Origin: a bacterium | GTDB taxonomy: Bacteria; Myxococcota; UBA727; JAUIJE01 | Reading direction: 5' to 3' | Length of the DNA stretch: 64,000 bases | NCBI GenBank assembly: GCA_030431455.1 | Contig: JAUIJE010000020.1 | Span: forward strand, 62,001 to 126,000 | Shown here: positions 1 through 64,000 of the stretch, in pieces | How positions within the stretch are numbered: position 1 is the first letter of the stretch | Layout: every line of letters begins with the position of its first letter | Translations under genes and position numbers: made by a program | Notes under the pieces: generated by a model | Told to the model about the DNA's origin: nothing | Databases searched by the model: none | What the model saw: the letters and a program-made list of their open reading frames with translations, nothing else

Positions 1-1306
1 CCACCACGCCCCCGGTGAGCAACACCGGCGCCACCGCGAGCCCAGCCGCGCCGGGCAGACCCAGCCACAGCCAGGGTGCCCCCGAGGCGGCGAGCAACAC
101 GGTGAAGTTGGCCACCGCCAGGGCGCTGGCCCCGGCGATGGCGATGAACACCCCCCCCGCGGCGCCGACCCCGGCGGTCAGGGCGATGGCGGTGACCCGC
201 TGGCTGTCGGTCGGCCCCCCGCCGCGCGCCACCGTGGCCGGGGCCTGGTAGTCGGTGAGCGAGCGCGCGGTGACCACCGCGTGTTGGTTGTCCTGCAGCT
301 GGGCCACCGCCCGCTGCAGGCGCTGTCCCCGCCGCACGTAGACCTCGTAGCGCCCCGGTCGCAAGGCCACGACCACGGGCACGCCGGCGAGCTTCTCGAA
401 CTCCGCGAGCACCCGCCCGTCGTCGAGCCGCACCGCGATGTAGCCGGACACCGGGCCCGCGATCTCCAGCTGGCTGCGGGTGGCGCTGAGCTCGGTGAGC
501 ACGACATCACCTTGGCCGATGAGGTCGATGTCGTACGTGGGGTGCTGGGGTCCGTAGGCGCTGTCCACAGTTCGGCTGGTGGTCATGGTGTACGCGAAGC
601 GGTAGGCCTCCATCAATGTCACTTGGCCATCGGCGTCGCCGTCGGCGGCGCCGCGCAGCCCGCTGACCAGAAAGTGCGTGAAGAACGACCCGCGCAGCGC
701 GTCCGACTCCTGGGCCGCTTCGTCGCGGCCCGCCGAGGTCACATACGCCCGGCCGCGCACGTCGCGCGCGGGGACAAACGCTTGCACCGGCACATGCACG
801 CCCCCTTTGGCCCGGGTCACCGCCCCGGCATTGCACGAATCGAGCACCAGCAGGCCAAACCGCACCGGCAACGCCTCGAGCCAACGCCGCATCTCCGCGT
901 AGGGGAGCGTGCCGTCGCGCAGCAGCAGGCCCTCGTCGCTGGAGTGGCCCGAGTAGTACACGACCACCTCGGTGGGGCCGGTGGCCGCGGCTTGTTCGAT
1001 GCGCGCGGCGAGCGCGGCCTGGGCGCGCCGGGCGCCCGCGAGGTCGGGGCCCTGGGTCGAGACCAAACGGTCGGGCGCGACCCCGCCGAGCTCGGTGAGC
1101 ACCCCGGCGAAGGCGTCGGCGTCGGATTCGGCGTAGGCCAAGGTCGCGCGCTCGTGCCCTTGGTTGGCCCCGATGACCCAGGCGAACCGGGCCGGGGCTT
1201 GTCCCTCGTCGGCCGCGGCGGGGGCAGCCACCGTGTACAGGGCCGCGGCCAAGACCGCGCCCACCCTCGACGACAGATGCCCCCGCGCGGCCCGGGCCGG
1301 GCTCAC
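1..1306 (-). CDS. Secreted caspase-family (peptidase C14-like) protein, 3' end beyond window
   Basis: Likely Cys protease of the caspase/metacaspase fold. The GTG start at 1306 overlaps the stop of the upstream gene as GTGA, which fixes the frame. The N-terminus is a signal peptide (hydrophobic stretch about residues 15-31, AAPAAA before the mature part). The core begins with FAWVIGANQGHE, has the His motif YYSGHS (His121) and the Cys motif LLVLDSCNAG (Cys158), the expected caspase dyad. A C-terminal region of about 60 residues carries two hydrophobic helices before the gene runs off the window, so the protease may be membrane-tethered. It is the last visible gene of an operon with an ECF sigma factor, suggesting induced expression. 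The substrate is unknown. Family assignment is fairly sure; role is inference. Confidence 0.85.
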   Translation of the reverse strand, partial: MSPARAARGHLSSRVGAVLAAALYTVAAPAAADEGQAPARFAWVIGANQGHERATLAYAESDADAFAGVLTELGGVAPDRLVSTQGPDLAGARRAQAALAARIEQAAATGPTEVVVYYSGHSSDEGLLLRDGTLPYAEMRRWLEALPVRFGLLVLDSCNAGAVTRAKGGVHVPVQAFVPARDVRGRAYVTSAGRDEAAQESDALRGSFFTHFLVSGLRGAADGDADGQVTLMEAYRFAYTMTTSRTVDSAYGPQHPTYDIDLIGQGDVVLTELSATRSQLEIAGPVSGYIAVRLDDGRVLAEFEKLAGVPVVVALRPGRYEVYVRRGQRLQRAVAQLQDNQHAVVTARSLTDYQAPATVARGGGPTDSQRVTAIALTAGVGAAGGVFIAIAGASALAVANFTVLLAASGAPWLWLGLPGAAGLAVAPVLLTGGVV

Positions 1307-2064
1307 CGCGGGCCCCCCGCGCCGGTCTTGGCCACCACCAGATCGGTGACGTCATACCCATCCAGCAGCAATGGGTCGCGGGCGGGCGCGGGGGTGCGCT
1401 CGGCCCACGCGCTGACCTGCGCGATCACCGGCGCGACCAAGAACGGCTCGGGGCGGCGCACCAAAAAGAACCGCTCAAACCCGGGCGCGTCGTCGAGCAC
1501 GAACGCTTCGTGCAACCGCTCGACCGGGCCGGGCAGGTACAACACCGAGCCGGCGCCGTCGCGCGGGAGGTGCACGGTGAGACCGCGACGTCCGTCGACG
1601 GAGACGAGCACCACGTGGGCGGCCCGGTCCACGGTCAGGCCGAGCCGCACCTCGTCTCCGGGCCCGAGCACGGTGTCCGGCCCGATGGCGCGCTGCCCGC
1701 CCGCGGTCACGTGATAGGCCACGAGGGTGCTTTGGCCCTTGGTGCGCACCGCGGGGCGGCCGGTGGGATCTGTGACAAGCGGCAGCGCCAACCACACGGC
1801 GGCGGCGCAGGCGAGGGCGGCGGGGGCCAGGGCCCAGCGCCATCGCCGGGCGGGCCGCGGGGGGGCGGGGGACAGCGCGCGCGCGAGGGCGGCGGCGTCC
1901 TGGCGGAGGTCGCGACCGGCCACGAAGGTGCGGTTCTCGTCGCGCAGGGCCTCGACCTGTTGGGCCACCGCGGGGTCGTCGAGCCGATGCCGGGGGGCGC
2001 CGGGCTCGTCGAGTGCGAGCTGTTCGAGCTCGAGGGGCGAGAGGGGGCGGCGTGGTTCAGTCAT
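1303..2064 (-). CDS. Single-pass membrane protein with DUF4384-like domain, possible anti-sigma partner
   Basis: 253 residues. The first 70 residues are acidic, helical and without the Cys/His zinc motif of classical anti-sigma factors. A transmembrane helix lies at about 76-97. The remainder (AYHVTAGG..., GDEVRLGLTVDRAAHVVLVSVD, then a face-like FFLVRRPEPF segment) resembles the DUF4384 domains that often accompany bacterial caspase-like proteins. Position directly after an ECF sigma gene (8-nt overlap) and directly before the caspase gene (GTGA overlap) suggests it either restrains the sigma factor or tethers or presents the protease. Either role is inference; no catalytic residues are evident. 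Confidence 0.75.
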   Translation of the reverse strand: MTEPRRPLSPLELEQLALDEPGAPRHRLDDPAVAQQVEALRDENRTFVAGRDLRQDAAALARALSPAPPRPARRWRWALAPAALACAAAVWLALPLVTDPTGRPAVRTKGQSTLVAYHVTAGGQRAIGPDTVLGPGDEVRLGLTVDRAAHVVLVSVDGRRGLTVHLPRDGAGSVLYLPGPVERLHEAFVLDDAPGFERFFLVRRPEPFLVAPVIAQVSAWAERTPAPARDPLLLDGYDVTDLVVAKTGAGGPR

Positions 2065-2590
2065 CCTGCCCTCCTTGTTGGCGCGGGCCGGGGGTGGTCT
2101 CGAGGGTCTCGGCCCGGGCTTTGAGTTGGCGGAGGCGCTTGCGCACCCCGGACACGGACATGCCGGTGGCGTCCGCGACCTGTTGCAGGGTCATGCCGTC
2201 GACAAAATGCAGCACCGCCATGACCCGGGTCGAGGTCTCGACCGTGCCCAGCACTTGGTGGGCGTAGACCCGCAACCAAGACGGCGCGGGCTCGTCGAGC
2301 ACGGCGAACCGATCGATGTCGTCCCCTTGGCTCACCTCATATTTGCGCCCGTGTTTGGCCAGGCGGTTGAGGCACAGCCTCGTCGCGGTGGTGTACATCA
2401 GCGAGGACAGACCGCGGTCCGAGAGGCGGGGCAAGGCACGCAGCACATTCACGAACACATCTTGCAACAGGTCCTCCGCCTCCTGTTCGTGTCCGAGCAG
2501 CGCCTTGCACCGACGGAACACCATTGGTGCATAGCGAGCGTACAGCGCCTCGACATCGATGGCCGCGGGGGGACCATGCCCATCATTCAT
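2057..2590 (-). CDS. ECF-family RNA polymerase sigma factor
   Basis: 177 residues, the usual ECF length. Region 2 is seen as LYARYAPMVFRRC followed by AEDLLQDVFVNVLRAL, and region 4 as the helix-turn-helix MTLQQVADATGMSVSGVRKRLRQL. The ATG at 2590 overlaps the end of the upstream membrane-protein gene by 8 nt, so I prefer it to longer upstream starts that would run through that gene. The downstream gene begins within the last codons. It should direct core RNA polymerase to a small regulon that probably includes its own operon. The regulatory partner is likely the next gene product, although that protein lacks a zinc anti-sigma motif. Confidence 0.92.
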   Translation of the reverse strand: MNDGHGPPAAIDVEALYARYAPMVFRRCKALLGHEQEAEDLLQDVFVNVLRALPRLSDRGLSSLMYTTATRLCLNRLAKHGRKYEVSQGDDIDRFAVLDEPAPSWLRVYAHQVLGTVETSTRVMAVLHFVDGMTLQQVADATGMSVSGVRKRLRQLKARAETLETTPGPRQQGGQDD

Positions 2591-3053
2591 GGCCCACCAC
2601 CAACGGGGCGGTGAGGGGCAGGGACAAAAACGTGGTCGCGACCACGACCTCGGCCAGCGCCAAAAGCACGCCAAAGCCCAGCATGGCCGGCGCGGCCACG
2701 TATTGCCCAAACGCCCAATCCGAGGGCAGCCCATCCACCCCAGGGACCAAGCCCGCGAAGGCCAGCCCCATGCCGAACACCAAGCCCGCGGCCGGAACCA
2801 TCAACACCGAGCCAATGCCCAGGGCCCCGAACGTCATCCAGTAGCTTGGGCTGTCGTAGGCCGCGTAGGTCTCGAGCCATTGCGCGTCGTCGGGCGCGAC
2901 CTCGGCCTGGCCCGCTTTTGGCGCCGTGTGGTCCGCCTCCGCGGCCGGGCCGTCGGCTTCGGCGGTCGGTTCGGGCGGGACCTCCACCCGCTCGGGGCTG
3001 GGGGCGGCGGCCTGCAGGGCCAAGGCGGTGAACACGATCAACGAGCTGGACAT
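2583..3053 (-). CDS. Small exported or membrane protein, first gene of the sigma/caspase operon
   Basis: 156 residues, no recognised family. A signal-like N-terminus (SSSLIVFTALALQAAAP) is followed by a Pro/Glu/Ala-rich stretch to about residue 55. Two or three hydrophobic helices follow (GALGIGSVLMVPAAGLVFGM; MLGFGVLLALAEVVVATTFL). The ATG at 3053 has little room upstream before the acyl-CoA dehydrogenase stop at 3159, so the operon promoter should lie in that 105-nt gap. Its end overlaps the sigma-factor start, implying coupled translation. It could be a sensor or membrane anchor for the sigma/protease module; that is only context. Confidence 0.7.
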   Translation of the reverse strand: MSSSLIVFTALALQAAAPSPERVEVPPEPTAEADGPAAEADHTAPKAGQAEVAPDDAQWLETYAAYDSPSYWMTFGALGIGSVLMVPAAGLVFGMGLAFAGLVPGVDGLPSDWAFGQYVAAPAMLGFGVLLALAEVVVATTFLSLPLTAPLVVGHE

Positions 3054-3158
3054 GGTGAACTCCTGGTCTGCACAACGGCGTGCAGGGATTCAACCGGTCA
3101 GCCCAGATTTGGTGTCACCCCCGCGCGGCGCTTTTTGCCCGCGCGGGTGTGCGGTACC

Positions 3159-5093
3159 TCACGCGGCGAGGTCTTCCTTCTTTTTGCCCTTGCCGTTGCC
3201 GTTGCCGTTGCCGAGCAACCGCCGGAACACCGAGCCCTTCTCCTCGATCTGGAGCAGGACCCCGCGGGCCCGGGGCTCGTAGCGCTCGAGGAACCGCAGC
3301 GCGATTTCGCGGCGCTTCTCCTCTTGGGGCGTGCCCTGCGCGGCCTTGGCTTGTTCGGCCAGGGCCTTGCCCATCGCCTCCCAACACAGAAGTTGGCAGA
3401 GCCGCTCGGCGTGGAGCATGCCGAAGGAGAAGTCTTTGCCCGGGTCCCAATCCTTCATGAACGCCGCGCGCCAGTTGAGCACCGGCACCCCGCGCAGGTC
3501 GCCGAGCTTGTCCGCGGCGATGTTGGTCAGGATGGTCTGGATCCCGTTGAGCACATGCACACGCATTTTCGCGACCAAGCGATCCATGGGATCGCCCCGC
3601 ACCGCGTCGAGCCGGGCCGCGGCCTGCATCGAGAAGAACCGCCCGGGGTTGCGGATGACGCTCTGCATGTTGTCCTTGAGCGCCATCAGGGCCTGAATCT
3701 GGCTCGTGCCCTCGTACACGGGGATGACGAGCGCGTCGCGCAGCAGCTTCTCGATGCCGGCCTCGACGATGTAGCCGATGCCCCCATGGATCTGCATCGC
3801 CATCCGCGCAAACCGCACACACTCTTCGCCCCCGACGTACTTGATCAGCGGGGTCAGATGCCGGGCCTTGCGCTTCATGCGGCGCATCTTCTTTTCCCGC
3901 TCGCGGCGCTCTTTGTCGTCCTGCGGCGGCTGGGTCTTGAGCATGCCCTTCATGCGGGTGGCGACCTCTTCATAGGTCGCGGCCTTGAACGAGATCGCGC
4001 GCAAGCCGGCGATGAGCACGTCCATCTCGTCGAGGTAGTCGGCGATCATCTCGTGCTGCACGATGGGCTTGCCCATGGTCACGCGCTCTTCGGCGTAGGC
4101 CACCGACTTGCGGTAGGCGTTCTCCATGATGCCCAGGCTCTCGAACCCCACCGCGATGCGCGCGTTGTTCATCAGGAGCAACATGCCCAAAAAGCCATGA
4201 CCGCGCTGGCCGATGAGCTCGGCGTAGCTATCCTCAAAATCGAGGGTCGCGGCCACCGCCGAGTGTTGGCCCATCTTGCCCTCGACCCCGCCGATGGCGA
4301 AGTTGCGGACCTTCTCGCCGTCCTTTTCGATGTGGGCCGGGCAGTAGAACAGCGACAGGCCCTTGAGCCCGGGATGGGTCGACGGGTCCTCGCTGCGGGC
4401 GATGACGATGTGATGCTCGCCGTGGCCGGAGGTGATGAAGATCTTCTGGCCGGTGAGGCGCCAGGAGCCGTCTTCTTGCTCCACCGCCTTGGCCCGAATC
4501 TGGGCGAGGTCGGAGCCCGCGCCCGGCTCGGTGAGCACCATCGCCCCCCACTCTTGGCCGGTGGCCATGGCCGCGATCTGCTCGTCGAAACGGGTCTTGG
4601 TGATCCCGCCGTTGGTGATCTCGGTGCTGCCCTCCTCGATGGAGTACAGCAGCAGCGCCGAGGCGATGCCGCCGTGAAAGCCGAAGTGGCTCATCACCGA
4701 GACGTCGGCCCGGGCGAGCATCTCGAGGAGCATGCTGTTGACCACCAGCGGGGCGTTCATGCCGCCGAGCCGCCGGGGCAGCGACAGGCCCATGGCCCCG
4801 AGCTCGCCGAGGGCCTTCATGATCTTTTCCATGCGCTCGGGCTCTTTGACCTCGCCGTTGTCGAGAATCTCGGGGTGCTGCTCGTCGAGCTCTTTGCTGT
4901 GGGGGGCAATCTCATTGGCGATGAACTCCCCCATCTGGGTGAGCACGTCGCGGAAAAATGCCACCGCCTCTTCGTTGGACGCGTAGCCCTCTTCGTCGGG
5001 GAAACCGGCCTCGACGATGTCGATCACCGTGTCCCAATCCATGTTGTCGAACTGGAACTGAAGGTCTTCGTTGTCGGTGAAGAAGTTGGCCAT
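3159..5093 (-). CDS. Acyl-CoA dehydrogenase (long FadE-type, 644 aa)
   Basis: Flavoenzyme that introduces the alpha,beta double bond into acyl-CoA in beta-oxidation. Visible signatures are the FAD-binding LTEPGAGSDL and the FITSGHGEHHIVIAR segment. The catalytic-base motif VYEGTSQIQALM has the Glu at about residue 461. The protein is longer than the 380-residue MCAD type because of an N-terminal extension (residues 1-90) and a C-terminal tail of about 150 residues ending in a repetitive GNGNGNGKGKKK stretch. That is typical of the 600-residue bacterial dehydrogenases that take long or bulky acyl-CoAs. I chose the start MANFFTDN because upstream codons look non-coding. Downstream, the sigma/caspase operon begins after 105 nt. 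Specific substrate is not deducible. Confidence 0.93.
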   Translation of the reverse strand: MANFFTDNEDLQFQFDNMDWDTVIDIVEAGFPDEEGYASNEEAVAFFRDVLTQMGEFIANEIAPHSKELDEQHPEILDNGEVKEPERMEKIMKALGELGAMGLSLPRRLGGMNAPLVVNSMLLEMLARADVSVMSHFGFHGGIASALLLYSIEEGSTEITNGGITKTRFDEQIAAMATGQEWGAMVLTEPGAGSDLAQIRAKAVEQEDGSWRLTGQKIFITSGHGEHHIVIARSEDPSTHPGLKGLSLFYCPAHIEKDGEKVRNFAIGGVEGKMGQHSAVAATLDFEDSYAELIGQRGHGFLGMLLLMNNARIAVGFESLGIMENAYRKSVAYAEERVTMGKPIVQHEMIADYLDEMDVLIAGLRAISFKAATYEEVATRMKGMLKTQPPQDDKERREREKKMRRMKRKARHLTPLIKYVGGEECVRFARMAMQIHGGIGYIVEAGIEKLLRDALVIPVYEGTSQIQALMALKDNMQSVIRNPGRFFSMQAAARLDAVRGDPMDRLVAKMRVHVLNGIQTILTNIAADKLGDLRGVPVLNWRAAFMKDWDPGKDFSFGMLHAERLCQLLCWEAMGKALAEQAKAAQGTPQEEKRREIALRFLERYEPRARGVLLQIEEKGSVFRRLLGNGNGNGKGKKKEDLAA

Positions 5094-5185
5094 GTCGTTG
5101 CGTCCTCTCCGTCGGGGGGCAGTGTGCGCGTGCACCCACACACACTATTTCATTCCACCATGAATTTTATCGACACATCGCGCGA

Positions 5186-7672
5186 TCAACCAGAGTTGCC
5201 GGGGCCTTTTTCCCCCGCTTCGTCGGCCAGGGGGCGGCGCAGGCGCAACTCGGCGTGCACCGGGATCGCCGCGCGGTCGGTCGGGACCACGAAGGTCTCG
5301 CCCACCCGCCAGCGTTCGCGCTGGTTGGAGAAGTGCGGGTGTTGGTAGTGGCCGCTCTGGCCGAGGTCGATGACCATGCGGCCCTCGACGGGGGAGGTCA
5401 TGTGGGCCATCAGCCGGAACACCGCCCCGCGATCCACCGGCAGGCCCCCCTCGGCCCGGATCGTCGTCGACCACCCGGACTCTTCTTGTTCGGCCACCTG
5501 GAACACCGCCCCCACCACCGGGGTCGAGGCCAACGCATTTTTGAACGTCAGCCGGTGCACGCTCCCCCAGCGCCAGTCCTGGGGCCCGGCGCTGACCTCC
5601 TCGACCAGCCGGTCGAGGGCCACCGCCGCCGCCCGCTCGACAAACCCGGCCAAGCCCTCCCGGTCCTTGGACCGGTAGTCGTCGAACAAGACCTGGTCTC
5701 GCCCCTGATGCTCTTCGAGAATCGCGTTCTCGATGATCATCTGGGTGGCGGGATCGTCCTGCAGGTACAGGGCGAAGTCCTCGCCCACGTGCACCGCCAA
5801 CACCTCATAGGTGAACGCCTCCAGCAGCCAGGTGAAGGGCAGCGCGCCCAGGCTCTCGGTGGTGTAGGCCCCGTCGAAGGTGCGCACATATTCGCAGAAC
5901 TTGCTCACCCGCCCCTCGTTGTGCCCCACCAACGCTTCGGGGCAATAGGTGCCAAGCACGGGGGCGAGGCGTTGGGCCTGGGGGCTGGTCACGTCTTGCT
6001 GCAGACCGCAGTATACAGCTTCATTGTGTTTGTGCCGGACGAGGTCGCGCAGCTTGTGGTCGATGCGCTGGGCCCGGTGCGGGGTGCGGCCGCCGAACCC
6101 ATAGGCGGCGGCGATGCGGTCGTCCTCGTCGATGCGCTGGTTGGCGGAGAAGACATAGCCGGTGGGGGGATTTTTGATGTAGGGCAGGGCGTCTTCGGGC
6201 AAAAACCCGCGCCAACCGGCGGTCTCGTGGGCGCCGTTGCGGGGGCGATCGCTGCGCTCGTCGCTGATGCGGAGGGGGATGCGGCCTGACAATGCATAGG
6301 CAATGTCGCCCCGGGTATCGGCGAAGATCCAGTTGAGGCTGGGCACGGCCAGGCCCCCCACCGCGGTGCGGGCCTCGTCGACGGTGCCGGCCGCGGCCAA
6401 GTCCCAGAACGCCAGCAGGCTGTCTTTGGCCTCGTCGGGGAAAAAGCCCGGCCAGAGCAGGGCGAACTGCGCGTCGGGCTCCATCTGGTTGCGGTAGGCC
6501 TCGGGGAGCATGGGGCCGAACAGGGTGGTCTTCCAGACCTCGCTGGTCTCGATTTGGCCGTTGACCACGAAGGATTGCATCCACGCCCCGAAAGGTTTGG
6601 CCTCGTCGTCGACGATGTAGCGATCGTCGCGGTCGGGATCGGTCTGGATGCGCACCAGGTCTTGGGTGTCGGCGTAGGACGCGGTGAAGGCAAAGCTCAC
6701 CGTGCGGTTGTGGCCCGCGACCACCGCGGGCACCCCGGGAAAGGTCGCGCCCACCACGTCGACCGGGCCGTAGGCGATGTGGGCGAGGTACACCGTCGAG
6801 GGCGCGGCGTGGCGCAGGTGGGGGTCGGCGCACAGCACGGGGTGGCCGTCGTTGGTGTGGGCCCCGGACACCGCCCAGGCGTTGGACGCGCCTTTGGGGA
6901 ATAGCTGGTCGAGGCGCCGGCCTTCGGTGGGGGGCGCGGGGGGCGGCGGCAACGGGGTGGGGGGCGTGAGGGGGCTCAAGCCCTCGGGCCGGAGGGGGGC
7001 GGGGTCCGGCGCGTCGGGCTCGTCGAGGTCTCGGAGGTGGGCCACGCCCCCGTCGTCGAGCGGGACGAGCAGCGCGTCGCGGCGGGGGTCGTCGGGGGCG
7101 AGGCGGGCGAGCACCCGGGCCCGGACAAACTCTTGGTCGAGGTCGCCGCTGAGCCGGAAGCTGTAGAGCCGAAAGATGGACAGCGCGTCGTAGACCGAAA
7201 ACGGTTTGAACGTGAGCCGCAACAAGCGCAGCTCGGCGGGCAGCCCCGCGTGGCTGGCCCCGTCGTTGACCCCCTGGACGTAGGCTTCCAAAATGCGCCG
7301 AAGCCGGGGGGAGAGCAGGCGCTCCTCGTCGCGCAACCGGTAGGTCATGAAGCGCAGCTGGCTGTCGGTGTCGAGGAAATCGCGCCCGAACAGTTCGGTG
7401 ATGCGGCCCTGGGCCGCGTGCCGCAAAAAATCGATCTGGAACAGGCGGTCCCGGGCGTGCACGAAGCCGAGGCCGTAGGCGGCGTCGGGCTCGTCCTGGG
7501 CGAAGATGTGCGGCACCCCCTCGTCGTCGACGACCACGTCCGCGCCGCGGTCGGGGTACGCGCCCCGGGCGAACACCGTCTGGGGCGCGTCGGCGGTCTC
7601 GGGCGGATAAAGCCAATCGAACAGGCTGCACCCCGGCCCCGCCACCGCCACCGTGGCCGCGATGATGGCCAT
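5186..7672 (-). CDS. Penicillin acylase (Ntn-hydrolase) family lipoprotein
   Basis: 828 residues. The start is the ATG whose product has a lipoprotein signal (MAIIAATVAVAGPGC, Cys15). Longer reading through the divergent YccF gene is rejected. The family makes a precursor cleaved into alpha and beta chains at an N-terminal nucleophile Ser; here the motif is KGASNAWAVSG with Ser263. Other family blocks are GVPHIFA, GLGFVHARDRLFQIDF, and the beta-chain start GHPVLCADPHL. A Pro-rich linker (residues about 235-255) precedes the cleavage site. The family hydrolyses amides of penicillins, N-acyl-homoserine lactones or other acylated amines. An exported lipoprotein form in this lineage could be quorum-quenching, antibiotic degradation or nutrient scavenging; the sequence does not decide. 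Confidence 0.93.
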   Translation of the reverse strand: MAIIAATVAVAGPGCSLFDWLYPPETADAPQTVFARGAYPDRGADVVVDDEGVPHIFAQDEPDAAYGLGFVHARDRLFQIDFLRHAAQGRITELFGRDFLDTDSQLRFMTYRLRDEERLLSPRLRRILEAYVQGVNDGASHAGLPAELRLLRLTFKPFSVYDALSIFRLYSFRLSGDLDQEFVRARVLARLAPDDPRRDALLVPLDDGGVAHLRDLDEPDAPDPAPLRPEGLSPLTPPTPLPPPPAPPTEGRRLDQLFPKGASNAWAVSGAHTNDGHPVLCADPHLRHAAPSTVYLAHIAYGPVDVVGATFPGVPAVVAGHNRTVSFAFTASYADTQDLVRIQTDPDRDDRYIVDDEAKPFGAWMQSFVVNGQIETSEVWKTTLFGPMLPEAYRNQMEPDAQFALLWPGFFPDEAKDSLLAFWDLAAAGTVDEARTAVGGLAVPSLNWIFADTRGDIAYALSGRIPLRISDERSDRPRNGAHETAGWRGFLPEDALPYIKNPPTGYVFSANQRIDEDDRIAAAYGFGGRTPHRAQRIDHKLRDLVRHKHNEAVYCGLQQDVTSPQAQRLAPVLGTYCPEALVGHNEGRVSKFCEYVRTFDGAYTTESLGALPFTWLLEAFTYEVLAVHVGEDFALYLQDDPATQMIIENAILEEHQGRDQVLFDDYRSKDREGLAGFVERAAAVALDRLVEEVSAGPQDWRWGSVHRLTFKNALASTPVVGAVFQVAEQEESGWSTTIRAEGGLPVDRGAVFRLMAHMTSPVEGRMVIDLGQSGHYQHPHFSNQRERWRVGETFVVPTDRAAIPVHAELRLRRPLADEAGEKGPGNSG

Positions 7673-7717
7673 CACCGCCGCCCTTGCCGGGCCGCGGCGA
7701 GCGTTTATCGTGGTCCC

Positions 7718-8104
7718 ATGACGCTGCTGTTCAACATTCTCTGGGCCACCCTCGGCGGGGGCTTTCTCATCGCGCTGCAATACCTGCTCGGGGGGCTGGT
7801 GCTGTGCGCCACCATCGTGGGCATCCCCTTCGGCCTGCAGTGTTTTAAGCTCGCGCACCTGGCGTTGACCCCGTTCGGTCACGACTTTGAAGAGGACCCC
7901 ACCGCGGGGGCCACCGGCCTGCTGGGCCTGTTGATGAACATCATTTGGCTCATCTTCGGCGGCATCACCACCTTCATCACCCACGTCGGCCTCGGCTTTT
8001 CCGCCGCCATCACCATCATCGGCATCCCCTTCGCGATCCAACACGCGAAGCTGGCGGTGCTGAGCTTGTTCCCCTTCGGCCGCCGCGTGATCGAAGTGCA
8101 CTGA
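7718..8104 (+). CDS. YccF-domain inner-membrane protein
   Basis: 128 residues with two tandem copies of the YccF repeat: each has a hydrophobic helix followed by a GIPFGLQ or GIPFAIQ loop and a Lys/Leu-rich short helix (FKLAHLAL; AKLAVLSL). Between them lies LLGLLMNIIWLIFGGI. The family is a small membrane protein of unknown biochemical role. The ATG at 7718 is 45 nt from the divergent penicillin-acylase start, so the two genes share a promoter region. It converges with the next minus-strand gene with only 17 nt between stops. Confidence 0.9.
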   Translation: MTLLFNILWATLGGGFLIALQYLLGGLVLCATIVGIPFGLQCFKLAHLALTPFGHDFEEDPTAGATGLLGLLMNIIWLIFGGITTFITHVGLGFSAAITIIGIPFAIQHAKLAVLSLFPFGRRVIEVH

Positions 8105-8121
8105 CATTGGACGGGGCCCGG

Positions 8122-8814
8122 TCATTCCGCGGGCAGCGCGAACGATGCCCCCGCGGCCCCGGCCCCGATCAGCACCACCACCCCGCCGAGCAGGGCCACC
8201 GAGCTGGCCGCGATCGTGACCACGTCCCGGGTGTCGTAGATCGCCGCCCGCTTGACCTGGACCTGCTCCGCGTCGGCCTGAAAGTGTAGCAATACCGCAT
8301 AGATACCGAGGCCGCCGCCCGCCACCATGGTGAGCAGACCGAGCGCCCCCACCGCCCCGCCGACCCCGAGCACGATGGTCGACAGCCCGAGCCCGGCCGG
8401 CTCCGCGGGGGCCGCCGCCGGGGCGGGGGCCGGTCCTGCCTTGTCGGCTTCCATCGTGACCTCTTGGCGAATCAGCTCAAAGAAGCCGCGAATCTTGGGG
8501 GGCAGGTCGGGGTCGAGCTGGTAGTCGGGCTTTTTCTGCAGCAAGAACCGAAAGTGAATGCGGGCCTCGACGTCGTTTTTGAGCACCCGTTGCAGGATGC
8601 CGGCCCGGAGGTGGGCGTTGAGCAGCTGCTCCTCTTGCACGTCGGGGTGGGTGATGACCTCGAGCCACAGGTTGATCGCGTCCTCGTACTCGAGGTTCTG
8701 TTCGGCGGCTTCGGCTTTTTCGATGTAGGTCGTCACCGGTTCGCGGTCGGCTTGGGCGAGCACCGGCCGCGAACACAGGCCGAGCAGCAAGACGGCAAAC
8801 ACGCGTGTGGTCAT
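8122..8814 (-). CDS. Exported hypothetical protein with helical-repeat domain and two C-terminal TM helices
   Basis: 230 residues, no named family. A clear signal peptide (TTRVFAVLLLGLCSRPVLAQA) leads to an alpha-helical region resembling one or two TPR-like units (YIEKAEAAEQNLEYEDAINL, then HLRAGILQRVLKNDVEARIHF). A Pro/Ala linker and two hydrophobic segments (LSTIVLGVGGAVGALGLLTM; IAASSVALLGGVVVLIGAGAAG) follow. This layout, helical repeats outside and membrane hairpin at the end, is common in myxobacterial envelope proteins of unknown role. It is divergent from ttcA, whose start lies 78 nt away. Confidence 0.75.
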   Translation of the reverse strand: MTTRVFAVLLLGLCSRPVLAQADREPVTTYIEKAEAAEQNLEYEDAINLWLEVITHPDVQEEQLLNAHLRAGILQRVLKNDVEARIHFRFLLQKKPDYQLDPDLPPKIRGFFELIRQEVTMEADKAGPAPAPAAAPAEPAGLGLSTIVLGVGGAVGALGLLTMVAGGGLGIYAVLLHFQADAEQVQVKRAAIYDTRDVVTIAASSVALLGGVVVLIGAGAAGASFALPAE

Positions 8815-8892
8815 GGCGCGAGCATACAACTTGTCCGCCCGGGCGGGGCAAGCCCGATTGGCCGACGCGGGCGGGTGTGTCATCGACCGGCC

Positions 8893-9831
8893 ATGGTCGC
8901 CCACCGCGCCCCCCGAGGAAAAGACGTGCCCTGGCCCGCGCTGGTGGTGGGCACCGAGCGCGACCCGGTGGTGCGCGAACGCCTGCGCACGATGATGCGC
9001 ACCCTGCACGAGTGGTCGCTGGTCGAGCCCGGGGACAAGGTCATGGTCGCCCTGTCCGGGGGCAAGGACAGCTACGCGCTGTTCGACCTGATGGTGCGCG
9101 CGGCCGAGAAGGCGCCGTTTGCGGTCGAGGTCATCGGGGTGCACCTCGACCAGGCCCAGCCTGGCTATGCCCCCGAGGCGTTCTACAAGTGGCTCGAAGA
9201 CTTTGGGGCCCCGTACCAAATCCTGCGCGAAGACACCTACTCGGTGGTCAAGGACAAGACCCGCAGAGGCCAAACCTACTGCGTGGTGTGTTCGCGCCTG
9301 CGCCGCGGCATCCTGTACACCGCCGCCGACCGGCTCGGTTGCAATAAGATTGCGCTGGGCCATCACCGCGATGACGCGCTCGAGACCTTTTTGATGAACA
9401 CCTTTTTCGCGGGCAAGCTCCAAGCCATGCCCGCGAAGTACGTGACCGACGACGGGCGCTTCACCGTGATCCGGCCCCTCATCGACACCGCCGAAGACGA
9501 TCTGCGCGCGTTCGCCGCGTACCGGGGCTATCCGATCCTGCCCTGCAACCTGTGCGGGAGCCAAAGCGGGATGCAGCGCCAAGAGATGAAGGCCCTGCTC
9601 GAAGACATGACCCAAAAGCACCCCCACGTGCGGCAGGTGATGCTCCAGGCCCTGAAGAACGTGCGCCCCACCCATCTGCTCGACGAGCAGGTGGCCGCGG
9701 CCTGGTCCGCCACCGGGGGCGACGGCGCCCACCAGCTCAAGGCCGGCGACCGGGCGTCCAAGACCCGGCACCCGGCCACGGTGGTGCGCTCGCGGGGGCT
9801 GCCCATCGTGGGCCAGACCGAACCAGCTTGA
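8893..9831 (+). CDS. ttcA: tRNA 2-thiocytidine biosynthesis protein TtcA
   Basis: 312 residues. TtcA uses ATP and an iron-sulfur cluster to thiolate cytidine 32 of some tRNAs in the cytoplasm. The PP-loop MVALSGGKDSYALFDL (SGGKDS at about 55-60) is the ATP pyrophosphatase signature. Two CxxC motifs that hold the cluster are present: YCVVCSRLRRG and PCNLCGSQ. GHHRDDALETFLMN and the C-terminal block NVRPTHLLD are also family-typical. The C-terminal 45 residues beyond are low-complexity. ATG 8893 is chosen because it gives a normal N-terminus and lies just after the divergent gene. An in-frame ATG about 34 codons further downstream is the alternative start. Confidence 0.93.
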   Translation: MVAHRAPRGKDVPWPALVVGTERDPVVRERLRTMMRTLHEWSLVEPGDKVMVALSGGKDSYALFDLMVRAAEKAPFAVEVIGVHLDQAQPGYAPEAFYKWLEDFGAPYQILREDTYSVVKDKTRRGQTYCVVCSRLRRGILYTAADRLGCNKIALGHHRDDALETFLMNTFFAGKLQAMPAKYVTDDGRFTVIRPLIDTAEDDLRAFAAYRGYPILPCNLCGSQSGMQRQEMKALLEDMTQKHPHVRQVMLQALKNVRPTHLLDEQVAAAWSATGGDGAHQLKAGDRASKTRHPATVVRSRGLPIVGQTEPA

Positions 9832-10042
9832 GCGCGCAGCCTCTTGGCAAACCACGTGAACGCAGGGCCCCGGGCGTCCTTGGATCGTTTCGGGGCACGG
9901 ACCGGGCGGCGGTGGCGGGCGCGGCTCGCCACAATTAGCATGGTCGTCGGACAGGCGGCGCGGGTGCCGCCAAGACAGGGCCGTGGGGGGCCCCTGCGGG
10001 CGCAGGCCGGTCGGCGCCCTGCGCCGGGAGACGACACACACC

Positions 10043-10447
10043 ATGCAGGTCGAACGCTCCCTGAGCTCTTGGTTCCCGCTAATTCCCGAGTGCATCGCCG
10101 CCGGCTACGTCGATCTCGCCGCGCACACATTGCTCGCGGTCAAGACCGCCGACCCCCAACCGGTGCAGGCGCTCGACGAGGTGGCCCGCGCCACCGCGGC
10201 CCTGTTCGAGGGCCCCGCGGTGCGCGCGGTGGCCGAGGCCTACCGGCGGGCGCAGGGGGCGCCGGACGGGGTGTGCACGTTTCTGGGCGAACTGTTGGTG
10301 TGCGGCGAAGAGTTCTTGTACGTATTTGTGAAGAGCCGGCGGCGGGCCGACCACGCGCTGTTGTTTGTCTGTCGCAGCTCGGCCAACATCGGTTTGGTCC
10401 TGCGCAAGACCCGTCGCTCCGCCGAGGAGATCGAACATGTGGCCTAG
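10043..10447 (+). CDS. Hypothetical protein, coupled to following gene
   Basis: 134 residues; I do not recognise a family. It is soluble, mixed alpha/beta, with a hydrophobic segment CTFLGELLVCGEEFLYVFVKS and HALLFVCRSSANIGLVLRKT that reads like a small sensor or Roadblock/LC7-like fold, but no diagnostic motif is present. ATG 10043 was chosen because upstream codons are low quality. Its last 11 nt overlap the start of the next gene (ATG 10437), indicating translational coupling, so the two proteins probably act together. Confidence 0.65.
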   Translation: MQVERSLSSWFPLIPECIAAGYVDLAAHTLLAVKTADPQPVQALDEVARATAALFEGPAVRAVAEAYRRAQGAPDGVCTFLGELLVCGEEFLYVFVKSRRRADHALLFVCRSSANIGLVLRKTRRSAEEIEHVA

Positions 10448-11554
10448 CCCGGGCGAGCCCGCGGCGAAGACGTCCGGTTTTTCGACCGGGGACGCGGCCT
10501 TTGCCCACGCCCCGGGTCCCGCCCCGGCGTCGTCGTGGCCCGCGTTGCGCCCCGCCGAGCTGCAGTCGTTCTTGTTGGGGGTCGTGCGCCGCACCCACGG
10601 GTTCGACCTGGTGCCGTTCGAGGACGATGACGCAGACCTGTCCACGCTGCGCGACGTGATGCAGGCCTGCGTGCAGGTCGCCATCGAGGCCCTGGGACTT
10701 GTCATCGACCGGTACGACCGGGACGCGGGCGACGACGACGACGACACCTCGGACCCGCGGGTCCAACAACTCGTCGACGTCGCGTTCATGGGGCGCATGG
10801 GCCTGACCGAACGGCGCCGGGTGCTCGGCGCCGCCGCCCCCGACGACCGCTGGGCCTTGCTCGAGACCGCGTCCATCGCGAGCCGTGAAATCTTGATGTC
10901 GCTGTCCGCGGTCGAAGCGCTGCTCACCGCCATCGAGGGCCTGCGCGCCGACAACAGCTTCTACAAAATCGAGCGCGAGCGTGCGCTGCGCGCCCGCTAT
11001 GCCTTTTTCTGTTTTCGACAGGACGTGCCCACCGCGGCCCCCGCCCCGGTGTTGTCCGAGGTGGCGCGCCACGTGCGATATGCCGCATTGGGCATCGCCG
11101 GCTCACCAGCGACGACGTGTACCCGCATCTGCGCGTCAGCGACCGGCTCGAGATCAGCCGGCTGCAACAGCGATTGCTCGGTTGGTTGCGCGACCCGCGT
11201 CCCACCGCCGCCCACCGCCACGAAGGCGAGCGGCTCTGGAACGACGCGACCTCGTTCGCGGACATTTTGCAGCGCATCAACGAACGCCCGGAACTCTGCG
11301 AGTACGACGTGCGCGCGCTGCGACAAGCCCTCCACCGGCTGCAGGAAGAGCACGTGCTGAGCATCGATCTTCGCGACCTGTTTTCGGCCCCCCACTGGTT
11401 GCTCGGGCGTCACCCCATGCTCGACCGTATGTTGCAGGATGGCCCCATGCTGCGCCACGACGCGGCCTGGTGGCTCGAACACATCGTGTCGGAGCTCGAG
11501 GCCCCTGGCGCGGTCCACGAAGAAGGCCTCGACGTGGACCCCGACAACTTTTGA
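10437..11554 (+). pseudogene. Hypothetical protein interrupted by a -1 frameshift near 11094-11097
   Basis: The reading frame from ATG 10437 has good coding character to about residue 219 (SEVARHVRYAALG). It then becomes Cys/Thr/Ser-rich nonsense ending at 11360. A second frame with good coding character starts exactly there (HRRLTSDDVYPHLRVSD...) and continues to the TGA at 11554. Adding one G to the GGG run at about 11095-11097 would join them into one protein of about 372 residues. The N-terminal half is helical with an acidic DDDDD patch; no family recognised. Either a real frameshift mutation or a homopolymer sequencing error; the intact downstream frame favours error or a very recent lesion. 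Confidence 0.7.
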
Positions 11555-11773
11555 GCTGATCGCCGCGGCGGCGCGGGGTGGTCTGGGCCCGGGCGCGGCC
11601 GTGGTCGACGTGCGTGGGGCCGCGCATTCCGCACAGAAAAGGCCCCAGGCCGGCAAAACCAACCCAGGGCCACGCCCGCCGGCGGGGGGCGCCGACGAAC
11701 GCACCCCAGGTAAAGCAGAGGGCGTGCCAGGCCGACGGGGATCGATGCCGCCAGTGCAACTATCTGATTTTGC

Positions 11774-12190
11774 TTAGGAAACGTCGTCGGGCAGCATCGC
11801 CTTGACCGCCATCCAGGTCCCGTCCACGTACTCCCAGCGTTCGGTATGCACGCTTTCACGCAAGCGCTGCGTGCTTTTCTCCACAAACACCATCTTCACG
11901 GTCACGGTGGCCTCGGTGGCGGCTTCGTTCTGCATCACCTGCATGACCTCGAGCTGGCTGACGTCGATGTCCGCGAACCGCTTTTCCCAATCGGTGATGA
12001 ACGCCGCGCGCAGATCGGGATGCACAAACCGGGCGGCGTGCGGCACCCGACCCCACCGCAAGTCCACGTGGTGCCGGGACAGGGTCACGTCGAGGTCACC
12101 ACGCTGCGTGACCTCGCGCGCGGTCTGACACCCCAGGGGGAAAACCACGCACAGGGTGAGCGAGAGAGCGCAGAACAGACGCAGTGGCAT
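11774..12190 (-). CDS. Lipoprotein, hypothetical
   Basis: 138 residues with a lipoprotein signal: PLRLFCALSLTLCVVFPLGC with Cys21 or so as the lipidated residue. The mature part (VTLSRHHVDLRWGRVPHAARFVHPD...) has alternating beta strands resembling small NTF2- or DUF-type envelope proteins, ending WEYVDGTWMAVKAMLPDD. ATG 12190 follows 2 nt after the stop of the GNAT gene, so the pair is likely co-transcribed. No catalytic motif is evident. Confidence 0.75.
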   Translation of the reverse strand: MPLRLFCALSLTLCVVFPLGCQTAREVTQRGDLDVTLSRHHVDLRWGRVPHAARFVHPDLRAAFITDWEKRFADIDVSQLEVMQVMQNEAATEATVTVKMVFVEKSTQRLRESVHTERWEYVDGTWMAVKAMLPDDVS

Positions 12191-12192
12191 GG

Positions 12193-12648
12193 TCACAGCG
12201 CCGCCTCGTACATGTCGTAGTGGCAGCGCTGCATGCCCAGCGACTCGTAGGTCGCCTTGGCCGGGGCGTTGTCGACCTCGACGTACAACCGCACGCCGCA
12301 CACCTCGCCCACCTTGCGGGCCTCGTCTTGCACGCGCCGGTAGAGCGCGCGGTAGATGCCGGTGCGGCGGTGGGACGGCACAATGTATACGGATTGGATC
12401 CACCAGAACATGCCGTCGCGCCAGTCGCTCCACTCATAGGTGAGCATGAGCTGGCCCACGATGTTGTCGCCGTCTTTGGCCAACAGGTAGCGGCCGTAGC
12501 GGGGCTGTTCGAGCAGGCGGCGCACCCCGCGGCGCACCACGTCGAGGGACAGCGGCTTGTCCTCGGTCTCCTGGGCCATGGCCACGTTGAACCGCGCGAT
12601 CGCCTCGGCGTCGTCGAGTTGGGCGTTGTCGATGCGGATGTCGGTCAT
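12193..12648 (-). CDS. GNAT-family N-acetyltransferase
   Basis: 151 residues, full length for a GNAT acyl-CoA transferase. The acceptor-side N-terminus (MTDIRIDNAQLDDAEAIARFN) and the acetyl-CoA loop QSVYIVPSHRRTGIYRALYRRV (the R-x-x-G-x-Y variant of the RxxGxG/A motif) are visible. The C-terminal VRLYVEVDNAPAKATYESLGM is the usual beta5-alpha4 block. The start matches the beginning of the domain; upstream codons are not GNAT-like. Substrate unknown. It lies upstream of a lipoprotein gene, 2 nt away, and downstream of a small Cys-containing protein. Confidence 0.9.
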   Translation of the reverse strand: MTDIRIDNAQLDDAEAIARFNVAMAQETEDKPLSLDVVRRGVRRLLEQPRYGRYLLAKDGDNIVGQLMLTYEWSDWRDGMFWWIQSVYIVPSHRRTGIYRALYRRVQDEARKVGEVCGVRLYVEVDNAPAKATYESLGMQRCHYDMYEAAL

Positions 12649-12674
12649 GGGGCCTCCGGGGGGGACAGAGGGGC

Positions 12675-12983
12675 CTACTGTGGAACACCCGACGCATCGA
12701 AGTACAGTTTTCGGACCTTTTCGCACGTGTCGCACTCGGTGACGACGACGTGCAGCCCTTGATCCAGGCCCGATTCGGACCGCTTCCAGAGCTTGTCCCC
12801 ACAATGACAACGCGCGTTGCGCACGAGCTCATCGATGTCGGTGTAGCTGTCGACGGGCAGCGGGTGCTCCCGGCGGTGGCCGGCGGCGCGGTCCCACAAC
12901 AGCCGGCGGCGGTCTTTTTGCACCTTGCGCCCGACGACCACCGCGATGGCCAGGGCCGCGGCGAGGGCGAACGCGATGTGCAT
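12675..12983 (-). CDS. Small membrane-anchored protein with two CxC/CxxC pairs
   Basis: 102 residues. An N-terminal membrane anchor (HIAFALAAALAIAVVVG) is followed by a basic stretch and a putative zinc ribbon made by CHCGDKLW and ECDTCEKV. The ATG at 12983 overlaps the stop of the transglutaminase gene by one base (TGATG), so it is translated with that gene. Family unknown; the zinc-ribbon reading is inference from the Cys spacing. Confidence 0.72.
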   Translation of the reverse strand: MHIAFALAAALAIAVVVGRKVQKDRRRLLWDRAAGHRREHPLPVDSYTDIDELVRNARCHCGDKLWKRSESGLDQGLHVVVTECDTCEKVRKLYFDASGVPQ

Positions 12984-14422
12984 CAGCGGCGCTCCAAAAA
13001 GACCGTGCCGACAAAACCGAAGCGGCCCGCCGGCTTGTCGTGGGAGAACAGCCGGACCCGGGAGCGGCCGCGGTCGACGTCGCAGTCCACGAACACGCGG
13101 CGCCCGGGGGTGACGCGGCAATCGCGTTCGGGGCCGCCTTGTTCGGGGCTGATCTTGCCGAGCAGGTAGCGGCCCTGGGGGTTGCCGATGGCGATGCGGG
13201 CGCTTTTTTGGGCGAGGCCGAGTCCGGTGTCGGGCGAGATGAGAGACAGCCCCTCGGCGACGAACTCGGGGCGCAGGGTGGGCTGCCGCAAGAACGCGCC
13301 CCGGCTGAGCGGGGGCGAGACGAGCTGCCACTTGGGTTGGTCGGGGAAGTGGTCGAGGCCGAACGCCGCCGGCGGGGCCATGAAGTACGTGGTGCGGTAG
13401 GGGCCGTCCTCGCGGCCGATCTGTTTGCCCCCGTCCCAGGTCACGTCGAGCAGGTACCAGTGGTCGTCGACCTCGACCGCGTTCCAGGCGTGACCGGCCG
13501 CGTCCACCCCGCCGTTTTCGTCGCGGGCGTCGCCGGCCACGTACACGATGCGATCGCCGGTGACCTTGCCCAGCGCGACCATGAGGTTGCTGTAGCCCGA
13601 GCACACCCCGCGGCGGGTGGCGAACACCTGCTGGGCGGATTGTTTGGTCATGTAGCTGCGGTCCTCGACGCTGGGCCAGTCGTAGGCGATGTGGTCGGCG
13701 ACCCAGTCGTGCATCACCTTGATGCGGGCGAACGCGGGCTGGATGGTCTTGAGGTGGGCGCCGAGGGCGGCGATGCTCGCCTCGGACGATGCAGGGACAT
13801 TTTGCGCGCGGGCGTCGATCTCCGCCGGCAACGGCCACGCCGGGCGGCGGTCGAGCGCGGGGGCGGGCTGGTCTTCGGGCGCGGGGCGTTTGACCGGGGG
13901 CGGGGGGGGCGGGGTGGGGTCTTGGGGACCGGTGTCTTCGCTTTCCCGTTGGCCGGTGAAGGGGTTGTCGTGGGTGAGGCCGTAGAGCCACTCGAGTTTT
14001 TCGGCCACCGCGAACACCGCGCGCCGGGCCGGGGCGGCGTAGGGCGCGGGGTTGTCGTCGAGAAACCACGCGCCCCGGGTGCTCAGCGCGGGGAAGGTGG
14101 CGGCGGGGAACAGGCCGACGAGCACGGCCAAAAAGCCGAGGTTGACGGTGAGGGTGCGGGCGATGAGCCGATCGGTGGCGCGGCCCCAACGTTTTTTCTC
14201 CGCTTTGCCCTGTTGGGCGCGGCGGGCGTTCTTTTTTCGGGACCGGTGGGTGGCGCGCGCCTCCCACAGCACCGGCAGCACCGGGAACAGCAGCGCGCCG
14301 GCAGCGATGGCGGCCCAGCGGGGACCGCCCACGTAGCTCGCCAGCGACGAGGAGAGCCACACCCCGAGCAAGGGGGTGACGAGCACAAACGTGCTCCACA
14401 GGAGTTTGATCAGTCGCAGCAT
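12983..14422 (-). CDS. Membrane-anchored transglutaminase-like (papain-fold) protein
   Basis: 479 residues. Two N-terminal hydrophobic segments (about 5-30 and 36-54) and a third near 92-112 precede a Pro-rich linker, then a transglutaminase core. The catalytic triad is visible: Cys274 in RRGVCSGYS, His311 in GHAWNAV and Asp326 in LLDVTWD. Family members act as peptidases or cross-linkers; the periplasmic position and membrane anchor suggest a role on envelope proteins or peptidoglycan-linked peptides. The C-terminal 110 residues are beta-rich. It is divergent from the VWA gene (54 nt between starts) and overlaps the following small gene. Confidence 0.88.
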   Translation of the reverse strand: MLRLIKLLWSTFVLVTPLLGVWLSSSLASYVGGPRWAAIAAGALLFPVLPVLWEARATHRSRKKNARRAQQGKAEKKRWGRATDRLIARTLTVNLGFLAVLVGLFPAATFPALSTRGAWFLDDNPAPYAAPARRAVFAVAEKLEWLYGLTHDNPFTGQRESEDTGPQDPTPPPPPPVKRPAPEDQPAPALDRRPAWPLPAEIDARAQNVPASSEASIAALGAHLKTIQPAFARIKVMHDWVADHIAYDWPSVEDRSYMTKQSAQQVFATRRGVCSGYSNLMVALGKVTGDRIVYVAGDARDENGGVDAAGHAWNAVEVDDHWYLLDVTWDGGKQIGREDGPYRTTYFMAPPAAFGLDHFPDQPKWQLVSPPLSRGAFLRQPTLRPEFVAEGLSLISPDTGLGLAQKSARIAIGNPQGRYLLGKISPEQGGPERDCRVTPGRRVFVDCDVDRGRSRVRLFSHDKPAGRFGFVGTVFLERR

Positions 14423-14476
14423 GGGGCGGACCCACGCCTAAAGTATGCATTGAAACCCGGGCTGCAAAGGGCCAGC

Positions 14477-15931
14477 ATGCGCCCCATGGTTGCGGCCACC
14501 GTGTTCGAAGTCGATCCGGTCACCGTCGAGCGGGAGCTTGGCTCGCTCACCTTTTCCCGGGTGGTGAGCGACAACCCCATGCTCATCGTGCGGGCGGCCC
14601 ATTGGCACAACCAGCTCGACGGACTCGGCCTGGGGCTGCCGTTTTTCCTCGTGCACGACATCGGCATGTTGCTGACCCAACCGGTGGGCCAGACCATCGC
14701 GTTGGTGGGCCGGGAGCGGTCGCTGAAGATGGCGATCTCCCGCGGCAACATGAAGCACAACCCCGAGGTCGACCGCCTGCTCACCCGCTACCAGCAGCTG
14801 CTCACAGATTTGGCCCGCTCCGAGCTGTGCCACCGCGCGGCTGCGGGCAACCTCTCCGACGACTTGGTGGCCGCGGTCATCGCCAAGGTGGTCGAGCCGG
14901 TGCAGACCGCGCTCATCCGCAAAGGCCACAACCGCAAGCTCCCCCTCACCGTGGCCACCTACGAGGAGGTCGAGCCCGCCCACTTCGTGAGCCAGTCGTT
15001 GGCCGATGAAGTGGCCTCTACGCTCAAGATCGTCGTCGAGGCCCGCACCCGCATTCGCGTGTGCCTGGAGCAGATCGATCTCGACACCCTCAAGCTGCTC
15101 GAGATGTTCCGCGGGGAGGACGACCTCGGCGACGCCACCGATCTGCTCGATCTCTACCGGGCGTTGGTCACCCCCGAAGTACACGACATTGTGAACTTCT
15201 CACTCGATCTCATCCCCAGCGTGCTCGAGACCAAGCGCTCGACCGGGGTGCAGACCTTCTCCATCGATGGCTACGCCTCCATCGAGACCCGCGGCAGCCT
15301 CGACGGGCTGCTCCCGAGCGAGCTCGCGTTTGACGACGATCTGTTCGACCGGCGCTACGCCGACAACGAGCTGTTCTATTACGGGCGCGACAAGCAAAAT
15401 ACCCAACGGGAAAAGCTCCACTACATCCTCATCGACGCCTCCGCCTCGATGCGCGGCCTGCGCACGGTGTTCGCCCGCGGCCTGGGCATGGCCTTGGCCA
15501 AGAAGATGACCCTCAAGGGCGAGGGCGTGTGGCTGCGCTTTTTTGACTCGCGCCTGTATGAGCGCCAAGAGCTGTCGTCGTCGAGGCTGCGCATCCCCTA
15601 CTTGTTGTGTTTTCGCAGCGAGCGAGGCCGCAACCCCAACCGCGCCTTCTCCGAGCTCGAGCGGGAGCTCGCGCGGCTGATGCGGGAGTCGCCCAAAGAG
15701 GTGGTGGTCACGTTCATCACCCACGGGCGTTGCCAGCTCGACGGCCGCCTGGTGGAGAGCTTGGCCCAAAAGGCGACCCTGTGCGGGGTGTTCGTGATGC
15801 CCACCGGCGGGGACGTGACGTTGGACTATCTCGACAAGCTCAACCAAAAATACGTGATCCAGCCCGACGTGCTCGCGGACAAGAGCCGCCGCCAGACCGA
15901 GGCGCTCAAGATTCTGTCCGACAGCGACTAG
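14477..15931 (+). CDS. von Willebrand factor A-domain protein
   Basis: 484 residues, soluble. The C-terminal half is a VWA domain with a complete MIDAS-type loop LIDASASMRG (Asp320, Ser322, Ser324) and a later Thr-containing block VVVTFITHGRC. The N-terminal half (helical, residues 1-290) has no recognised family. VWA proteins of this two-part layout often work with MoxR-type AAA+ ATPases, but none is adjacent here. The divergent neighbour is a transglutaminase-like membrane protein. The start was chosen at MRPMVAATVF, the first ATG after non-coding sequence. Confidence 0.85.
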   Translation: MRPMVAATVFEVDPVTVERELGSLTFSRVVSDNPMLIVRAAHWHNQLDGLGLGLPFFLVHDIGMLLTQPVGQTIALVGRERSLKMAISRGNMKHNPEVDRLLTRYQQLLTDLARSELCHRAAAGNLSDDLVAAVIAKVVEPVQTALIRKGHNRKLPLTVATYEEVEPAHFVSQSLADEVASTLKIVVEARTRIRVCLEQIDLDTLKLLEMFRGEDDLGDATDLLDLYRALVTPEVHDIVNFSLDLIPSVLETKRSTGVQTFSIDGYASIETRGSLDGLLPSELAFDDDLFDRRYADNELFYYGRDKQNTQREKLHYILIDASASMRGLRTVFARGLGMALAKKMTLKGEGVWLRFFDSRLYERQELSSSRLRIPYLLCFRSERGRNPNRAFSELERELARLMRESPKEVVVTFITHGRCQLDGRLVESLAQKATLCGVFVMPTGGDVTLDYLDKLNQKYVIQPDVLADKSRRQTEALKILSDSD

Positions 15932-16127
15932 ATGTGAAGTTCGAAGATGCCGTGCGCTCGCCCGGGCCACGACGAGCGCCGGCTCGTCCGGTGTCCGCAC
16001 GAGCTTAGAAAAAGCCCTCGCAAGACGGGCGCTTAGGGTTCTCAGACGCGGTTTCAGGGCCTTTCAGTCGGCGGGCCCTGGTGCGGTGCTACACCCTTCT
16101 CCTTTCGAGAAGCGGGGGGAGCCGCAC

Positions 16128-16490
16128 ATGCAACTGTCCAGCAGCGATGAGTCGGCCGCCGACCGGGGCGCCCACGAGGAAGGGTTGGAGCCGCGGATCG
16201 CGCAAGAGATCTTTCAGTATCTGTACGACACGTCCGGCCGGCCGTGGGGGCTTTCCCCCGAAGAGCGCTATGCACAGTTTGAGTCGGTGATGCACAAGGG
16301 CGACATCTTTGCCCAGGCCCGGGTGCTGCGCGATCTGCTGCGGTCGGGGGCGAGCACCTTCCGCGAGCTCGAGATCGCCTTTGCCCTGTGCGACTGCGTG
16401 TTCGGGGCGTTGGCCAAGCCCATGGACATCGACGTCACCGCGTTGCGCGACGGCGCGTTCGCCCGCCACGGCTTCGTGTTGCGCGGCTGA
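16128..16490 (+). CDS. Hypothetical protein
   Basis: 120 residues, acidic, predicted all-helical, no signal peptide and no recognised family. A GGGGGAG Shine-Dalgarno stretch lies just upstream of ATG 16128. Residues 40-110 hold regularly spaced hydrophobics (QARVLRDLLRSGASTFRELEIAFALCDCVFGAL), suggesting a compact helical bundle. It precedes the MscS gene by 65 nt on the same strand. Confidence 0.6.
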   Translation: MQLSSSDESAADRGAHEEGLEPRIAQEIFQYLYDTSGRPWGLSPEERYAQFESVMHKGDIFAQARVLRDLLRSGASTFRELEIAFALCDCVFGALAKPMDIDVTALRDGAFARHGFVLRG

Positions 16491-16555
16491 GCCCGGCCCC
16501 GACGTGGGGTGTCATCGGGGGCCGAGTGCGGTAAGGCCCGACGCGAGGAGGACAT

Positions 16556-18220
16556 ATGCTCGTCGCGCTCGGCATCGCTTTGTCTCTGGTCGTCCCTGCG
16601 GCCCCGTCGGAAAAGCCCTGTGAGACCCCGCAGGCCGCGGCCTCGACCTGGCTCGGCAACCTGCAGCCCGGCGAAGAAGACCGGGCGATGGCCATTCGCT
16701 GCACGGAAAAGCCCGGGGGCTGGGACGACGCCCGCCTGGAGACCGCGGTGGTGCAGCTCAAGCGGGTGCTGGACGCGCGCGGCATCTACGTGCGGGTCGA
16801 CGAGCTCCCCACCGACAACGATTACCGCGACCCCGTGACCGGCAACCACCGGGTGAAGGTCTCGTCGCAGCTTGACCAGATCGTGCTTGTGCGGCGCGAG
16901 GGCCGCTGGGTGTTGTCCGACGACACGTTGCGCGGGGCAAAGTCACTGTATCGCGAGACGTTCCCGGTGGACCTCGACCGGGTGGTGCAGTCGTTGCCGG
17001 CGTGGATGACGGTCAAGGTGTTTGGCCTCGCGGGGTGGCAGGCGCTGTTCTTTTTGATCTTGGTGACCCTTGGCTATGCCCTGCGGTGGTTGGTGTCCGA
17101 GGTCATCACCCGGCAGCTGCGCCGGTTGATGAAGCGGCTCGGGGTGTTGGGCATCGAGGAGCTGCTCGAGCACGCGGCCTCGCCCTTGGGGTTGTTGGTG
17201 ATGGCGGGGTTGATCTACATCGGCATCCCCGCGCTCAACCTGCCGGTGCGGTTGGCCACGGTGTTGTTCGTGGCGGTGCGGACCATGGCCGCGGTGAGCG
17301 TGGTGATGCTCGCCTACCGGGCCGCGGACATCGCCAGCAATGTGTTTGCGTCCCGGGCGGAAAAGACCGACACCAAGCTGGACGACCAGCTCATCCCGGT
17401 TCTGCGCAAGACGGCCAAGGTCGCCATCGTGCTGGTGGGTATCATCTTTGTCCTGCAGAACCTCGACGTCGACGTCACCAGCCTGCTCACCGGGGTCGGG
17501 CTCGGGGGCCTGGCCCTCGCGTTGGCGGCCAAGGACATGGCGATGAACTTCTTCGGGTCCATCACCATCTTCACCGACCACCCCTTTCAGATCGGGGACT
17601 GGGTGAACACCGCCGGGGTCGAGGGGGTGGTCGAAGAGGTGGGCATGCGCAGCACGCGCATCCGCACCTTTTACAACTCGGTGGTGACGGTGCCCAACGG
17701 CAAGTTCATCGATGCCACCGTCGACAACTACGGGCGGCGCGAGTTTCGCCGGTGCTCGATCAAGCTCGGGGTCACCTACGACACCACCCCCGAACAGATC
17801 GAAGCTTTCTGCAATGGCATTCGGGGCCTGATCAAGGCCCACCCCGCCACCCGCAAGGACTACTACGAGGTCCACTTCGCGGGGTACGGGGACTTTGCCC
17901 TCGAGATCATGCTCTATTTCTTTTTCGCGGTGCCGAGCTGGACCGACGAGCTGCGGGCCCGGCACGAGCTGTTCTTGGATTTCCTCCGGCTGGCCAAGTC
18001 GCTGGACATCGGCTTTGCCTTCCCCACCCAAAGCATTCACATTGAAGCGATGGCCAAGCCGGGCGAAGGCCTGGCGGCGAAGACCTTGGGCAAGGCCGAG
18101 CTCGAACAACGCGCGCAGGCGTTCGGGCCCGACGGGAGCGAGGTCATCCCCGCCGGGCTACGGGCCAAACCGGGCTTCTACGCCGACAGCGCCGTGCCCA
18201 CCGCGGACCGGGACGCCTGA
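16556..18220 (+). CDS. MscS-family mechanosensitive ion channel with exported N-terminal domain
   Basis: 554 residues. A signal peptide (LVALGIALSLVVPAAPS) is followed by a periplasmic domain of about 130 residues, then five or so TM helices between about 150 and 340. The MscS pore-lining signature is seen as GVGLGGLALALAAKDMAMNF, followed by the beta-domain FQIGDWVNTAGVEGVVEEVGMRSTRIRTF and VPNGKFI. Such channels release solutes on hypo-osmotic shock. The large exported N-terminal domain resembles the extended MscS homologues rather than the 286-residue E. coli form. A GGAGG site stands 5 nt before the ATG. Confidence 0.93.
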   Translation: MLVALGIALSLVVPAAPSEKPCETPQAAASTWLGNLQPGEEDRAMAIRCTEKPGGWDDARLETAVVQLKRVLDARGIYVRVDELPTDNDYRDPVTGNHRVKVSSQLDQIVLVRREGRWVLSDDTLRGAKSLYRETFPVDLDRVVQSLPAWMTVKVFGLAGWQALFFLILVTLGYALRWLVSEVITRQLRRLMKRLGVLGIEELLEHAASPLGLLVMAGLIYIGIPALNLPVRLATVLFVAVRTMAAVSVVMLAYRAADIASNVFASRAEKTDTKLDDQLIPVLRKTAKVAIVLVGIIFVLQNLDVDVTSLLTGVGLGGLALALAAKDMAMNFFGSITIFTDHPFQIGDWVNTAGVEGVVEEVGMRSTRIRTFYNSVVTVPNGKFIDATVDNYGRREFRRCSIKLGVTYDTTPEQIEAFCNGIRGLIKAHPATRKDYYEVHFAGYGDFALEIMLYFFFAVPSWTDELRARHELFLDFLRLAKSLDIGFAFPTQSIHIEAMAKPGEGLAAKTLGKAELEQRAQAFGPDGSEVIPAGLRAKPGFYADSAVPTADRDA

Positions 18221-18228
18221 GACGTGCT

Positions 18229-18615
18229 CTACCCGAGGCACGCTTCGGTGTGGGAGCTCTCCAACTGTGCACAGCTGTCCACGGACAGCTCGAGCTGCTC
18301 CACGTTGCACTGCTCGTCGTAGTAAAAGAGGATGGTCTCCGTCGCGTCGTCGATGTCGTCCGGGCAGTCGCAGGCGGTCTTGGTGTTGACCAGGCGCCAC
18401 GTCTCGCGGAACGCGGCGTCGCATTCGGCGCAGTCGGCGGCGTTCTGGATGCGCTCGTGTTCGCACACGGTGTCCGGGTCCATGCCCCCGGTCTCGCCGG
18501 TGTCGGGGTTGTAGCCTTGCTGGGCGATGACCATGCGGGCGGCGTGGCAGCGGTCCGCGCAGGGGTAGCCACACCCGGCGGCGACGAAGAGCGAAAGGGC
18601 GATCACAAAGCGCAT
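18229..18615 (-). CDS. Cys-rich lipoprotein
   Basis: 128 residues with a lipoprotein signal (RFVIALSLFVAAGC, Cys at about 15). The mature part has 11 or so Cys, in patterns such as CGYPCADRC, CEHERIQNAADCAEC and CDCPDD, suggesting several disulfides. The AGGAG site lies 7 nt before the ATG at 18615, so this start is preferred to one two codons upstream. Function unknown; small disulfide-rich lipoproteins are common in myxobacterial envelopes. Convergent with the MscS gene. Confidence 0.75.
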   Translation of the reverse strand: MRFVIALSLFVAAGCGYPCADRCHAARMVIAQQGYNPDTGETGGMDPDTVCEHERIQNAADCAECDAAFRETWRLVNTKTACDCPDDIDDATETILFYYDEQCNVEQLELSVDSCAQLESSHTEACLG

Positions 18616-18702
18616 GGTCATTCTCCTGGGTTTGACAGGCCATGCGTGCGGCCCCCGAACGTTTCCCAGGATCTGGTGCTGGCCGGGGGTGTTCACCCCG
18701 GC

Positions 18703-19185
18703 TTAGACATCGAAGGGCACGGGGGTGATGTTGCCCCGCCGGTGGCCGTCGGAAATGGTGTCGGCCTCGGAGAGATCGTCCTCTTCGGGAAACATGCTGC
18801 GCACGATTTCCGCCATCAACGGCAAGGCCCACGACTCGAGGGCGTCGAAGGCCGCGGTGGCGGTGGCGAGGTCGGGCTCGTGCCGTTTGAACACCCGGCG
18901 CACCACCGGCATGTACGAAAACATGCTGATCATGAGCGCGGGCTCGGACAGGCCGGTCATCTTGCGCAGCTGGGCGAGGTCGAGCACCAACCGGAACAGC
19001 GCGGCTTTGCCCTGTCCGTTGAGCACGCGCTCGAGGGCGTCGATGACGTTGAGGATGCTCGCCTTGCGCGCCTCGGGATCGATGTTGGCGTACTCGGGGG
19101 CGAGCAGCGTGGTCTGGGCGCGGATGGCCACCGCGATCTCATCTTTGTGGGCTTTGACCAGCCGGCGGGCGTCTTCGATGCTCAT
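18703..19185 (-). CDS. Hypothetical helical protein downstream of an NtrC-like regulator
   Basis: 160 residues, soluble and helical, no recognised family. ATG 19185 lies 2 nt after the regulator stop, so it is likely in the same operon and may be its partner or target. A hydrophobic central part (AALFRLVLDLAQLRKMTGLSEPALMISMFSYMP) and an acidic C-terminus (EEDDLSEADTI) are the main visible traits. Confidence 0.65.
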   Translation of the reverse strand: MSIEDARRLVKAHKDEIAVAIRAQTTLLAPEYANIDPEARKASILNVIDALERVLNGQGKAALFRLVLDLAQLRKMTGLSEPALMISMFSYMPVVRRVFKRHEPDLATATAAFDALESWALPLMAEIVRSMFPEEDDLSEADTISDGHRRGNITPVPFDV

Positions 19186-19187
19186 GC

Positions 19188-20591
19188 TCAGTCGTCGGGG
19201 GCGTCTTTGTCCTCAGCGGGGTCTTTGTCGTCGCGCCCCAGTCGACGATACAGCGTTCGCAAGGAGATCCCCAGAAGCTTGGCGGTGAGCTTCTTGTCCC
19301 CCCGGGTGTGGCGCAAGGTCGCGTCGATCGCGGCCCGCTCGAGCTGCTCCATGGTCGAGCCCACGCGAAACTGCAGCGTCTCGTGGCTGCGCGGCGCCCC
19401 CCCCACCTGGTCGGCGATCTGTTCGGGGAGGTCGTCCAGGCCCAACGTGTCCGACGGGCAGAGCACCACCGCGCGCTCGAGCACGTTCTCCAGTTCGCGC
19501 ACGTTGCCCGGCCAGGGCCACGCGCACAGGGCTTCCATCGCTTTTTGTTCGATGTGGCGCACGGTCTTGTCGTGCCGGCCGGCGTAGGTTTTTAAGAACG
19601 CGGTCGCGAGCAGGGGCACGTCCTCGGCCCGGTCGCGCAACGGGGGCATGTCGATGTGGATGACGTCGAGCTTGTAGAACAGGTCCTCGCGGAACGCCCC
19701 CGACGCGACCGCTTCTTTGAGGTCCGCGTCGCTCGCCGCCACCACCCGCACGTCGACGGTGACCGGGGCTTGGCCCCCCTCGGGCTCGAGTTGGCCCGAC
19801 TGGAGCACCCGCAACAAACGCACCTGGGCGCTGGGCGGGATCGCGCCGACCTCGTCGAGAAACAGCGTGCCTTGGTCCGCGCGTTGGATCTGGCCCGGGC
19901 GCAGCTCGTCCCCGTCCACCCGACCGAACAGCTCGGTCTCGAGGATGCTGCTCGGCAACGCCGCGCAGTTGACGACGACAAACGGGCCGTCTTGTCGCCG
20001 GGACAGGTTGTGAATGGCCCGGGCGCAGACCTCTTTGCCGGTGCCCGACTCCCCCGCGAGCAGGATCGACGCGGCCGATGGCGCCACCTGCTCGACGGTG
20101 GCGCGCAGCTTTCGCATCGCGGGGCTTTGCCCGATGACGTCGCCGGTGCTGGCCGCGGCGAGCAAGCGCTCCTTGAGTTCGCGGTTCTCGACGACGAGGG
20201 CGCGGCGCTCGAGCACCCGGTCGATGCACGCGAGCAGCTCGCTGCGCTTGACCGGTTTGCTCACAAAGTCGTAGGCGCCTTCGCGCATGGCTTGCACGGC
20301 GTTCTCGACGGTGCCGTAGGCGGTCATCACCACCACATCGACCTCCGGGCGCACGGTCTTGACCGCCCGCAGCAGCTCCTGGCCGTCCATGCGCGGCATC
20401 ACCAAGTCGGTGAGCACCACCGTGACCGGCTCCCGGCGCACCAGGTCGAGGGCTTCGGCCCCATCGTCGGCGGTGCTCACGTCGTAACCGGCTCGCTCGA
20501 AGATGCGCCGCAGGCTGTCCCGGTGGGACGGCTCGTCGTCCACCACCAGGATGTGCGGGGTCTGGGACACCGGGGCCGATTCGCTGTTCAC
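19188..20591 (-). CDS. NtrC-family response regulator lacking the GAFTGA loop
   Basis: About 467 residues from GTG 20591 (a GTG at 20570 is also possible). Order: receiver domain (ILVVDDEPSHRD, phospho-acceptor Asp about 62 in TDLVMPRMDG, Lys in VSKPVK), AAA+ domain (Walker A GESGTGKE, Walker B GTLFLDEVG, FREDLFYKL), then a Fis-type helix-turn-helix (DKKLTAKLLGISLRTLYRRL). Where NtrC has HEKGAFTGA, this protein reads ELFGRVDGDELRPGQIQRA: the sigma-54 contact motif is absent and the segment is several residues shorter. Family members without GAFTGA (for example Rhodobacter NtrC, TyrR) work without sigma-54, so this may too. Divergent from a diguanylate cyclase gene; no histidine kinase is adjacent. 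Confidence 0.88.
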   Translation of the reverse strand: MNSESAPVSQTPHILVVDDEPSHRDSLRRIFERAGYDVSTADDGAEALDLVRREPVTVVLTDLVMPRMDGQELLRAVKTVRPEVDVVVMTAYGTVENAVQAMREGAYDFVSKPVKRSELLACIDRVLERRALVVENRELKERLLAAASTGDVIGQSPAMRKLRATVEQVAPSAASILLAGESGTGKEVCARAIHNLSRRQDGPFVVVNCAALPSSILETELFGRVDGDELRPGQIQRADQGTLFLDEVGAIPPSAQVRLLRVLQSGQLEPEGGQAPVTVDVRVVAASDADLKEAVASGAFREDLFYKLDVIHIDMPPLRDRAEDVPLLATAFLKTYAGRHDKTVRHIEQKAMEALCAWPWPGNVRELENVLERAVVLCPSDTLGLDDLPEQIADQVGGAPRSHETLQFRVGSTMEQLERAAIDATLRHTRGDKKLTAKLLGISLRTLYRRLGRDDKDPAEDKDAPDD

Positions 20592-20634
20592 CGGCCAAAA
20601 CGGTACTACACTCGGGCCACGACCAGAGCCAAAC

Positions 20635-21939
20635 GTGGGACTCCGACTTCGCCTTTCATTGATCCTGTTCGGCACGCTGGGTGCCTCCTTCGCGCTGAGC
20701 TCGTTCTTCTTGGTGCAGTTGGAGATCGAGGCTGGCTTCTCCCGGGCCACCGGGCGCGTCGAGGCGTTGATGGAAGCGGTCGCGCCCGCCACCGCCAACT
20801 GGTTGGCCGAGGGGCGCGCCTCGGACATCGCCGCGTTGATGGACGGGCTCGAGCTGCGCGGCGAAGTGTTCGCGTTGCAGGATCTTTGGATCCTCGACGC
20901 GGGGGGCGCGGTCTTTTACAGCCTCCGCGATGAACAAGGTCGCCTCCCGGACAAAGCCTTCGTGCAACGCGCGGTGGCGGCCCGAGATTCCGTGACCGCC
21001 AAGGGCGCCGACCGCTCCTCGGGCCGGGTGTCGATGCCGCTGCAAACCGGCGGGCGCCGGGTGGGCACGATGATCGGCGAGCTGTCGCCCGAGATCGTGC
21101 GCGAGCGCGTGACCAATCGATTGGTGCGCATTCTCGTCGGGGTGGTGCTGGTCAGCTTGATCGGGTTTTTGGTCGCGTGGGGGGTGCTGTCGCGGTTTGT
21201 GATCCGGCCGCTCACCGAGCTGTTCAGCCTGGCCGAGAGCTGGCGGCAGGGGGACTTTTCGCCCCGGGCCCCGGTCCGGTACGGCGGTGAGATCGGGGTG
21301 CTCGCCGACGTGATGAACGCCGCGGCCGACGCGATCGAAAAAAACCGCGAGACCCTCGAGGAGGAAGTGCGGCGAAGGACCGCCGAGCTCGAGGAGGCCA
21401 ACGCCCGGCTCGAACACCTCGCGCTCACCGACGGGCTCACCGGGTTGTACAACCACCGGCACTTCCAAGAGGTGTTGGCCCAGGAGATCACCCGGCAGTC
21501 GCGGGCCCGCCGGCCCTTTGGCCTGGTGATGTGCGACGTCGACCACTTCAAGAACTACAACGACACCCACGGCCACCCCGCGGGCGACGTGGTGTTGCGC
21601 GAGCTGTCCCGCCTGTTCCTCGACAACATCCGCAGCTCCGACGTGGTGGCGCGCTACGGGGGCGAGGAGTTCGTGATCCTGTTCATCGAATCGACCCGCG
21701 CCGACGCCCGGGCCCGGGCCGACCAGCTGCGCGCGTTGATCGCGGCCCACGACTTTCCGCACAAGGACGAGCAGCCCCTGGGGTGCGTGAGCGTGTCCAT
21801 GGGCTTGGCGATGTGGCCCGACGACGGGGCCAGCGCAGAGACATTGCTGAAGGCCGCGGACGAAGCCCTGTACGAAAGCAAACGCCACGGCCGCAACCGG
21901 GTCACCGACGCCCGGCACGCGGACGGGGCCCCGGCGTGA
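20635..21939 (+). CDS. Membrane-bound HAMP-GGDEF diguanylate cyclase
   Basis: 434 residues from GTG 20635. Two TM helices bracket a periplasmic sensor of about 120 residues (first at SLILFGTLGASFALSSFFLV, second at ILVGVVLVSLIGFLVAWGVL). A HAMP segment (IRPLTELFSLAESW) and a coiled-coil (RETLEEEVRRRTAELEEANARLEHL) lead to the GGDEF domain. The active site is intact, GGEEF at 342-346, with an RSSD inhibitory site five residues before it, so product inhibition by c-di-GMP is expected. It synthesises c-di-GMP from GTP. The stop overlaps the start of a DNA polymerase gene as GTGA. Start codons here and of the divergent regulator are only about 45-65 nt apart. Confidence 0.93.
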   Translation: MGLRLRLSLILFGTLGASFALSSFFLVQLEIEAGFSRATGRVEALMEAVAPATANWLAEGRASDIAALMDGLELRGEVFALQDLWILDAGGAVFYSLRDEQGRLPDKAFVQRAVAARDSVTAKGADRSSGRVSMPLQTGGRRVGTMIGELSPEIVRERVTNRLVRILVGVVLVSLIGFLVAWGVLSRFVIRPLTELFSLAESWRQGDFSPRAPVRYGGEIGVLADVMNAAADAIEKNRETLEEEVRRRTAELEEANARLEHLALTDGLTGLYNHRHFQEVLAQEITRQSRARRPFGLVMCDVDHFKNYNDTHGHPAGDVVLRELSRLFLDNIRSSDVVARYGGEEFVILFIESTRADARARADQLRALIAAHDFPHKDEQPLGCVSVSMGLAMWPDDGASAETLLKAADEALYESKRHGRNRVTDARHADGAPA

Positions 21940-23483
21940 CCGCGCCCCTGCCGCGCTACCTGTTCGCCCGGGGGGTGCTGCTGTGCCGCCTGACCCCCGA
22001 CGGCATCGCGCTGTCCGACGGGGCGCGGAGCTTCGAAGGCCCGTTGTCCACCCCCGGTCTGCTCGCCTTGCTCAGCGACGAGCGCCGGGTGGTGTGTTTT
22101 CGGGACGCCAAGCCCGCGATCAAAAATCTGCTCATCCACGGCCTGGTGGTCAAGCGCCCGGTGTGCCTGACCACCCTCGCGCGGCTGTGCGGCGACGAGC
22201 CCCCCGCGCCGGGGTCGGCCCCGAGCCTGTCCGAGCTGTCCCAGCGCACCGAGCGCGCCCGGCGCGAGGGCCAGCTCGGGGTCGCCCGGCTGGAGTGCCT
22301 GGTGCTCCCGGTGTTCGCCGCGCTCGAGCACCGCGGGCTGTACGTCGACGTCAAAGGCTGGAAGAAGCTCGTGCAGCAACATACCAAGGCCCGGGACCAC
22401 GCCCGCCAGGCGGTGTTCGACACGTTGGGGGACGCGGTGTCGCGCGATTTGTTCGGGGTGCCGGACCTCAATCTCGACGCCGACCAAGAGGTGAAGGCCG
22501 TGCTCGAGCGGGTGCTGGGCCACCCCCTCGACGACGTGGGCAAACACACCCTGCGCCGGCTCTCGCACCCGGTGACCGACGCCCTGCTCACCTACCGCGA
22601 GCACGCCAAGATCGTGAGCACCTACGGCGAGACCTTCCTTGGCCAGGTGCACTCCGATGGGCGCATCCGGTCGACGTTTGTGCCCCTGGGGGCCAGCACC
22701 GGGCGGGTGGCGAGCCGGGACCCCAACCTGCAAAACCTCCCGTCGGGGGAGGCGTTCCACCAATGTCTCTGTGCGCCGGAGGGCCGGAAGCTGATCACCG
22801 CGGATTACGCGACCTGCGAGCTGCGCATCCTCGCCGAGCTCAGCGGTGACGAAGCGTTCTTGGACGCGTTTTCCCGCGGAGAGGACCTGCACAGCGTCGT
22901 GGCCAGCCGCATGTTCGACACCGAGGTGAGCAAAGAGGTGCGGCCCGAGCTCCGGGCCCGGGCCAAGGCGATCAACTTCGGCCTGATGTACGGCATGGGG
23001 GCAGACGCATTGGGCCGCCAGGTGGGCGTGAGCCGGGCCCAGGCCGACGAACTGCTCGAGGCCTACTTCGCGGCCTTCCCCCGGGTGCGCCGCTACCTCG
23101 AGGACAGCGTCGAACGGGCGCTGCAAAAAGGCTACGCCGAGACCGTGCTCGGCCGGCGCCTGTCGTTCGACGCCGAGCAGCTGCAAAGCGACAACGCCCG
23201 GGGCGAGCTCAGCCGCATCGCCAAGAACATGCCCATTCAGGGCACGAGCGCGGACATGACCAAGCTGGCGATGGTGCGGGTGCACGAGACGTTGCGCGAC
23301 AAGTTCGTCGACGCGGGGTTGGTCAACACCATCCACGACGAGCTGGTGGTGGAGTGCGCCGCGGTCGACGCCGACACCGTGGGCGAAGTGGTGCGCGGCG
23401 AGATGGTGGCCGCCCACGAGACGCTATTGCGCCGGGTGCCCTGTGAGGTCGACGTGCACGTCGGCGATCACTGGATGCACTGA
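21936..23483 (+). CDS. Small family-A DNA polymerase with degenerate 3'-5' exonuclease region
   Basis: 515 residues from GTG 21936, against about 930 for full PolI. No 5'-3' nuclease domain. The first 130 residues are all that stands in the place of the proofreading domain and lack its catalytic acids: the expected DTM-type motif reads CLTTLAR and the preceding block is FRDAKPAIKNLL. The polymerase domain is complete: motif A DYATCELRIL (Asp290; common form DYSQIELR), motif B RARAKAINFGLMYG (Lys344), motif C VNTIHDELVV (Asp468, Glu469). It should be an active, non-proofreading DNA polymerase, perhaps for repair. Translationally coupled to a diguanylate cyclase, which is an odd pairing. Confidence 0.93.
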   Translation: MTAPLPRYLFARGVLLCRLTPDGIALSDGARSFEGPLSTPGLLALLSDERRVVCFRDAKPAIKNLLIHGLVVKRPVCLTTLARLCGDEPPAPGSAPSLSELSQRTERARREGQLGVARLECLVLPVFAALEHRGLYVDVKGWKKLVQQHTKARDHARQAVFDTLGDAVSRDLFGVPDLNLDADQEVKAVLERVLGHPLDDVGKHTLRRLSHPVTDALLTYREHAKIVSTYGETFLGQVHSDGRIRSTFVPLGASTGRVASRDPNLQNLPSGEAFHQCLCAPEGRKLITADYATCELRILAELSGDEAFLDAFSRGEDLHSVVASRMFDTEVSKEVRPELRARAKAINFGLMYGMGADALGRQVGVSRAQADELLEAYFAAFPRVRRYLEDSVERALQKGYAETVLGRRLSFDAEQLQSDNARGELSRIAKNMPIQGTSADMTKLAMVRVHETLRDKFVDAGLVNTIHDELVVECAAVDADTVGEVVRGEMVAAHETLLRRVPCEVDVHVGDHWMH

Positions 23484-23500
23484 GCCTGCGGCGTGACCGC

Positions 23501-24073
23501 TCAGCGCAAGCACCAGCCTTGCCAATGGGACTGGGTGGTGCGGGCGAGGTCGTTGTCGGGGGCCCAGCCGAAGCGGGCCTGGAGCCGGGGGTGATCGACC
23601 CAGTCACCGGCCACCCGGATGCCCGAGGCGAAGCGTCCCCACCGGCGGATTTCGTGCCCCGCGATCTCGAGCCACAGCCCTTGCCGCAGACCGAAGCGGA
23701 CCTGGACCAGTTGGCGCGGACGGCCGTGGGGCCCGACGAACAGCGCGACGCCGTTGTCGACGGTGCGCGCTTCGCTGGCGGGGTCTTGGCACCAGCGCTC
23801 GACCAGTTCTTGTTCGCGCGGGGTGAGCAGCTCGTGCGGGACGATGCCGCGGGGGAGGGGGAGCGGGCCGTGCGACGCCCGCCAGGCGGCGGAGAAGGAG
23901 CCGGGGGCGGGGGTCGGTTGGTAGGCGGCGATGAGCGCGGACATCGCCCAGGCCCAGAACAGAAGCAGGGTCGCGCTGACCAACACCGACTCGGGGCGCG
24001 CGCGGAGCGGGTCGATCTCATCGTACAGGGCGGCGGCTTCGTGACGGCTCGGACCGGTGGGCGTGTGGTTCAT
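23501..24073 (-). CDS. Single-TM hypothetical protein
   Basis: 190 residues, no recognised family. One membrane helix at about 33-51 (SVLVSATLLLFWAWAMSALIAAY) follows a short cytoplasmic N-terminus; the rest is outside, beta-rich and Trp/Arg-rich, ending RTTQSHWQGWCLR. It converges with the polymerase gene (17 nt between stops) and follows a lipoprotein gene by 91 nt on the same strand, so it may be the last gene of that operon. Confidence 0.68.
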   Translation of the reverse strand: MNHTPTGPSRHEAAALYDEIDPLRARPESVLVSATLLLFWAWAMSALIAAYQPTPAPGSFSAAWRASHGPLPLPRGIVPHELLTPREQELVERWCQDPASEARTVDNGVALFVGPHGRPRQLVQVRFGLRQGLWLEIAGHEIRRWGRFASGIRVAGDWVDHPRLQARFGWAPDNDLARTTQSHWQGWCLR

Positions 24074-24164
24074 GGGGGAAAAACCTCGGCGGGCGGGCGA
24101 CGATTCCAATCGCGCGGTGTTGTCCCCGATCCATCGGCACGGGCCCCGGGACCCCGAAGCGAGT

Positions 24165-25004
24165 TCAGTCGAAGGGGCGGAACTTCGAGAGCTCTTCGTT
24201 CTCCACCGCCTCGATGACGCGGTCGCACCCGTCGTTGTCGCCGATGCGGATCTCGTCGAACCAGTTGAGCTTCGGCTCGGGGTGTTTTTGTTGGGGGTAG
24301 CCCTGCAGCACGGGCTGATCGCCGGCGCGGCCGATGATGGTCTGTTCGAAGCTGGTGGTGTTGAGGCCGAAGATGTGGTCGGGACCCTGGACCACCCCCT
24401 CGAGGCGGGTCTTCTTCCGCTGCACAAAATAGAACTCGCCGGTCACGATCCCCTCCACCACGGTGATGGTCATGCCCGGGTGATCGTCATCGTCCGTGTC
24501 CACAATGTGACTGGCGTGGGGCTCCTCCAGGGCTTGCTGGTCGTCCTCCGGGAGGGCGTCATCCCAAGGGTCGTCCATGTTGGCCAGGCCCCACAACTCC
24601 AGGTGCCCCTCGACGTCGTAGAACCCATCTTCGTCGCGAATTTCAATCGAACGCGGGACCTGCGCCTCGAGCGCGCGCCAGCTCGACGCCGGCAGCTCGG
24701 ACACGCTGTTCTGCGACTTGATCTCGCCCCCGCAGACCTGGTGCACCTGGGTGTAGGTCCCCGCGCCCTCGTCGTAGGTGCGCGTGACCAACACGTAGGT
24801 GTCGCCGCCGCCCTCCTGGGGCCCGATGATGGGCAGGTCCGTGACCGTGGTGATGCTCATCTTGAGCGCAAACGTGCCCGCGAGCTCGCCCGGGCCCACC
24901 GGGACCGCCTCGACCCCGATGTCGTCGTCGTAATAAGGCTCCGGTCCCGGGCACCCGCCCGCCGCCGCCATCGCCACCGCCAACATGCCTGCACGCCACT
25001 TCAC
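24165..25004 (-). CDS. Lipoprotein at the end of the GH3 operon
   Basis: 279 residues from GTG 25004, with an AGGTGA ribosome-binding-like stretch 5 nt upstream. Lipoprotein signal: WRAGMLAVAMAAAGGC. The mature protein is acidic and beta-rich, with pieces such as TYVLVTRTYDEGAGTYTQVH; no family recognised. The start is only 4 nt after the GH3 stop, so it is almost certainly in the same transcript and may be an outer-envelope partner of the lipid pathway encoded upstream. Confidence 0.75.
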   Translation of the reverse strand: MKWRAGMLAVAMAAAGGCPGPEPYYDDDIGVEAVPVGPGELAGTFALKMSITTVTDLPIIGPQEGGGDTYVLVTRTYDEGAGTYTQVHQVCGGEIKSQNSVSELPASSWRALEAQVPRSIEIRDEDGFYDVEGHLELWGLANMDDPWDDALPEDDQQALEEPHASHIVDTDDDDHPGMTITVVEGIVTGEFYFVQRKKTRLEGVVQGPDHIFGLNTTSFEQTIIGRAGDQPVLQGYPQQKHPEPKLNWFDEIRIGDNDGCDRVIEAVENEELSKFRPFD

Positions 25005-25008
25005 GTCG

Positions 25009-26526
25009 TCACCTCGCTTCCTCGACGCTAACACGCCGCGGCACCGGCGGCTGCACCCGCACCCGGCACAGCGGGCCGGGCTTGAGGTCGCCGAGTTTGC
25101 CGCCGCTTTGCACCCAGGCCTCGCGCACCACCCGACCGGGGTCGTCGCACACCGCCACGGTACACGCCGAAAGTTGCCCCAAGCGCCGGGCCAGCCCGTA
25201 GTGGTGGGCGCGGGCCAGCGCGTCGTCGACGTCCCCGGCCCGGCCGGCGAAGGCCGCGTCCCGGGTGAGCAGCACATACCCGTCCTCGCCCACCCGGGGC
25301 GCGAACACCCCCTCGACGCCCAGGCCCCGCAACACCTCGGCCGCGAACTGCTCCGAGAGCTTCTCGCCCACCAGGTCCACCCGCCGATCGGTGCGGCCCA
25401 CAAAGTCGAGCCCGCAGGTCTGGCCAAAACGGCCGGTGGCGCGCACCCGATCGCCCGTGCGGTACCGCAAAAGACCGCCCGGCTGGGTGAGCACCACCTC
25501 GTAGGCGGTCTCGTCCTTCGCCCGCCACAGGGGGTGTACCTCCCCGGCCTCGTCGAGCAGCTCGAGCACCACCTGGTCGAGACAGGGCACCTGGCCGGGG
25601 CCCTGGGTGAGCGCGGGCACCGTCACCGGCCCCTCGGTGAGCAAGAGCCCTTTGCCCTGCACCACCGCGTGCGGAAACCACCCCCGCAATGTCTCTGCCC
25701 CCGACTGGGCAAAGCCCCGGTCCCAACAGGACACCAGGCGCAGCTGAGGCCACAGCTTTGTCCCGTCCCCGTCCGCCACCGCCCGCAGGGCGGCCTCGAC
25801 GAGGGCCGGCCGCGCCTTGTGTTCGTCGCGCATGGCCCGGGCCACCGCCTCGGGCGCGGCCCGGGCCACGTCGAGCACGGAGAGCAAAAAGGTCGGGCTC
25901 CACACGCTCACGATCTCGAGCTTACGCGCGGCGAGCAGGGCCGCGGCGGTGCGCGGCATGAAGCGGTCGGGGTCGGTCTCCCGCTCGATGCCGCGGGGCA
26001 TCACGAACAGCGGCCCGAGCAGCACCCGAAACAGCCCCGACATATAGGCGCGGTCGTCGTCGAGCCCCTGGTCGGCCACCGCGGGGGAGATGGAAAAATA
26101 AAACCGCGCAGACGAAAAGCCCGGCCCGTGCCGCACGATGTCGTCCACCCACACCGCGAACATCGCGCGAAAGGTGGCGAGCAGGGCGCGGTTGTAGGGA
26201 ATGTATTTTTTGGTGCCCGAGCTCCCCGAGGTCGGTTCCCACGCGCGCACCCGGCCCGGACACAATGCGTCTGCATCTCCCTGTTGCTGCGCGGCCGCGT
26301 AGGGGGCGACATCGTCCCAGGTGGCGAGGGGACAAGACTTCGCGAACTGTTCGTAGGAGGAAAAACCCACGCCTTTGTCGCGTGCGTACTGCGTGCGGGC
26401 CGCGGCCTGTCCGATGCGCTGGAGGACCGCGCGCTGGGCCTTTTCGGGGGCGGCGAGGGCGCGGGCTCGACGACGACGGGCCGGCCAGAGCACCGGCAGG
26501 AGCAGGGGGGCGAGATGCCCTAACAC
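25009..26526 (-). CDS. GH3-type acyl-adenylate-forming ligase
   Basis: 505 residues from GTG 26526. GH3 enzymes activate a carboxylic acid with ATP and join it to an amino acid or other amine. The ATP-binding motif SGSSGTKKYIPYN is a near-exact match to the GH3 motif, and later blocks YRTGDRVR (the Y-R/K-x-GD adenylation motif) and FVGRTDRRVDLVGEKLSE agree. In plants GH3 proteins conjugate auxin or jasmonate; bacterial homologues are poorly studied. Neighbours are a fatty-acid/sterol-type hydroxylase and a hexapeptide acyltransferase, so an acyl or sterol-like acid may be the substrate; inference. Confidence 0.9.
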   Translation of the reverse strand: MLGHLAPLLLPVLWPARRRRARALAAPEKAQRAVLQRIGQAAARTQYARDKGVGFSSYEQFAKSCPLATWDDVAPYAAAQQQGDADALCPGRVRAWEPTSGSSGTKKYIPYNRALLATFRAMFAVWVDDIVRHGPGFSSARFYFSISPAVADQGLDDDRAYMSGLFRVLLGPLFVMPRGIERETDPDRFMPRTAAALLAARKLEIVSVWSPTFLLSVLDVARAAPEAVARAMRDEHKARPALVEAALRAVADGDGTKLWPQLRLVSCWDRGFAQSGAETLRGWFPHAVVQGKGLLLTEGPVTVPALTQGPGQVPCLDQVVLELLDEAGEVHPLWRAKDETAYEVVLTQPGGLLRYRTGDRVRATGRFGQTCGLDFVGRTDRRVDLVGEKLSEQFAAEVLRGLGVEGVFAPRVGEDGYVLLTRDAAFAGRAGDVDDALARAHHYGLARRLGQLSACTVAVCDDPGRVVREAWVQSGGKLGDLKPGPLCRVRVQPPVPRRVSVEEAR

Positions 26527-26539
26527 CGTCGTGCCTTGG

Positions 26540-27184
26540 TCACGGGGCGGTGGCGCGCGGGGCGTATTTCTCGCGGGCCTTGACGTGGGTGCGGGGGTAG
26601 AGCACGGACCCGCCCTCGATCTCGGCGTCGGGGCCGATGACCACCCCCGGCCCGATCCGGGCCCCGGCCCCGATGAACGCGCGGTCGCCGATCTCGATGC
26701 GTTTGACGTAGAGCAGGATGTTCTTGCGGGTGCGCTTGACCAGGTGGCCGGACATGCCCGCGTCGTAGCCCATGACCACCTCGTCGCCGATGTCGAGCAG
26801 CGAGCGGTCCCCGAGGTGAAAACGCGGGGTCCAGTACACCCGCTGGCCAATGCGGCTGCCCCACAGGCGCAGCCACGCGGAGAACAGCCCGGGCACGATG
26901 CGCAGGGCCTCCTCCAAAAACGGAAACGCAATGTAAATGAGTTGGATCTGGTGTCCGCCCCACCACGACGAATACTTGTCGCCCACGAGGTGGCTCGGCC
27001 CTTCGCGCAGGGGGTGAAAGTGATTGTGCACCTTGAACGCCACCGGGGGCACCCCGTAGAGCAACAACAGCCCGGCCACGACGAACGCCGGGGAGCCTGA
27101 GGTCACAAACAGCATGAAGAACGCGGCCGCCCCCCCGATGACGGTGGCGGGGAACAGCGACAGGAGCAGGGACAGCGGGGTCAC
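26540..27184 (-). CDS. Membrane-associated left-handed beta-helix (hexapeptide) acyltransferase-like protein
   Basis: 214 residues from GTG 27184, which overlaps the hydroxylase stop as GTGA. N-terminal hydrophobic helices (about 3-50) are followed from residue 120 by hexapeptide repeats, for example LGDRSLLDIGDEVVMG, IEIGDRAFIGAGARIGPGVVIGPDAEIEGGSVL. That pattern forms the left-handed beta-helix of many acyl- and acetyltransferases. The catalytic His is not certain. With a membrane anchor and lipid-type neighbours it is a candidate acyltransferase acting on a lipid. Confidence 0.82.
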   Translation of the reverse strand: MTPLSLLLSLFPATVIGGAAAFFMLFVTSGSPAFVVAGLLLLYGVPPVAFKVHNHFHPLREGPSHLVGDKYSSWWGGHQIQLIYIAFPFLEEALRIVPGLFSAWLRLWGSRIGQRVYWTPRFHLGDRSLLDIGDEVVMGYDAGMSGHLVKRTRKNILLYVKRIEIGDRAFIGAGARIGPGVVIGPDAEIEGGSVLYPRTHVKAREKYAPRATAP

Positions 27185-27945
27185 GGGGGGAGCTTGCCCG
27201 CTCGGCGGTCAAAGGGAAAGAAAAGCTGGCGGCCGAGGGGGGCGGCGAAGGGGATGCCCAATGATGCTGGATCTTGTGTGCTGGCCTGGTAGGTGCCGTG
27301 CAGGCGGTCCCACCACGAGAGGTTGGCCCCGAAATTGACCTGGCTCGACTCGGTGCTGTGATGCCAGGCGTGGTCGGAGGGGAGAATGAGCACGGCGCTG
27401 AGCGCCCGGTGCAGGGCGCCGCCGCGGCGGGGGGTGAAGGGGCTGTGGCGCCAGAGGTCGAGGGCGGCGGTGAGGGCGGCGCCGAGGGCGAACCAGAACG
27501 GCTCGGACAAAAAATAGAGCAAAGCCCCCCCGACCCAGAGATAGACGATGAACAGGCTGGAGTAGAGGGTGTTGCGGCTGGTGCCGAGCACGTCGAGGGT
27601 GCGCAGGGTGTGGTGGACCCGGTGCAGGGGCCACAATGTATTTGTGTGGAGCAGGCGGTGGTTCCAGTAGTAGAGGTAGTCGACGGCCACGAGGTTGAGC
27701 AGCAGCGCCGCCCACCCCGGCACCTCGAGGGCGCCCCGGCCGGCGGGGACCAGCCAGGCCAGGCCCGCCACCACCAGGCCCACCTGCAGCAAGGGGATGA
27801 GCGTGCCTTGCACCAGCAGCCCGACGAGGTCGAGCGTCCATTCCGCGCGGGTGCGCGCGCGCAGCTGGGCGCGGCCCTCGGCGGTGGCGAGCACGCCGAG
27901 GGTGAGGGCCCAAAACGCGACCAGGATGATCCAGGCGGTGTCCAT
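27181..27945 (-). CDS. Fatty acid hydroxylase / sterol desaturase superfamily membrane protein
   Basis: 254 residues, four to five hydrophobic helices. The diiron His motifs are all visible in order: YYWNHRLLH, HRVHHTLR and HAWHHS, with a preceding DYLYYWNH. The superfamily includes sterol C4/C5 oxidases, fatty-acid alpha-hydroxylases and alkylglycerol monooxygenase. It is the first gene of a chain (hydroxylase, hexapeptide acyltransferase, GH3 ligase, lipoprotein) linked by a 4-nt overlap and by gaps of 13 and 4 nt, and follows the VOC gene by 52 nt. Exact substrate unknown. Confidence 0.92.
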   Translation of the reverse strand: MDTAWIILVAFWALTLGVLATAEGRAQLRARTRAEWTLDLVGLLVQGTLIPLLQVGLVVAGLAWLVPAGRGALEVPGWAALLLNLVAVDYLYYWNHRLLHTNTLWPLHRVHHTLRTLDVLGTSRNTLYSSLFIVYLWVGGALLYFLSEPFWFALGAALTAALDLWRHSPFTPRRGGALHRALSAVLILPSDHAWHHSTESSQVNFGANLSWWDRLHGTYQASTQDPASLGIPFAAPLGRQLFFPFDRRAGKLPP

Positions 27946-27997
27946 CTCTCGTCGAGGCTAGCGCGCGAACGCGGGCTTGGCGACGCGGGGCCGGTGG

Positions 27998-28591
27998 TCA
28001 GGCCCTGTGCACGAGGCCAAAAATGGCCCCCTGGGGATCGTGACAGGGCGCGGGGGTGCCCGGGGCCGGCGGCCGGTCGATGACCTCGCCGCCCCCGGCC
28101 TCGACCGAGGCGAGGGCTTGCTCGAGGTCGGGCACGCCAAAGCTGAACAGCCAATGTGGGTGCACGCCCGGCCTGGACGCGGCGTCCCAGAACGAGACCT
28201 CGACGTGGCCGAGGCGAAAATGGTGCGCGAGGTCCTGGGGCTGGAGGTCCCACCGGCTGTAAAACACCGCGGCCCCCGCGGGGTCGGACCCGGCGTGGTC
28301 CGCCCGGCACAGCCCGGGCACGGCCGCGGTCAGCTCGGTGAGCGCAAAACCAGCGCCAAAGGGATCGGAGAAACTCGTCGGCCCCCGCGCGTTGCACCCG
28401 GCCTGGGTGAGCGACAGCCGGGCCGCGGTCTCGTCCTCGACCGCGAGGGCGCCGAGCCAGTGCGGGGGCGCGCCCGCCGCCCGGGCGGCCGCGGGCAGGG
28501 CCACGATGGGCTGCTCGATGCCGAGGGCATCGTAGAAGACGCGGGCTTCGCCCGGCCGGGTGGTGCGCAAGGTCAGGGCCGCGAAGGTCAC
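27998..28591 (-). CDS. VOC-superfamily (glyoxalase-like) protein with two modules
   Basis: 197 residues from GTG 28591, overlapping the stop of the preceding gene as GTGA. Two beta-alpha-beta-beta-beta modules are visible: FAALTLRTTRPGEARVFYDAL... and later PAGAAVFYSRWDLQPQDLAHHF...LFSFGVPDLEQALASVEAGGGEV, with a terminal DPQGAIFGLVH. VOC proteins bind a metal and act as lyases, dioxygenases or resistance binders. Metal ligands cannot be assigned with certainty. Substrate unknown. Confidence 0.85.
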   Translation of the reverse strand: MTFAALTLRTTRPGEARVFYDALGIEQPIVALPAAARAAGAPPHWLGALAVEDETAARLSLTQAGCNARGPTSFSDPFGAGFALTELTAAVPGLCRADHAGSDPAGAAVFYSRWDLQPQDLAHHFRLGHVEVSFWDAASRPGVHPHWLFSFGVPDLEQALASVEAGGGEVIDRPPAPGTPAPCHDPQGAIFGLVHRA

Positions 28592-28986
28592 GCCGCCCCC
28601 GCGGTGGGTGGGTGCAAAAAGCGCCGGGCCTCGCCTTCGTCGTCGGTGATGAGCACCCGGGCGTCGTCCCCGGTCAGGCGGCGGGCCTGCAGGATGCCGA
28701 CCTTGGTCTTCATCAGGATGACGAGCCGGGGCAGGCGGCTGAGGGCTTGCTCTTGCAGCATCGACGCGGCCTGCTCAAAGTCGTCGTCGTTGCGCCCCAT
28801 CGCGGCCCGGGAGTCGACCACCAACCCGACGAAGGCATCGGCGTCGTCGTCCACGGTGGCGAACAGCCGGCTCATGGTCTCGCGGAAGGTGTCCACCGAC
28901 GGGTACCGCTCGGCTTTGCGCCGCACGAACAGGATGCGGTCGTCCTCTTCCAGCCTGGCGTACTCGTTGTCGATCAACACGCGCAT
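28588..28986 (-). CDS. Hypothetical protein, first gene before VOC protein
   Basis: 132 residues, soluble alpha/beta. The segment MRVLIDNEYARLEEDDRILFVRRKAERYPS followed by FVGLVVDSRAAMGRND and RLVILMKTKVGILQARR has the alternation expected of a small Rossmann-like or SpoIIAA/STAS-like fold, and members of this type are common beside myxobacterial signalling genes; no firm family. ATG 28986 lies behind a GGGGGTG stretch; a GTG two codons upstream is an alternative. The end overlaps the VOC start. Confidence 0.68.
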   Translation of the reverse strand: MRVLIDNEYARLEEDDRILFVRRKAERYPSVDTFRETMSRLFATVDDDADAFVGLVVDSRAAMGRNDDDFEQAASMLQEQALSRLPRLVILMKTKVGILQARRLTGDDARVLITDDEGEARRFLHPPTAGAA

Positions 28987-29088
28987 GATCACCCCCGGTG
29001 CGTGCTGACATCGTAGAATCTGGACAATGGCGGCGCAGGTGGATCAAGGTCTGCCCACACGGGCGCCCCTGCCCCCGGAGGACCGGCC

Positions 29089-30351
29089 ATGAAAGTTGTT
29101 CGCACCGCCGAGGAAGCCGTCGCCGACATCCGCCCGGGACAGCGCGTCTTTCTGCACGGGGGCGTGGCCACCCCGCGCGCGTTGATCGCCGGGCTCGAGC
29201 CGCACCGGCGCCGGCTGCACGATGTCGAGCTGGTGCATTTGCACACCGAGGGCGTGGCCGACTGGGCGTCGTGGACGGAGAGTTTTCGCATCGCGAACCT
29301 CTTTGTCGGGCCCAACATGCGCAAGCTGGTGGGCAAGCCCGGCAACGATTATCTGCCGTGCTTCTTGTCCGAGATCCCTGCCTTGCTGCGCAGCGGCCGG
29401 CGCAAGGTCGACGTGGCCCTCATCCATGTCTCGCCCCCCGACCGCCACGGCCATTGCACCCTCGGCACCAGCGTCGACGTGGCCCGGGCCGCGGTGGACG
29501 GCGCCGACCTGGTGGTGGCCCAGATCAACCCCCAGATGCCGCGCACCCACGGCGACGGATTTGTGCATAGCTCGGCCATCGACTACGCCATCGAGGTCGA
29601 CAGCCCCATCCCCGAGCACGCCCCCCAGGACCTCGACGAGGACGAGCTGCAGATCGGCCGGTTCGTGGCCGAGCTCATCGAGGACGGCAGCACGCTTCAG
29701 GTCGGCATCGGCGCCATCCCCGACGCGGTGTTGCGCGCCTTGACCCATCACCGTCACCTCGGCGTACACACCGAAATGTGGTCGGACGGCATTTTGGAGC
29801 TCATCGAGTCCGGGGCCATCGACAACAGCCAAAAGAACGTTCATCCCGGAAAGACGGTGAGCGGGTTCGTGATGGGCTCGCGCCGGCTGTACGATTTTAT
29901 CGACGACAACCCCGCGTGCGTGATGCTCGACATCGCCTACGTGAACAACCCGCGCAAGATCGCCAAGAACCCCAAGGTGTGCGCGATCAACAGCGCGGTC
30001 GAGGTCGATCTCACCGGTCAGGTGTGCGCGGACAGCATCGGCCCGCGCATCATCAGCGGGGTGGGCGGCCAGATGGACTTCATGCGCGGGGCCTCGCTCA
30101 CCGACGGGGGCAAGCCGATCATCGCGCTCACCTCGCGCACCGCCAAGGGCCAGCCACGCATCGTGCCCACGCTGCGGCAGGGCGCGGGGGTCGTCACCAC
30201 CCGCGCGCATGTGCATTGGGTCGTGACCGAACACGGGGTGGCCGAGCTCTACGGCGCGACCTTGCAAGAGCGCGCCGATGCGCTCATCTCCATCGCCCAC
30301 CCCGACGACCGCGAGGGCCTGCTCGAAGCCTGGCACGCGATGCGGGGCTGA
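29089..30351 (+). CDS. Acetyl-CoA hydrolase/CoA-transferase family (4-hydroxybutyrate or butyrate CoA-transferase type)
   Basis: 420 residues. Family I-type CoA-transferase: moves CoA between short-chain acids through a glutamyl-CoA thioester. Visible blocks are HVSPPDRHGHCTLG, the CoA-binding LQVGIGAIPDAVL, the catalytic-Glu motif GVHTEMWSDGI (Glu229) and GVGGQMDFMRGA. Length and motifs match the acetyl-CoA hydrolase/transferase group rather than the two-subunit enzymes. It may channel short acyl groups in fermentation or beta-oxidation; no other pathway gene is adjacent. Convergent with deoD (3 nt between stops). Confidence 0.92.
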   Translation: MKVVRTAEEAVADIRPGQRVFLHGGVATPRALIAGLEPHRRRLHDVELVHLHTEGVADWASWTESFRIANLFVGPNMRKLVGKPGNDYLPCFLSEIPALLRSGRRKVDVALIHVSPPDRHGHCTLGTSVDVARAAVDGADLVVAQINPQMPRTHGDGFVHSSAIDYAIEVDSPIPEHAPQDLDEDELQIGRFVAELIEDGSTLQVGIGAIPDAVLRALTHHRHLGVHTEMWSDGILELIESGAIDNSQKNVHPGKTVSGFVMGSRRLYDFIDDNPACVMLDIAYVNNPRKIAKNPKVCAINSAVEVDLTGQVCADSIGPRIISGVGGQMDFMRGASLTDGGKPIIALTSRTAKGQPRIVPTLRQGAGVVTTRAHVHWVVTEHGVAELYGATLQERADALISIAHPDDREGLLEAWHAMRG

Positions 30352-30354
30352 GCG

Positions 30355-31065
30355 TCAGCTCGCGCCGGTGGCGACATCGAGCGCGAGGTGCACCATGGTG
30401 GTCAGGCTCTCCTGACGTTCCTCGACGCTGAGCTTTTGTTCGGTCACGAGGTTATCGGTGACGGTGAGGATGCTGAGCGCGTGGGCGCCCTCGGCCAGGG
30501 CCACGCCGTACAGGCCCGCGGTCTCCATCTCCGCCGCGAGCAGGCCGTAGCGGCGGGCGTCGTCGAAGTAGTCCTCGGGCGCATAGAACAGATCGGTGGT
30601 GAACACCGTGCCCACCCGCACCGCCACCGCCCGCTTGTCCGCCGCGGTCCGGGCCGCCTGCAACAGTCCGAAATCCGCCACCGCGGGCAGGTCAAAGCCC
30701 ATGAAGCGGTTGACGTTGCAGGTCGAGTCGGTGGCCGCGGCCTGGGCGAGCACCACCGTACGCAATGGAACTGCTTCGGGGATCGCCCCGCAGCTGCCCA
30801 CCCGGATGAGCCGCTTGACCCCGTACTCACGCACCAGCTCGGTGGCGTAGATGCTCACCGAGGGGATGCCCATGCCCGTGCCCATCACCGAGACGCGTTG
30901 CCCGTCCACGGTGCCGGTGAAGCCGAGCATGTTGCGCACCGACGTGACCTGCTCAGCGTCGGTGAAGAATGTGTCTGCAATCCAGCGCGCGCGCAGGGGG
31001 TCGCCGGGGAGGAGCACGACGTCGGCAAAGGCGTCGGCGGGTGCGTCGATGTGTGGGGTGCCCAT
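30355..31065 (-). CDS. deoD: Purine nucleoside phosphorylase DeoD-type
   Basis: 236 residues, the standard size of hexameric DeoD. It splits purine (deoxy)nucleosides with phosphate in the salvage pathway. Signatures: MGTPHIDA, the phosphate-site LLPGDPLRARWIA, MGIPSVSIYATEL, GSCGAI, the ribose-site AAEMETAGLYGVA, and ILTVTDNLV carrying the Asp that protonates the base. No neighbouring nucleoside gene is present, so it is probably a stand-alone unit. The divergent neighbour encodes a secreted protein 75 nt away. Confidence 0.95.
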   Translation of the reverse strand: MGTPHIDAPADAFADVVLLPGDPLRARWIADTFFTDAEQVTSVRNMLGFTGTVDGQRVSVMGTGMGIPSVSIYATELVREYGVKRLIRVGSCGAIPEAVPLRTVVLAQAAATDSTCNVNRFMGFDLPAVADFGLLQAARTAADKRAVAVRVGTVFTTDLFYAPEDYFDDARRYGLLAAEMETAGLYGVALAEGAHALSILTVTDNLVTEQKLSVEERQESLTTMVHLALDVATGAS

Positions 31066-31140
31066 GGACCGGACATGGCACAGGACGCGGCCCCGGGACA
31101 GCCGGGAATCGATTTGGCATGCTGTTTCGAGGAGATGAGC

Positions 31141-32025
31141 ATGATCGGAACACGCACCATGAGTTGGGGGTTGGCCCTTTGTGTGGGAGTGGCGACGTAC
31201 GCTCCCCAAGCGGACGCGTGTGACGCTGTGCTCGCGGTCGAGGACAGCCTGCCGGTGGGTCATCGCCTCGCCTTCAGCACGCCGGCGGTGGAGTCTTCGG
31301 ACCTCGGTCTCCCCGGTGGTCTGTGGTGGTTCGCCGACGGGACGCTCGACCCGGACGCGTTCGTTCCCGCCGAAGACAACGTCGACCAGTCCCCCCTGGA
31401 TGTCGTCTACCGTCGCGCCGGCTACACCGCGTTTCGCGTGCCACCCAACGCCGCCGAGGGCGACAGCTGGACCAGCGCCGATCGCACCCTCACCGCGGGC
31501 CGCGCCGAGGACCTCATCGAGCCGGCGAGCGGGCCCTTTGTCACCAACGTTGAGGTCACGGTCCAGACTGACCACCACGTCGTCGACGGCTGCGCCGCGT
31601 TCAGCCCCACCGAGCAATATGACTTTGTCCAGTTCACCGCCGACTTCGACAGCGACGTGCAGGTGGCGTTTGACATCTGGATGGTCGAAGGCGCGAGCAC
31701 CGCCGTGCCCGACGAGGACCCGTCGCTCCATTTGTCGGCGAGCCATCGCGTGCCCCTGCCCATTCGGTTGCGCACCCCGGGGCCGCACACGCTGATCATC
31801 CAGCCCGTCGACGTGTACCGTGGTGTGTTGCACGAGCCGTTGTTTGTCGAGATGGACGGCGCCACCGAGGCCGTCATCACGTCTGGCGTCGGATGCTCGA
31901 TGGGCCAAGCGCCATCGGTTTCGCTGCTTGCGCTGGCGGGGCTCGTGGTCGCCCTGCGTCGTCGCCGACGCTCGTTGTCGTGTTCCCGACGACTTTGCCG
32001 CGTCGCGTTTTGGGATGCGCTCTAA
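31141..32025 (+). CDS. Exported protein with MYXO-CTERM-like sorting tail
   Basis: 294 residues. A GAGGAG site lies 6 nt before ATG 31141, which is preferred to the ATG two codons earlier. A signal peptide (RTMSWGLALCVGVATYAPQADA) exports a beta-rich protein. Near the C-terminus is GCSMG, then a hydrophobic helix (SVSLLALAGLVVAL) and RRRRR, the plan of MYXO-CTERM signals processed by rhombosortase or myxosortase-type enzymes. Unusually, about 17 residues (SLSCSRRLCRVAFWDAL) follow the Arg cluster, where these proteins normally end, so the stop may have been lost. The stop overlaps the convergent gene end. Confidence 0.8.
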   Translation: MIGTRTMSWGLALCVGVATYAPQADACDAVLAVEDSLPVGHRLAFSTPAVESSDLGLPGGLWWFADGTLDPDAFVPAEDNVDQSPLDVVYRRAGYTAFRVPPNAAEGDSWTSADRTLTAGRAEDLIEPASGPFVTNVEVTVQTDHHVVDGCAAFSPTEQYDFVQFTADFDSDVQVAFDIWMVEGASTAVPDEDPSLHLSASHRVPLPIRLRTPGPHTLIIQPVDVYRGVLHEPLFVEMDGATEAVITSGVGCSMGQAPSVSLLALAGLVVALRRRRRSLSCSRRLCRVAFWDAL

Positions 32026-32936
32026 TGTTCGGTGTCGGGGTCGACGTCGGGGTCGGTGGCCTGGGGGGCTGAACAGCTCGGGAAGTGGGCGATGGCGGGA
32101 TGCGCGGCCCAGGCCTCGGCCTTGGTTTGGCCCTCCGGCAACGCTTGCCACGTCGAGGTCACCGCGATGCGCCAAGCGTCGACCAGGTCGTCCAGGGACG
32201 CGCCGTAGGCGGCTTCGAGGCTGGCCTCGTCGACGGGGACCGGTCCCGAGGTGAGCGACACCAGGGTGTCGAGCCCGTGGGCGGTCACGAGGAAGTCCAC
32301 GAAGGAGAGCCGAATCGAATACGCCTGGGGCATGCAGCGGAAGTTGAGCGCGAGGTGGTTGCGGGCGAGGCGCGCGGGAGACACGAGTTGGTTGGTCTCG
32401 ATCCAGTGGCCGACCGCCACCGTGGGCTCGGTGCCAAATAGGGGAAAGCCGGTGGAGCCAAAGCCGATCGAACGGGCCAATACCTCGGCGAGGCCCTCCT
32501 CGAAAAAGAGCGCGAGGTTGGTCTGGCGCTCGGGGGTTTGCCAGTGGGGCAAGCGCAGGGCGTGCACCATCTCGTGCACCAGCGACGCGTCGTAATCCCC
32601 GCCCGCGCCCGGGAAGCGGTAGAGCAAAATCGTGCCCGTGTCCGGGTCGACGGTGGGCACATGGGTAGAGTCCCCTTCGCCCATCAACCGCACCCGCAGG
32701 GGGAGCTGGGCCTCGGCCCCGGGCAGGCGCTCGACCAGGGCGGGCAACGCCGCCACCGCGCGCTCGCGCACGGGTTCGACATCGGCGGTGTGCTGCCGCG
32801 AAACGTCCTCGACCACGACCTCGGGGGCCATGCGCTGGTTGGGCGGAGGGCCGTCTTCGGTGGCCGAGCCACAGCCCAAAAACGCGGCCAACGCCAAACC
32901 CGCGCAGAGGGGGCCCCGGTAACGATGCAGTGCCAT
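32022..32936 (-). CDS. Lipoprotein metallopeptidase-like protein (HExxH)
   Basis: 304 residues, lipoprotein signal PLCAGLALAAFLGC. A zinc motif LVHEMVHAL (His121, Glu122, His125) followed 22 residues later by FFEEGLAE (Glu147 or Glu151 as third ligand) marks a gluzincin-like peptidase. The start lies 22 nt after the Rieske gene stop, so it probably is the last gene of the oxygenase operon. Substrate unknown; the catalytic reading is inference from motif spacing. Confidence 0.8.
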   Translation of the reverse strand: MALHRYRGPLCAGLALAAFLGCGSATEDGPPPNQRMAPEVVVEDVSRQHTADVEPVRERAVAALPALVERLPGAEAQLPLRVRLMGEGDSTHVPTVDPDTGTILLYRFPGAGGDYDASLVHEMVHALRLPHWQTPERQTNLALFFEEGLAEVLARSIGFGSTGFPLFGTEPTVAVGHWIETNQLVSPARLARNHLALNFRCMPQAYSIRLSFVDFLVTAHGLDTLVSLTSGPVPVDEASLEAAYGASLDDLVDAWRIAVTSTWQALPEGQTKAEAWAAHPAIAHFPSCSAPQATDPDVDPDTEH

Positions 32937-32958
32937 GTGGTCCCCCGTCTGCCGCCGA

Positions 32959-34056
32959 TCAAATCCAGAACGTGATGTCGCGCGACTTTTCCGGCAGCGT
33001 GCGCGGGTCTTGGCCCTCGGCCAGCGCGTCGCGGATCTGTTCGACAAAGATGTGAATGGTGTCCGCCTGGGTGTGGGCGAACTTGTCCCCGTACTTTTTG
33101 ATCACGTCCATCTGCTGGCCGAGGATCTCCACGTCCTGGTCGATGACCATCTGGCCCTGGCGCCGCACGATGAAGCGGGCCGGCCAACTGAAGATGCCGT
33201 AGTTGAACGTGAGGTCGGTGTACACCAATGTTTCTTCATCGGTCACGGGCACGGACTGGGACGTGATGATGAAGTGCCGCTTGGGGCCGAACACGTAGCT
33301 CACCGACGTCACATTGGGCATGAAGAAGCTGTCGGTGTGCTGGATCTTGTGCCCCCCGGGGTTCAAGAACCACTTGAACCAGCCGAGGTTGTCGGTCTCG
33401 CCTTCGTAGTTGACGTGCACTTCGCCGTTTTTGCGCACGATGTGGGCGTTGATTTTTTGGTCCCGCGCGTCGCGGAAGATGACGGGGTGGACGAAGACCG
33501 TGTGCGGGATGTCGATGAAGTTCTCCGCGCAGTTGGTCACGTTGTTCATCATGCGGTTCTGCAGCCGCACGGTGGTGTACCCCTTGTCCCCATAACAAGG
33601 CATGGCGAAGGGCGTGATGTCCGCGGGCCCGTCTTTTTCCGGCGCGTCCTCGTCGCGCACGCGCACGTAGACGAAGTCGTCTTGCTCACAGACTTCGTGC
33701 ACCAGCGCGCGCCGGGCGATGCCCCCTTTTTTGAACTGCCCCTTTTCACAGGGCACGGCCACGACCTCGCCCTCGCCGTCGTAGGTCCACCCGTGGTAGG
33801 GACAGCGCAGACACCCGTCGGGGGTGCGGCTGCCCTTCGACAGGGGCGCGGCCCGGTGCATACACCGATCGCGCAACGCCACCGGCTTTCCGTCCGGGCC
33901 GCGGAATATCGCCAAGTCCTCGTCGAGCACCTTGCGGCTGAGCACATTTTGGGGCCCGAGCTCGTGAGACTCGCACACCACGTACCAAAAGCTCCGCACC
34001 GTGAGCCCGGCGGTGGTGGCGGGGGCGGTCTGTCCGGCCGCGTCTTGGGGGCTCAT
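32959..34056 (-). CDS. Rieske non-heme iron oxygenase (terminal oxygenase)
   Basis: 365 residues. ATG 34056 overlaps the ferredoxin stop as ATGA, so it is chosen over an ATG three codons upstream. The Rieske [2Fe-2S] site is complete (Cys65-x-His67 and Cys85-x2-His88, as DRCMHRAAPL and RCPYHGW). The mononuclear iron site is also complete (FIDIPHTVFVH, D-x2-H-x4-H). It should therefore be a true oxygenase of the aromatic/steroid/pheophorbide-oxygenase type, taking electrons from the ferredoxin encoded just upstream. Substrate unknown; no aromatic-catabolism genes are near. Confidence 0.95.
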   Translation of the reverse strand: MSPQDAAGQTAPATTAGLTVRSFWYVVCESHELGPQNVLSRKVLDEDLAIFRGPDGKPVALRDRCMHRAAPLSKGSRTPDGCLRCPYHGWTYDGEGEVVAVPCEKGQFKKGGIARRALVHEVCEQDDFVYVRVRDEDAPEKDGPADITPFAMPCYGDKGYTTVRLQNRMMNNVTNCAENFIDIPHTVFVHPVIFRDARDQKINAHIVRKNGEVHVNYEGETDNLGWFKWFLNPGGHKIQHTDSFFMPNVTSVSYVFGPKRHFIITSQSVPVTDEETLVYTDLTFNYGIFSWPARFIVRRQGQMVIDQDVEILGQQMDVIKKYGDKFAHTQADTIHIFVEQIRDALAEGQDPRTLPEKSRDITFWI

Positions 34057-34367
34057 CCGTCCCACCGATCTTCACAGTGCGCGCGCAACACCAGGTCTGC
34101 CTGCACATCGATTTGGCAGGCGAGCCGCGCGTTCTGTACGCCGTCGGCGTACAGCTCCAAAATCTCTTGTTCGTCCTCGTCGGGAGGCGTGAGTTTGTCC
34201 CCGCCCTCGACGACCTCGACCACGCAGGTGCCGCAGATGCCGGTGCGGCAGCCGAACAGCACCGGGCTGTTCTTCACGTCGAGGTCCTCGGACAACACCT
34301 TGCCCGGCGGGACCTGCACCGCGGGGTGGTCGTCGTCCGAGAATGTCACGGAATGGCGCGTGGTCAT
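34053..34367 (-). CDS. Plant-type [2Fe-2S] ferredoxin
   Basis: 104 residues. Cluster ligands are Cys40, Cys45, Cys48 and Cys84 in LFGCRTGICGTCVVEV and RLACQ, the CX4CX2C...C pattern of plant/adrenodoxin-like ferredoxins. It is a cytoplasmic electron carrier, most likely for the two Rieske oxygenases and perhaps the diiron proteins of the same operon. ATG 34367 overlaps the stop of the upstream diiron gene and the stop overlaps the Rieske start. No ferredoxin reductase gene lies in the window's operon. Confidence 0.95.
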   Translation of the reverse strand: MTTRHSVTFSDDDHPAVQVPPGKVLSEDLDVKNSPVLFGCRTGICGTCVVEVVEGGDKLTPPDEDEQEILELYADGVQNARLACQIDVQADLVLRAHCEDRWDG

Positions 34368-35611
34368 GCCGGGGCCCAGGTGCGAATGGGGGCCAGGCCC
34401 CGTCCATACATGCGGCGGTTGCGGCGCAGGGCCGCGTCGACGCTCGCCTTCTCCATCACCGCCATCTTTTTGTTCTCGGCGCTCACAAAGTCGAGGCCGG
34501 CCACGTATTTCTTGTAGCTCTCCCGCGCGGTCTGGTGCGTCTCCTGGGCGAGGTGGAACGACTCGTTGTCTTTGCAGAAGCTGTCCCAGATGAGCTCGCG
34601 CGCGGCCTTGTCGTCGAGGCCAAACGCCCGGCTGCGCAACACCTTGTACACCGCGGCGAACGCCGCGGGGTCAAACCAGAAGACGCCGTTGACCATGCTC
34701 GAGAAGTTGCGGTGGTCTTTCTGGCAGCCCTTGACCCCGAGGTTGGTCACGAACTTCTCGAACGCGCTGGGGGCGGGCAGGCTCTTGACCACGTCGTGGC
34801 TGACGATGGTCGAACTGTTGAAGTGATAGCTCTCGTCACAGAAATGGTAATAGCTGATCTTCGACGGAATCGGCGCGTCCTCTTTGCGCTTGGTCTCGCC
34901 GGTGACCGGGTCGGGCTCCCGGTCGTACTTGGTGTAGTACTGGCTCAGCTGGTGCTGGACGATCTTGCCCGACAACGTGCGGATGCCGCGCACCAAGAAA
35001 TACTGACAAGCGATGAAGGCGTTGCCCGCGCTGAGCAAGCCGAAGGTGCGCAGCTGCAGCCGCTTGAACTTCCGGCGAAACGGCGAGCTGTCCTGGTAGA
35101 TCATCGTCTCGTGAAAAGGCCCGCGCATCGGGTAGGTGAACACCCGCTGGCCGAACACCTCGGCTTCGACCGCCTCGCTCACCTTCTTGAACGCCGCGAT
35201 GTGGGCGCGCTCCTGGCTCGACTCGAGGTCGAGCATGTCGCACACGGTGCGAAAGTCCTCGATGCCGAACAGCCCCGCGGCCGAGGTCTGGTTGAAGTAG
35301 ATGGTCGCGATCTCCGCGCTGATGATTTGCGCGTAATACGCCACCCAATAGAGCTGGTTGAGCAACACCCGCTGCGACTCACTCGCCTGGTCCCAGATGG
35401 GCGTGCCGTAGCAGAGCGAAAACTTCTCGGGGTTCCAGTATTCGTCTTTGCACGCCGCGTACTCGAACGCCCCCGCGGCCTCGTCGAGCAACTGGGTGTG
35501 GTCCTGCTTTTTGTTGCGGCGCAGGTTGATCGCCACCTTCTTGGCGGTGGGCACATCGTCGAGCAGGGAGGGCTCGGGGCGGCGCAGGCTGTGATTCGTC
35601 GGTGCGCTCAT
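34364..35611 (-). CDS. Ferritin-like diiron protein, AurF-type oxygenase candidate
   Basis: 415 residues from ATG 35611. Helical. Carboxylate/His ligands of a ferritin-like diiron site can be matched to SAEIATIYFNQ, LESSQERAHIAAF, and DESYHFNSS, consistent with the p-aminobenzoate N-oxygenase (AurF) superfamily, though the family assignment needs a profile search. The enzyme would use O2 to hydroxylate or N-oxygenate a substrate. It sits between a second diiron gene (16 nt upstream) and the ferredoxin (overlap of 4 nt), so electron supply is at hand. Confidence 0.8.
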   Translation of the reverse strand: MSAPTNHSLRRPEPSLLDDVPTAKKVAINLRRNKKQDHTQLLDEAAGAFEYAACKDEYWNPEKFSLCYGTPIWDQASESQRVLLNQLYWVAYYAQIISAEIATIYFNQTSAAGLFGIEDFRTVCDMLDLESSQERAHIAAFKKVSEAVEAEVFGQRVFTYPMRGPFHETMIYQDSSPFRRKFKRLQLRTFGLLSAGNAFIACQYFLVRGIRTLSGKIVQHQLSQYYTKYDREPDPVTGETKRKEDAPIPSKISYYHFCDESYHFNSSTIVSHDVVKSLPAPSAFEKFVTNLGVKGCQKDHRNFSSMVNGVFWFDPAAFAAVYKVLRSRAFGLDDKAARELIWDSFCKDNESFHLAQETHQTARESYKKYVAGLDFVSAENKKMAVMEKASVDAALRRNRRMYGRGLAPIRTWAPA

Positions 35612-35627
35612 GGCACGGCCTCTCTGC

Positions 35628-36584
35628 TCACACGCAGTCGGCGACGGGGAGGGGGGCGAACAGTCCACGTCCCTCGAGATCGTCGAGCAACGGGGCCGAG
35701 TCGCGGGTGGTCATCAACTTCTTCAACAGGGCCAAGCGGGTCTGGGACTGGGCTTCGCCGCCCAAATCTGTGAGCAGCTGGACCTTCTGGGCCCGGCTCA
35801 GGCCGCCCCGCTCGATGTCCACCGCCGCGAGCACGGTCTGCGGCCCGCTCTGCACCATGCTCAAGAACTTCACCAACGCCTCGACGATGGGCCCGCGCGC
35901 GGCGTCGGGGATGCCCGCGGATTCGACCAGGACCTTGCCCGAGCCATGGTGGCGGGCCTCGTCCTCGAGGATGCCCCGCAACACGTCGCGCAGGTTGGGC
36001 CGCAGGCAGGCCTCGGCGAGCTGGCGGTAATGGGTCAGGCCCCAGCCCTCGAGCACCACCTGAATGATGAACACCAGGACCGCGCGATCGCCGTGGTCGA
36101 TCAGGTCCTGCAACAGATGGTGAAAGGGGTTGTCGGTGACGAGCTCGTCCGCGTCCTCGATGTGGGTGGCCACCGCGTGCAGGTGGCGCGCCTCGTCGGC
36201 GGCGAACAGCGCATAGAGCATGCGCTCCTCGGTGCTCGGCGCGAGCAGGGCCATCTTGGCCCCGAAGGTGAGGCCCGACTTCTCGATGAAGTACGCCTCG
36301 TGCAGCATCGCCCGCGAGAGCCGGTCGCGAATCGCCCGCTGGGTGGGCTCGTCGGCGTCGGTGTAGAGCGCGGTCTGGTGCAGGTAAAAATGTTCGGCGG
36401 TGAAGGCGGGGACCGCGTCGCTCTCGTCGTGCTTCGGTTTGCGATCGCCGGCGGCCTTGTCGAGGGCGGCGCCGAGCACGGTGCGCAGCTTGTGCTCGGG
36501 GGGCAAGTGCCCGAGCTCGAGCCCGGTGTCGACCACCACCGTGGGCGGCGGCCGGTCGGTGGAGAGCTTTTTGAGCGCGCTCAT
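35628..36584 (-). CDS. Ferritin-like diiron protein, second copy
   Basis: 318 residues from ATG 36584, which overlaps the preceding gene stop (ATGA). The diiron pattern is clean: Glu in LHEAYFIEKSG, E-x2-H in ADEARHLHAV, Glu in LEGWGLTHYRQL, and E-x2-H in LEDEARHHGSG. This is a four-helix ferritin-like fold. It differs much from the neighbouring diiron protein, so it is not a tandem duplicate. It may be an oxygenase, N-oxidase or decarbonylase-type enzyme. Conserved ligands suggest it is active. Confidence 0.85.
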   Translation of the reverse strand: MSALKKLSTDRPPPTVVVDTGLELGHLPPEHKLRTVLGAALDKAAGDRKPKHDESDAVPAFTAEHFYLHQTALYTDADEPTQRAIRDRLSRAMLHEAYFIEKSGLTFGAKMALLAPSTEERMLYALFAADEARHLHAVATHIEDADELVTDNPFHHLLQDLIDHGDRAVLVFIIQVVLEGWGLTHYRQLAEACLRPNLRDVLRGILEDEARHHGSGKVLVESAGIPDAARGPIVEALVKFLSMVQSGPQTVLAAVDIERGGLSRAQKVQLLTDLGGEAQSQTRLALLKKLMTTRDSAPLLDDLEGRGLFAPLPVADCV

Positions 36585-37330
36585 GACGTGACCTTTTTGG
36601 GCAGCGTCGCGGGGCTGGCCGGTCGACGCTTCTTCCACCAATATTGAAACGGCATCGCCCAGGTCATCTTGGCGGTGCAGACCAGCTCCGAGCCGTCCAT
36701 CCAGGTGGGGTTTTGTTCTTCAAAGAACGCCACCCGCGGGATCACGCGTTGCTCGTCGGTGATGCCGGCCACACCATCCTTGAGTTGGCCTTGGGATTTG
36801 TCGAACACCACCAAGCCACGGTCTTGGTCGTAGGCCTCGCCAAACATGTCCGCGGCGAAGGTGTCCATGATCGCCTGCTCAAACGCGGGGGTCGGCTCTT
36901 CATATCGTGGATAGTGAAGGGGGAAGTTGTTCGCCATCAGCAGATAGGTCTTGTAGCCCTTGCTGATCAAGAACCAATAAAACGGCGTGAACGGCGCCTT
37001 GGCCTTCTGGCGGAACAGGTATTTCAAAAACTCGATCCCGAGCGAGCCCTGGCCCCAGAAATCCTTTTCGATCACGGTGTCGCCGGAGAACACCCCGCGC
37101 ACACGCTTCTTATCGACGACGAAGTCGGTGTTCTTCAGGGTCGAGAAGCCGTGAATGACATCGTCTTCGGGGGTGTAGAGCAAGATCACGTGGTCTTTGG
37201 CCGACAGGTCCTTTTGGAACGCGGCTTCGCTCACCAAGTCATAGTACTTGTGAAAGATGCCGAACATCCGCGTCCGGTCGTCGTCGGACAGGCTCTTGAT
37301 CGCCACCGTCTTGGCGTTCAGGCGGGCCAT
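36581..37330 (-). CDS. GNAT-fold protein of the oxygenase operon
   Basis: 249 residues. The N-terminal half has a GNAT-like order: VILLYTPEDDVIHGFSTLKNTDF, then GVFSGDTVIEKDFWGQGSLGIEFLKYLF (acyl-CoA loop analogue G-Q-G-S-L-G). Next is FTPFYWFLISKGYKTYLLMANNFPLHYPRY. Similar folds occur in N-acyl amino acid and autoinducer synthases, so it could attach an acyl group to an amine. The family is not firm. It overlaps the upstream Rieske gene by 13 nt and the following diiron gene by 4 nt, so it belongs to the same pathway. Confidence 0.72.
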   Translation of the reverse strand: MARLNAKTVAIKSLSDDDRTRMFGIFHKYYDLVSEAAFQKDLSAKDHVILLYTPEDDVIHGFSTLKNTDFVVDKKRVRGVFSGDTVIEKDFWGQGSLGIEFLKYLFRQKAKAPFTPFYWFLISKGYKTYLLMANNFPLHYPRYEEPTPAFEQAIMDTFAADMFGEAYDQDRGLVVFDKSQGQLKDGVAGITDEQRVIPRVAFFEEQNPTWMDGSELVCTAKMTWAMPFQYWWKKRRPASPATLPKKVTS

Positions 37331-38601
37331 GGGGTCACCCCTTCGGTGTCGGTGGATTCTTCGAAGTTGCCCTCGGTGTCGGCGCGGGTCTCGCCCTGTT
37401 CGAAGGACACCGCGTCCTCGAAGTTGCGCGCGCTCTCGAAGCTCGACCCCGCCACGTGGGGGCCGGCTTTGGTCTTCTCGTCGAAGGGGTTGAGGGTGGG
37501 CTCGTCGAAGCTCGCGTCCTCCTGGCGGGGTTTGCGGCGCAGGGGCACGAGCTTGCGTTCGACCGACCACTCCTCCCAGGTCACGGTGGCCATGCGCTCG
37601 AGGTGTTTGATGAAACGAATGATCGAGCGGTCGGCGGCGATGGGATGTTTGAACTTCCACTTGATGGTCTGGAAGATCTTGGTGTCCCCGTGGGCGAAGT
37701 AGTCGCCGACGAGTTTGGTCAAGAACAGCAGCACCCGGTTGACCAGCCAGCCGACGGGGCCCCGTCGACGATCGGTGATGAGCACGGTCTGGCCCAGGGC
37801 CTTGCCGTCGGACGTGGGGCGCAGACAAAAGATGATGTGGAAGTGCAAAAAGTCCGGGCCCACGGTGACGCTGCCGGTGCTCCCGGTCTGGTAGGCCATC
37901 TTGTAGGTCAATGGGCCTGCATAGAAGCGCCCGAGGAAGCGCAAAAACGGGTTGGACATCGGGATGTGGGTGGTGTTGTCGAAGGTGATGAGCTGGGGGG
38001 TGCGCTCCTGCACGTCAAAATGCAGTTTGACCGGGAGATTGTGCACGGTGGTGAAGTGCTGCTCGTCGATGGCGTTGACCATGACGATGTTGGGGTGGCA
38101 GCCTTTTTCGAACGCCGCGCCGTGTCCCCAGTCGACCTCCTGGCCGGCGAGCTCAGGCACCTCGAAGACGTCGTGGGTGGGTTCGCGCCCGTTGTAGATC
38201 CAGATGAGCCCGTAGCGTTCTTTCACCGGCCAGGTCTGGATGCGCAGGTCGAGGGGTTTGTTCTGGCAGGGGATCGACGTCAGGGTGCCGTCGGGCTCGT
38301 AGGTCCAGCCGTGGAAAAAGCAGCGGAGGTTGTCGCCTTCGACCATGCCCTCGGCGAGGTGGGCGCCCATGTGGGGGCAATAGGCGTCGACCGCGCGCAC
38401 GTTGCCGTCGTGGCCGCGGTACAGGGCGAGCTCGCGGCCGAGGAAGTTGAGCGCGGTGACCTTGCCTTTGGCGAGGTCGGCGGAGCGCAAGGCCCAGTAC
38501 CAACCCTCGACCGCTTTGTCGGTGCGACCGAAGACGTCGGGGTCCGCGATGTTGACCGGCGTGGACGACGAAGCGGCGGCGGGTTGGGTTTGAGCGACCA
38601 T
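37318..38601 (-). CDS. Rieske non-heme iron oxygenase, first gene of the operon
   Basis: 427 residues from ATG 38601 with an AAGGAG site upstream. Rieske ligands Cys75, His77, Cys94 and His97 (AYCPHMGAHLAEG, RCFFHGWTY), and iron site NAIDEQHFTTVH (D-x2-H-x4-H) are intact. About 45 C-terminal residues after the catalytic domain are acidic and repeat-like (SFDEPTLNPFDE, SFESARNFEDAVSFEQGE), an unusual tail. It is clearly different from the second Rieske enzyme of the operon, so the two probably act on successive steps. Confidence 0.95.
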   Translation of the reverse strand: MVAQTQPAAASSSTPVNIADPDVFGRTDKAVEGWYWALRSADLAKGKVTALNFLGRELALYRGHDGNVRAVDAYCPHMGAHLAEGMVEGDNLRCFFHGWTYEPDGTLTSIPCQNKPLDLRIQTWPVKERYGLIWIYNGREPTHDVFEVPELAGQEVDWGHGAAFEKGCHPNIVMVNAIDEQHFTTVHNLPVKLHFDVQERTPQLITFDNTTHIPMSNPFLRFLGRFYAGPLTYKMAYQTGSTGSVTVGPDFLHFHIIFCLRPTSDGKALGQTVLITDRRRGPVGWLVNRVLLFLTKLVGDYFAHGDTKIFQTIKWKFKHPIAADRSIIRFIKHLERMATVTWEEWSVERKLVPLRRKPRQEDASFDEPTLNPFDEKTKAGPHVAGSSFESARNFEDAVSFEQGETRADTEGNFEESTDTEGVTPWPA

Positions 38602-38864
38602 GGGAGCTCCTTGGCGCGCAGTGTAGCAACCGGTTGGTGCACTGAAAACCCCTGAAAACGCAGAGGTTTTAGGTGTTTGGGGGGTGTGGCGGAGCGGTGG
38701 CGGCGCGCCGGCGATCGCGGTGTGGGACATGGTGGGAGGGTAGAAGGCGGGGCGGGTTGTGCACTGAAAGAATCCTGGAAGTTGTCGAACGGGCCCCGGG
38801 CGGGCGGGCACGCATCCAGACACAATCCGCGCTACAACCGGGTGCCAGGCACACGGAGTCGGCG
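38602..38864. promoter_or_regulatory. Divergent promoter region between oxygenase operon and MshEN gene, with repeats
   Basis: 263 nt without a gene. It contains an 11-bp direct repeat GTGCACTGAAA at 38637-38647 and 38759-38769, and an inverted repeat AAAACC (38645-38650) / GGTTTT (38665-38670). These are possible regulator sites for the oxygenase operon, whose start is 36 nt from the first repeat. No clear -10/-35 box is assignable. Confidence 0.4.
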
Positions 38865-39830
38865 ATGGCGAAGAAAAGACTGGGCGAACTGCTCCTCGAG
38901 CGCGACCTGATCACCTCCGCGCAGCTCAACGAGGCGCTCGCCTACCAGCGCAAATGGGGGCACCGGCTGGGCGCGGCCCTCGTCGTGCGCGGCTTCTTGT
39001 CCGAGGGCATGCTCACCCGCGTGCTCTCCGAGTCGTTGCGCATCCCCATGGTCGACCTGTCGAAAATCAACACCGACGCGCGCGCCATCGAGCTCATCCG
39101 CGCGTCCATGGCCGAAGAGCACGAGATTTTTCCCCTCGCGATCAAACAATACAAAGGCCGCAAGACCCTGCTGCTGGCCATGGCCGACCCGCTCAACGTG
39201 TCCGCGATCGACGAGGTCGCGTTCATCACCGACATGACCATTCGCCCCGCCATCGCCCAGATCTCGTCACTGCGGGCCGCGGTCCGGCGTCATTACTTCC
39301 ATGAGGACGTGGACATCCCCCCGCTCAACTTCGAAAAGGGCAGCCCCCAAAGCCAAAGCACGGCCCTGCCCCAGGAGTCGCCGATGACCATCACCGTGGG
39401 GGGCTCGTACGAAGAGCGCGAGGTGGGCGTCGTCGAGCACACCTCCGAAGGGGCGCCCATCGAGGTCACCATCGACCTCGTGTCCGAGGTCGACCACGAG
39501 CCGCGCCCGGATCCGCGCGCGCAGTTCACGGTGGGCGAGCCGGTGCCGGTGGGCAAGCCGCTGGCCATGAGCGACCCCTTCGCCGCGTTCCAGCACGAGG
39601 CGCCGCCGAGCGTGTTTTCGGGACAGCCCACCGGGGCGTACATGATCATGCCGCCGGCCCCGGCCGCGTCCCCGTCGCGGGCGAGCCCCGCGGTGCCCTC
39701 GACGGTGCTTGCCAATGATCCTGCAGAAGAACTGGAAAAGAAGTTCTGGGCCTTGATGCGGGTGTTGACCAAAAAGGGCCTCATCACCCGCGAAGAGTTT
39801 TTGCGTGAGCTGATGGGGTCTGACCCCTGA
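38865..39830 (+). CDS. MshEN (GspE N-terminal) domain protein, candidate c-di-GMP binder
   Basis: 321 residues. The N-terminal 130 residues match the type II secretion/pilus ATPase N-domain. Two long nucleotide-binding motifs in tandem are visible, RLGELLLERDLITSAQLNEA-type and HRLGAALVVRGFLSEGMLTRVL, as in MshE that binds c-di-GMP, followed by IPMVDLSKI. There is no ATPase domain; instead a Pro/Ser linker leads to a short helical C-terminus (EELEKKFWALMRVLTKKGLITREEFLREL). It may be an effector of the diguanylate cyclase pathway or of pilus/secretion. Confidence 0.85.
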   Translation: MAKKRLGELLLERDLITSAQLNEALAYQRKWGHRLGAALVVRGFLSEGMLTRVLSESLRIPMVDLSKINTDARAIELIRASMAEEHEIFPLAIKQYKGRKTLLLAMADPLNVSAIDEVAFITDMTIRPAIAQISSLRAAVRRHYFHEDVDIPPLNFEKGSPQSQSTALPQESPMTITVGGSYEEREVGVVEHTSEGAPIEVTIDLVSEVDHEPRPDPRAQFTVGEPVPVGKPLAMSDPFAAFQHEAPPSVFSGQPTGAYMIMPPAPAASPSRASPAVPSTVLANDPAEELEKKFWALMRVLTKKGLITREEFLRELMGSDP

Positions 39831-39860
39831 CCCCGCGGCCGTGCCCTTGCGCTCCTCCCC

Positions 39861-40937
39861 ATGAACGCCCCCCGCCCTTCCTCTTCTTCCCCTGACACCG
39901 GCGACCTGTCCGCGGGCCGGCCCACCTTGGCCCAGACCTGGGCGCGCCGCGCAGTGACATTCCCGCTGTATCTCGTCCTGTGGGCGGGCCTGGCCGCGCT
40001 GCTCCCGGGGCTGTTGGCGCTGGGCCTGCTCGTCGACGGTTTGTCCCGCCGCACGGTGTTGGCGCGCTTTTTCCTGTTCGTGTTTGTGTACCTCTCGCTC
40101 GAGGTGCTGGGCATGGCGCGGGCGGCGTTGTTGTTTGTGCGCCACCCCCTGGGAGGCGAGCGCTTCCTGGCCAAGAACTTCGCGTTGCAGTCCTGGTGGG
40201 CCGGCTCGTTGCTGGGCGCGGCCAGCGCTCTGTACCGCTTTCGGTTGTATGTGACCGGCCAAGCCGAGGCCACGCCCGGCCCCTACGTGTTGCTGTGCCG
40301 CCACGTCTCGGTGGGCGACACCTTGCTGCCCTCGGCGTACGTGTCGCGCGCGCTGGGCATTCAGTTGCGTTACGTGCTCAAGCGCGAGCTGCTCTGGGAC
40401 CCTTGCCTCGACATCGTGGGCCAACGGCTGCCCAATGCCTTTGTGCGGCGGGGAAAAGGCCGGGCCGAAGCCGAGCTGCAAAAGCTCCGCGGCCTGTGCC
40501 ACGACCTCGGGCCCACCGATGGGGTGTTGAGCTTTCCCGAGGGCACGCGGTTCTCGCCGGCCAAGCGGCAGCGCCTGCTCCACCGCCTGGCCGACAAGGG
40601 CGACGAGGCCGGTCTCGCCCGGGCCACCGCCTTGACCCACACGTTGCCCCCCCGCCTGCTCGGGACCTTGGCGTTGCTCGAGACCGCGAAGACCGACGTG
40701 GTGTTCTGCGCGCACACCGGGTTCGAAGGGCTCACCCGCATCGGTGACCTCATCCGGCCGTCGATGATGGGGCGCGCGATCCGCATCCACTTCTGGCGGG
40801 TGGCGGCCCAGGCGGTGCCGTCCGACGAAGACGCGCGCACCGCGTGGCTGATGGAACAATGGCAACGCGTGGACCAGTTCGTGGCCGACGCGGGGCTGCT
40901 CGACGACGGCGAGACCATGCCCGCGCTGGGGGCCTGA
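39861..40937 (+). CDS. PlsC-type lysophospholipid acyltransferase
   Basis: 358 residues. Several N-terminal hydrophobic helices (about 31-60 and 65-92) precede the acyltransferase domain. It has the H-x4-D motif [11 protein letters not shown] and the FPEGTR motif [12 protein letters not shown]. These transfer an acyl chain to glycerolipids or similar acceptors at the membrane. The CxxH-like spacing is normal, the long N-terminal membrane part is not. It follows the MshEN gene by 30 nt on the same strand; functional link unknown. Confidence 0.9.
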
Positions 40938-40941
40938 CCGC

Positions 40942-41307
40942 TCAGGCCAATTTGGCCCCCAACCACAAACCCGCCGCGCCCCCCAGCAGGCAGGCCACCG
41001 CGGTGGCCCCCAGGTAGAGGGCGGCCTTGCCCACCTGCCCCTGCTCGAACAGGCCAAGGGTCTCGAGGTTGAACGTCGAGTACGTGGTGAAGCCCCCACA
41101 AAAGCCGGTGGTGAGCAGCAGGCGCACGGTGGGGGAGGCTTTTTGGGCCAAGCCGTATTTGAGCAGCACCGCGAGCAGGATCGATCCCATGACATTGGCG
41201 GCGAACGTGCCCCAAAAGAAGCGCTCGTGGTTGAGCCACTGCGACACCATGTGCCGCAGCACCGCCCCCGCGCCGCCCCCGACAAAGACCGCCAACATCG
41301 CTGCCAT
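40942..41307 (-). CDS. crcB: Fluoride exporter CrcB/Fluc
   Basis: 121 residues with four TM helices. Family signatures: [16 protein letters not shown] near the start, [15 protein letters not shown], and the pore motif [18 protein letters not shown]. CrcB forms dual-topology fluoride channels that lower cytoplasmic fluoride. No fluoride riboswitch is recognisable in the 95 nt between this gene and the divergent lipoprotein gene. It converges with the acyltransferase gene with 4 nt between stops. Confidence 0.95.
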
Positions 41308-41402
41308 GGCCGCACCCTATCCCAGTTGACCAGGTCGAGGCGGTCGCCCCGCGCACACGCGCGATCGACGCGGACCGGCTATCCTGCCCCCGGAGGGTGC
41401 GT

Positions 41403-43868
41403 ATGACTGCGGCGGGTCGAGTGATGTGGACGGCGGTGGTGTTGTCGGCGGCGCCGGGATGCAGCCTGTTCTTCAACCCCACCATCAACGCGTGTGACGC
41501 CGACGAGGACTGTCCCGCCGGAGAACAATGCACGGTGGACGGCCTCTGCGTCGAGCTGTCCGGCGACGGGGATGGCGACGGGGACGGGGATGGTGACGGA
41601 GATGGCGATGGCGACGGAGATGGCGATGGCGATGGCGACGGGGATGGCGACGGGGACGGCGATGGCGACGGGGACGGCGACGGGGACGGCGACGGGGATG
41701 GCGACGGGGACGGCGATGGCGACGGAGATGGGCATGGAGACGGTGATGGCGACGGGGACGGGGATGGCGACGGGGACGGTGACGGCGACGGGGACGGGGA
41801 CGGCGACGGCGACGGGGACGGGGATGGCGACGGGGACGGTGATGGCGACGGGGATGGGGATGGGGACTGTTTGACCCCGCCCAACGGGGCGTTGTTGTCG
41901 AACTGGTCGCCGGGTCCCCCCGCGGTGTTTGGGCAGACCTGGTCGGTCAGCGGTGATGTGAGCTGCGGGGCGACATGCACGTTCTACCCGGGGGGTGCCG
42001 TCTATGGCGAAGGGGCGTTTGTGCACGAGGCGCTTCGGCCCGGCACCGGCACGTCCGAGATGGTGTGCACCGATGGGAACGGGAGCCGCGAGGTGTACCA
42101 AGCGGCCGGCGCGGTGAGCTGTACGGCCTCGGGCCTCAGCGGCGATGTGTTGATCACCGACCAGACCGGGGTGGACAACCTGTCGAACGGCGGGGGCTGT
42201 TTCACCGTCGCTGGCGACGTGACCATCACCGGCCCCGCGGTGACCTCGCTGCTGCCCCTGTACGGCTTGGCCGGCGTCAGCGGTCGGCTTGTCATCTCCG
42301 AGACCTCCCTGGTCAACCTCGACGGGTTGGAGCTTTTGGGCAGCGTCGGCTCCTTGGTGGTGGGGGAGGCCAACACCGGCAACGACGCGTTGCTCGATGT
42401 CGACGCGCTCTTCTCGGTGGCCAACCAGCCGGCGGAGCTTTCGGTGGAGCAGGCGCCCGTGCTTGACCGGCTCTGGGGCATTCGTCACATCGGGTTGGTG
42501 GACGGCGATGTGCGCTTGACCGCGCTCCCCGTCGGGTTGCCCGTGGACTGGGCGCTCTACACCGTCACCGGGACCTTGCGCCTGTCCGCGCTGGCCGCGC
42601 TGACCGACCTCGACGCCTTGGCCAACCTCTCCTCTGCAGGCACATTGGAGTTGGCCAACCTTCCCGGCTTGGGGGACATCGACCTGCCCAACCCCCCTGA
42701 CCTCGATCGCTTGGTGCTCGAGAACAACAACGCCCTCACCACCATCACCGCCTTCCCGGTGGCGGTCGCGGGGCTCGACGAGTTGACCGTGCGCAACAAC
42801 AACCAACTCAGCAGCCTGGCGGGACTGGCCGGCGCGGCCTCGGGCACGGTGGACGCGCTCACGGTGTCCGGCAACACCGCGCTCTCGGTGCTCGACCTCG
42901 ACGCGGCGGTGTCGGCGGACCTCACCGTGCAGAACAACCCCGGTCTGCTCGCCATCGGCGACAACCTCTTGCCCGATTCATTCGCCGAGGTCGTGGTCAG
43001 CGAGAACACCCTGCTCACGGACCTGGGCGGCGTCGCCAACCTCGACGAGTGTGCCTCGCTGGCCATCACCAACAACCCCGCGCTCACCAACCTCGCGCTC
43101 CAAGTCGAAACCGTACACGGCAATTTGGGCATCACCGACAACCCCGGCCTGGTGCAGCTCACGCTGGACAACCTCACCACCGTGGGCGAGGACCTCGTCA
43201 TCTCCGGCAACTTCAACGTCTCCGGCCAGCTGCAGCGCGCCAGCGCGCCGGCCCTGCTCGACGTGGGCAGCGACCTTGTCGTGGGCCAGGTCACGGCCGG
43301 GCCCGGCGAGCCGGGCATCTCGTTTCCCCAGCTGCAGAACATCAACGGGGCCCTGGTGATCCAAGGCTGTGGCCTCGAGGGGAACAACAACCACACCCTC
43401 GATTTCTCGAGCCTGACCACCGCGTCGTCGGTGTGGATTCAGCAAAACAGCCTGTTCAATGACGTGACGCTCAACTTCTCGTCGCTGTCGGCGGTGGCCA
43501 CGACCTTCGAGGTCTCGGACAACCTCGGCACGTTCTTCACCGCGTTCGCCACCTCCGAGCCCGGCATGGTGACGTTCCGCTACGTCAACAACCCGAGCGT
43601 GCTCGCGTTCACGGACACGGGCCGGCTTGGGCTCGGGTTGGTCACCGGCGTGTTCGAGGTCACCGGCAACACCGCCATGGCCGACTTCAACATCACCACC
43701 AACCCCGACATCCCCAGCGGGGTCACGGTGGGCATCGACGGCAACGGCCCGGGCACGATGCTGTGCGCGGGCAATGGGTTGGCGGACACGCCCTTCGGCA
43801 TCAACTACTTCATCAGCCAGTACGTCATCGGGACCGTCGACCCCAACCAGTGTGAAGGCGGGGCCTGA
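41403..43868 (+). CDS. Large lipoprotein with long Gly-Asp linker and leucine-rich-like repeats
   Basis: 821 residues from ATG 41403, 5 nt after GGAGGG. Signal and lipobox: [14 protein letters not shown]. After a Cys motif ([19 protein letters not shown]), a Gly-Asp repeat of about 51 dipeptides fills residues 54-155. The rest is a solenoid of about 22-residue units with Leu/Val positions and Asn turns ([45 protein letters not shown]), similar to receptor-L or leucine-rich repeats. It is probably a surface-exposed binding or adhesion protein. Starts opposite crcB. Confidence 0.85.
41562..41867 (+). repeat. Gly-Asp coding repeat, about 51 dipeptides
   Basis: 306 nt of GGN-GAY hexanucleotides inside the lipoprotein gene (one unit reads Gly-His). 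Synonymous codons vary between units, so it is an amino-acid-level repeat more than a perfect satellite. The antisense frame reads Pro-Ser/Val-Ala repeats, not a gene. Confidence 0.95.
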
Positions 43869-43873
43869 CCGGC

Positions 43874-45652
43874 TCAGGGCGAATGGGCCACCGCCTCGAT
43901 GAACGCGGGCCCCTCGTCGCTGTCGCAGGACACCGCGTAGACCACATCGTCATCGGCCAGCGGCAAGGTAAAGCGGTAGCCGCGCCCGCTGAGCGCGACC
44001 TCGTCGAGCAGTGCCCCGGTCCGCGCGTTCAGGGCGATGAGCGTGCCCGGCTGACCGGGGGTGGTCTCCACCAAAAATGCCACTGGACCGCGCGGTGTCT
44101 CCACCAGGGCCACCCGCGAGGGGTGTCGGCGGAACCGCGTGCGGGCCTCGTCCGACCCCGGGGCGGGCCACTGCCAGGCCGCCTCCAGGCGGGGGCCGTC
44201 GTCGGTGTCGACCACCCGCAGCCCGAACACCCCCGCGTCCTGGGCGGCGTCGGGCATAAACGTCGCGACCAATGCCCAAGGACTCTCGCCCGGCGGGCTG
44301 AACACCGCGGGTTCGGTCACGATCATGCCCGCCCAATCCGCGGCACACGGTGCGCCCGGCACCCCGCAGATCGGCACCAGCTGCATGCGGTCGTGCAAGG
44401 TGCCGAGGTGCGCGGTGTCCACGAGATACACGCTGCCGTCCTTGGTGGGGTAGAGCAGGGCGTCGGCCCCGCCGGGGGTGCGCACCCGGGCCGGGGTGCT
44501 GCCCCCGATGTAGTCGAGGGCCTCCCAGCATTCGAACATGGTGAGGCCGTCGCATTCCCCGGTGGCGGGCACCGGGTGGCTTTGGCCCAGGGGCATGCGG
44601 GGCACGAACAGGTCGGGGCAGCTCTCCACACAATCCCGGGCGGGGGCGTCGGGGTCAAAGTCACTGCACAAGTTGTCATCGCAACCGGGGGCAAACGCGA
44701 GGTCGGCGGAGACCCGCATCAGGGTGTTGGCGTGATCGCCCCGGGCCAGGTCGAGCTGGCCGTTGCCGGGGGCGAACACCAGCGCGTCCTCGTCGTCGCC
44801 CGCGAGCACCAGAGGCCCGGAGGGGGCCCAGAGCCCGCCCCCGCAAACGCGGTCCCGTGAGCCCGACACCCCCGCCGGGCCACAGTCGGTCTCGGGGGTG
44901 GTGCACAACGGGGGCAGCACCGTCCAGGCCGCCAGGTCGACCGCGAACGCCCAACCGTGCCAAGGCTGGATGTCGCGGGCGTTGCCGAAGTTGACGACCA
45001 GGCGAGGCCCGCTCGGGCCCCGGGCGATGACCAACGCCGAGCGCAACAATGCATGTGCAGGGTCAAACGCCACCGGGCCACTGCCGTCGGGCGCGGGCAC
45101 GCTCCCTTCGAGGTCGAGCGGGGGGCGGTCGGCGCGCACCTCGTGGGCGACGACATCGATGCCCACCACCCGGTGTCGCAGGCGCGCGGTGAGCACCGAC
45201 CGCGCGTCGAGACCGGCGGCGGTGGTGTGGTAGCCCACGTACAAGGTGTCGCCGTCGAGCACCGGGGTCGCGACCACGAAGGCTTGCTCCCCCGCGGGCG
45301 CGGGCAACGTCACCCGCCACCGGGCCGCCCCGTCGTCGGGGGACAAGGCCACCACCTCGTGGCCCACCACCACCAGCACATCGCCCCCCGGCCCCCGCAC
45401 CGGGGAGGCCAAGCTGCACGCCCCGAAGGTCTCCCCGGGCGCCGCCGCCGACGGAAACCGCGCCGGCCCGAAGCGGAGGGTGAGCGCGCCATCGCCATCC
45501 CCGTCGCCGTCGCCGTCGCCATCCCCGTCCCCGTCGCCCGCGTCGGGGGCGCCGGCGTCTTCGCCCATGGGTCCCGCATCGGGGCCCGGCGGGGCTGGAC
45601 AGCCGGCCAACACCCATCCACCGCACAGGGTCGCCATCACGGTTCGGCGCAT
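43874..45652 (-). CDS. Lipoprotein with PQQ-like beta-propeller and short Gly-Asp linker
   Basis: 592 residues from ATG 45652 (a GTG five codons upstream is an alternative). Lipobox CGGWVLAGC. An eight-unit Gly-Asp linker (about residues 39-55) precedes beta-propeller blades of the PQQ/quinoprotein type, for example VVALSPDDGAARWRVTLPAP, GDTLYVGYHT, LIALNARTGALLDEVALSG. Cys-rich inserts (CDDNLCSDFDPDAPARDC, PICGVPGAPC) lie between blades. PQQ catalytic residues are not identified, so a binding or scaffold role is likely. Convergent with the preceding lipoprotein gene (5 nt between stops). Confidence 0.82.
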   Translation of the reverse strand: MRRTVMATLCGGWVLAGCPAPPGPDAGPMGEDAGAPDAGDGDGDGDGDGDGDGDGALTLRFGPARFPSAAAPGETFGACSLASPVRGPGGDVLVVVGHEVVALSPDDGAARWRVTLPAPAGEQAFVVATPVLDGDTLYVGYHTTAAGLDARSVLTARLRHRVVGIDVVAHEVRADRPPLDLEGSVPAPDGSGPVAFDPAHALLRSALVIARGPSGPRLVVNFGNARDIQPWHGWAFAVDLAAWTVLPPLCTTPETDCGPAGVSGSRDRVCGGGLWAPSGPLVLAGDDEDALVFAPGNGQLDLARGDHANTLMRVSADLAFAPGCDDNLCSDFDPDAPARDCVESCPDLFVPRMPLGQSHPVPATGECDGLTMFECWEALDYIGGSTPARVRTPGGADALLYPTKDGSVYLVDTAHLGTLHDRMQLVPICGVPGAPCAADWAGMIVTEPAVFSPPGESPWALVATFMPDAAQDAGVFGLRVVDTDDGPRLEAAWQWPAPGSDEARTRFRRHPSRVALVETPRGPVAFLVETTPGQPGTLIALNARTGALLDEVALSGRGYRFTLPLADDDVVYAVSCDSDEGPAFIEAVAHSP

Positions 45653-45702
45653 GCCCCGGGTTGCCACGCCGATGGCGCGCGCTCAAGTGCTAGCGTCGGG
45701 GC

Positions 45703-46758
45703 ATGACCCGCTCCGATGATCGCCGCCGGGCCGCCGCGCGCGCGCTGTCCATGTACGCCCCAGACCACCGCGAGAAAGTGCGCCGGGCCGAGCGCCGGGT
45801 GCTGCGGTGGGTCACCACCGTGCACGACGGGCTGGTGCGCACCGACACCGACCACGACGTGGTGGGCGAGACCTTGTCCACCGGGGTGCGCTCCGACGTG
45901 TTCTACCTCGAGGGCTTGCTCAAGCTGTACCGGCGCGAACACCCCTGGGTCGAGCCCCACTTCGCCGCGGTCAAGCGCCTCGAGGACGGGCTCGGCGGCT
46001 GCGAGATGTGGCGCGGCCTGGTGCAGACCGGACGCAAGGTCGGCCTCGACGGCGCCGGCGTGCGGTGGCTGGAAGAACAGCGCGAGGCCGCGGACGCCCA
46101 GATGCGGGAGATCTTATGCAGTGACTTTGCCCGGTCCCGGGACCACCTCGCCACCCCCGCGCTCGGCCGGCTGGTGCACGACCTGCTCGACCACGGGCTC
46201 GAGGGCCGGAAGAAGGACCGGAAGACGGTGACCAAGGAGATCGCCCGCCGGATGAAAAAGGCCCGCGACATCGAGTACGACATGCACCAGCTGCAGGGGG
46301 ACGTGGGCATTCATGAGCTGCGCCGGCAGCTGCGGTGGTTGCCGATTTCCGTGGTGGCCCTCGATGGCCTGTTCGTGTTTGACCCCGACCGGCACCCGGT
46401 GAAGAGCTTTCGCGGGTTGTTGGACGCCCCGGTGGCCACCAGCCCCTATGCACAGATTCCCGTGGACGAGGACGAGCGGGATCCGGTGCGGTTGCCCCAG
46501 AGCCTGTATCTGGCCAACACCGAGTTCATCGATCGTCTCGGGCGGTTGAAGGACACCGGGGAAGACATCGAGGGCATGGAGTTCGCCCTCGCCGGGGCCG
46601 AGTTGGTGCCCGGGCACGACGAGCAGCGGCAGGTGGCGCTGCAGCTTCTGGGCCTGCCCCCCGACGGGTTCGAGCAGGTGGTGGCCGAGGCCCAAGAGGT
46701 CGCGACCGAGGTCATCGACCACGACCTGTTCGGCCGCTTCGCCAAGGTCGTGGCCTGA
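45703..46758 (+). CDS. Hypothetical protein, helical, rich in charged residues
   Basis: 351 residues, soluble, no signal peptide. Many His/Arg/Asp-containing helices (RRAERRVLRWVTTVHDGLV; KKARDIEYDMHQLQGDVGIHELRRQLRWLP) resemble CHAD-type phosphate-binding helices, but the family is not secure. The N-terminal part (residues 1-90) and the C-terminal part are separate domains. It lies 50 nt from the divergent lipoprotein start and before a minus-strand receiver gene. Confidence 0.65.
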   Translation: MTRSDDRRRAAARALSMYAPDHREKVRRAERRVLRWVTTVHDGLVRTDTDHDVVGETLSTGVRSDVFYLEGLLKLYRREHPWVEPHFAAVKRLEDGLGGCEMWRGLVQTGRKVGLDGAGVRWLEEQREAADAQMREILCSDFARSRDHLATPALGRLVHDLLDHGLEGRKKDRKTVTKEIARRMKKARDIEYDMHQLQGDVGIHELRRQLRWLPISVVALDGLFVFDPDRHPVKSFRGLLDAPVATSPYAQIPVDEDERDPVRLPQSLYLANTEFIDRLGRLKDTGEDIEGMEFALAGAELVPGHDEQRQVALQLLGLPPDGFEQVVAEAQEVATEVIDHDLFGRFAKVVA

Positions 46759-46809
46759 GGCTTGTGGGTCCGCGGGTGACGGCAGCGCGAGAGCGCATCC
46801 AGATGTGCT

Positions 46810-47196
46810 TTAGGCTTGCACGGTGACCGCGTAGGACGCGGCGAGGGTCATGAGCGCGTCCTCGACGTCGCTGATGCGGCCTTTTTGCACGAACGCGCAC
46901 CGGGGGTGAATGCCCAGATTCTGTTTGATGTCTTCGCGGGTCAAGCTCGAGCACAACAGCACCGGCACTTTGCGCGCGGTCTCGTGGTCGGCGAGAATCT
47001 TCAGCAGCGAGGAGCCGGACAGGGCGGGCATCATCTGATCGAGCACCACCACGTCGGGGCCGCCGGGCTTTTGGGCGACCTTGTTGACGGCACCGAACGG
47101 GGAGGTCATCACCTCGACGCTGTGTCCGCGCTTCTGCAGCAACCGTTGCAGCAGCGTGGCGAACCCAGGATCGTCGTCGATGATCAACACCCGCAT
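46810..47196 (-). CDS. Stand-alone receiver (CheY-like) domain protein
   Basis: 128 residues, the size of CheY. Receiver landmarks are present: RVLIIDDDPGFATLL (acidic pair), the phospho-acceptor Asp in VVVLDQMMPALSG, Ser/Thr in LLCSSLT, and Lys in AFVQKGRIS. It lacks an output domain, so it should act by protein contact. The partner kinase is not nearby. The start is only about 20 nt from that of the divergent exported protein. Confidence 0.92.
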   Translation of the reverse strand: MRVLIIDDDPGFATLLQRLLQKRGHSVEVMTSPFGAVNKVAQKPGGPDVVVLDQMMPALSGSSLLKILADHETARKVPVLLCSSLTREDIKQNLGIHPRCAFVQKGRISDVEDALMTLAASYAVTVQA

Positions 47197-47218
47197 GTCA
47201 TCATCCCCCTCGGCCGCG

Positions 47219-47818
47219 GTGACCACGCGTCGCGCTCGAACCCTCGCGAACAACATAGCAATGTTTGCCGCCGCGGGGGTGTTGATCGGGTGGATGCCGG
47301 ACCTGGGCCTGGCGCCGCTCGCGAGCGTGAGCGACGTGGTGGTGGAAGGAACGGTGCAAAGCCAAGAAAGCCACACAAAAACGGGCCGCTTGCTCACCGA
47401 AACCCAGGTCTTGGTCCACCGGGTACATCACCGGCGCGCCAATGTTTCTACATCGATAAAGCCGGAAAAGTTGGTGTCGGTGACCCAGACAGGTGGCGCC
47501 ACCTCCACCATCCGCACCCAGGTCCGCGGGGACGCGACCCTTCGGGAAGGCGAGCGGGTGCTGCTGTTCTTGTTCGCGGGGGACAAGGGGCGGTGGCACC
47601 TGACCCAGCTGGGGCTGGGCGCGTTTGTGGTCGAAGACGACGCGTTTGTGCAGGTGTTGTCCGACGACCTGCAGCGGGCGGACGGGAGCCGGGAAAAGGC
47701 GCCGGTGACGCGCCGTTTTTCCCGGCAGGATTTGGCCGACGCTCTCGCCGCGCTCGCCCGCGCCGCCGCCGAAGAGGGCGCACAAACGCCCGATTCCCCA
47801 ACAAAATCAACCAATTAA
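47219..47818 (+). CDS. Exported hypothetical protein
   Basis: About 199 residues from GTG 47219; ATG 47261 and ATG 47195 are alternatives and the start is uncertain. From GTG 47219 the N-terminus has Arg-rich TTRRARTLANN followed by a hydrophobic stretch (IAMFAAAGVLIGWMP), typical of a signal peptide. The mature part is a beta-rich domain (VVVEGTVQSQESHTKTGRLLTETQVLVHRV) with no named family. If ATG 47195 were used, this gene and the receiver gene would overlap head to head. Confidence 0.6.
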   Translation: MTTRRARTLANNIAMFAAAGVLIGWMPDLGLAPLASVSDVVVEGTVQSQESHTKTGRLLTETQVLVHRVHHRRANVSTSIKPEKLVSVTQTGGATSTIRTQVRGDATLREGERVLLFLFAGDKGRWHLTQLGLGAFVVEDDAFVQVLSDDLQRADGSREKAPVTRRFSRQDLADALAALARAAAEEGAQTPDSPTKSTN

Positions 47819-47872
47819 CGGCGGTGTGACCCGTCCCCGAAATGCGATCGGAAACGGTAACGTCCACATGCC

Positions 47873-49297
47873 GTGGCGTTTCACCCGTTGTTCGAGCCCC
47901 AAAAGACCCCCTACGTGCCCATCGTGGCCGCGGTGGTCGGCTCGGTGGTGTTCCACGCGAGCTTGCCCATGCTCGACCGGGTCAAGGTCCCGCAGCCGGA
48001 GACCCGGTCGCTGGTCGAGTTCTTGCCCGAGACCCCGCCCGACCCATTGGGCGACGTCGACAACGTGCCCGTCGAGATTCCCGACGAGCCCCTCCCCGCC
48101 GACGCGCCCCCCGCCGACGAACCGCCGGTCCCGGCGGACGACCCGCCCCCCGCGCCTGACCCGCCCCCCGACGACACCGAGGGGGTGAAGGTCACCGAAC
48201 CGCCGCCCGCGCCCCCGGCCGACCCGGTCCCCGAGGAGCCGCCCGCGCCCCCCGCCGCGGCCGAATCCGGTGCCCCCGACGAGCCGCGCAATGACCCCGT
48301 GCGCATGGCCAAAGAGGTGGTGCAGGCCCGGGCCTCTCGGTTCAACCGGCGGCTGCGCCGCACCGAGGCGGAGATCGTCGCTGAGCGCGCCCGCCGGGCC
48401 GCGGCGTGGCGGGCCCAACGCGACGCCGAGAAAAAGGCCCGCGAAGACGCGAAGGCGCGCCGCCTGGCCAAGAACCGCCGGGACAAAAAAGAGGTCGGCC
48501 CCGTGCCCGAGGCGCTCAAGAAAGGGGGCACGCCCAATGCCATTTGGATCTGCGACGACCACAGCAAAGGGTTTCGCGCCGACGTCCAGGCCGAGCGCGA
48601 CGCGAGCGATTGGGCGTCCCTGGTGCCGACGGTGTTGCTTGTGTTTCCGACCACGCCCAACTTGATGACCGTGCTCGGTGACACCGCGCACGTGCAGAAG
48701 CGCAAACGCAAGTACCAGCGAAAGCTCGGCCTCGCCGAGTTCGCTTTGCCCCATTACGAAATCCAGGTCGACCTCGACGCCCCCGGCGACACGGTGGCGT
48801 ACCTCGGCCGCAACGACGCGCGCTGCCTGGTGGGGGTGCGGTACAAAAAAGGCGAGCTGTTCCCGATGGAGATCCTGCGGGTGCCGATCCGCGTGGTGCA
48901 GGACGGGCGCACCACCCGCTCGCTGGTCGACATTGAGTTCTTGCGCGACGGCACCTTCGAGCTCACCCCCCGCGACGAAGAAGGCGTGGCCACGCTGGCG
49001 TTCTCCAAGGGCCGGTTGCGCAACGCGGGGCTCATCGAGGAGACCATCGACACACATTTCTTCGCGGTCGAGACCCTCAACGACGTGGGCAAGTTCATCG
49101 GCGTCGACGTGGGCAAGATGATGCGCGACAAACGGAAGAAGCAGGCCAAGGCCAACGCCAAGCACGATCAGAACATGCGCAAACTCGAGCAGCTCAAAAA
49201 AGAGCAAGAGGCGCGGAAAGCAAAAAAGAAAGCCGATGCCGCGGGTGAAGACAAAAAGCCGTCGACCGCCCGGGGGCGGCGCGGCTCGCGGCGGTGA
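47873..49297 (+). CDS. TonB-like membrane protein with Pro-rich linker and coiled coil
   Basis: 474 residues from GTG 47873. A single N-terminal TM helix (TPYVPIVAAVVGSVVFHASLP) is followed by a Pro/Asp/Glu-rich region (about 45-135) like TonB's periplasm-spanning segment. Next come a charged coiled coil (about 145-200, EAEIVAERARRAAAWRAQRD) and a globular domain. The last 60 residues are Lys-rich (RKKQAKANAKHDQNMRKLEQLKKEQEA-like). No clear TonB box-binding C-terminal domain, so the annotation is approximate; it may energise or link envelope processes. No ExbB/ExbD nearby. Confidence 0.7.
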   Translation: MAFHPLFEPQKTPYVPIVAAVVGSVVFHASLPMLDRVKVPQPETRSLVEFLPETPPDPLGDVDNVPVEIPDEPLPADAPPADEPPVPADDPPPAPDPPPDDTEGVKVTEPPPAPPADPVPEEPPAPPAAAESGAPDEPRNDPVRMAKEVVQARASRFNRRLRRTEAEIVAERARRAAAWRAQRDAEKKAREDAKARRLAKNRRDKKEVGPVPEALKKGGTPNAIWICDDHSKGFRADVQAERDASDWASLVPTVLLVFPTTPNLMTVLGDTAHVQKRKRKYQRKLGLAEFALPHYEIQVDLDAPGDTVAYLGRNDARCLVGVRYKKGELFPMEILRVPIRVVQDGRTTRSLVDIEFLRDGTFELTPRDEEGVATLAFSKGRLRNAGLIEETIDTHFFAVETLNDVGKFIGVDVGKMMRDKRKKQAKANAKHDQNMRKLEQLKKEQEARKAKKKADAAGEDKKPSTARGRRGSRR

Positions 49298-49306
49298 CCG
49301 CGTCGT

Positions 49307-50101
49307 TCAGGGCACACAGTTGTCGAGGTAGCAGTCGGCGCGGATGAGTTCGCACGCGGCGACACCATCGACGGTGCAGTCCTCGAACGTACAGGTCTCG
49401 AAGTCGCTGGCGCAGGTCTGCAAACAGGAGACATCGTTGTTGTTCGGCGCGCCCCCTTCGTCGAGCCACAAACAGGTGGTCACGTTTTGGTTGAAGTCGA
49501 TGGGATTGGCTGCGCAGGGTGTGTCGAGCACGCAGCTCGCTTCCTCGTCGGAGGTGACGCGTTTGGAGAGGTAGCTTTGCAGCACCGCGGCGGACATGTC
49601 CGGGTCTTGGGCCGCGAGGGTGTCGCCGTCGCCGAGACACTCGAGCGGGAGCTGGAAATAGTTGCACCCCATCATGTGCTCGACCAGTTCGCCATTGCCG
49701 CAGCGGTAGGTCTGCACGGATGCACAATCCGCGCTGCATCTCAGTTCGCCGTCGTCGAGCCCCTCGGACGCGCAGGTCGCGCCCCCGAGGTCGTCGCCGT
49801 CGCAGACTTCCTCGCCCTCGACGACGCCATCGCCACAGGTCGAGCACCCCGTGCGGTCGACCCGGCACGCGTCGTCGCACCGGGCGGTGCCTTGTCCGTA
49901 GCCGAACGCCTGGCAACTGCTCGGGTTGCTCTCCAGGGCCGCGCACTCGTCTTCGCTGAGCGCGCCGTCGTCGTCGCACGACAGATCCCCATCGCTGTCG
50001 CCATCGCCATCGCCAGTCGCGCCGCCGCCAGCCCCCCCGCCGCAGGCCAGCAATCCTCCCGCCACCGCGAGCCACAGGGCCCATGCACATCTCGACGTCA
50101 C
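49307..50101 (-). CDS. Cys-rich lipoprotein with Myxococcus Cys-rich repeat
   Basis: 264 residues from GTG 50101 with GGAGG 6 nt upstream, start chosen for that site. Signal and lipobox: WALWLAVAGGLLAC. A short Gly-Asp tract (TGDGDGDSDGD) precedes a region rich in Cys. The CGDGVVEGEEVCDGDDL...CSADC block matches the Myxococcus cysteine-rich repeat pattern. Further Cys pairs (CNYFQLPLEC, CAANPIDFNQNVTTC) follow. Surface protein of unknown role. Confidence 0.82.
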   Translation of the reverse strand: MTSRCAWALWLAVAGGLLACGGGAGGGATGDGDGDSDGDLSCDDDGALSEDECAALESNPSSCQAFGYGQGTARCDDACRVDRTGCSTCGDGVVEGEEVCDGDDLGGATCASEGLDDGELRCSADCASVQTYRCGNGELVEHMMGCNYFQLPLECLGDGDTLAAQDPDMSAAVLQSYLSKRVTSDEEASCVLDTPCAANPIDFNQNVTTCLWLDEGGAPNNNDVSCLQTCASDFETCTFEDCTVDGVAACELIRADCYLDNCVP

Positions 50102-50460
50102 GCGAACCTCCGGTTCCAGGCATCGCCCCCGCGGTGCCATGCAATATCAGTGGCACAGAAACGAAGCCGGTGCGCGGTTCGGACGGTCAAAGCGCCTGAA
50201 ACCTCCTGAACAAACCCCAATGCCGGCCGGGCCCCCTCTTCCCCGGCCGGGCCCGGGGGCCCTCAACGCACCGTCACCCGTGCCGTCGGGCGCGGCGTCG
50301 CCCAGATAACATACTGAAAAGAAATATGAATTCCGCAAGGACGCGCACCGCCCGGCCGCGGCGCTTGCCATCCCCGGCCCGGTTGTTTATTATTTGGTCA
50401 ACCAACCAATAAATACCTCGACCAGAAAACCGACCACCCACAACCCACCCCAAAGGTCCC
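50102..50460. promoter_or_regulatory. Divergent control region before the TetR operon
   Basis: 359 nt without a gene. Most is GC-rich, but 50380-50420 is an AT-rich pocket (TTTATTATTTGG...CCAATAAATA) suitable for the promoter of the TetR gene, whose ATG is at 50461. I see no small gene in it. Confidence 0.45.
50394..50405. promoter_or_regulatory. Perfect 5-bp inverted repeat, candidate TetR operator
   Basis: TTGGTCAACCAA: TTGGT / ACCAA with a 2-nt spacer, about 55 nt before the TetR-family start codon, inside an AT-rich region. TetR-type regulators usually repress their own operon at such palindromes; binding here is inference. Confidence 0.5.
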
Positions 50461-51048
50461 ATGGCCCGCCCCACCAACACCCACCAACGCCGCGCCGAGA
50501 TCGTCGAGGGACTGTCGCAGGCCATGGCCAGCCGGGGCTACCGGGCCGCCACCGTGCAGCACATCGCGAAGGCGGCGGGCCTGAGCCCGGGGCTCGTGCA
50601 TTACCATTTCAAGACCAAGGGGGCGGTGTTGCTCGCCCTCATCGCCACCCTCGAAGACCGCATCGCGGCCCGGGTGGACGCGGCCGTCACCCCCGAGGAC
50701 AAGCTCGACGCCCTCATCGAAGCGCTGGTGGGCCGCGGTCCGGGCGCGGACGACGCGGCGGTGCGCAGCTGGACCCTGGTGGCGGCCGAGGCCACGGTCG
50801 ACGACGAGGTGCGCGACGCGTTCGAACAGGCGGTGCTCCGGTTGGCCGAGACCCTAGACGGCTTGGTGGCCAGCGCCCTCGGCTGTGCCCCGGACGACGA
50901 GGCCGCGCGGGAAGTGAGCGCGCAGGTGCTGGCCTTGGTGCACGGCGCGTTCTTGCTGTCCGCGGCCGCACCCAAGAGCATTGTCCCGGGCTTCGCCGCG
51001 CAAGGGGTGCGGCGTCTGCTCGCGGCGGCGATGGCGGAGCGCCCATGA
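50461..51048 (+). CDS. TetR-family transcriptional regulator
   Basis: 195 residues. N-terminal DNA-binding domain: RAEIVEGLSQAMASRGYRAATVQHIAKAAGLSPG-type helix-turn-helix at about 14-58, with GLVHYHFKTKGAVLLAL typical of the third helix. The C-terminal ligand domain is helical without recognised specificity. Its last codons overlap the start of the AmpG-like permease as ATGA, so it likely controls the permease and the hydrolase that follow. A candidate operator is at 50394-50405. Confidence 0.94.
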   Translation: MARPTNTHQRRAEIVEGLSQAMASRGYRAATVQHIAKAAGLSPGLVHYHFKTKGAVLLALIATLEDRIAARVDAAVTPEDKLDALIEALVGRGPGADDAAVRSWTLVAAEATVDDEVRDAFEQAVLRLAETLDGLVASALGCAPDDEAAREVSAQVLALVHGAFLLSAAAPKSIVPGFAAQGVRRLLAAAMAERP

Positions 51049-52277
51049 GCCGGCTCTACAAATACGCGCTGCTGTCCGCGCTCTATTTCGCCCAAGGGTT
51101 GCCGTTCGGCTTTTTTGTGCAGGCTTTGCCTGTGCTCCTGCGCGAACAAGGCCTGTCCCTGTCCGCCATCGGGGGCACGTACTTTCTGGCCCTGCCCTGG
51201 GCGCTCAAGTTCTTGTGGGCCCCATTCGTCGACGCCCACCACGTGCCCGGGGGCCGCGGCCACCGGTACCGGGGCTGGATCCTGGCCATGCAGCTGTGCG
51301 CGGCCCTGCTCATGGTCGCGTGCGGCCAGCTCGATCCCCAACGCCACCTGCCCGCGGTGCTCGCGTGCGTGCTGCTCACCAACCTGTTCGCCGCCACCCA
51401 GGACATCGCCACCGATGCGCTCTGCGTGCGCCTGCTCAACCATGAAGAGCGGGGGGTGGGCAACGGCATTCAGGTGGCCGGCTACCGGGTGGGCATGATC
51501 ACCGGCGGGGGGGCCATCCTCATCGCCTACCCCACCATCGGGTGGCGCTGGTCGTTCTTGCTCATGGCGGGCCTGCTCGCGCTGTCCACCACCTTGCTGT
51601 GGCGCGACCTGCCCGCCGACGACGAGACCCCCGCGGTGGACGAAAAAGAGCGCACCCAGGCATTCGATTGGTGGCGCTTCATCCGGCGCGAAGGCATGCC
51701 CCACTGGCTGCTCCTCCTCGTGCTGTTCAAGGCCCCCGACGCGTTCGCCACCGGCATGGTCCGCCCGCTGATGGTCGACGTGGGCTTTTCCCTCGACGAC
51801 ATCGGCTGGCTCATGGGGGGCTTTGGCTTTGTCACCGCGCTGCTGGGCGCGCTGTTCGGCGGGTGGCTGGCCGGTCGCTGGGGCCGGGTGCCCACGGTGC
51901 TGTCCATGGGCGCGCTCCAGGTCTTGGCTCTTTGCAGTTACATTCCGCCGGCGTGGCTCGGGGGCGCGTTTGTCGAGGCGCCCTACTTTGCGTTCGCGCT
52001 CAGCGTCGACCACTTCTTCGGGGGCGCGGCCACCGCGGCGGTGTTCACGATGATGATGGACCGGGCCGCGCCCGCCACCGCGGGCAGCGACTACACCATC
52101 CAGGCCAGCGTGGTGGTGCTCGCCACGGGCACGTTTTCCGCCGCCGCGGGCGTGTCCGCGGACGTGCTCGGCCACACCGGCCACATCGTGCTCGGCACCG
52201 CGGTGTCGACGCTGGGCCTGCTCTACGTGGCCCACAGCCTGCGACAACAAAAAGACCGCCAAGGAGACCGGCCATGA
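51045..52277 (+). CDS. MFS permease of the AmpG type
   Basis: 410 residues, about 12 TM helices. Family features: LYFAQGLPFGFFVQALPVLLREQGLS and LFAATQDIATDALCVRLL, a hallmark of AmpG muropeptide permeases and their acetyl-CoA transporter relatives. It might import cell-wall fragments or an acylated compound. The ATG overlaps the TetR stop; its own stop overlaps the next gene (ATGA), so all three are one operon. Confidence 0.88.
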   Translation: MSRLYKYALLSALYFAQGLPFGFFVQALPVLLREQGLSLSAIGGTYFLALPWALKFLWAPFVDAHHVPGGRGHRYRGWILAMQLCAALLMVACGQLDPQRHLPAVLACVLLTNLFAATQDIATDALCVRLLNHEERGVGNGIQVAGYRVGMITGGGAILIAYPTIGWRWSFLLMAGLLALSTTLLWRDLPADDETPAVDEKERTQAFDWWRFIRREGMPHWLLLLVLFKAPDAFATGMVRPLMVDVGFSLDDIGWLMGGFGFVTALLGALFGGWLAGRWGRVPTVLSMGALQVLALCSYIPPAWLGGAFVEAPYFAFALSVDHFFGGAATAAVFTMMMDRAAPATAGSDYTIQASVVVLATGTFSAAAGVSADVLGHTGHIVLGTAVSTLGLLYVAHSLRQQKDRQGDRP

Positions 52278-53020
52278 AAGTCACCCCCCTGGGCGTGGGC
52301 GATGCGTTCAGCGCGCTCTACTACTCGACCAGCCTGTTGCTCGAGACCGAGACCACCAGGCTGCTGGTGGACTGCCCTCACCCGATTCGCAAGATCTTGC
52401 GCGAGTCCACCCACGGCCGCGTCGATGTGGGCGACATCGACGCGGTGGTGCTCACCCACCTGCACGCTGACCACGCCTCCGGGCTCGAGGGCTATGCCTA
52501 TTTTTGCCACTTCGCGTTGCACAAGCGGGCCAAGCTGATCTGCAGCCCCGATGTGCTCGCCGCGCTTTGGCCTCAGCATCTGCGCGCGGGCATGGGCTGT
52601 CTGTTGCGCGACGGCGTCGCCCACGAGATGGCGATGGGCGATTACTTCGACGTGACCTTGTTGCCGCCCGGCGGGGCCTTGACCGTGGGGGACGTGCACC
52701 TGCGGGCCCGGTCCACGGTGCACCACGTGCCCACCTGCGCCCTGCGGTGCGCGGGGCCGGCGGGTTCGATCGGTTACAGCGCAGACACCGCGTTCGACGA
52801 GGACCTCATCGCCTGGTTGGCGGAAGAGGACGTGATCATCCACGAGACCAATCTTGGGGCCCACACCCCCTACGAGAAGCTGTGCGCGCTCGACCCCGCG
52901 CTCACCGCGCGCATGCGGCTGGTGCACTACCCCGACCACTTCGACGTCGAGTCCAGTGCCATTGCCTGCCTCCGCCAGGGCGAACCCTTCGTGGTCAGGC
53001 GCCGCCAAGCCGCGGCCTAA
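52274..53020 (+). CDS. Metallo-beta-lactamase-fold hydrolase
   Basis: 248 residues. The metal motif HLHADHAS (THLHADHASGLEG) is intact; later His/Asp ligands appear in HHVPTCALR, GYSADTAFDE and IHETNLG. It is a cytoplasmic MBL-fold enzyme, of the phosphodiesterase/RNase Z/thiolase-like type by the order of motifs. Coupled to an AmpG-like permease, it may process the imported ligand. Convergent with the SRPBCC gene. Confidence 0.9.
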   Translation: MKVTPLGVGDAFSALYYSTSLLLETETTRLLVDCPHPIRKILRESTHGRVDVGDIDAVVLTHLHADHASGLEGYAYFCHFALHKRAKLICSPDVLAALWPQHLRAGMGCLLRDGVAHEMAMGDYFDVTLLPPGGALTVGDVHLRARSTVHHVPTCALRCAGPAGSIGYSADTAFDEDLIAWLAEEDVIIHETNLGAHTPYEKLCALDPALTARMRLVHYPDHFDVESSAIACLRQGEPFVVRRRQAAA

Positions 53021-53023
53021 AGC

Positions 53024-53842
53024 TCAGCTCTGGGGCGAGGGGAACGTGTCCGCGAACCAGCCGCCCCAGGCGTCTTGCAGCGCATCGCCGTCGTCTTTGG
53101 CATCGCCAAACAGGGTCAAGCCAAGGGTCACAAACGCAGACCCCGCATAGCGCTCCACAAAGCCGCCGAACAACAGCCCGCCGGTCTTGTTCACCTGGCG
53201 CAGGCGCAAGCCGAGCTCGTCGGCGGACACCACCTGGCCGGTGAGGGCGGGGGCGAACGACGGGGTGAGCGTGACCTCGTCCCCCGGCTTGGCCCCTTTC
53301 GCGCCCGGCCCGAACGCGGCCGCCAACTTCGCTTGGGCTTCGTCGAGATCTTGGCCCCAAGCCATGAACTGCACTTTGCGGGGCGCGCCGAACGACGAGA
53401 AGTGCTCAACGATTTCTTTGAGCTTGCCCAAAAAGCCGAGCCAACCCTTCTTCACCGCGTCGTACTCTTTGTCCCAGTCCGCGCCTTCGCCGAAGCCCCA
53501 GTTGACGATGCGCACCGTGCAGCCGCCGGCGGCGTTCTTCTCGATCCGGTACTCCTCGACCCGCGGGCTGTCCACGTCGGGGGGCGGCCCCAGCGCGACC
53601 TTTTCCTCCACCTCGAAGGCGTGCACCGTGGCCGGCACCGCCATGCCCGGGCCGAAGGTCAGCGTGCACCGCGCGCCCACCTCTTGGCCCTCGAAGTCGG
53701 CCCCCACGTACCACGCGCTCAGCCCTTCGCTGGTGGACAGGTAGGGCCAGATGTCGCCCGGGGCCGCCGCAATGTCAATGGACACGTCGATGGCGCGGGT
53801 GTCTTCGGGTTTTGTTCCCTTGGGGAATTGGTTGTCGTCCAT
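53024..53842 (-). CDS. SRPBCC (AHSA1-like) protein
   Basis: 272 residues. The START-like fold: IDVSIDIAAAPGDIWPYLSTSEGLSAWYV, ending the module at GWLGFLGKLKEIVEHFSS. A C-terminal extension of about 110 residues contains a second similar half-domain. ATG 53842 overlaps the ArsR stop by one base (TGATG). ArsR-SRPBCC operons are common in many bacteria, the SRPBCC protein usually binding a small hydrophobic ligand. Ligand unknown. Confidence 0.9.
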   Translation of the reverse strand: MDDNQFPKGTKPEDTRAIDVSIDIAAAPGDIWPYLSTSEGLSAWYVGADFEGQEVGARCTLTFGPGMAVPATVHAFEVEEKVALGPPPDVDSPRVEEYRIEKNAAGGCTVRIVNWGFGEGADWDKEYDAVKKGWLGFLGKLKEIVEHFSSFGAPRKVQFMAWGQDLDEAQAKLAAAFGPGAKGAKPGDEVTLTPSFAPALTGQVVSADELGLRLRQVNKTGGLLFGGFVERYAGSAFVTLGLTLFGDAKDDGDALQDAWGGWFADTFPSPQS

Positions 53843-54453
53843 CAGCTGTCCTCCGGGGTGTCGTCGTCGGGGAGACGGGGGTGGGCGCCGACGAACACAC
53901 GAAACCTGCGGCCGTGCTCGGCGTCGGGGCGGTGGTGGCGGGCGGCGATCTCAGCGAACGCGGTGGCGAGGTCGTTGGCGAACGCGGTCCGCGCCGCCGC
54001 GCTCTCGAAGCACACCTCGGCGTCCATGCTCAACGTGGCCAGGGTCTTGCCCGCGTCATCGGCCCCGCGGCGCAACGTCCCCAGCTCGCGGATGGTGCGC
54101 GCGCACAGCGAGAGCAGGGCCCCAAACGAGAATCGGTCCTGCACCGGCCGGCGGTCCACCGCGACCTCGCCGAGGGCGCTGGGCCCGACCACAAACGAGC
54201 GCGCGGTGGCCTGCAACATCACCTCAATGCAATTGCCCCGCTTGTGCTTGCCCACCTTGCGCAGCAGGCCGGCCTTCTCCAAAGCCTTGACGTGGTAGTT
54301 GACCTGTTGGCGGGGGAGGTCGAGGGCCCGGGCCAGCCGGCTCGACGAGCCGGGCTCGACCAGCAACTGCAGAATGCGCAACCGCAACGGGGTGAGCAGG
54401 GCCGCGGCCTGGTCGGTCTGTTCGATCACGTGGACGGGCAACGGGGCGCTCAT
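53842..54453 (-). CDS. ArsR-family winged-helix regulator
   Basis: 203 residues, longer than the minimal ArsR (about 100). The winged helix is at about 17-70 (LLTPLRLRILQLLVEPGSSSRLARALDLPRQQVNYHVKALEKAGLL). No metal-binding Cys motif is visible, so it is not a classical metal sensor; the C-terminal part may sense a ligand or bind the SRPBCC partner. Likely autoregulates together with the SRPBCC gene through the AT-rich region 54454-54602. Confidence 0.88.
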   Translation of the reverse strand: MSAPLPVHVIEQTDQAAALLTPLRLRILQLLVEPGSSSRLARALDLPRQQVNYHVKALEKAGLLRKVGKHKRGNCIEVMLQATARSFVVGPSALGEVAVDRRPVQDRFSFGALLSLCARTIRELGTLRRGADDAGKTLATLSMDAEVCFESAAARTAFANDLATAFAEIAARHHRPDAEHGRRFRVFVGAHPRLPDDDTPEDS

Positions 54454-54602
54454 GGGCCCAGTGTGTAACCGGAAAATAAATTTGTCAAGACACTGAAATG
54501 CGTCGGTATAAATCATTTAAAATCATATGGTTACGATTCTTGTTCAGCATTCTTCTGGGTCGTGGGGCGCGCCGGCGGCGGCCCCGCGCGCTATGGTGCG
54601 GC
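54454..54602. promoter_or_regulatory. AT-rich divergent promoter region with repeat pair
   Basis: 149 nt, unusually AT-rich. On the minus strand TTGACA (complement of 54483-54488) is a perfect -35 for the ArsR gene, with a weak -10 (TACACA) 15 nt on. On the plus strand TTGTCA at 54482-54487 and TATAAA at 54507-54512 are 19 nt apart. AAATCAT repeats directly at 54510-54516 and 54520-54526, one helix turn apart, a candidate operator. Confidence 0.45.
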
Positions 54603-54866
54603 ATGGCCCCGAGGTTCGCGTTCCGGTGGGTGGCAGTGGCGGTGCTTTGCAAAGGCATTGTGGCGCTGGTCTCGGCCGGGTGTGAGCCCGCGCCGGATTT
54701 GGCCGGGGACGACGGCTGCGCGGGCGAGGTCGATCGCCGCTATGCGGTATTGAGCGACGCCGACCGGCCCGACCTTGGCGCCCCGGGCAACGTCTGCGAC
54801 GTGACCGTCCGGGCGGTGTCCGGTCGGTTCGTCGATGAGCACACCCTGCGGGTGCTCGGCCGCTGA
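54603..54866 (+). CDS. Small lipoprotein, hypothetical
   Basis: 87 residues. Lipobox: GIVALVSAGC after a basic/hydrophobic N-terminus (PRFAFRWVAVAVLC). The mature part is acidic with two Cys. No family recognised, and conservation cannot be judged from one window. The start (ATG 54603) lies at the end of the AT-rich promoter region, about 90 nt after the TATAAA box. Confidence 0.55.
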   Translation: MAPRFAFRWVAVAVLCKGIVALVSAGCEPAPDLAGDDGCAGEVDRRYAVLSDADRPDLGAPGNVCDVTVRAVSGRFVDEHTLRVLGR

Positions 54867-54948
54867 GCCCGGTCACGATCTGCCCCCGCGGGGAAATGGA
54901 TCGCGGCCCCCACGCGCTACCTACACAAACCCACAAACAGGACACGCC

Positions 54949-55704
54949 GTGGCCCCGCCCCATGTCACTGCGTTCCGCGTCACCGACGTGCACGCGGTGC
55001 GCTACCGCACCACCTTCGCGGCCGAGACCGCGCTCTTGCACGCCCGGCGGGCCCGCCACGAGGGCCGCCTGGTCATGGCCGAGGTCTGGGGCCAGCGGGC
55101 GGTGCACCGGGCCCCCACCCATACAGTGACATGGTGTGCGGCCCGGGCCGGGCTGTGCACGCTGTACCTGCAGGTCGGCCGGCCCCGCGCGGCCTTGGCC
55201 CAGCTCGAGGGGTGGCCCGCCTGGTGTGCCCCCGCGGTGCGCCACCACCTGGCCGGGCGGGCCCACCATGCGCACGGCGACCTGCCCCGGGCCGAGCCCG
55301 AGCTGCAGCAGGCCCTGCGTCATTTGTTCGGCCGGCCGGCACAAAATCCCCACCGGGCGCGGGTGCTGCTCGACCTCGCCGTGGTCTGGGACGACGCCGG
55401 GCACGAGGACCGCGCGGAGATGGGCCTTCGGACCGCGGCCCGCGCCTGCGCCCTCACCGGCCAGCCCCGCCACCAGGCCGCGGCGTTGCTCGAGCTCGGC
55501 CTGTTGGTGTTCGGCCGCGCCCCCGACGAAGCCAGCGCCCACCTCGAGCAGGCGCTCTTTTTGGCCGAACAAACCGGCGACCGCCGCCTGGTCCGCGACA
55601 TCCTCATCGCCCTGGCCCGGGCCCGCCGGCGCGACGGCGCGCACCGGGCCGCGCTCCGCCTGACCCTCCGGGCGGCCTCCGGGTTCGATCTGGACGGCGA
55701 ATAA
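54949..55704 (+). CDS. TPR-like helical repeat protein
   Basis: 251 residues from GTG 54949 (AGGA site 6 nt upstream). No signal peptide. It is Ala/Leu/Arg/His-rich with paired helices such as VMAEVWGQRAVHRAPTHTVTW, ARVLLDLAVVWDDAGHEDRAEM and HQAAALLELGLLVFGRAPDEA, typical of tetratricopeptide repeats, 5-6 units. A protein-protein scaffold role is likely. It precedes an anti-sigma-type gene by 96 nt on the same strand. Confidence 0.68.
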   Translation: MAPPHVTAFRVTDVHAVRYRTTFAAETALLHARRARHEGRLVMAEVWGQRAVHRAPTHTVTWCAARAGLCTLYLQVGRPRAALAQLEGWPAWCAPAVRHHLAGRAHHAHGDLPRAEPELQQALRHLFGRPAQNPHRARVLLDLAVVWDDAGHEDRAEMGLRTAARACALTGQPRHQAAALLELGLLVFGRAPDEASAHLEQALFLAEQTGDRRLVRDILIALARARRRDGAHRAALRLTLRAASGFDLDGE

Positions 55705-55800
55705 CCCAGCAAAAACAGGGAGTTCACGCCGCGGGTACCCGGCGGAATGTTGGTCGCGGGCGCGGCGTTCTGCATCCGGGCGCCAACTTGCGCCCCGGTC

Positions 55801-56601
55801 ATGAGGGAGACAATCTTGAAACCGGTGCACCAGCGCAAGCCGACCGACTGCCAGGGCCTCCAAATGATGCTCCACTTGTACGTGGACGGAGAACTCGTGG
55901 GCGCGGACAAGGCCGAGCTCGAGGCCCACCTCACCACGTGCCCCACCTGCCGCGCGACCCGCGATGGTCTGTTGTCCCTCAAGCACAGCTTGCGCACCCT
56001 GTCCGGCACCGAGGAGATGTCGCCCGCGGCCGCGGCCCGGGTGCGCACCGCGGTGAAGAGCGCCCGCCAAAAAGAACGCACCCGCGGCGTGCTGCTCGCG
56101 GCCTCGTTGGTGGCGATGCTCTTGCTCGGGGTGGGCACCGCGTTTTGGTTGTTTGACGGGGCCCGCGCGCCCGCCCACCAACAAAAGCTCGCCGCCTACG
56201 CGGTGCAGCTGCATGAACTCGACGTGCCCGTCGACCTCGCCACCCCCGACCGCGCCCGGGCCGAGCGGTATCTCGCCACCCGCATGGGCGAGCCGGTGCC
56301 CGTGCCCGCCCTCGAGACCCGCGGCTTCGGGCTGCGCGGGGCCCGGGTGGTGGGGGTCGGCGAGATGCCGTCGGCGCAGCTGGTGTACATGGGCGACCTC
56401 GGCCAGCGCCTGAGCGTGGTGGTGTGGCCGGACAAGGGCGGTCAGCTGGCGCGGCGGGCGGGCCTGTCCGCGGCGGCGTTGGCGGTGGGGCACGACGACG
56501 ACGTGACCGTGCTCCTGCACAACGACGACGCGGTGGTGGCGGCCACCGGCGACGTGGACGGCGCCACGCTGCATGCGCTGTTTGTGCCGCCGGGCCGGTG
56601 A
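55801..56601 (+). CDS. Zinc-finger anti-sigma-factor-like membrane protein
   Basis: 266 residues from ATG 55801; a TTG five codons later with an AGGGAG site is an alternative start. The N-terminal zinc anti-sigma pattern is visible: HLYVDGEL...AHLTTCPTC (His...Cys-x2-Cys). One TM helix (GVLLAASLVAMLLLGVGTAFWLF) and a periplasmic domain of about 150 residues follow. The cognate ECF sigma gene is not adjacent, which is unusual. The stop overlaps the GNAT start as GTGA. Confidence 0.82.
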   Translation: MRETILKPVHQRKPTDCQGLQMMLHLYVDGELVGADKAELEAHLTTCPTCRATRDGLLSLKHSLRTLSGTEEMSPAAAARVRTAVKSARQKERTRGVLLAASLVAMLLLGVGTAFWLFDGARAPAHQQKLAAYAVQLHELDVPVDLATPDRARAERYLATRMGEPVPVPALETRGFGLRGARVVGVGEMPSAQLVYMGDLGQRLSVVVWPDKGGQLARRAGLSAAALAVGHDDDVTVLLHNDDAVVAATGDVDGATLHALFVPPGR

Positions 56602-57194
56602 CGATCACCCTGCGCCCGTTTCGCCCCGCGGACGCCGCCGGGGTGCGGGCGATCTACGCGCCCTTCGTCACCGATACTGCAGTTACATTTGAGACGGACG
56701 TGCCCGACGCCGGGGCGTTTGTGACCCGGTCCCAAGACGGGCCGGCCACCTGGTTGGTGGCCACCGAGGGGCCAGACCTGCTCGGGTATGCGTACGCGGG
56801 GCCACACCGCGTGCGGTGCGCGTACCGGTTCTCGACGGAGACCTCGATCTACCTGGGCCCCGCTGGCCGGGGCCGCGGGCTGGGGCGGGCCCTGTACGGC
56901 GCGGTGCTCGATCTCGCCGCCGCCCAGGGGTATGTCACTGCATTTGGCGTGGTCGCGCTGCCCAACGAGGCGAGCGTGGGGCTGCACCAGACGCTCGGCT
57001 TTGTGCCCGTCGGCGTACACCGCAAAACCGGCCTCAAGCACGGGGCCTGGCACGACGTGCTCTGGCTCGAAAAAATCCTCGACGACCACGCCGCCACCGA
57101 ACGCCCCGACCCGGTGCCCCTGACCGCCCTCGACCCCGCGCGTGTGGACGCGGTCTGTGCCCGGCACGGCGCGGCGTTGGTCAAATCTGGTTGA
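56598..57194 (+). CDS. GNAT acetyltransferase, phosphinothricin/PAT-like
   Basis: 198 residues from GTG 56598. The N-terminal DAAGVRAIYAPFVTDTAVTFET and the acetyl-CoA loop IYLGPAGRGRGLGRALYGAV match the PAT/MddA group that acetylates phosphinothricin, methionine sulfone or sulfoximine. The block NEASVGLHQTLGFVPVGVHRKTGLKHGAWHD-type (LGF..VG..R..G.KHG.W.D) is diagnostic. It ends within the convergent next gene (overlap of 14 nt). Confidence 0.9.
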   Translation: MTITLRPFRPADAAGVRAIYAPFVTDTAVTFETDVPDAGAFVTRSQDGPATWLVATEGPDLLGYAYAGPHRVRCAYRFSTETSIYLGPAGRGRGLGRALYGAVLDLAAAQGYVTAFGVVALPNEASVGLHQTLGFVPVGVHRKTGLKHGAWHDVLWLEKILDDHAATERPDPVPLTALDPARVDAVCARHGAALVKSG

Positions 57195-57597
57195 CCCACT
57201 TGGCGTCCACCTGCAGCGCCGCGAGCTGACCCCGCAACCGGCGCAGCAGCTCCGACGCGCGCAACACCCCGTCGGCGCCCGGCGCGGGCCACGCCTGCTT
57301 CATCGTCGACAAAAACCGATGCGCGGTGCGCACGTACCACGCCGCCTCCGGCCCGAGCACGTGGGCGGCGCGGCCCAGAATGTCCAGGTGCCGCGCGAAC
57401 GGGAACGCCACCTGCGCCCAATCCCGGCACCGGGTGTGCACCGCATCGGGATAGCTCACGATCCACCACTGCTCGGTCCCGAACCCCCCGCCGCACACAC
57501 AACACCGAAACCGCAGCCGCCCGGCGCTCTCCGCAATATGGCTTCCGTCGTGCGCGCGCCCCATCCGACCTCCTCGGCCGCAGGGGTGATCTGACAT
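57181..57597 (-). CDS. Hypothetical protein with CxxC zinc-ribbon-like start
   Basis: 138 residues from ATG 57597. The first 45 residues have RCCVCGGGF and HTRCRDW, a possible zinc site. The rest is helical (HLDILGRAAHVLGPEAAWYVRTAHRFL). No known family. Convergent with the GNAT gene and divergent from the next lipoprotein gene, 220 nt away. Confidence 0.65.
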   Translation of the reverse strand: MSDHPCGRGGRMGRAHDGSHIAESAGRLRFRCCVCGGGFGTEQWWIVSYPDAVHTRCRDWAQVAFPFARHLDILGRAAHVLGPEAAWYVRTAHRFLSTMKQAWPAPGADGVLRASELLRRLRGQLAALQVDAKWVNQI

Positions 57598-57817
57598 CGC
57601 GGCCTGTATGAGATCCGATCCGTACGATCGCGGGTTGCGATCGATCCAGCAGATCCGGCGCGCGGGCGTGGCCGTCGTCGGGCAGAGCCGCGTCCGCACG
57701 CAACTTTCACCGTTCAAAAAAACGCATCAGCCGTTGCGCGTTCGCCGCCGGCGCCGGCGCAAATCATCCGCCTCTCGTACGTTTGCGCACCCTCTGGCCC
57801 CAGGTCATACTGCCCCG

Positions 57818-59506
57818 ATGCGGTGTTTGGTCCTTTCTCTCCTCGCGGTTGTGTCCCTCACCCTCTCCCTGGCGGGCTGTCCCAGCGAGCCTGGTGGCCT
57901 CGAGCCGGAGCCCAGCCCCGAGCCGGAGCCCGGGCCCGACGAAGGGGAGGAGGGTGGCCCTTGCCGGGCCGACGGCACCTGTGATGCCGACCTGCAGTGC
58001 CTGAGCGGGCTGTGCGTGGAGATTCCCGATGTCGATCGCGACGCCGGGCTGCCGGACGTGACCACCCCCGCGCCGGGCACCGAAGGGGGCCCCTGCCTCG
58101 CCAACGGCGTGTGCAACGACGACCTCCAATGCATCGCTGAGGTGTGCACCGACGTCGCCGGGGACGGGGATGGCGACGGGGATGGAGACGGCGACGGCGA
58201 TGGAGATGGTGACGGTGATGGAGATGGCGACGGAGATGGAGACGGCGATGGAGATGGCGACGGCGATGGAGATGGTGACGGCGACGGCGACGGCGACGGC
58301 GATGGGGGTGTGATCGGCGCCGACGCGGGCCCGCTGGTCTGGATTTGTGAACAAGGCTGGCTCGGCGATGGCTTTTGCGACTGCGGGTGCGGCGCGCCCG
58401 ACCCGGAGGATTGTGGCGATGACCCCGCGGTGAGCGAATGCCAATACTGCGTGCCCTGTGATGGGTTCCAGGTGATTCAGTGTACCAATCCACAGGCATT
58501 GGTGGACCCCAACAACTATTGGGAATGTGCCCCCGGGGTCGACGCGGGTGTCATCCCCGAGCCGGAGCCGTCCCCCGAGCCCGAAGGGCCTGCGCCCTCC
58601 TGGTGTGACTCCGACGCCGGCCCCCCGTTCGAGCTGTACCAGCCGCCGGGCGGATTCCCGGCCAACTGTGACAACCTGCCCACCGGGCTGACCGCGATCG
58701 AGATCACCGGCCCCATCGCCACCGAGGACCTCGCGTTCGACAACGCCGGCAATCTCGTGGGGGCGGACGGCAACGGCAACCTGTTCCGATCGCCCAGGAC
58801 CGGTCAGCCGGTGCTGTGGTCGCCGGACATCCCCAACGGGGACAATTTCATTGCCGCGGTCCGGTTCCTGCCCAACGGCGACCTTGTCTACGCCGGCACC
58901 GACACCGACGCGGTGTGGCGCGTGGACCAGTTCACCGGGGGCCGTACGTTGCTCTTTTCCTGCGGCGGCAACTGCTACCCCAACGGCATGACCGTCGACC
59001 TCACCGGACGCGTGTTCGTCGCCGAGCAGAACACCTCCCGGGTCCGCTGGGTCGACCCCGACACCGGCGAGAGCGAAATCGTGGCCAACAACCTGTTCAA
59101 CGCCAACGGCATCACCTTCAGCCCCGACTACCGCAAGCTCTACGTGGGCAGCTTTGGCGGCGGAACCATCACCCAGATCGAGGTCAACGACGACGGGACC
59201 TTCGGCACCCCGGTGGTGTTGCGGGCCCAGATCGGAGGCGGCGGCCTCGACGGCATGGCCGTCGACGAGTGCGCCAACGTGTACATCTGTGAATATGGCC
59301 CCGGCCGGGTGTGGCGCATCTCCCAAGACGGATGCTCCGCCGAGGTGGTGGTCGATCCCAACAGCGCGTGGATTCCCAACCTCCAGTGGGGGTCTGGGTT
59401 CGGCGAGTGGGACGAACGCATTCTGTACGTCGGCGACATCAACTCGAACACCACCTGGGAAGTCCCGGACATCGGGGTGGCGTCGAAGTTGCGGCCGTAT
59501 CCCTGA
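57818..59506 (+). CDS. Lipoprotein with Gly-Asp linker and SMP-30/NHL-like beta-propeller
   Basis: 562 residues from ATG 57818. Lipobox VSLTLSLAGC. Two short Cys-rich modules (GGPCRADGTCDADLQCLSGLC; GGPCLANGVCNDDLQC) and a 24-unit Gly-Asp repeat (residues 115-162) lead to a Cys-rich module, then a propeller of the SMP-30/gluconolactonase or NHL type. Its blades include TEDLAFDNAGNLVGADGNGN, NGMTVDLTGRVFVAEQNTSRVRW and NGITFSPDYRKLYVGSFGGG. Lactonase metal ligands are not certain. Surface-exposed; may bind a sugar or peptide. First gene of the envelope cluster with the dikinase-like protein, on the same strand, 47 nt apart. Confidence 0.85.
   Translation: MRCLVLSLLAVVSLTLSLAGCPSEPGGLEPEPSPEPEPGPDEGEEGGPCRADGTCDADLQCLSGLCVEIPDVDRDAGLPDVTTPAPGTEGGPCLANGVCNDDLQCIAEVCTDVAGDGDGDGDGDGDGDGDGDGDGDGDGDGDGDGDGDGDGDGDGDGDGDGDGGVIGADAGPLVWICEQGWLGDGFCDCGCGAPDPEDCGDDPAVSECQYCVPCDGFQVIQCTNPQALVDPNNYWECAPGVDAGVIPEPEPSPEPEGPAPSWCDSDAGPPFELYQPPGGFPANCDNLPTGLTAIEITGPIATEDLAFDNAGNLVGADGNGNLFRSPRTGQPVLWSPDIPNGDNFIAAVRFLPNGDLVYAGTDTDAVWRVDQFTGGRTLLFSCGGNCYPNGMTVDLTGRVFVAEQNTSRVRWVDPDTGESEIVANNLFNANGITFSPDYRKLYVGSFGGGTITQIEVNDDGTFGTPVVLRAQIGGGGLDGMAVDECANVYICEYGPGRVWRISQDGCSAEVVVDPNSAWIPNLQWGSGFGEWDERILYVGDINSNTTWEVPDIGVASKLRPYP
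58160..58303 (+). repeat. Gly-Asp coding repeat, 24 dipeptides
   Basis: 144 nt of GGN-GAY hexamers encoding residues 115-162 of the propeller lipoprotein, codon-mixed. Length is a candidate for strain variation. Confidence 0.95.
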
Positions 59507-59553
59507 GTTCTGACCTTGAAAGGGCCGCGGGGCCTCACGAGGGAGTGTAGACG

Positions 59554-61620
59554 ATGATGACGCGCGTGACGTGGTGCAGCCTGTTGACCTTGGCACTGTT
59601 GACCCCCCTGGGGGCGGGTTGCCCCACCGATCCTGGCGACGGCGACGGGGACGGCGATGGCGACGGGGACGGCGACGGAGACGGGGATTGGGAATGCACC
59701 ATCCCCGCGGGAGAAGAGCCTCCCTTCGCCGAGCAGATCGGCTGTCTGGAAGACTACTTGGCGTTGGCCTCCGATCCGGTGGTGGCGAGCATCCCCGGGG
59801 CGCAGTCGATGAAGACGGTGATCGACCGGGTGGACGGCAACCACCTCTATTTCCAGAACAGCAAAGAGTATTTGATCCACTGGGAGTTCGCGTCCGCCCA
59901 CCTCTCGGGCAACGGCCTGCCCATCGTGCCCGACCTCGGGCAGTTCAACGCGGTGGAGTACTACAGCCCCGATCGGCGTTTTATCCTCGGGGCGCTCACC
60001 TACTTTGCCGGCCCTGACATCTACGCGTTCGAGATCTCGCCGTATGACACTGCATCGCTGGAGTTCATCCAGACCGCGTTCGACCTGATCAAAGCCAATA
60101 CCTACTTTGGCGACCGCCTGCGCTTCCACCCCACGTCGGTGACGGTGGAGCAACGGGTGGCGGGCGCCGATCCGGACAAGCTCCCCATCGTCACCACCGA
60201 TGAGCTGTTCGCCGGCATCGACTACCAACCGCTCAACCTCGCCGAGGCCATCGGGTCGCTCCGATTCGTCAACGCCGACGAGCTCGCGGACACCTACTTG
60301 TCGTTCCGTGACATTGTGGTGCTCGACAACGTGCCCAATGACATTTCAGTGGTGAGCGGCATCGTCACCGAAGAGTTCCAGACCCCCCTCAGCCACATCA
60401 ACGTGCTGTCCCAGAATCGCGGCACCCCCAACATGGGCCTGCGCGGGGCGACCACCAACCAAAGCCTGCGCGACCTCGAGGGCAAGTGGGTGCGGCTCGA
60501 CGTCAACGCCCTGGACTGGACGGTGGAGGAGGTCACCCAAGAGGAGGCGGACCAATGGTGGGAGGACCATCGGCCGGACGCGGTCCAGGTGCCGAGCCTG
60601 GACACCTCGGTGACCGGGCTGTGGGACATGGCCGACATCTTGGACCACGAGCTGGGGCTCAAAGAATCGATCAAGGCCGTCATCCCTGCGTTCGGGGGCA
60701 AAGCGTCCCACTATGCAGCATTGGCGGAGGTCCCCGAGGTCCCGGTGCCGGCGGCGTTTGCCATCCCGGTGTCGTACTACGTGCAGTTCATGGAGCAGAA
60801 CGGCTTCGACACGCAGATCGAGGCCATGCTCGCCGACGACGAGTTCAACGGGAACGCCCAGACCCGGGACGCGCTCCTCGAGGATCTGCGCGACCAGATG
60901 ATGATCGCGCCGGTGGACGAGGCGTTTGAGGCGGAGCTCATGGCCAAGCTCGCCGCCGACTTCCCCGACACCCGCATGCGGTTCCGCTCGTCCACCAACG
61001 CAGAGGACCTTGATGGCTTCACCGGCGCGGGGCTGTACACCTCCAAGACCGGGGACCCCAACGACCCCGACAAGCCGGTGCTCGACGCCATCCGCGAAGT
61101 CTGGTCCAGCGTGTGGTTCTTCCGGGCCTATGAAGAGCGGAGCTACCGGAGCATCGACCACACCCAGGTGGGCATGGCGTTGCTTGTGCACCGCTCGTTC
61201 CCCGACGAGGACGCCAACGGCGTGGCCCTGACCGCCAACCCCTTCGACACCACCGGCCTAGAGCCCGGTTTTTACATCAACGTGCAAGAGGGCGAGGCCT
61301 CCGTGGTCAAACCCGACGCGGGGGTGAGCACCGATCAGTTCATCTACCAGTACGACCTGCCCGGCCAGCCGATCATCTTTTTTGGGCACAGCAATCTCAT
61401 TCCCCAGGGCGAGACCGTGCTCACCGTCGAGGAGACGTACCAGCTGGGCACGGCGTTGAAGAAGATCCACACGTACTTCTACGCCGCCTACGGGCCGCAG
61501 CCGGGGCAGAGTCCCTGGTACGCGATGGACGTGGAGTTCAAGTTTGACACCGCCCCCGGCAGCGACGTGAGCGAGCTGTGGGTAAAACAGGCCCGGCCCC
61601 ACCCCGGCCGCGGTCAATGA
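59554..61620 (+). CDS. Exported lipoprotein dikinase-like protein: phosphohistidine domain then PEP-synthase/PPDK-type ATP-grasp domain
   Basis: 688 residues. Lipoprotein signal (TRVTWCSLLTLALLTPLGAGC) and a 9-unit Gly-Asp linker (residues 28-45) precede an unknown domain to about 250. A phosphohistidine (swivelling) domain is seen as GIVTEEFQTPLSHINVLSQN with His281. The C-terminal ATP-grasp domain has FGGKASHYAAL (Lys383) and MRFRSSTNAEDLDGF (478-485), the PPDK/PEP-synthase nucleotide site. His domain before ATP-grasp is the order of glucan water dikinase, opposite to PEP synthase. Family members phosphorylate glucans, pyruvate or rifampin. An exported ATP-using enzyme is puzzling: where the ATP comes from is unknown. 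Catalytic residues look intact. Confidence 0.85.
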   Translation: MMTRVTWCSLLTLALLTPLGAGCPTDPGDGDGDGDGDGDGDGDGDWECTIPAGEEPPFAEQIGCLEDYLALASDPVVASIPGAQSMKTVIDRVDGNHLYFQNSKEYLIHWEFASAHLSGNGLPIVPDLGQFNAVEYYSPDRRFILGALTYFAGPDIYAFEISPYDTASLEFIQTAFDLIKANTYFGDRLRFHPTSVTVEQRVAGADPDKLPIVTTDELFAGIDYQPLNLAEAIGSLRFVNADELADTYLSFRDIVVLDNVPNDISVVSGIVTEEFQTPLSHINVLSQNRGTPNMGLRGATTNQSLRDLEGKWVRLDVNALDWTVEEVTQEEADQWWEDHRPDAVQVPSLDTSVTGLWDMADILDHELGLKESIKAVIPAFGGKASHYAALAEVPEVPVPAAFAIPVSYYVQFMEQNGFDTQIEAMLADDEFNGNAQTRDALLEDLRDQMMIAPVDEAFEAELMAKLAADFPDTRMRFRSSTNAEDLDGFTGAGLYTSKTGDPNDPDKPVLDAIREVWSSVWFFRAYEERSYRSIDHTQVGMALLVHRSFPDEDANGVALTANPFDTTGLEPGFYINVQEGEASVVKPDAGVSTDQFIYQYDLPGQPIIFFGHSNLIPQGETVLTVEETYQLGTALKKIHTYFYAAYGPQPGQSPWYAMDVEFKFDTAPGSDVSELWVKQARPHPGRGQ
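59635..59688 (+). repeat. Gly-Asp coding repeat, 9 dipeptides
   Basis: 54 nt of GGN-GAY hexamers just after the lipobox of the dikinase-like lipoprotein, forming a flexible surface spacer. Confidence 0.95.
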
Positions 61621-61652
61621 CAAGCGGCGGCGACGCCAAGAGAGGGTGAAGC

Positions 61653-62717
61653 ATGCAACGGTTGGGAATTGTGTTCGCGGTGGTGCTCGGGTTGGTCCCG
61701 GGGTTGGCCTTGACCGCGTGTCCGGGGAGCACCGGGGATGGCGATGGGGACGGCGACGGTGATGGGGACGGCGACGGTGACGGCGACGGTGATGGGGACG
61801 GTGATGGGGACGGCGACGGGGACGGGGACGGCGATGGCGATGGCGACGGGGATGGGGACGGGGACCCGATGTTGCGCGGGCCGTGTGCGCCCGCCGACCG
61901 CGTGGGCGCGTTTTCGGTCAGTGACCAGGGAACGTTCTCGTCGGTGAGCGGGAGCGTCGCCGACGGGGTGGTCCCGGTGACGATCCTCACCGAGGTCGAC
62001 ACCGAGGGCGCGTGCCGGTTGATGCGGCGCGAAAATCCCTTCTGCAACCCGCCGTGCGGGCCGAACGAGACCTGCGACTTTGACGGCACGTGCTTGCCCT
62101 ATCCGCTCAACCAAGACGTGGGCACGGTCACCGTCGATGGGCTGCTCGTCGACGTGAGCATGGACCCCGTGGTCCCGGGCAACTCGTACTTTGACACATC
62201 GGTGCCGCACCCCGCGTTCGATCCGGGGGCGGCGATCACCGTGACCGCGGCCGGCTCCGACAACCACGCCGGCTTTACCCTATATGGGCACGGCATCACC
62301 TCCCTCGAAGGGGTGGTCGAGAACCTCGAGATCGAGGACGGTCAACCGCTCGACGTGACCTGGACCGCCGGCGACGACCCCGACGAACGCATGCGGGTGT
62401 CGATCAACATCGACCAGCACGGCAACTCCCCCATCACCCTGTTCTGTGACTGGACCGATTCGGGCCAAGGCACGGTGCCCGCGTCGTTGGTGAGTCAACT
62501 GGTCAACGCCGGGGTCACCGGCTTCCCCAACGCCGACCTCGTGCGGTTGAGCGAAGACCACGTCGAGCACGACTTCGGCTGCATCGAGTTCACGGTCAAC
62601 GCCCCGCGGGGCTTGGACGGCTTCACCGTGGCCGGTCACACCCCGTGCAACAACAACGCGCAGTGCCCCGACGGCCAAGTGTGCAACGTGCCGATCAACA
62701 CCTGCGAAGACCCGTGA
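61653..62717 (+). CDS. Lipoprotein with Gly-Asp linker and unknown beta-rich domain
   Basis: 354 residues, GAGAGGG site upstream of ATG 61653. Signal and lipobox: GIVFAVVLGLVPGLALTAC. A 22-unit Gly-Asp repeat (residues 28-71) follows at once, then a domain with SVADGVVPVTILTEVDTEGAC, a Cys module (NPFCNPPCGPNETCDFDGTC), and a C-terminal Cys-rich finger (PCNNNAQCPDGQVCNVPINTC). No family recognised. It lies directly between the dikinase-like and phosphatase genes and converges with the latter (10 nt between stops). Confidence 0.82.
   Translation: MQRLGIVFAVVLGLVPGLALTACPGSTGDGDGDGDGDGDGDGDGDGDGDGDGDGDGDGDGDGDGDGDGDGDPMLRGPCAPADRVGAFSVSDQGTFSSVSGSVADGVVPVTILTEVDTEGACRLMRRENPFCNPPCGPNETCDFDGTCLPYPLNQDVGTVTVDGLLVDVSMDPVVPGNSYFDTSVPHPAFDPGAAITVTAAGSDNHAGFTLYGHGITSLEGVVENLEIEDGQPLDVTWTAGDDPDERMRVSINIDQHGNSPITLFCDWTDSGQGTVPASLVSQLVNAGVTGFPNADLVRLSEDHVEHDFGCIEFTVNAPRGLDGFTVAGHTPCNNNAQCPDGQVCNVPINTCEDP
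61734..61865 (+). repeat. Gly-Asp coding repeat, 22 dipeptides
   Basis: 132 nt of GGN-GAY hexamers encoding residues 28-71 of the lipoprotein. Same design as at 41562, 58160 and 59635. Confidence 0.95.
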
Positions 62718-62727
62718 TCGACCGCGG

Positions 62728-63741
62728 TCAGCCTTCGTCCGCGCCGGCCAAGGACGCGGCGAAGGTGTGCACCGCCGCTTCCTGGCTCGCGGTCTCGACC
62801 GAGCCGGGGCGCAGCGCGCGCACATGGGCCAGGGCCTCGTCGGCGGTCATGCCCTGGTGCACAAAGTACGCAGCCAAGAACGTGCCCGTGCGGCCCATGC
62901 CGCCCAAACAGTGGACAGCCACCGCGCCGTCGTCGGCGTAGGCGGCCTCGACCTCTTCGATGAAGGTGCCGAGCTGGGCTTGGCTGGGCGCGGTGAAGTC
63001 GGGCACCGGCAAGCGCACGTGGCGCAGGCCGTGCGCCTCGACCAGCGCGCTGTCGACGGTCCACTCGGTGAGCGACACCAACACGGTCACGCCCTCGCTG
63101 GCCAAGGCCTGCAAGCTTGGCTCGAGCCGGGTGGTGCGAAACCCGGTGCCCGCGGCCCCGGCCAAACGGTGCGCGTCGACCCAGGAAAAGCCCGGGATGG
63201 TGGCGCGGGCATCGGGCTCGAGAATCAGCGGCACGCGGGCCTCGTCGGGGTGGGCGTCATCGTAGGCGTCGAGCAACGAGAATACCGCCGCGGGGGCATC
63301 GACGTAGACCGCGTGGTGGTCGTCGTCGCGCCAGCGGTGGCGCACATCCGCGGGGCTGGCCGACAAGCGGGCGGTGGACGCGGGGAGCGCGAGCAGCCCG
63401 TCGTCGTCACGCTGGGCGAGCGAATCGACCACCGACCACGGAAAGAAGGTGAGCGCGGGGGTGGCGAGGCCGGCCTGGTGCACGGCGAGCCAGGTGGCGG
63501 CGCGGATGCCGTACGCGTCGGCGGCGGCGCAGGGCGTGTCGAACGCGGCCGCGAGACCGGGCAGGTCGGTCACGGGATGGGGCGCGTGGTCGACGACAAT
63601 GTCGGGACAGAATGCGGACTGTTCGATCAGGACCCGGACCGACGGGTGCGCGGGGCCGTCGATGGCCGCGCCCAGCTCACCGCTGGGCCAGCTGCCGCAG
63701 CCCGCGACCAGGGAGATCAGAACCAGAGAGACCGCACGCAC
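62728..63741 (-). CDS. Lipoprotein dual-specificity / tyrosine phosphatase
   Basis: 337 residues from GTG 63741. Lipobox SLVLISLVAGC. The C-terminal half is a Cys-dependent phosphatase: signature HCLGGMGRTG (H-C-x5-R) after VAV, and a general-acid candidate Asp in RLPVPDFTAPSQ. The N-terminal half (residues 25-185) is a domain of unknown function. Lipid anchoring puts it outside the inner membrane. It could remove phosphate from protein or from carbohydrate, as the glucan phosphatases of the same superfamily do. Opposite strand to the dikinase-like gene but only 1.1 kb away. Confidence 0.9.
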   Translation of the reverse strand: MRAVSLVLISLVAGCGSWPSGELGAAIDGPAHPSVRVLIEQSAFCPDIVVDHAPHPVTDLPGLAAAFDTPCAAADAYGIRAATWLAVHQAGLATPALTFFPWSVVDSLAQRDDDGLLALPASTARLSASPADVRHRWRDDDHHAVYVDAPAAVFSLLDAYDDAHPDEARVPLILEPDARATIPGFSWVDAHRLAGAAGTGFRTTRLEPSLQALASEGVTVLVSLTEWTVDSALVEAHGLRHVRLPVPDFTAPSQAQLGTFIEEVEAAYADDGAVAVHCLGGMGRTGTFLAAYFVHQGMTADEALAHVRALRPGSVETASQEAAVHTFAASLAGADEG

Positions 63742-63846
63742 TCGATCACTGTAGCATTCGGCCGGCGGCCTTCCGGGCCGGCCCGCGGACCTGCAGCTGG
63801 AGCTGTAACAGGATGAAAATAAAGGATTTTTCTGGTCGCGACCCGC

Positions 63847-64000
63847 TCAGAAAATCTGGGTGCAGATGTACCGGTTCTCGGTCGCACAGTTGACGTCGTT
63901 CCAGCCCCCGTCCTCGCTGCGCAGGAGCTCGACGCAGTCTTCGGCCCCGCCGACGAGGGGGTCGTTGGGTTCGCCCGGCGCCCAATGCTCGTACACCGGG
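63847..64000 (-). CDS. C-type lectin-like domain protein, C-terminal fragment
   Basis: The last 50 codons of a minus-strand gene whose start lies beyond the window, too short to stand out by length. The translation ends WAPGEPND...EDCVELLR...GGWNDVNCATENRYICTQIF. This is the C-terminal half of a C-type lectin domain with the Ca2+-binding EPN and WND motifs intact (mannose-type) and the two conserved Cys of the long disulfide. It should bind sugar or another ligand. The 105 nt to the phosphatase start could hold that gene's promoter. Confidence 0.82.
   Translation of the reverse strand, partial: PVYEHWAPGEPNDPLVGGAEDCVELLRSEDGGWNDVNCATENRYICTQIF

Follow-up and report, generated by a model that had tools for sequence, protein, structure and literature searches.

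Thirty-six cyanobacterial gene clusters have been described as "Rieske-containing" (Eusebio et al. 2021; PMC8406957). Each encodes between two and four Rieske proteins and one homologue of CylC, and most encode a sterol desaturase as well. They have no neighboring carrier protein and are orphans, without a known product (PMC8406957). A few noncyanobacterial homologues were already noted in that study, which also raised the possibility that some CylC homologues may perform other oxidations. No product was reported for this class in the literature that we searched, which included few subscription papers. Dimetal-carboxylate halogenases of the CylC/NocO type carry the motifs ExxQExxH and HxxDExxH (PMC12871659), with a glutamine in place of the AurF aspartate (PMC12101540). 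Another relevant enzyme is OlsH, a bacterial GH3 protein that makes N-acyl ornithine from ornithine and free fatty acids in an ATP-dependent reaction, without ACP or CoA (PMC12493201).

We analyzed a window of 64,000 nucleotides from a bacterium of the phylum Myxococcota (contig JAUIJE010000020.1, positions 62,001 to 126,000). A first-pass annotation had described seven genes joined by overlaps of 4 to 13 nt and gaps of at most 22 nt. All seven ORFs (R1-GNAT-FER-AUR-FDX-R2-LIPO) are present exactly so on the minus strand from 38601 to 32022, where four junctions overlap, by 13, 4, 4, and 4 nt, and two leave gaps, of 16 and 22 nt. However, the cluster continues beyond this range. An all-against-all comparison of loci revealed that conserved families also occur at 27945 to 25009, on the same strand and 5 kb downstream of R2, where three genes (FAH, HEX, and GH3) had been missed. 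In gene order, the features are:

37318 to 38601, minus strand: R1, a KshA/SdmA-like Rieske oxygenase of 427 aa (Pfam Rieske, 7.7e-23)
36581 to 37330, minus strand: GNAT, a GNAT-fold protein of 249 aa (unassigned in Pfam and NCBIfam; AlphaFold fold)
35628 to 36584, minus strand: FER, a ferritin-like protein with a 2-His/4-Glu diiron ligand set (Ferritin_2, 5.5e-5, just below the cutoff)
34364 to 35611, minus strand: AUR, an AurF-fold protein of the dimetal-carboxylate halogenase (CylC/NocO) type (motifs, fold, and clade)
34053 to 34367, minus strand: FDX, a plant-type [2Fe-2S] ferredoxin of 104 aa (Fer2, 6.9e-10)
32959 to 34056, minus strand: R2, a VanA/DdmC-like Rieske oxygenase of 365 aa (Rieske, 2.5e-24; VanA_C, 6.5e-9)
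32022 to 32936, minus strand: LIPO, a lipoprotein with an HExxH motif (HEMVH), 22 nt after R2 (Peptidase_MA_2 at 0.017 only)
27181 to 27945, minus strand: FAH, a membrane protein of the fatty-acid hydroxylase/sterol desaturase family (PF04116, 3e-23)
26540 to 27184, minus strand: HEX, a hexapeptide-repeat acyltransferase with a hydrophobic N terminus (Hexapep, 3.6e-9)
25009 to 26526, minus strand: GH3, an adenylate-forming acyl-amide synthetase (PF03321, 4.2e-25; GH3_M, 5.1e-8)

Sequence comparison gives good support for assigning this cluster to the orphan Rieske-containing class of CylC-homologue clusters. It encodes two Rieske proteins (R1 and R2), a sterol desaturase family protein (FAH), and a single CylC homologue (AUR) that falls in the clade of the class. 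No PP-binding domain (PF00550) was found on the 127-kb contig, in keeping with the missing carrier protein of the class. The first-pass annotation had seen no known catabolic operon in this gene combination, which is the one already described for these orphan clusters (PMC8406957). In our tree, 28 AUR proteins, 12 of them from cyanobacterial loci with the cluster, form one clade (100/100), apart from eight other CylC homologues. The window's protein is placed near a planctomycete sequence and one from its own phylum, with weak support. Among 292 cyanobacterial genomes, 18 have a member of the clade, at >600 bits compared with about 250 bits or less for other CylC homologues, and 12 cyanobacterial AUR loci carry the same gene families as the window. 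The window's genome has a single full AUR match. To our knowledge, no member of this clade has been assayed.

The conserved genes lie in two same-strand blocks, 38601 to 32959 and 27945 to 25009. Between them are LIPO, a plus-strand gene without an assigned family, a purine nucleoside phosphorylase family gene, a plus-strand acetyl-CoA hydrolase/transferase family gene, and a short gene without an assigned family. Because 5 kb of DNA, with unrelated genes on either strand, separates the blocks, their joint expression is uncertain. A search for sigma-70 promoter-like sites gave none, the number of terminator-like sites did not exceed expectation, and the surroundings of the cluster showed no ferredoxin reductase gene. 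HEX overlaps FAH by 4 nt and also comes after FAH in relatives. Upstream of R1 are genes for a PlsC-type acyltransferase (39861 to 40937) and a CrcB fluoride channel (40942 to 41307), neither of which shares a family with the genes of the compared loci L009 to L024. A lipoprotein-like gene at 41397 to 43868 encodes a long Asp-Gly repeat, from an 18-bp tandem repeat of about 17 copies (41561 to 41867), followed by an LRR-like part.

The first-pass observation was confirmed. The two Rieske proteins and the ferredoxin were supported by Pfam. The CxH..CxxH and NxxDxxHxxxxH motifs of R1 are in 26 of 26 homologues, the R2 ligand motifs are in 21 of 21, and the four-cysteine pattern of FDX is in 27 of 27. 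R1 aligns with its cluster homologues at 45 to 54% identity, and it has an acidic C-terminal extension of about 60 residues that is absent from its relatives in the alignment. Of the two diiron proteins, FER has a ligand set (E...ExxH and E...ExxHH) that is complete at 2-His/4-Glu in all 28 homologues. Pfam matches of FER (Ferritin_2) and AUR (AurF) are below the cutoffs and there is none for GNAT, but AlphaFold models support the GNAT and AUR folds. PDB sequence searches with the AUR, GNAT, and FER profiles were uninformative. The peptidase did not hold its place: no match to LIPO was found in any of 16 related loci or in 12 further loci that were searched. Because of this, we judged LIPO to be a neighbor, outside the conserved set.

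The GNAT model (pLDDT of 90, pTM of 0.85) predicts a GNAT fold with confidence. A Foldseek search matched it to AAC(2')-Ia (5e-6), and it superimposes on NatD with a Z score of 13.1 (2.7 Å over 151 residues). Inspection of the alignment by eye did not find the Q/RxxGxG/A acyl-CoA loop; WGQxxL is at that place and is not strictly conserved. The donor may be something other than CoA. The acyl-homoserine lactone synthase LasI matches the GNAT model with a Z score of 11.4, but it ties with many GNAT proteins and is uninformative on donor or product.

Related clusters are widespread but sparse. A single AUR search of about 85,000 species found 14 loci, at 52 to 63% identity, in Elusimicrobiota, Planctomycetota, Melainabacteria, Pseudomonadota (Accumulibacter, Tahibacter, and an alphaproteobacterium), Cyanobacteriota, and Bdellovibrionota. 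Some of the host names may be incorrect, because metagenome-assembled genomes are the source of several loci, among them those of Elusimicrobia, Planctomycetota, and Melainabacteria. Two further loci came from the window's own phylum. All or most of six core genes (R1, GNAT, FER, AUR, FDX, and R2) occur together in 28 loci, which represent six or more phyla, with their order and orientation shuffled among relatives. Scattered genes in relatives would have counted against the first-pass proposal, but the genes are linked there. The repeated finding of the six enzyme genes as a group in different phyla excludes chance association. In 29 loci, several of them cut by contig or fetch ends, the families were counted as follows: R1, 26; GNAT, 27; FER, 28; AUR, 28; FDX, 27; R2, 21; FAH, 24; HEX, 21; GH3, 20; and SDR, 14. 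FAH-HEX-GH3 comes directly after R2 in most relatives. In one relative from the same phylum (L010), all ten are collinear and uninterrupted (R1-GNAT-SDR-FER-AUR-FDX-R2-FAH-HEX-GH3).

The window lacks SDR, for which the genome had no close match either (the best of 27 hits had 34% identity over two thirds of the query). We rejected the idea that this best match is the missing part, located elsewhere. Pairwise distances of the nine other families track those of AUR (Spearman correlations of 0.55 to 0.74, Mantel P ≤ 0.0015), which fits shared inheritance. AUR was full length in only three of 195 same-phylum genomes. Such a patchy distribution could reflect horizontal transfer or losses in several lineages. 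The same-order genomes G005, G007, G009, and G011 to G015, which belong to one family, are 0.3 to 1.8 Mb, compared with 7.7 Mb for the window's genome. Several relative loci carry an extra amidohydrolase gene, often with PAP2 and SnoaL-like genes. This Amidohydro_3 protein of about 700 aa is encoded at 6438 to 8546 of L015, where it ends in a C-terminal Mpo1-like part, and similar genes are in L016, L018, L019, L022, and L024.

With moderate confidence, we think that the cluster, a member of the Rieske-containing class split in two, most likely builds an oxidized fatty-acyl amide or amino lipid. GH3 has the nucleotide motifs TSGSSGTKK and GLLRYRTGD (motifs I and III are clear, and motif II reads LTEG), and its only NCBIfam match is OlsH (NF052613), at 32.2 bits against a cutoff of 620. 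OlsH is also the only NCBIfam model matched by the GH3 proteins of the clusters. The histidine boxes of FAH are in 24 of 24 homologues, and its only NCBIfam match is OlsE (NF052566), at 64.4 bits against a cutoff of 475. GNAT relatives are in 79 of 193 same-phylum genomes, and in 13 sampled loci of GNAT paralogues outside the cluster, GH3 was a direct or near neighbor of GNAT in 10 and an R2-like Rieske protein was present in six. This smaller module of GNAT and GH3, often with an R2-like Rieske protein, occurs in many same-phylum genomes outside the halogenase-type cluster (L046, L051, L052, L055, and L057, and also L047, L048, L054, L056, and L058) and may be a simpler related lipid pathway. 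We favor an acyl-amide or amino-lipid product because of these weak matches of GH3 to OlsH and of FAH to OlsE, together with the GNAT-GH3 neighborhood and no carrier. Because the OlsH and OlsE matches are far below the cutoffs, the substrate and the amine are guesses.

In the proposed pathway, GH3 would activate a free fatty acid with ATP and join it to an amine, with no need for a carrier protein. AUR could then functionalize an unactivated C-H bond of the chain, by hydroxylation or by chlorination, the latter perhaps cryptic. Additional hydroxyl, keto, or unsaturated groups would come from the membrane enzyme FAH and from R1, R2, and FER, these three being supplied with electrons by FDX. Acyl transfer would be the task of HEX and GNAT. 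The order of the steps, the identity of the amine, and the presence of a halogen are what we infer.

The role of AUR separates several readings. The first-pass annotation had suggested an O- or N-oxidized, possibly acylated product. Acylation is plausible, but N-oxidation by AUR is made less likely by its halogenase motifs, ESSQERAH at residue 130 and HFCDESYH at residue 256 (ExxQExxH and HxxDExxH), both present in all 28 homologues. If AUR were an amine oxygenase of the AurF/CmlI type, the cluster would be an N-oxidation pathway, and the fold is the same: the AUR model matches AurF (3chi) with a Z score of 18.4 (3.7 Å over 287 residues) and CmlI with a Z score of 17.3. However, AUR has Q133 where AurF has D135, at the position preceding the glutamate of ExxH, glutamine is found in all homologues, and this is the difference described for halogenases (PMC12101540). 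The score with the Pfam AurF model (PF11583) is only 14.2 bits (E value of 0.024) against a cutoff of 29.6, and the other AurF-like matches in the genome lack ExxQExxH. We consider N-oxidation very unlikely. Judged by its motifs, AUR is of the halogenase type and not an N-oxygenase, although these motifs mark the family only. C-H functionalization is the better guess because AUR carries the motifs of the halogenase subfamily. A different reading keeps the cluster class but makes AUR an oxygenase or desaturase, so that the product is a halogen-free lipid whose fatty-acyl part is polyhydroxylated or carries keto groups. Halogenase motifs do not specify an activity, other oxidations by CylC homologues have been proposed (PMC8406957), and a long branch parts the AUR clade from the other CylC homologues. 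Even so, the glutamine of ExxQExxH is kept throughout the 28 homologues, and we see a halogen-free product as possible but not probable. A bolder version of the favored pathway is a carrier-protein-free route in which GH3 makes a lipid amide that AUR chlorinates untethered and that the Rieske pair and second diiron enzyme oxidize, giving oxidized halo-amino-lipids, sparsely distributed over at least six phyla. This version is speculative and, as a whole, unlikely.

The Rieske proteins invite a reading as sterol or hopanoid modification, or as a steroid breakdown pathway. R1 and R2 have SdmA as their best NCBIfam match (86.8 and 67.6 bits), a KshA structure tops the PDB list for R1, and these KshA/SdmA-like proteins are accompanied by a sterol desaturase family protein and, in relatives, by SDR. 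However, the SdmA model (NF052579) has a cutoff of 600, KshA_C scored 15.4 against 23.3, no sterol or ring-cleavage gene was among the neighbors scanned, and GH3 and the CylC homologue have no evident place in such a pathway. This makes it highly improbable. Neither Rieske protein reaches the cutoff of a characterized pathway family (SdmA or KshA_C). This check went in favor of the first-pass proposal of a biosynthetic or tailoring cluster, which was borne out. A catabolic reading was rejected, with no ring-cleavage genes seen and the Rieske families below cutoffs.

For the oxidized fatty-acyl amide or amino lipid that we favor, the make-up of ten genes, their occurrence across six or more phyla, and the presence of GH3 provide a concrete chemical hypothesis for an orphan class. 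An enzyme able to halogenate free lipids would be a useful tool for C-H functionalization. Outside cyanobacteria, the question can be approached in cultured carriers, for instance Tahibacter aquaticus. Elsewhere in the window's genome (G000), a second GH3 gene (179443 to 180330) adjoins an AurF-like gene (178698 to 179054) on contig C16, at about 176 to 187 kb. This locus (L003, 177198 to 180554) is flanked by PP-binding domains at 176227 and 186546 and is possibly another biosynthetic cluster.

Among known systems, AUR shares the AurF fold and both motifs with CylC and NocO (PMC12101540). However, the substrate of CylC is an ACP-bound chain, and genes for fatty-acid activation adjoin those of its close homologues, whereas no carrier protein was found on the window's contig. 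AUR shares the overall fold of the N-oxygenases AurF and CmlI and differs from them by the change from D to Q and by low sequence similarity. With the OlsH ornithine lipid pathway of Singulisphaera (PMC12493201), the likeness is a bacterial GH3 enzyme with a probable role in linking a free fatty acid to an amine, and FAH weakly resembles OlsE, an ornithine lipid hydroxylase. The differences are that similarity is far below the family cutoffs, that OlsI and OlsG, the partners of OlsH in its operon, were not seen at the window's cluster, and that this cluster has many extra oxidases. The closest likeness is to the clusters of Eusebio et al. (2021), which likewise have two or more Rieske proteins, a sterol desaturase family protein, one CylC homologue of the same AUR clade, and no carrier protein. 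The window's cluster differs in its host outside cyanobacteria, its two blocks, its missing SDR, and its GH3, a term that is absent from PMC8406957. The class itself is already known, chiefly from cyanobacteria; what is new here is the split layout and the clue provided by GH3.

Follow-up and report, generated by a model that had tools for sequence, protein, structure and literature searches.

Genes and domains at the locus

The DNA analyzed here, referred to as the window, is a 64,000-nucleotide stretch of a Myxococcota contig whose end lies at window coordinate 65565. Five genes fill the region from 57.8 to 65.2 kb, three on the plus strand and two convergent to them on the minus strand. The genes and their domains are listed below.

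57818-59506, plus strand: SMP-30/SGL beta-propeller lipoprotein (Pfam SGL, E 1.9e-16) with a (GD)24 linker
59554-61620, plus strand: dikinase lipoprotein, whole gene, 688 aa (Pfam PPDK_N, E 5e-24 over residues 379-683)
59554-59688, plus strand: signal peptide, lipobox LGAGC (Cys23) and (GD)9 linker of the dikinase, read from the sequence
59701-60219, plus strand: N-terminal domain of the dikinase, residues 50-222, with invariant His109 (alignment and model)
60220-60537, plus strand: phosphohistidine swivel domain of the dikinase, residues 223-328 (VIA Z 11.6 to the RPH swivel domain)
60394-60396, plus strand: codon of the catalytic-type His281 (TPLSHINV), invariant in 78 orthologues and 6 paralogues
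60607-61611, plus strand: ATP-grasp domain of the dikinase, residues 352-686 (VIA Z 29.7 to RPH, 27.7 to PEP synthase)
61653-62717, plus strand: partner lipoprotein (GD3) with a (GD)22 linker, FN3/Ig-like, with a Cys-rich C-terminal end; the core conserved partner
62728-63741, minus strand: DSP/PTP-type phosphatase lipoprotein (Pfam PTP-SAK, E 5e-22; DSPc, E 6e-11)
63847-64000, minus strand: 3' end of the gene for a C-type lectin protein, which extends beyond the window to 65238 (Lectin_C, E 3.9e-15)

As seen in the list, the four features named in the preliminary description (propeller, dikinase, phosphatase and C-type lectin end) are real, with minor corrections. GD3 was not named in it, yet this gene matters most. 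The gaps between the propeller, dikinase and GD3 genes are 47 and 32 bases, and therefore these genes probably form one operon. All three proteins carry acidic (GD)n linkers behind the lipobox (n = 24, 9 and 22, respectively). Lipoprotein linkers of this type lie at 41562-41867, 45491-45538, 58160-58303, 59635-59688 and 61734-61865 in the window, and about 45 further places in the same genome match the dikinase query solely through the signal and (GD)n linker. The phosphatase has the lipobox LVAGC and an intact active site, HCLGGMGRTG (HCx5R). The lectin protein of 463 aa also contains Somatomedin_B (E 6e-8), and its lipobox, GGFC, is poor.

In the AlphaFold model of the dikinase (mean pLDDT 87, 52-row alignment), the ATP-grasp domain matches RPH (5hv3) with VIA Z 29.7 and 2.3 A over 292 residues and PEP synthase with VIA Z 27.7, and the swivel domain matches the C-terminal swivel domain of RPH (5fbu) with VIA Z 11.6. 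The best PDB sequence matches of the protein are PEP synthase and pyruvate phosphate dikinase. Judged by these two domains in sequence and model, the protein is a predicted member of the PEP-synthase/PPDK/GWD superfamily. A Pfam PEP-utilizers match at residues 369-397 was set aside because it falls inside the ATP-grasp domain. The N-terminal domain of about 170 residues is covered by no structure match listed, which is not proof of a new fold.

Pfam and the model agree that the phosphohistidine domain precedes a C-terminal ATP-grasp domain, which bears out the GWD-like domain order proposed earlier and is the order of plant GWD/PWD. Among Pfam families, GWD1_pHisD comes closest to the swivel domain, with a weak match: it is sub-threshold in the window dikinase, and 14 of 52 members match with a best E of 2.8e-4. 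Compared to GWD/PWD, the window dikinase is a secreted bacterial lipoprotein with another N-terminal domain and no starch-binding module. No CBM match was found by Pfam in any of the 52 members, with CBM45 and CBM20 starch-binding modules sought, and no sugar-binding domain was detected on the dikinase. Owing to the absence of starch-binding modules, the protein, whose activity is a prediction, is not filed as a GWD, and it would work like enzymes of the GWD/RPH kind. From PEP synthase and pyruvate phosphate dikinase, with which it shares the PPDK_N domain with matching residues, it differs in having no pyruvate/PEP barrel domain, in its domain order, which is reversed relative to PEP synthase, and in being a lipoprotein.

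Residues of both active centers are kept throughout the family. His281, K383, R478, E484, D485 and S497 are unchanged in all 78 aligned orthologues; D659 and E661 are altered in one row (conservatively, to E and D), and D659, E661, Q679 and R681 are absent from two incomplete rows. Six distant paralogues (about 26-40% identity) keep every tested catalytic residue (6/6). The loss of essential ATP-grasp residues, for which the preliminary description had suggested looking, has thus not occurred. Through the alignment to PEP synthase, K383, R478 and S497 are the likely counterparts of K22, R117 and T136 of RPH, substitutions of which abolished rifampin phosphorylation (PMC4844700). Such conservation in 78 homologues and six distant paralogues would be needless in a pseudoenzyme, that is, a binding or structural protein keeping the fold without catalysis. 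That explanation draws on the lack of any known extracytoplasmic ATP, and we regard it as highly unlikely.

RPH and HpeHI share the ATP-binding residues, and their ATP-grasp and swivel domains superpose well on the model. RPH starts with the ATP-grasp domain, followed by the rifampin-binding domain and a C-terminal histidine domain; in comparison, the domain order of the dikinase is reversed, and no rifampin-binding (RPH-type middle) domain was detected in it. RPH and HpeHI are cytoplasmic small-molecule kinases, unlike the lipoprotein dikinase. The nearness of the ATP-grasp fold to RPH nevertheless raises an explanation in which the protein is an envelope kinase for small molecules, the target being an incoming antibiotic or aromatic compound or the producer's own secreted metabolite. 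The two-component dikinase HpeHI provides a precedent for the adaptation of the superfamily to small molecules (PMC12167813). No catabolic or resistance genes, however, are among the recurrent neighbors, and the partner, propeller and lectin-like lipoproteins together with CotH, VTC and DUF4956 better fit a polymer or envelope task. A small-molecule target is therefore considered rather unlikely.

Several paralogues differ in architecture. A more distant group contains paralogues in which the dikinase and LTD form one protein, and at L072:8128-11364, L074:8447-11404 and L077:7637-11004 the paralogues are fused to, or lie directly behind, lamin tail domains. A paralogue in the genome of the window (L075:8529-11162, 36% identity) keeps all catalytic residues, shows no obvious signal peptide where it appears to begin and adjoins a PAS/histidine kinase/receiver gene. 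In L078 and L079 (G032:C442 and G047:C224), an insert of about 550 bases separates the swivel and ATP-grasp domains, with a frame of 879-923 codons.

Distribution and conserved neighbors of the dikinase

Orthologues of the dikinase with 56-62% identity exist in 8 of the 57 other genomes of a sample of relatives. A larger set of 80 dikinase loci (51-64% identity) was taken from named genome contigs, and neighbors were counted by profile searches of six-frame translations around them. Nearly all of these loci are titled Myxococcota, Myxococcales or Deltaproteobacteria, and cultured strains of Sorangium, Nannocystis, Archangium, Pyxidicoccus and Polyangium carry the gene. Typical copies were also found in records titled Phycisphaerae, Fibrobacter, Klebsiella pneumoniae and Rhodobacterales (L080, L109, L150 and L153), which are probably mislabeled or contaminated bins. 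A strict lipobox is present in 58 of the 80 dikinases, 47 of 59 partners and 32 of 36 DUF1554-like proteins, with near-matches in most others.

GD3 adjoins the dikinase in 59 of the 80 loci, and it does so at each of the 8 loci with an orthologue in the sample of relatives; about half of the 21 loci without it have a contig ending near the dikinase. Its C-terminal end is Cys-rich and of the Myxo_Cys_RPT type. The model of GD3 has a pLDDT of 87 (core above 90); a sequence match in the PDB was sought and none was found, and the fold matches are weak ones of the FN3/Ig type with Z at most 7. Therefore, a fold type is given for this protein and no function. Matches of the propeller and partner proteins to MSCRAMM and TrAA12 were rejected, as they involve the GD linker only.

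The SMP-30 propeller is a neighbor of the dikinase at 16 of the 80 loci, and its place in the cluster, as first described, is upheld. A DUF1554-like (lectin-like) lipoprotein, an assignment that is itself weak (E 1e-4 to 0.03), occurs in 36. The two were found together in none of the 80 loci, where 7 would be expected (hypergeometric 1.5e-5, kinship ignored), and the choice between them changes 5 times on the dikinase tree. Since they never co-occur, they look like alternative modules. A propeller lipoprotein at L177:2832-4817 has its blades broken by a long Cys-rich repeat insert.

Clustering of all open frames around the 80 loci revealed more recurrent neighbors, with the Pfam names VTC, DUF4956, HlyD, LTD, Porin_O_P, purple acid phosphatase and a second CotH type. 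Within 6 kb of the dikinase, profiles detected VTC in 17 loci, DUF4956 in at least 14 and CotH in at least 11, as well as LTD in 8, porin in 10, HlyD in 7 and purple acid phosphatase in 4; a second DUF4956 profile matched 7 loci, overlapping the first in part. At least one of VTC, DUF4956 and CotH lies within this distance in 28 of the 80 loci. The other 52 show none of the three there, and some of their contigs are short. The genome of the window (7.7 Mb) has 2 VTC, 2 DUF4956 and 5 CotH matches, and at this density the 0.68 Mb of flanking DNA should contain about 0.2 VTC, compared to the 17 loci observed. No VTC was found in 12 control loci (178 kb) around unrelated phosphatase genes in the same phylum.

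In many genomes these genes share an operon with the module. Tight same-strand operons have the order VTC-DUF4956-LTD-GD3-DUF1554-dikinase (L152), VTC-DUF4956-GD3-DUF1554-dikinase (L144), VTC-DUF4956-lipoprotein-dikinase (L115, L118, L122 and L135), dikinase-CotH-DUF4956-HlyD (L108 and L111) and dikinase-GD3-propeller-VTC-DUF4956 (L085). For the association with CotH, VTC or DUF4956, the dikinase tree requires 17 changes or more, a number inflated by short flanks; the association is thus spread over the family and is not confined to one lineage. No VTC, DUF4956 or CotH was found in the window, where the copy consists of propeller, dikinase and partner only; a CotH-VTC-DUF4956 cluster of the same genome lies elsewhere (C26:135-139 kb). 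A lipoprotein family without a Pfam match, seen at L100:7923-8636 and 10 other loci, often stands between DUF4956 and the dikinase.

Pel polysaccharide clusters of Gram-positive bacteria are known to include CotH, a poly-phosphate polymerase and DUF4956 as adjoining accessory genes (PMC7112168). At many homologous dikinase loci, though not in the window, the same three families lie side by side in or next to the dikinase operons; here, the lipoprotein dikinase, the partner and recognition lipoproteins are present in addition, and no Pel genes are among the recurrent neighbors. This linkage to CotH, VTC and DUF4956, not to glucan metabolism, further separates the dikinase from GWD/PWD.

Some of these neighbors also agree with phosphorus acquisition. 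Porin_O_P-like, purple acid phosphatase-like and VTC genes near some loci would suit an enzyme for the cleavage of ATP outside the cell, such as that released by lysed prey, with water as the final acceptor, and ATP would be present at that location only upon cell lysis. Hydrolysis, however, needs no costly two-site swivel enzyme, and scavenging of nucleotides or phosphate would leave CotH and the recognition lipoproteins unexplained. It is thus an unlikely explanation.

The phosphatase and the lectin

The preliminary description took the cluster for a reversible phosphorylation system of a surface glycan or other polymer, with conserved co-occurrence of dikinase and phosphatase genes as a prediction. 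Across the 80 loci this co-occurrence does not hold: a homologue of the phosphatase was found near only 1 (L159), and the phosphatase as an obligate partner was rejected. The lectin, likewise near 1 of 80, was rejected as a partner and is no conserved neighbor. The phosphatase gene is on the strand opposite to the dikinase operon and convergent with it.

For the phosphatase, a whole-genome search gave a second result. Its closest homologue among the searched genomes (G051:C428, 47% identity) lies directly behind partner-lipoprotein and propeller genes on a contig of 4.8 kb, on which no dikinase was found. By our own estimate, in which such loci cover about 20 kb out of 6.4 Mb, the probability of such closeness by chance is a few in a thousand. 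The next-best homologue (41%) is the one at the dikinase locus L159, tied with two that are away from the module; as L159 came into the sample through its dikinase, it is not independent of the search. Twelve further homologues are not near the module. The phosphatase is therefore a rare accessory, neither a core member nor a chance neighbor, and its membership in the cluster stands in this reduced form. A metallophosphatase-like gene, recognized by motifs only, adjoins the phosphatase, partner and propeller cluster of G051 (L177:3-1283).

Similar to the phosphoglucan phosphatases SEX4 and LSF2, the window phosphatase has the DSP fold and the C-x5-R motif. It differs from them as a lipoprotein with PTP-SAK/Tc-R-P as its best family and no carbohydrate-binding module in the Pfam scan; such a module is dispensable for the activity of LSF2 (PMC12892837). 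A closed cycle, in which the dikinase writes, the phosphatase lipoprotein erases and the lectin and propeller bind the glycan, would accord with the GWD-like order and intact kinase residues, with the intact phosphatase motif, and with the homologues beside partner and propeller in G051 and near the module in L159. The counts of 1 in 80 for phosphatase and lectin, the convergent gene, the G051 contig without a dikinase and the 12 homologues away from the module make such a cycle quite unlikely.

A proposed lipoprotein phosphotransfer module of Myxococcota

Taken together, the window appears to hold one copy of a conserved extracytoplasmic lipoprotein phosphotransfer module of Myxococcota that is tied to the CotH-VTC-DUF4956 system, a reading to which we give about an even chance. 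The original observation is confirmed, and its interpretation is partly supported and redirected: a phosphorylation system outside the cytoplasm agrees with the intact residues, the location and the association with CotH, VTC and DUF4956, while the lectin and, for the most part, the phosphatase drop out of it.

In this superfamily, the ATP-grasp domain is where ATP is split, and the swivel histidine carries the phosphate to a second center. By analogy, the ATP-grasp domain of the dikinase would split a nucleoside triphosphate, and His281 of the swivel domain would carry the phosphate and then hand it over to an acceptor at a second catalytic center that may involve the N-terminal domain. This domain, GD3 and the interchangeable propeller or DUF1554-like lipoprotein probably serve to dock the enzyme on this acceptor, for which a surface polymer or protein is the likeliest candidate. 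Phosphatases, either the DSP lipoprotein or the purple acid phosphatase, would join the module only occasionally. The weakest point is the supply of phosphate, which may be extracellular nucleotide or exported polyphosphate; we know of no ATP source outside the cytoplasm, and this counts against the module reading. Since the module shares an operon with VTC, DUF4956, CotH and LTD in many genomes, it probably works with an envelope phosphate system.

A more specific form of the phosphotransfer module can be proposed, in which VTC and DUF4956 make and export polyphosphate, and the dikinase and CotH use it, directly or via locally made nucleotide, on envelope polymers. Eukaryotic VTC couples polyphosphate synthesis to membrane transport (PMC9911596), and the bacterial VTC is called a polyphosphate maker after its domain name. 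We put this forward as a speculation with a small chance of being correct; if true, it would answer the missing ATP source.

Dikinases with ATP-grasp and phosphohistidine domains are familiar as cytoplasmic or plastid enzymes. The superfamily is known; what is new is the lipoprotein form and its gene context, as no description of a dikinase within the CotH-VTC-DUF4956 system was found in the open-licence literature, and literature searches on secreted myxobacterial dikinases, GWD with lipoproteins and myxobacterial CotH returned nothing relevant. The presence of the gene in cultured myxobacteria makes these proposals testable. A widely conserved lipoprotein dikinase in operons with VTC and CotH points to phosphotransfer outside the cytoplasm, the energy source of which becomes a concrete question. 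Its inheritance together with a partner, and frequently in operons with VTC and a second kinase, suggests that the envelope of these bacteria may host an undescribed phosphorylation system.
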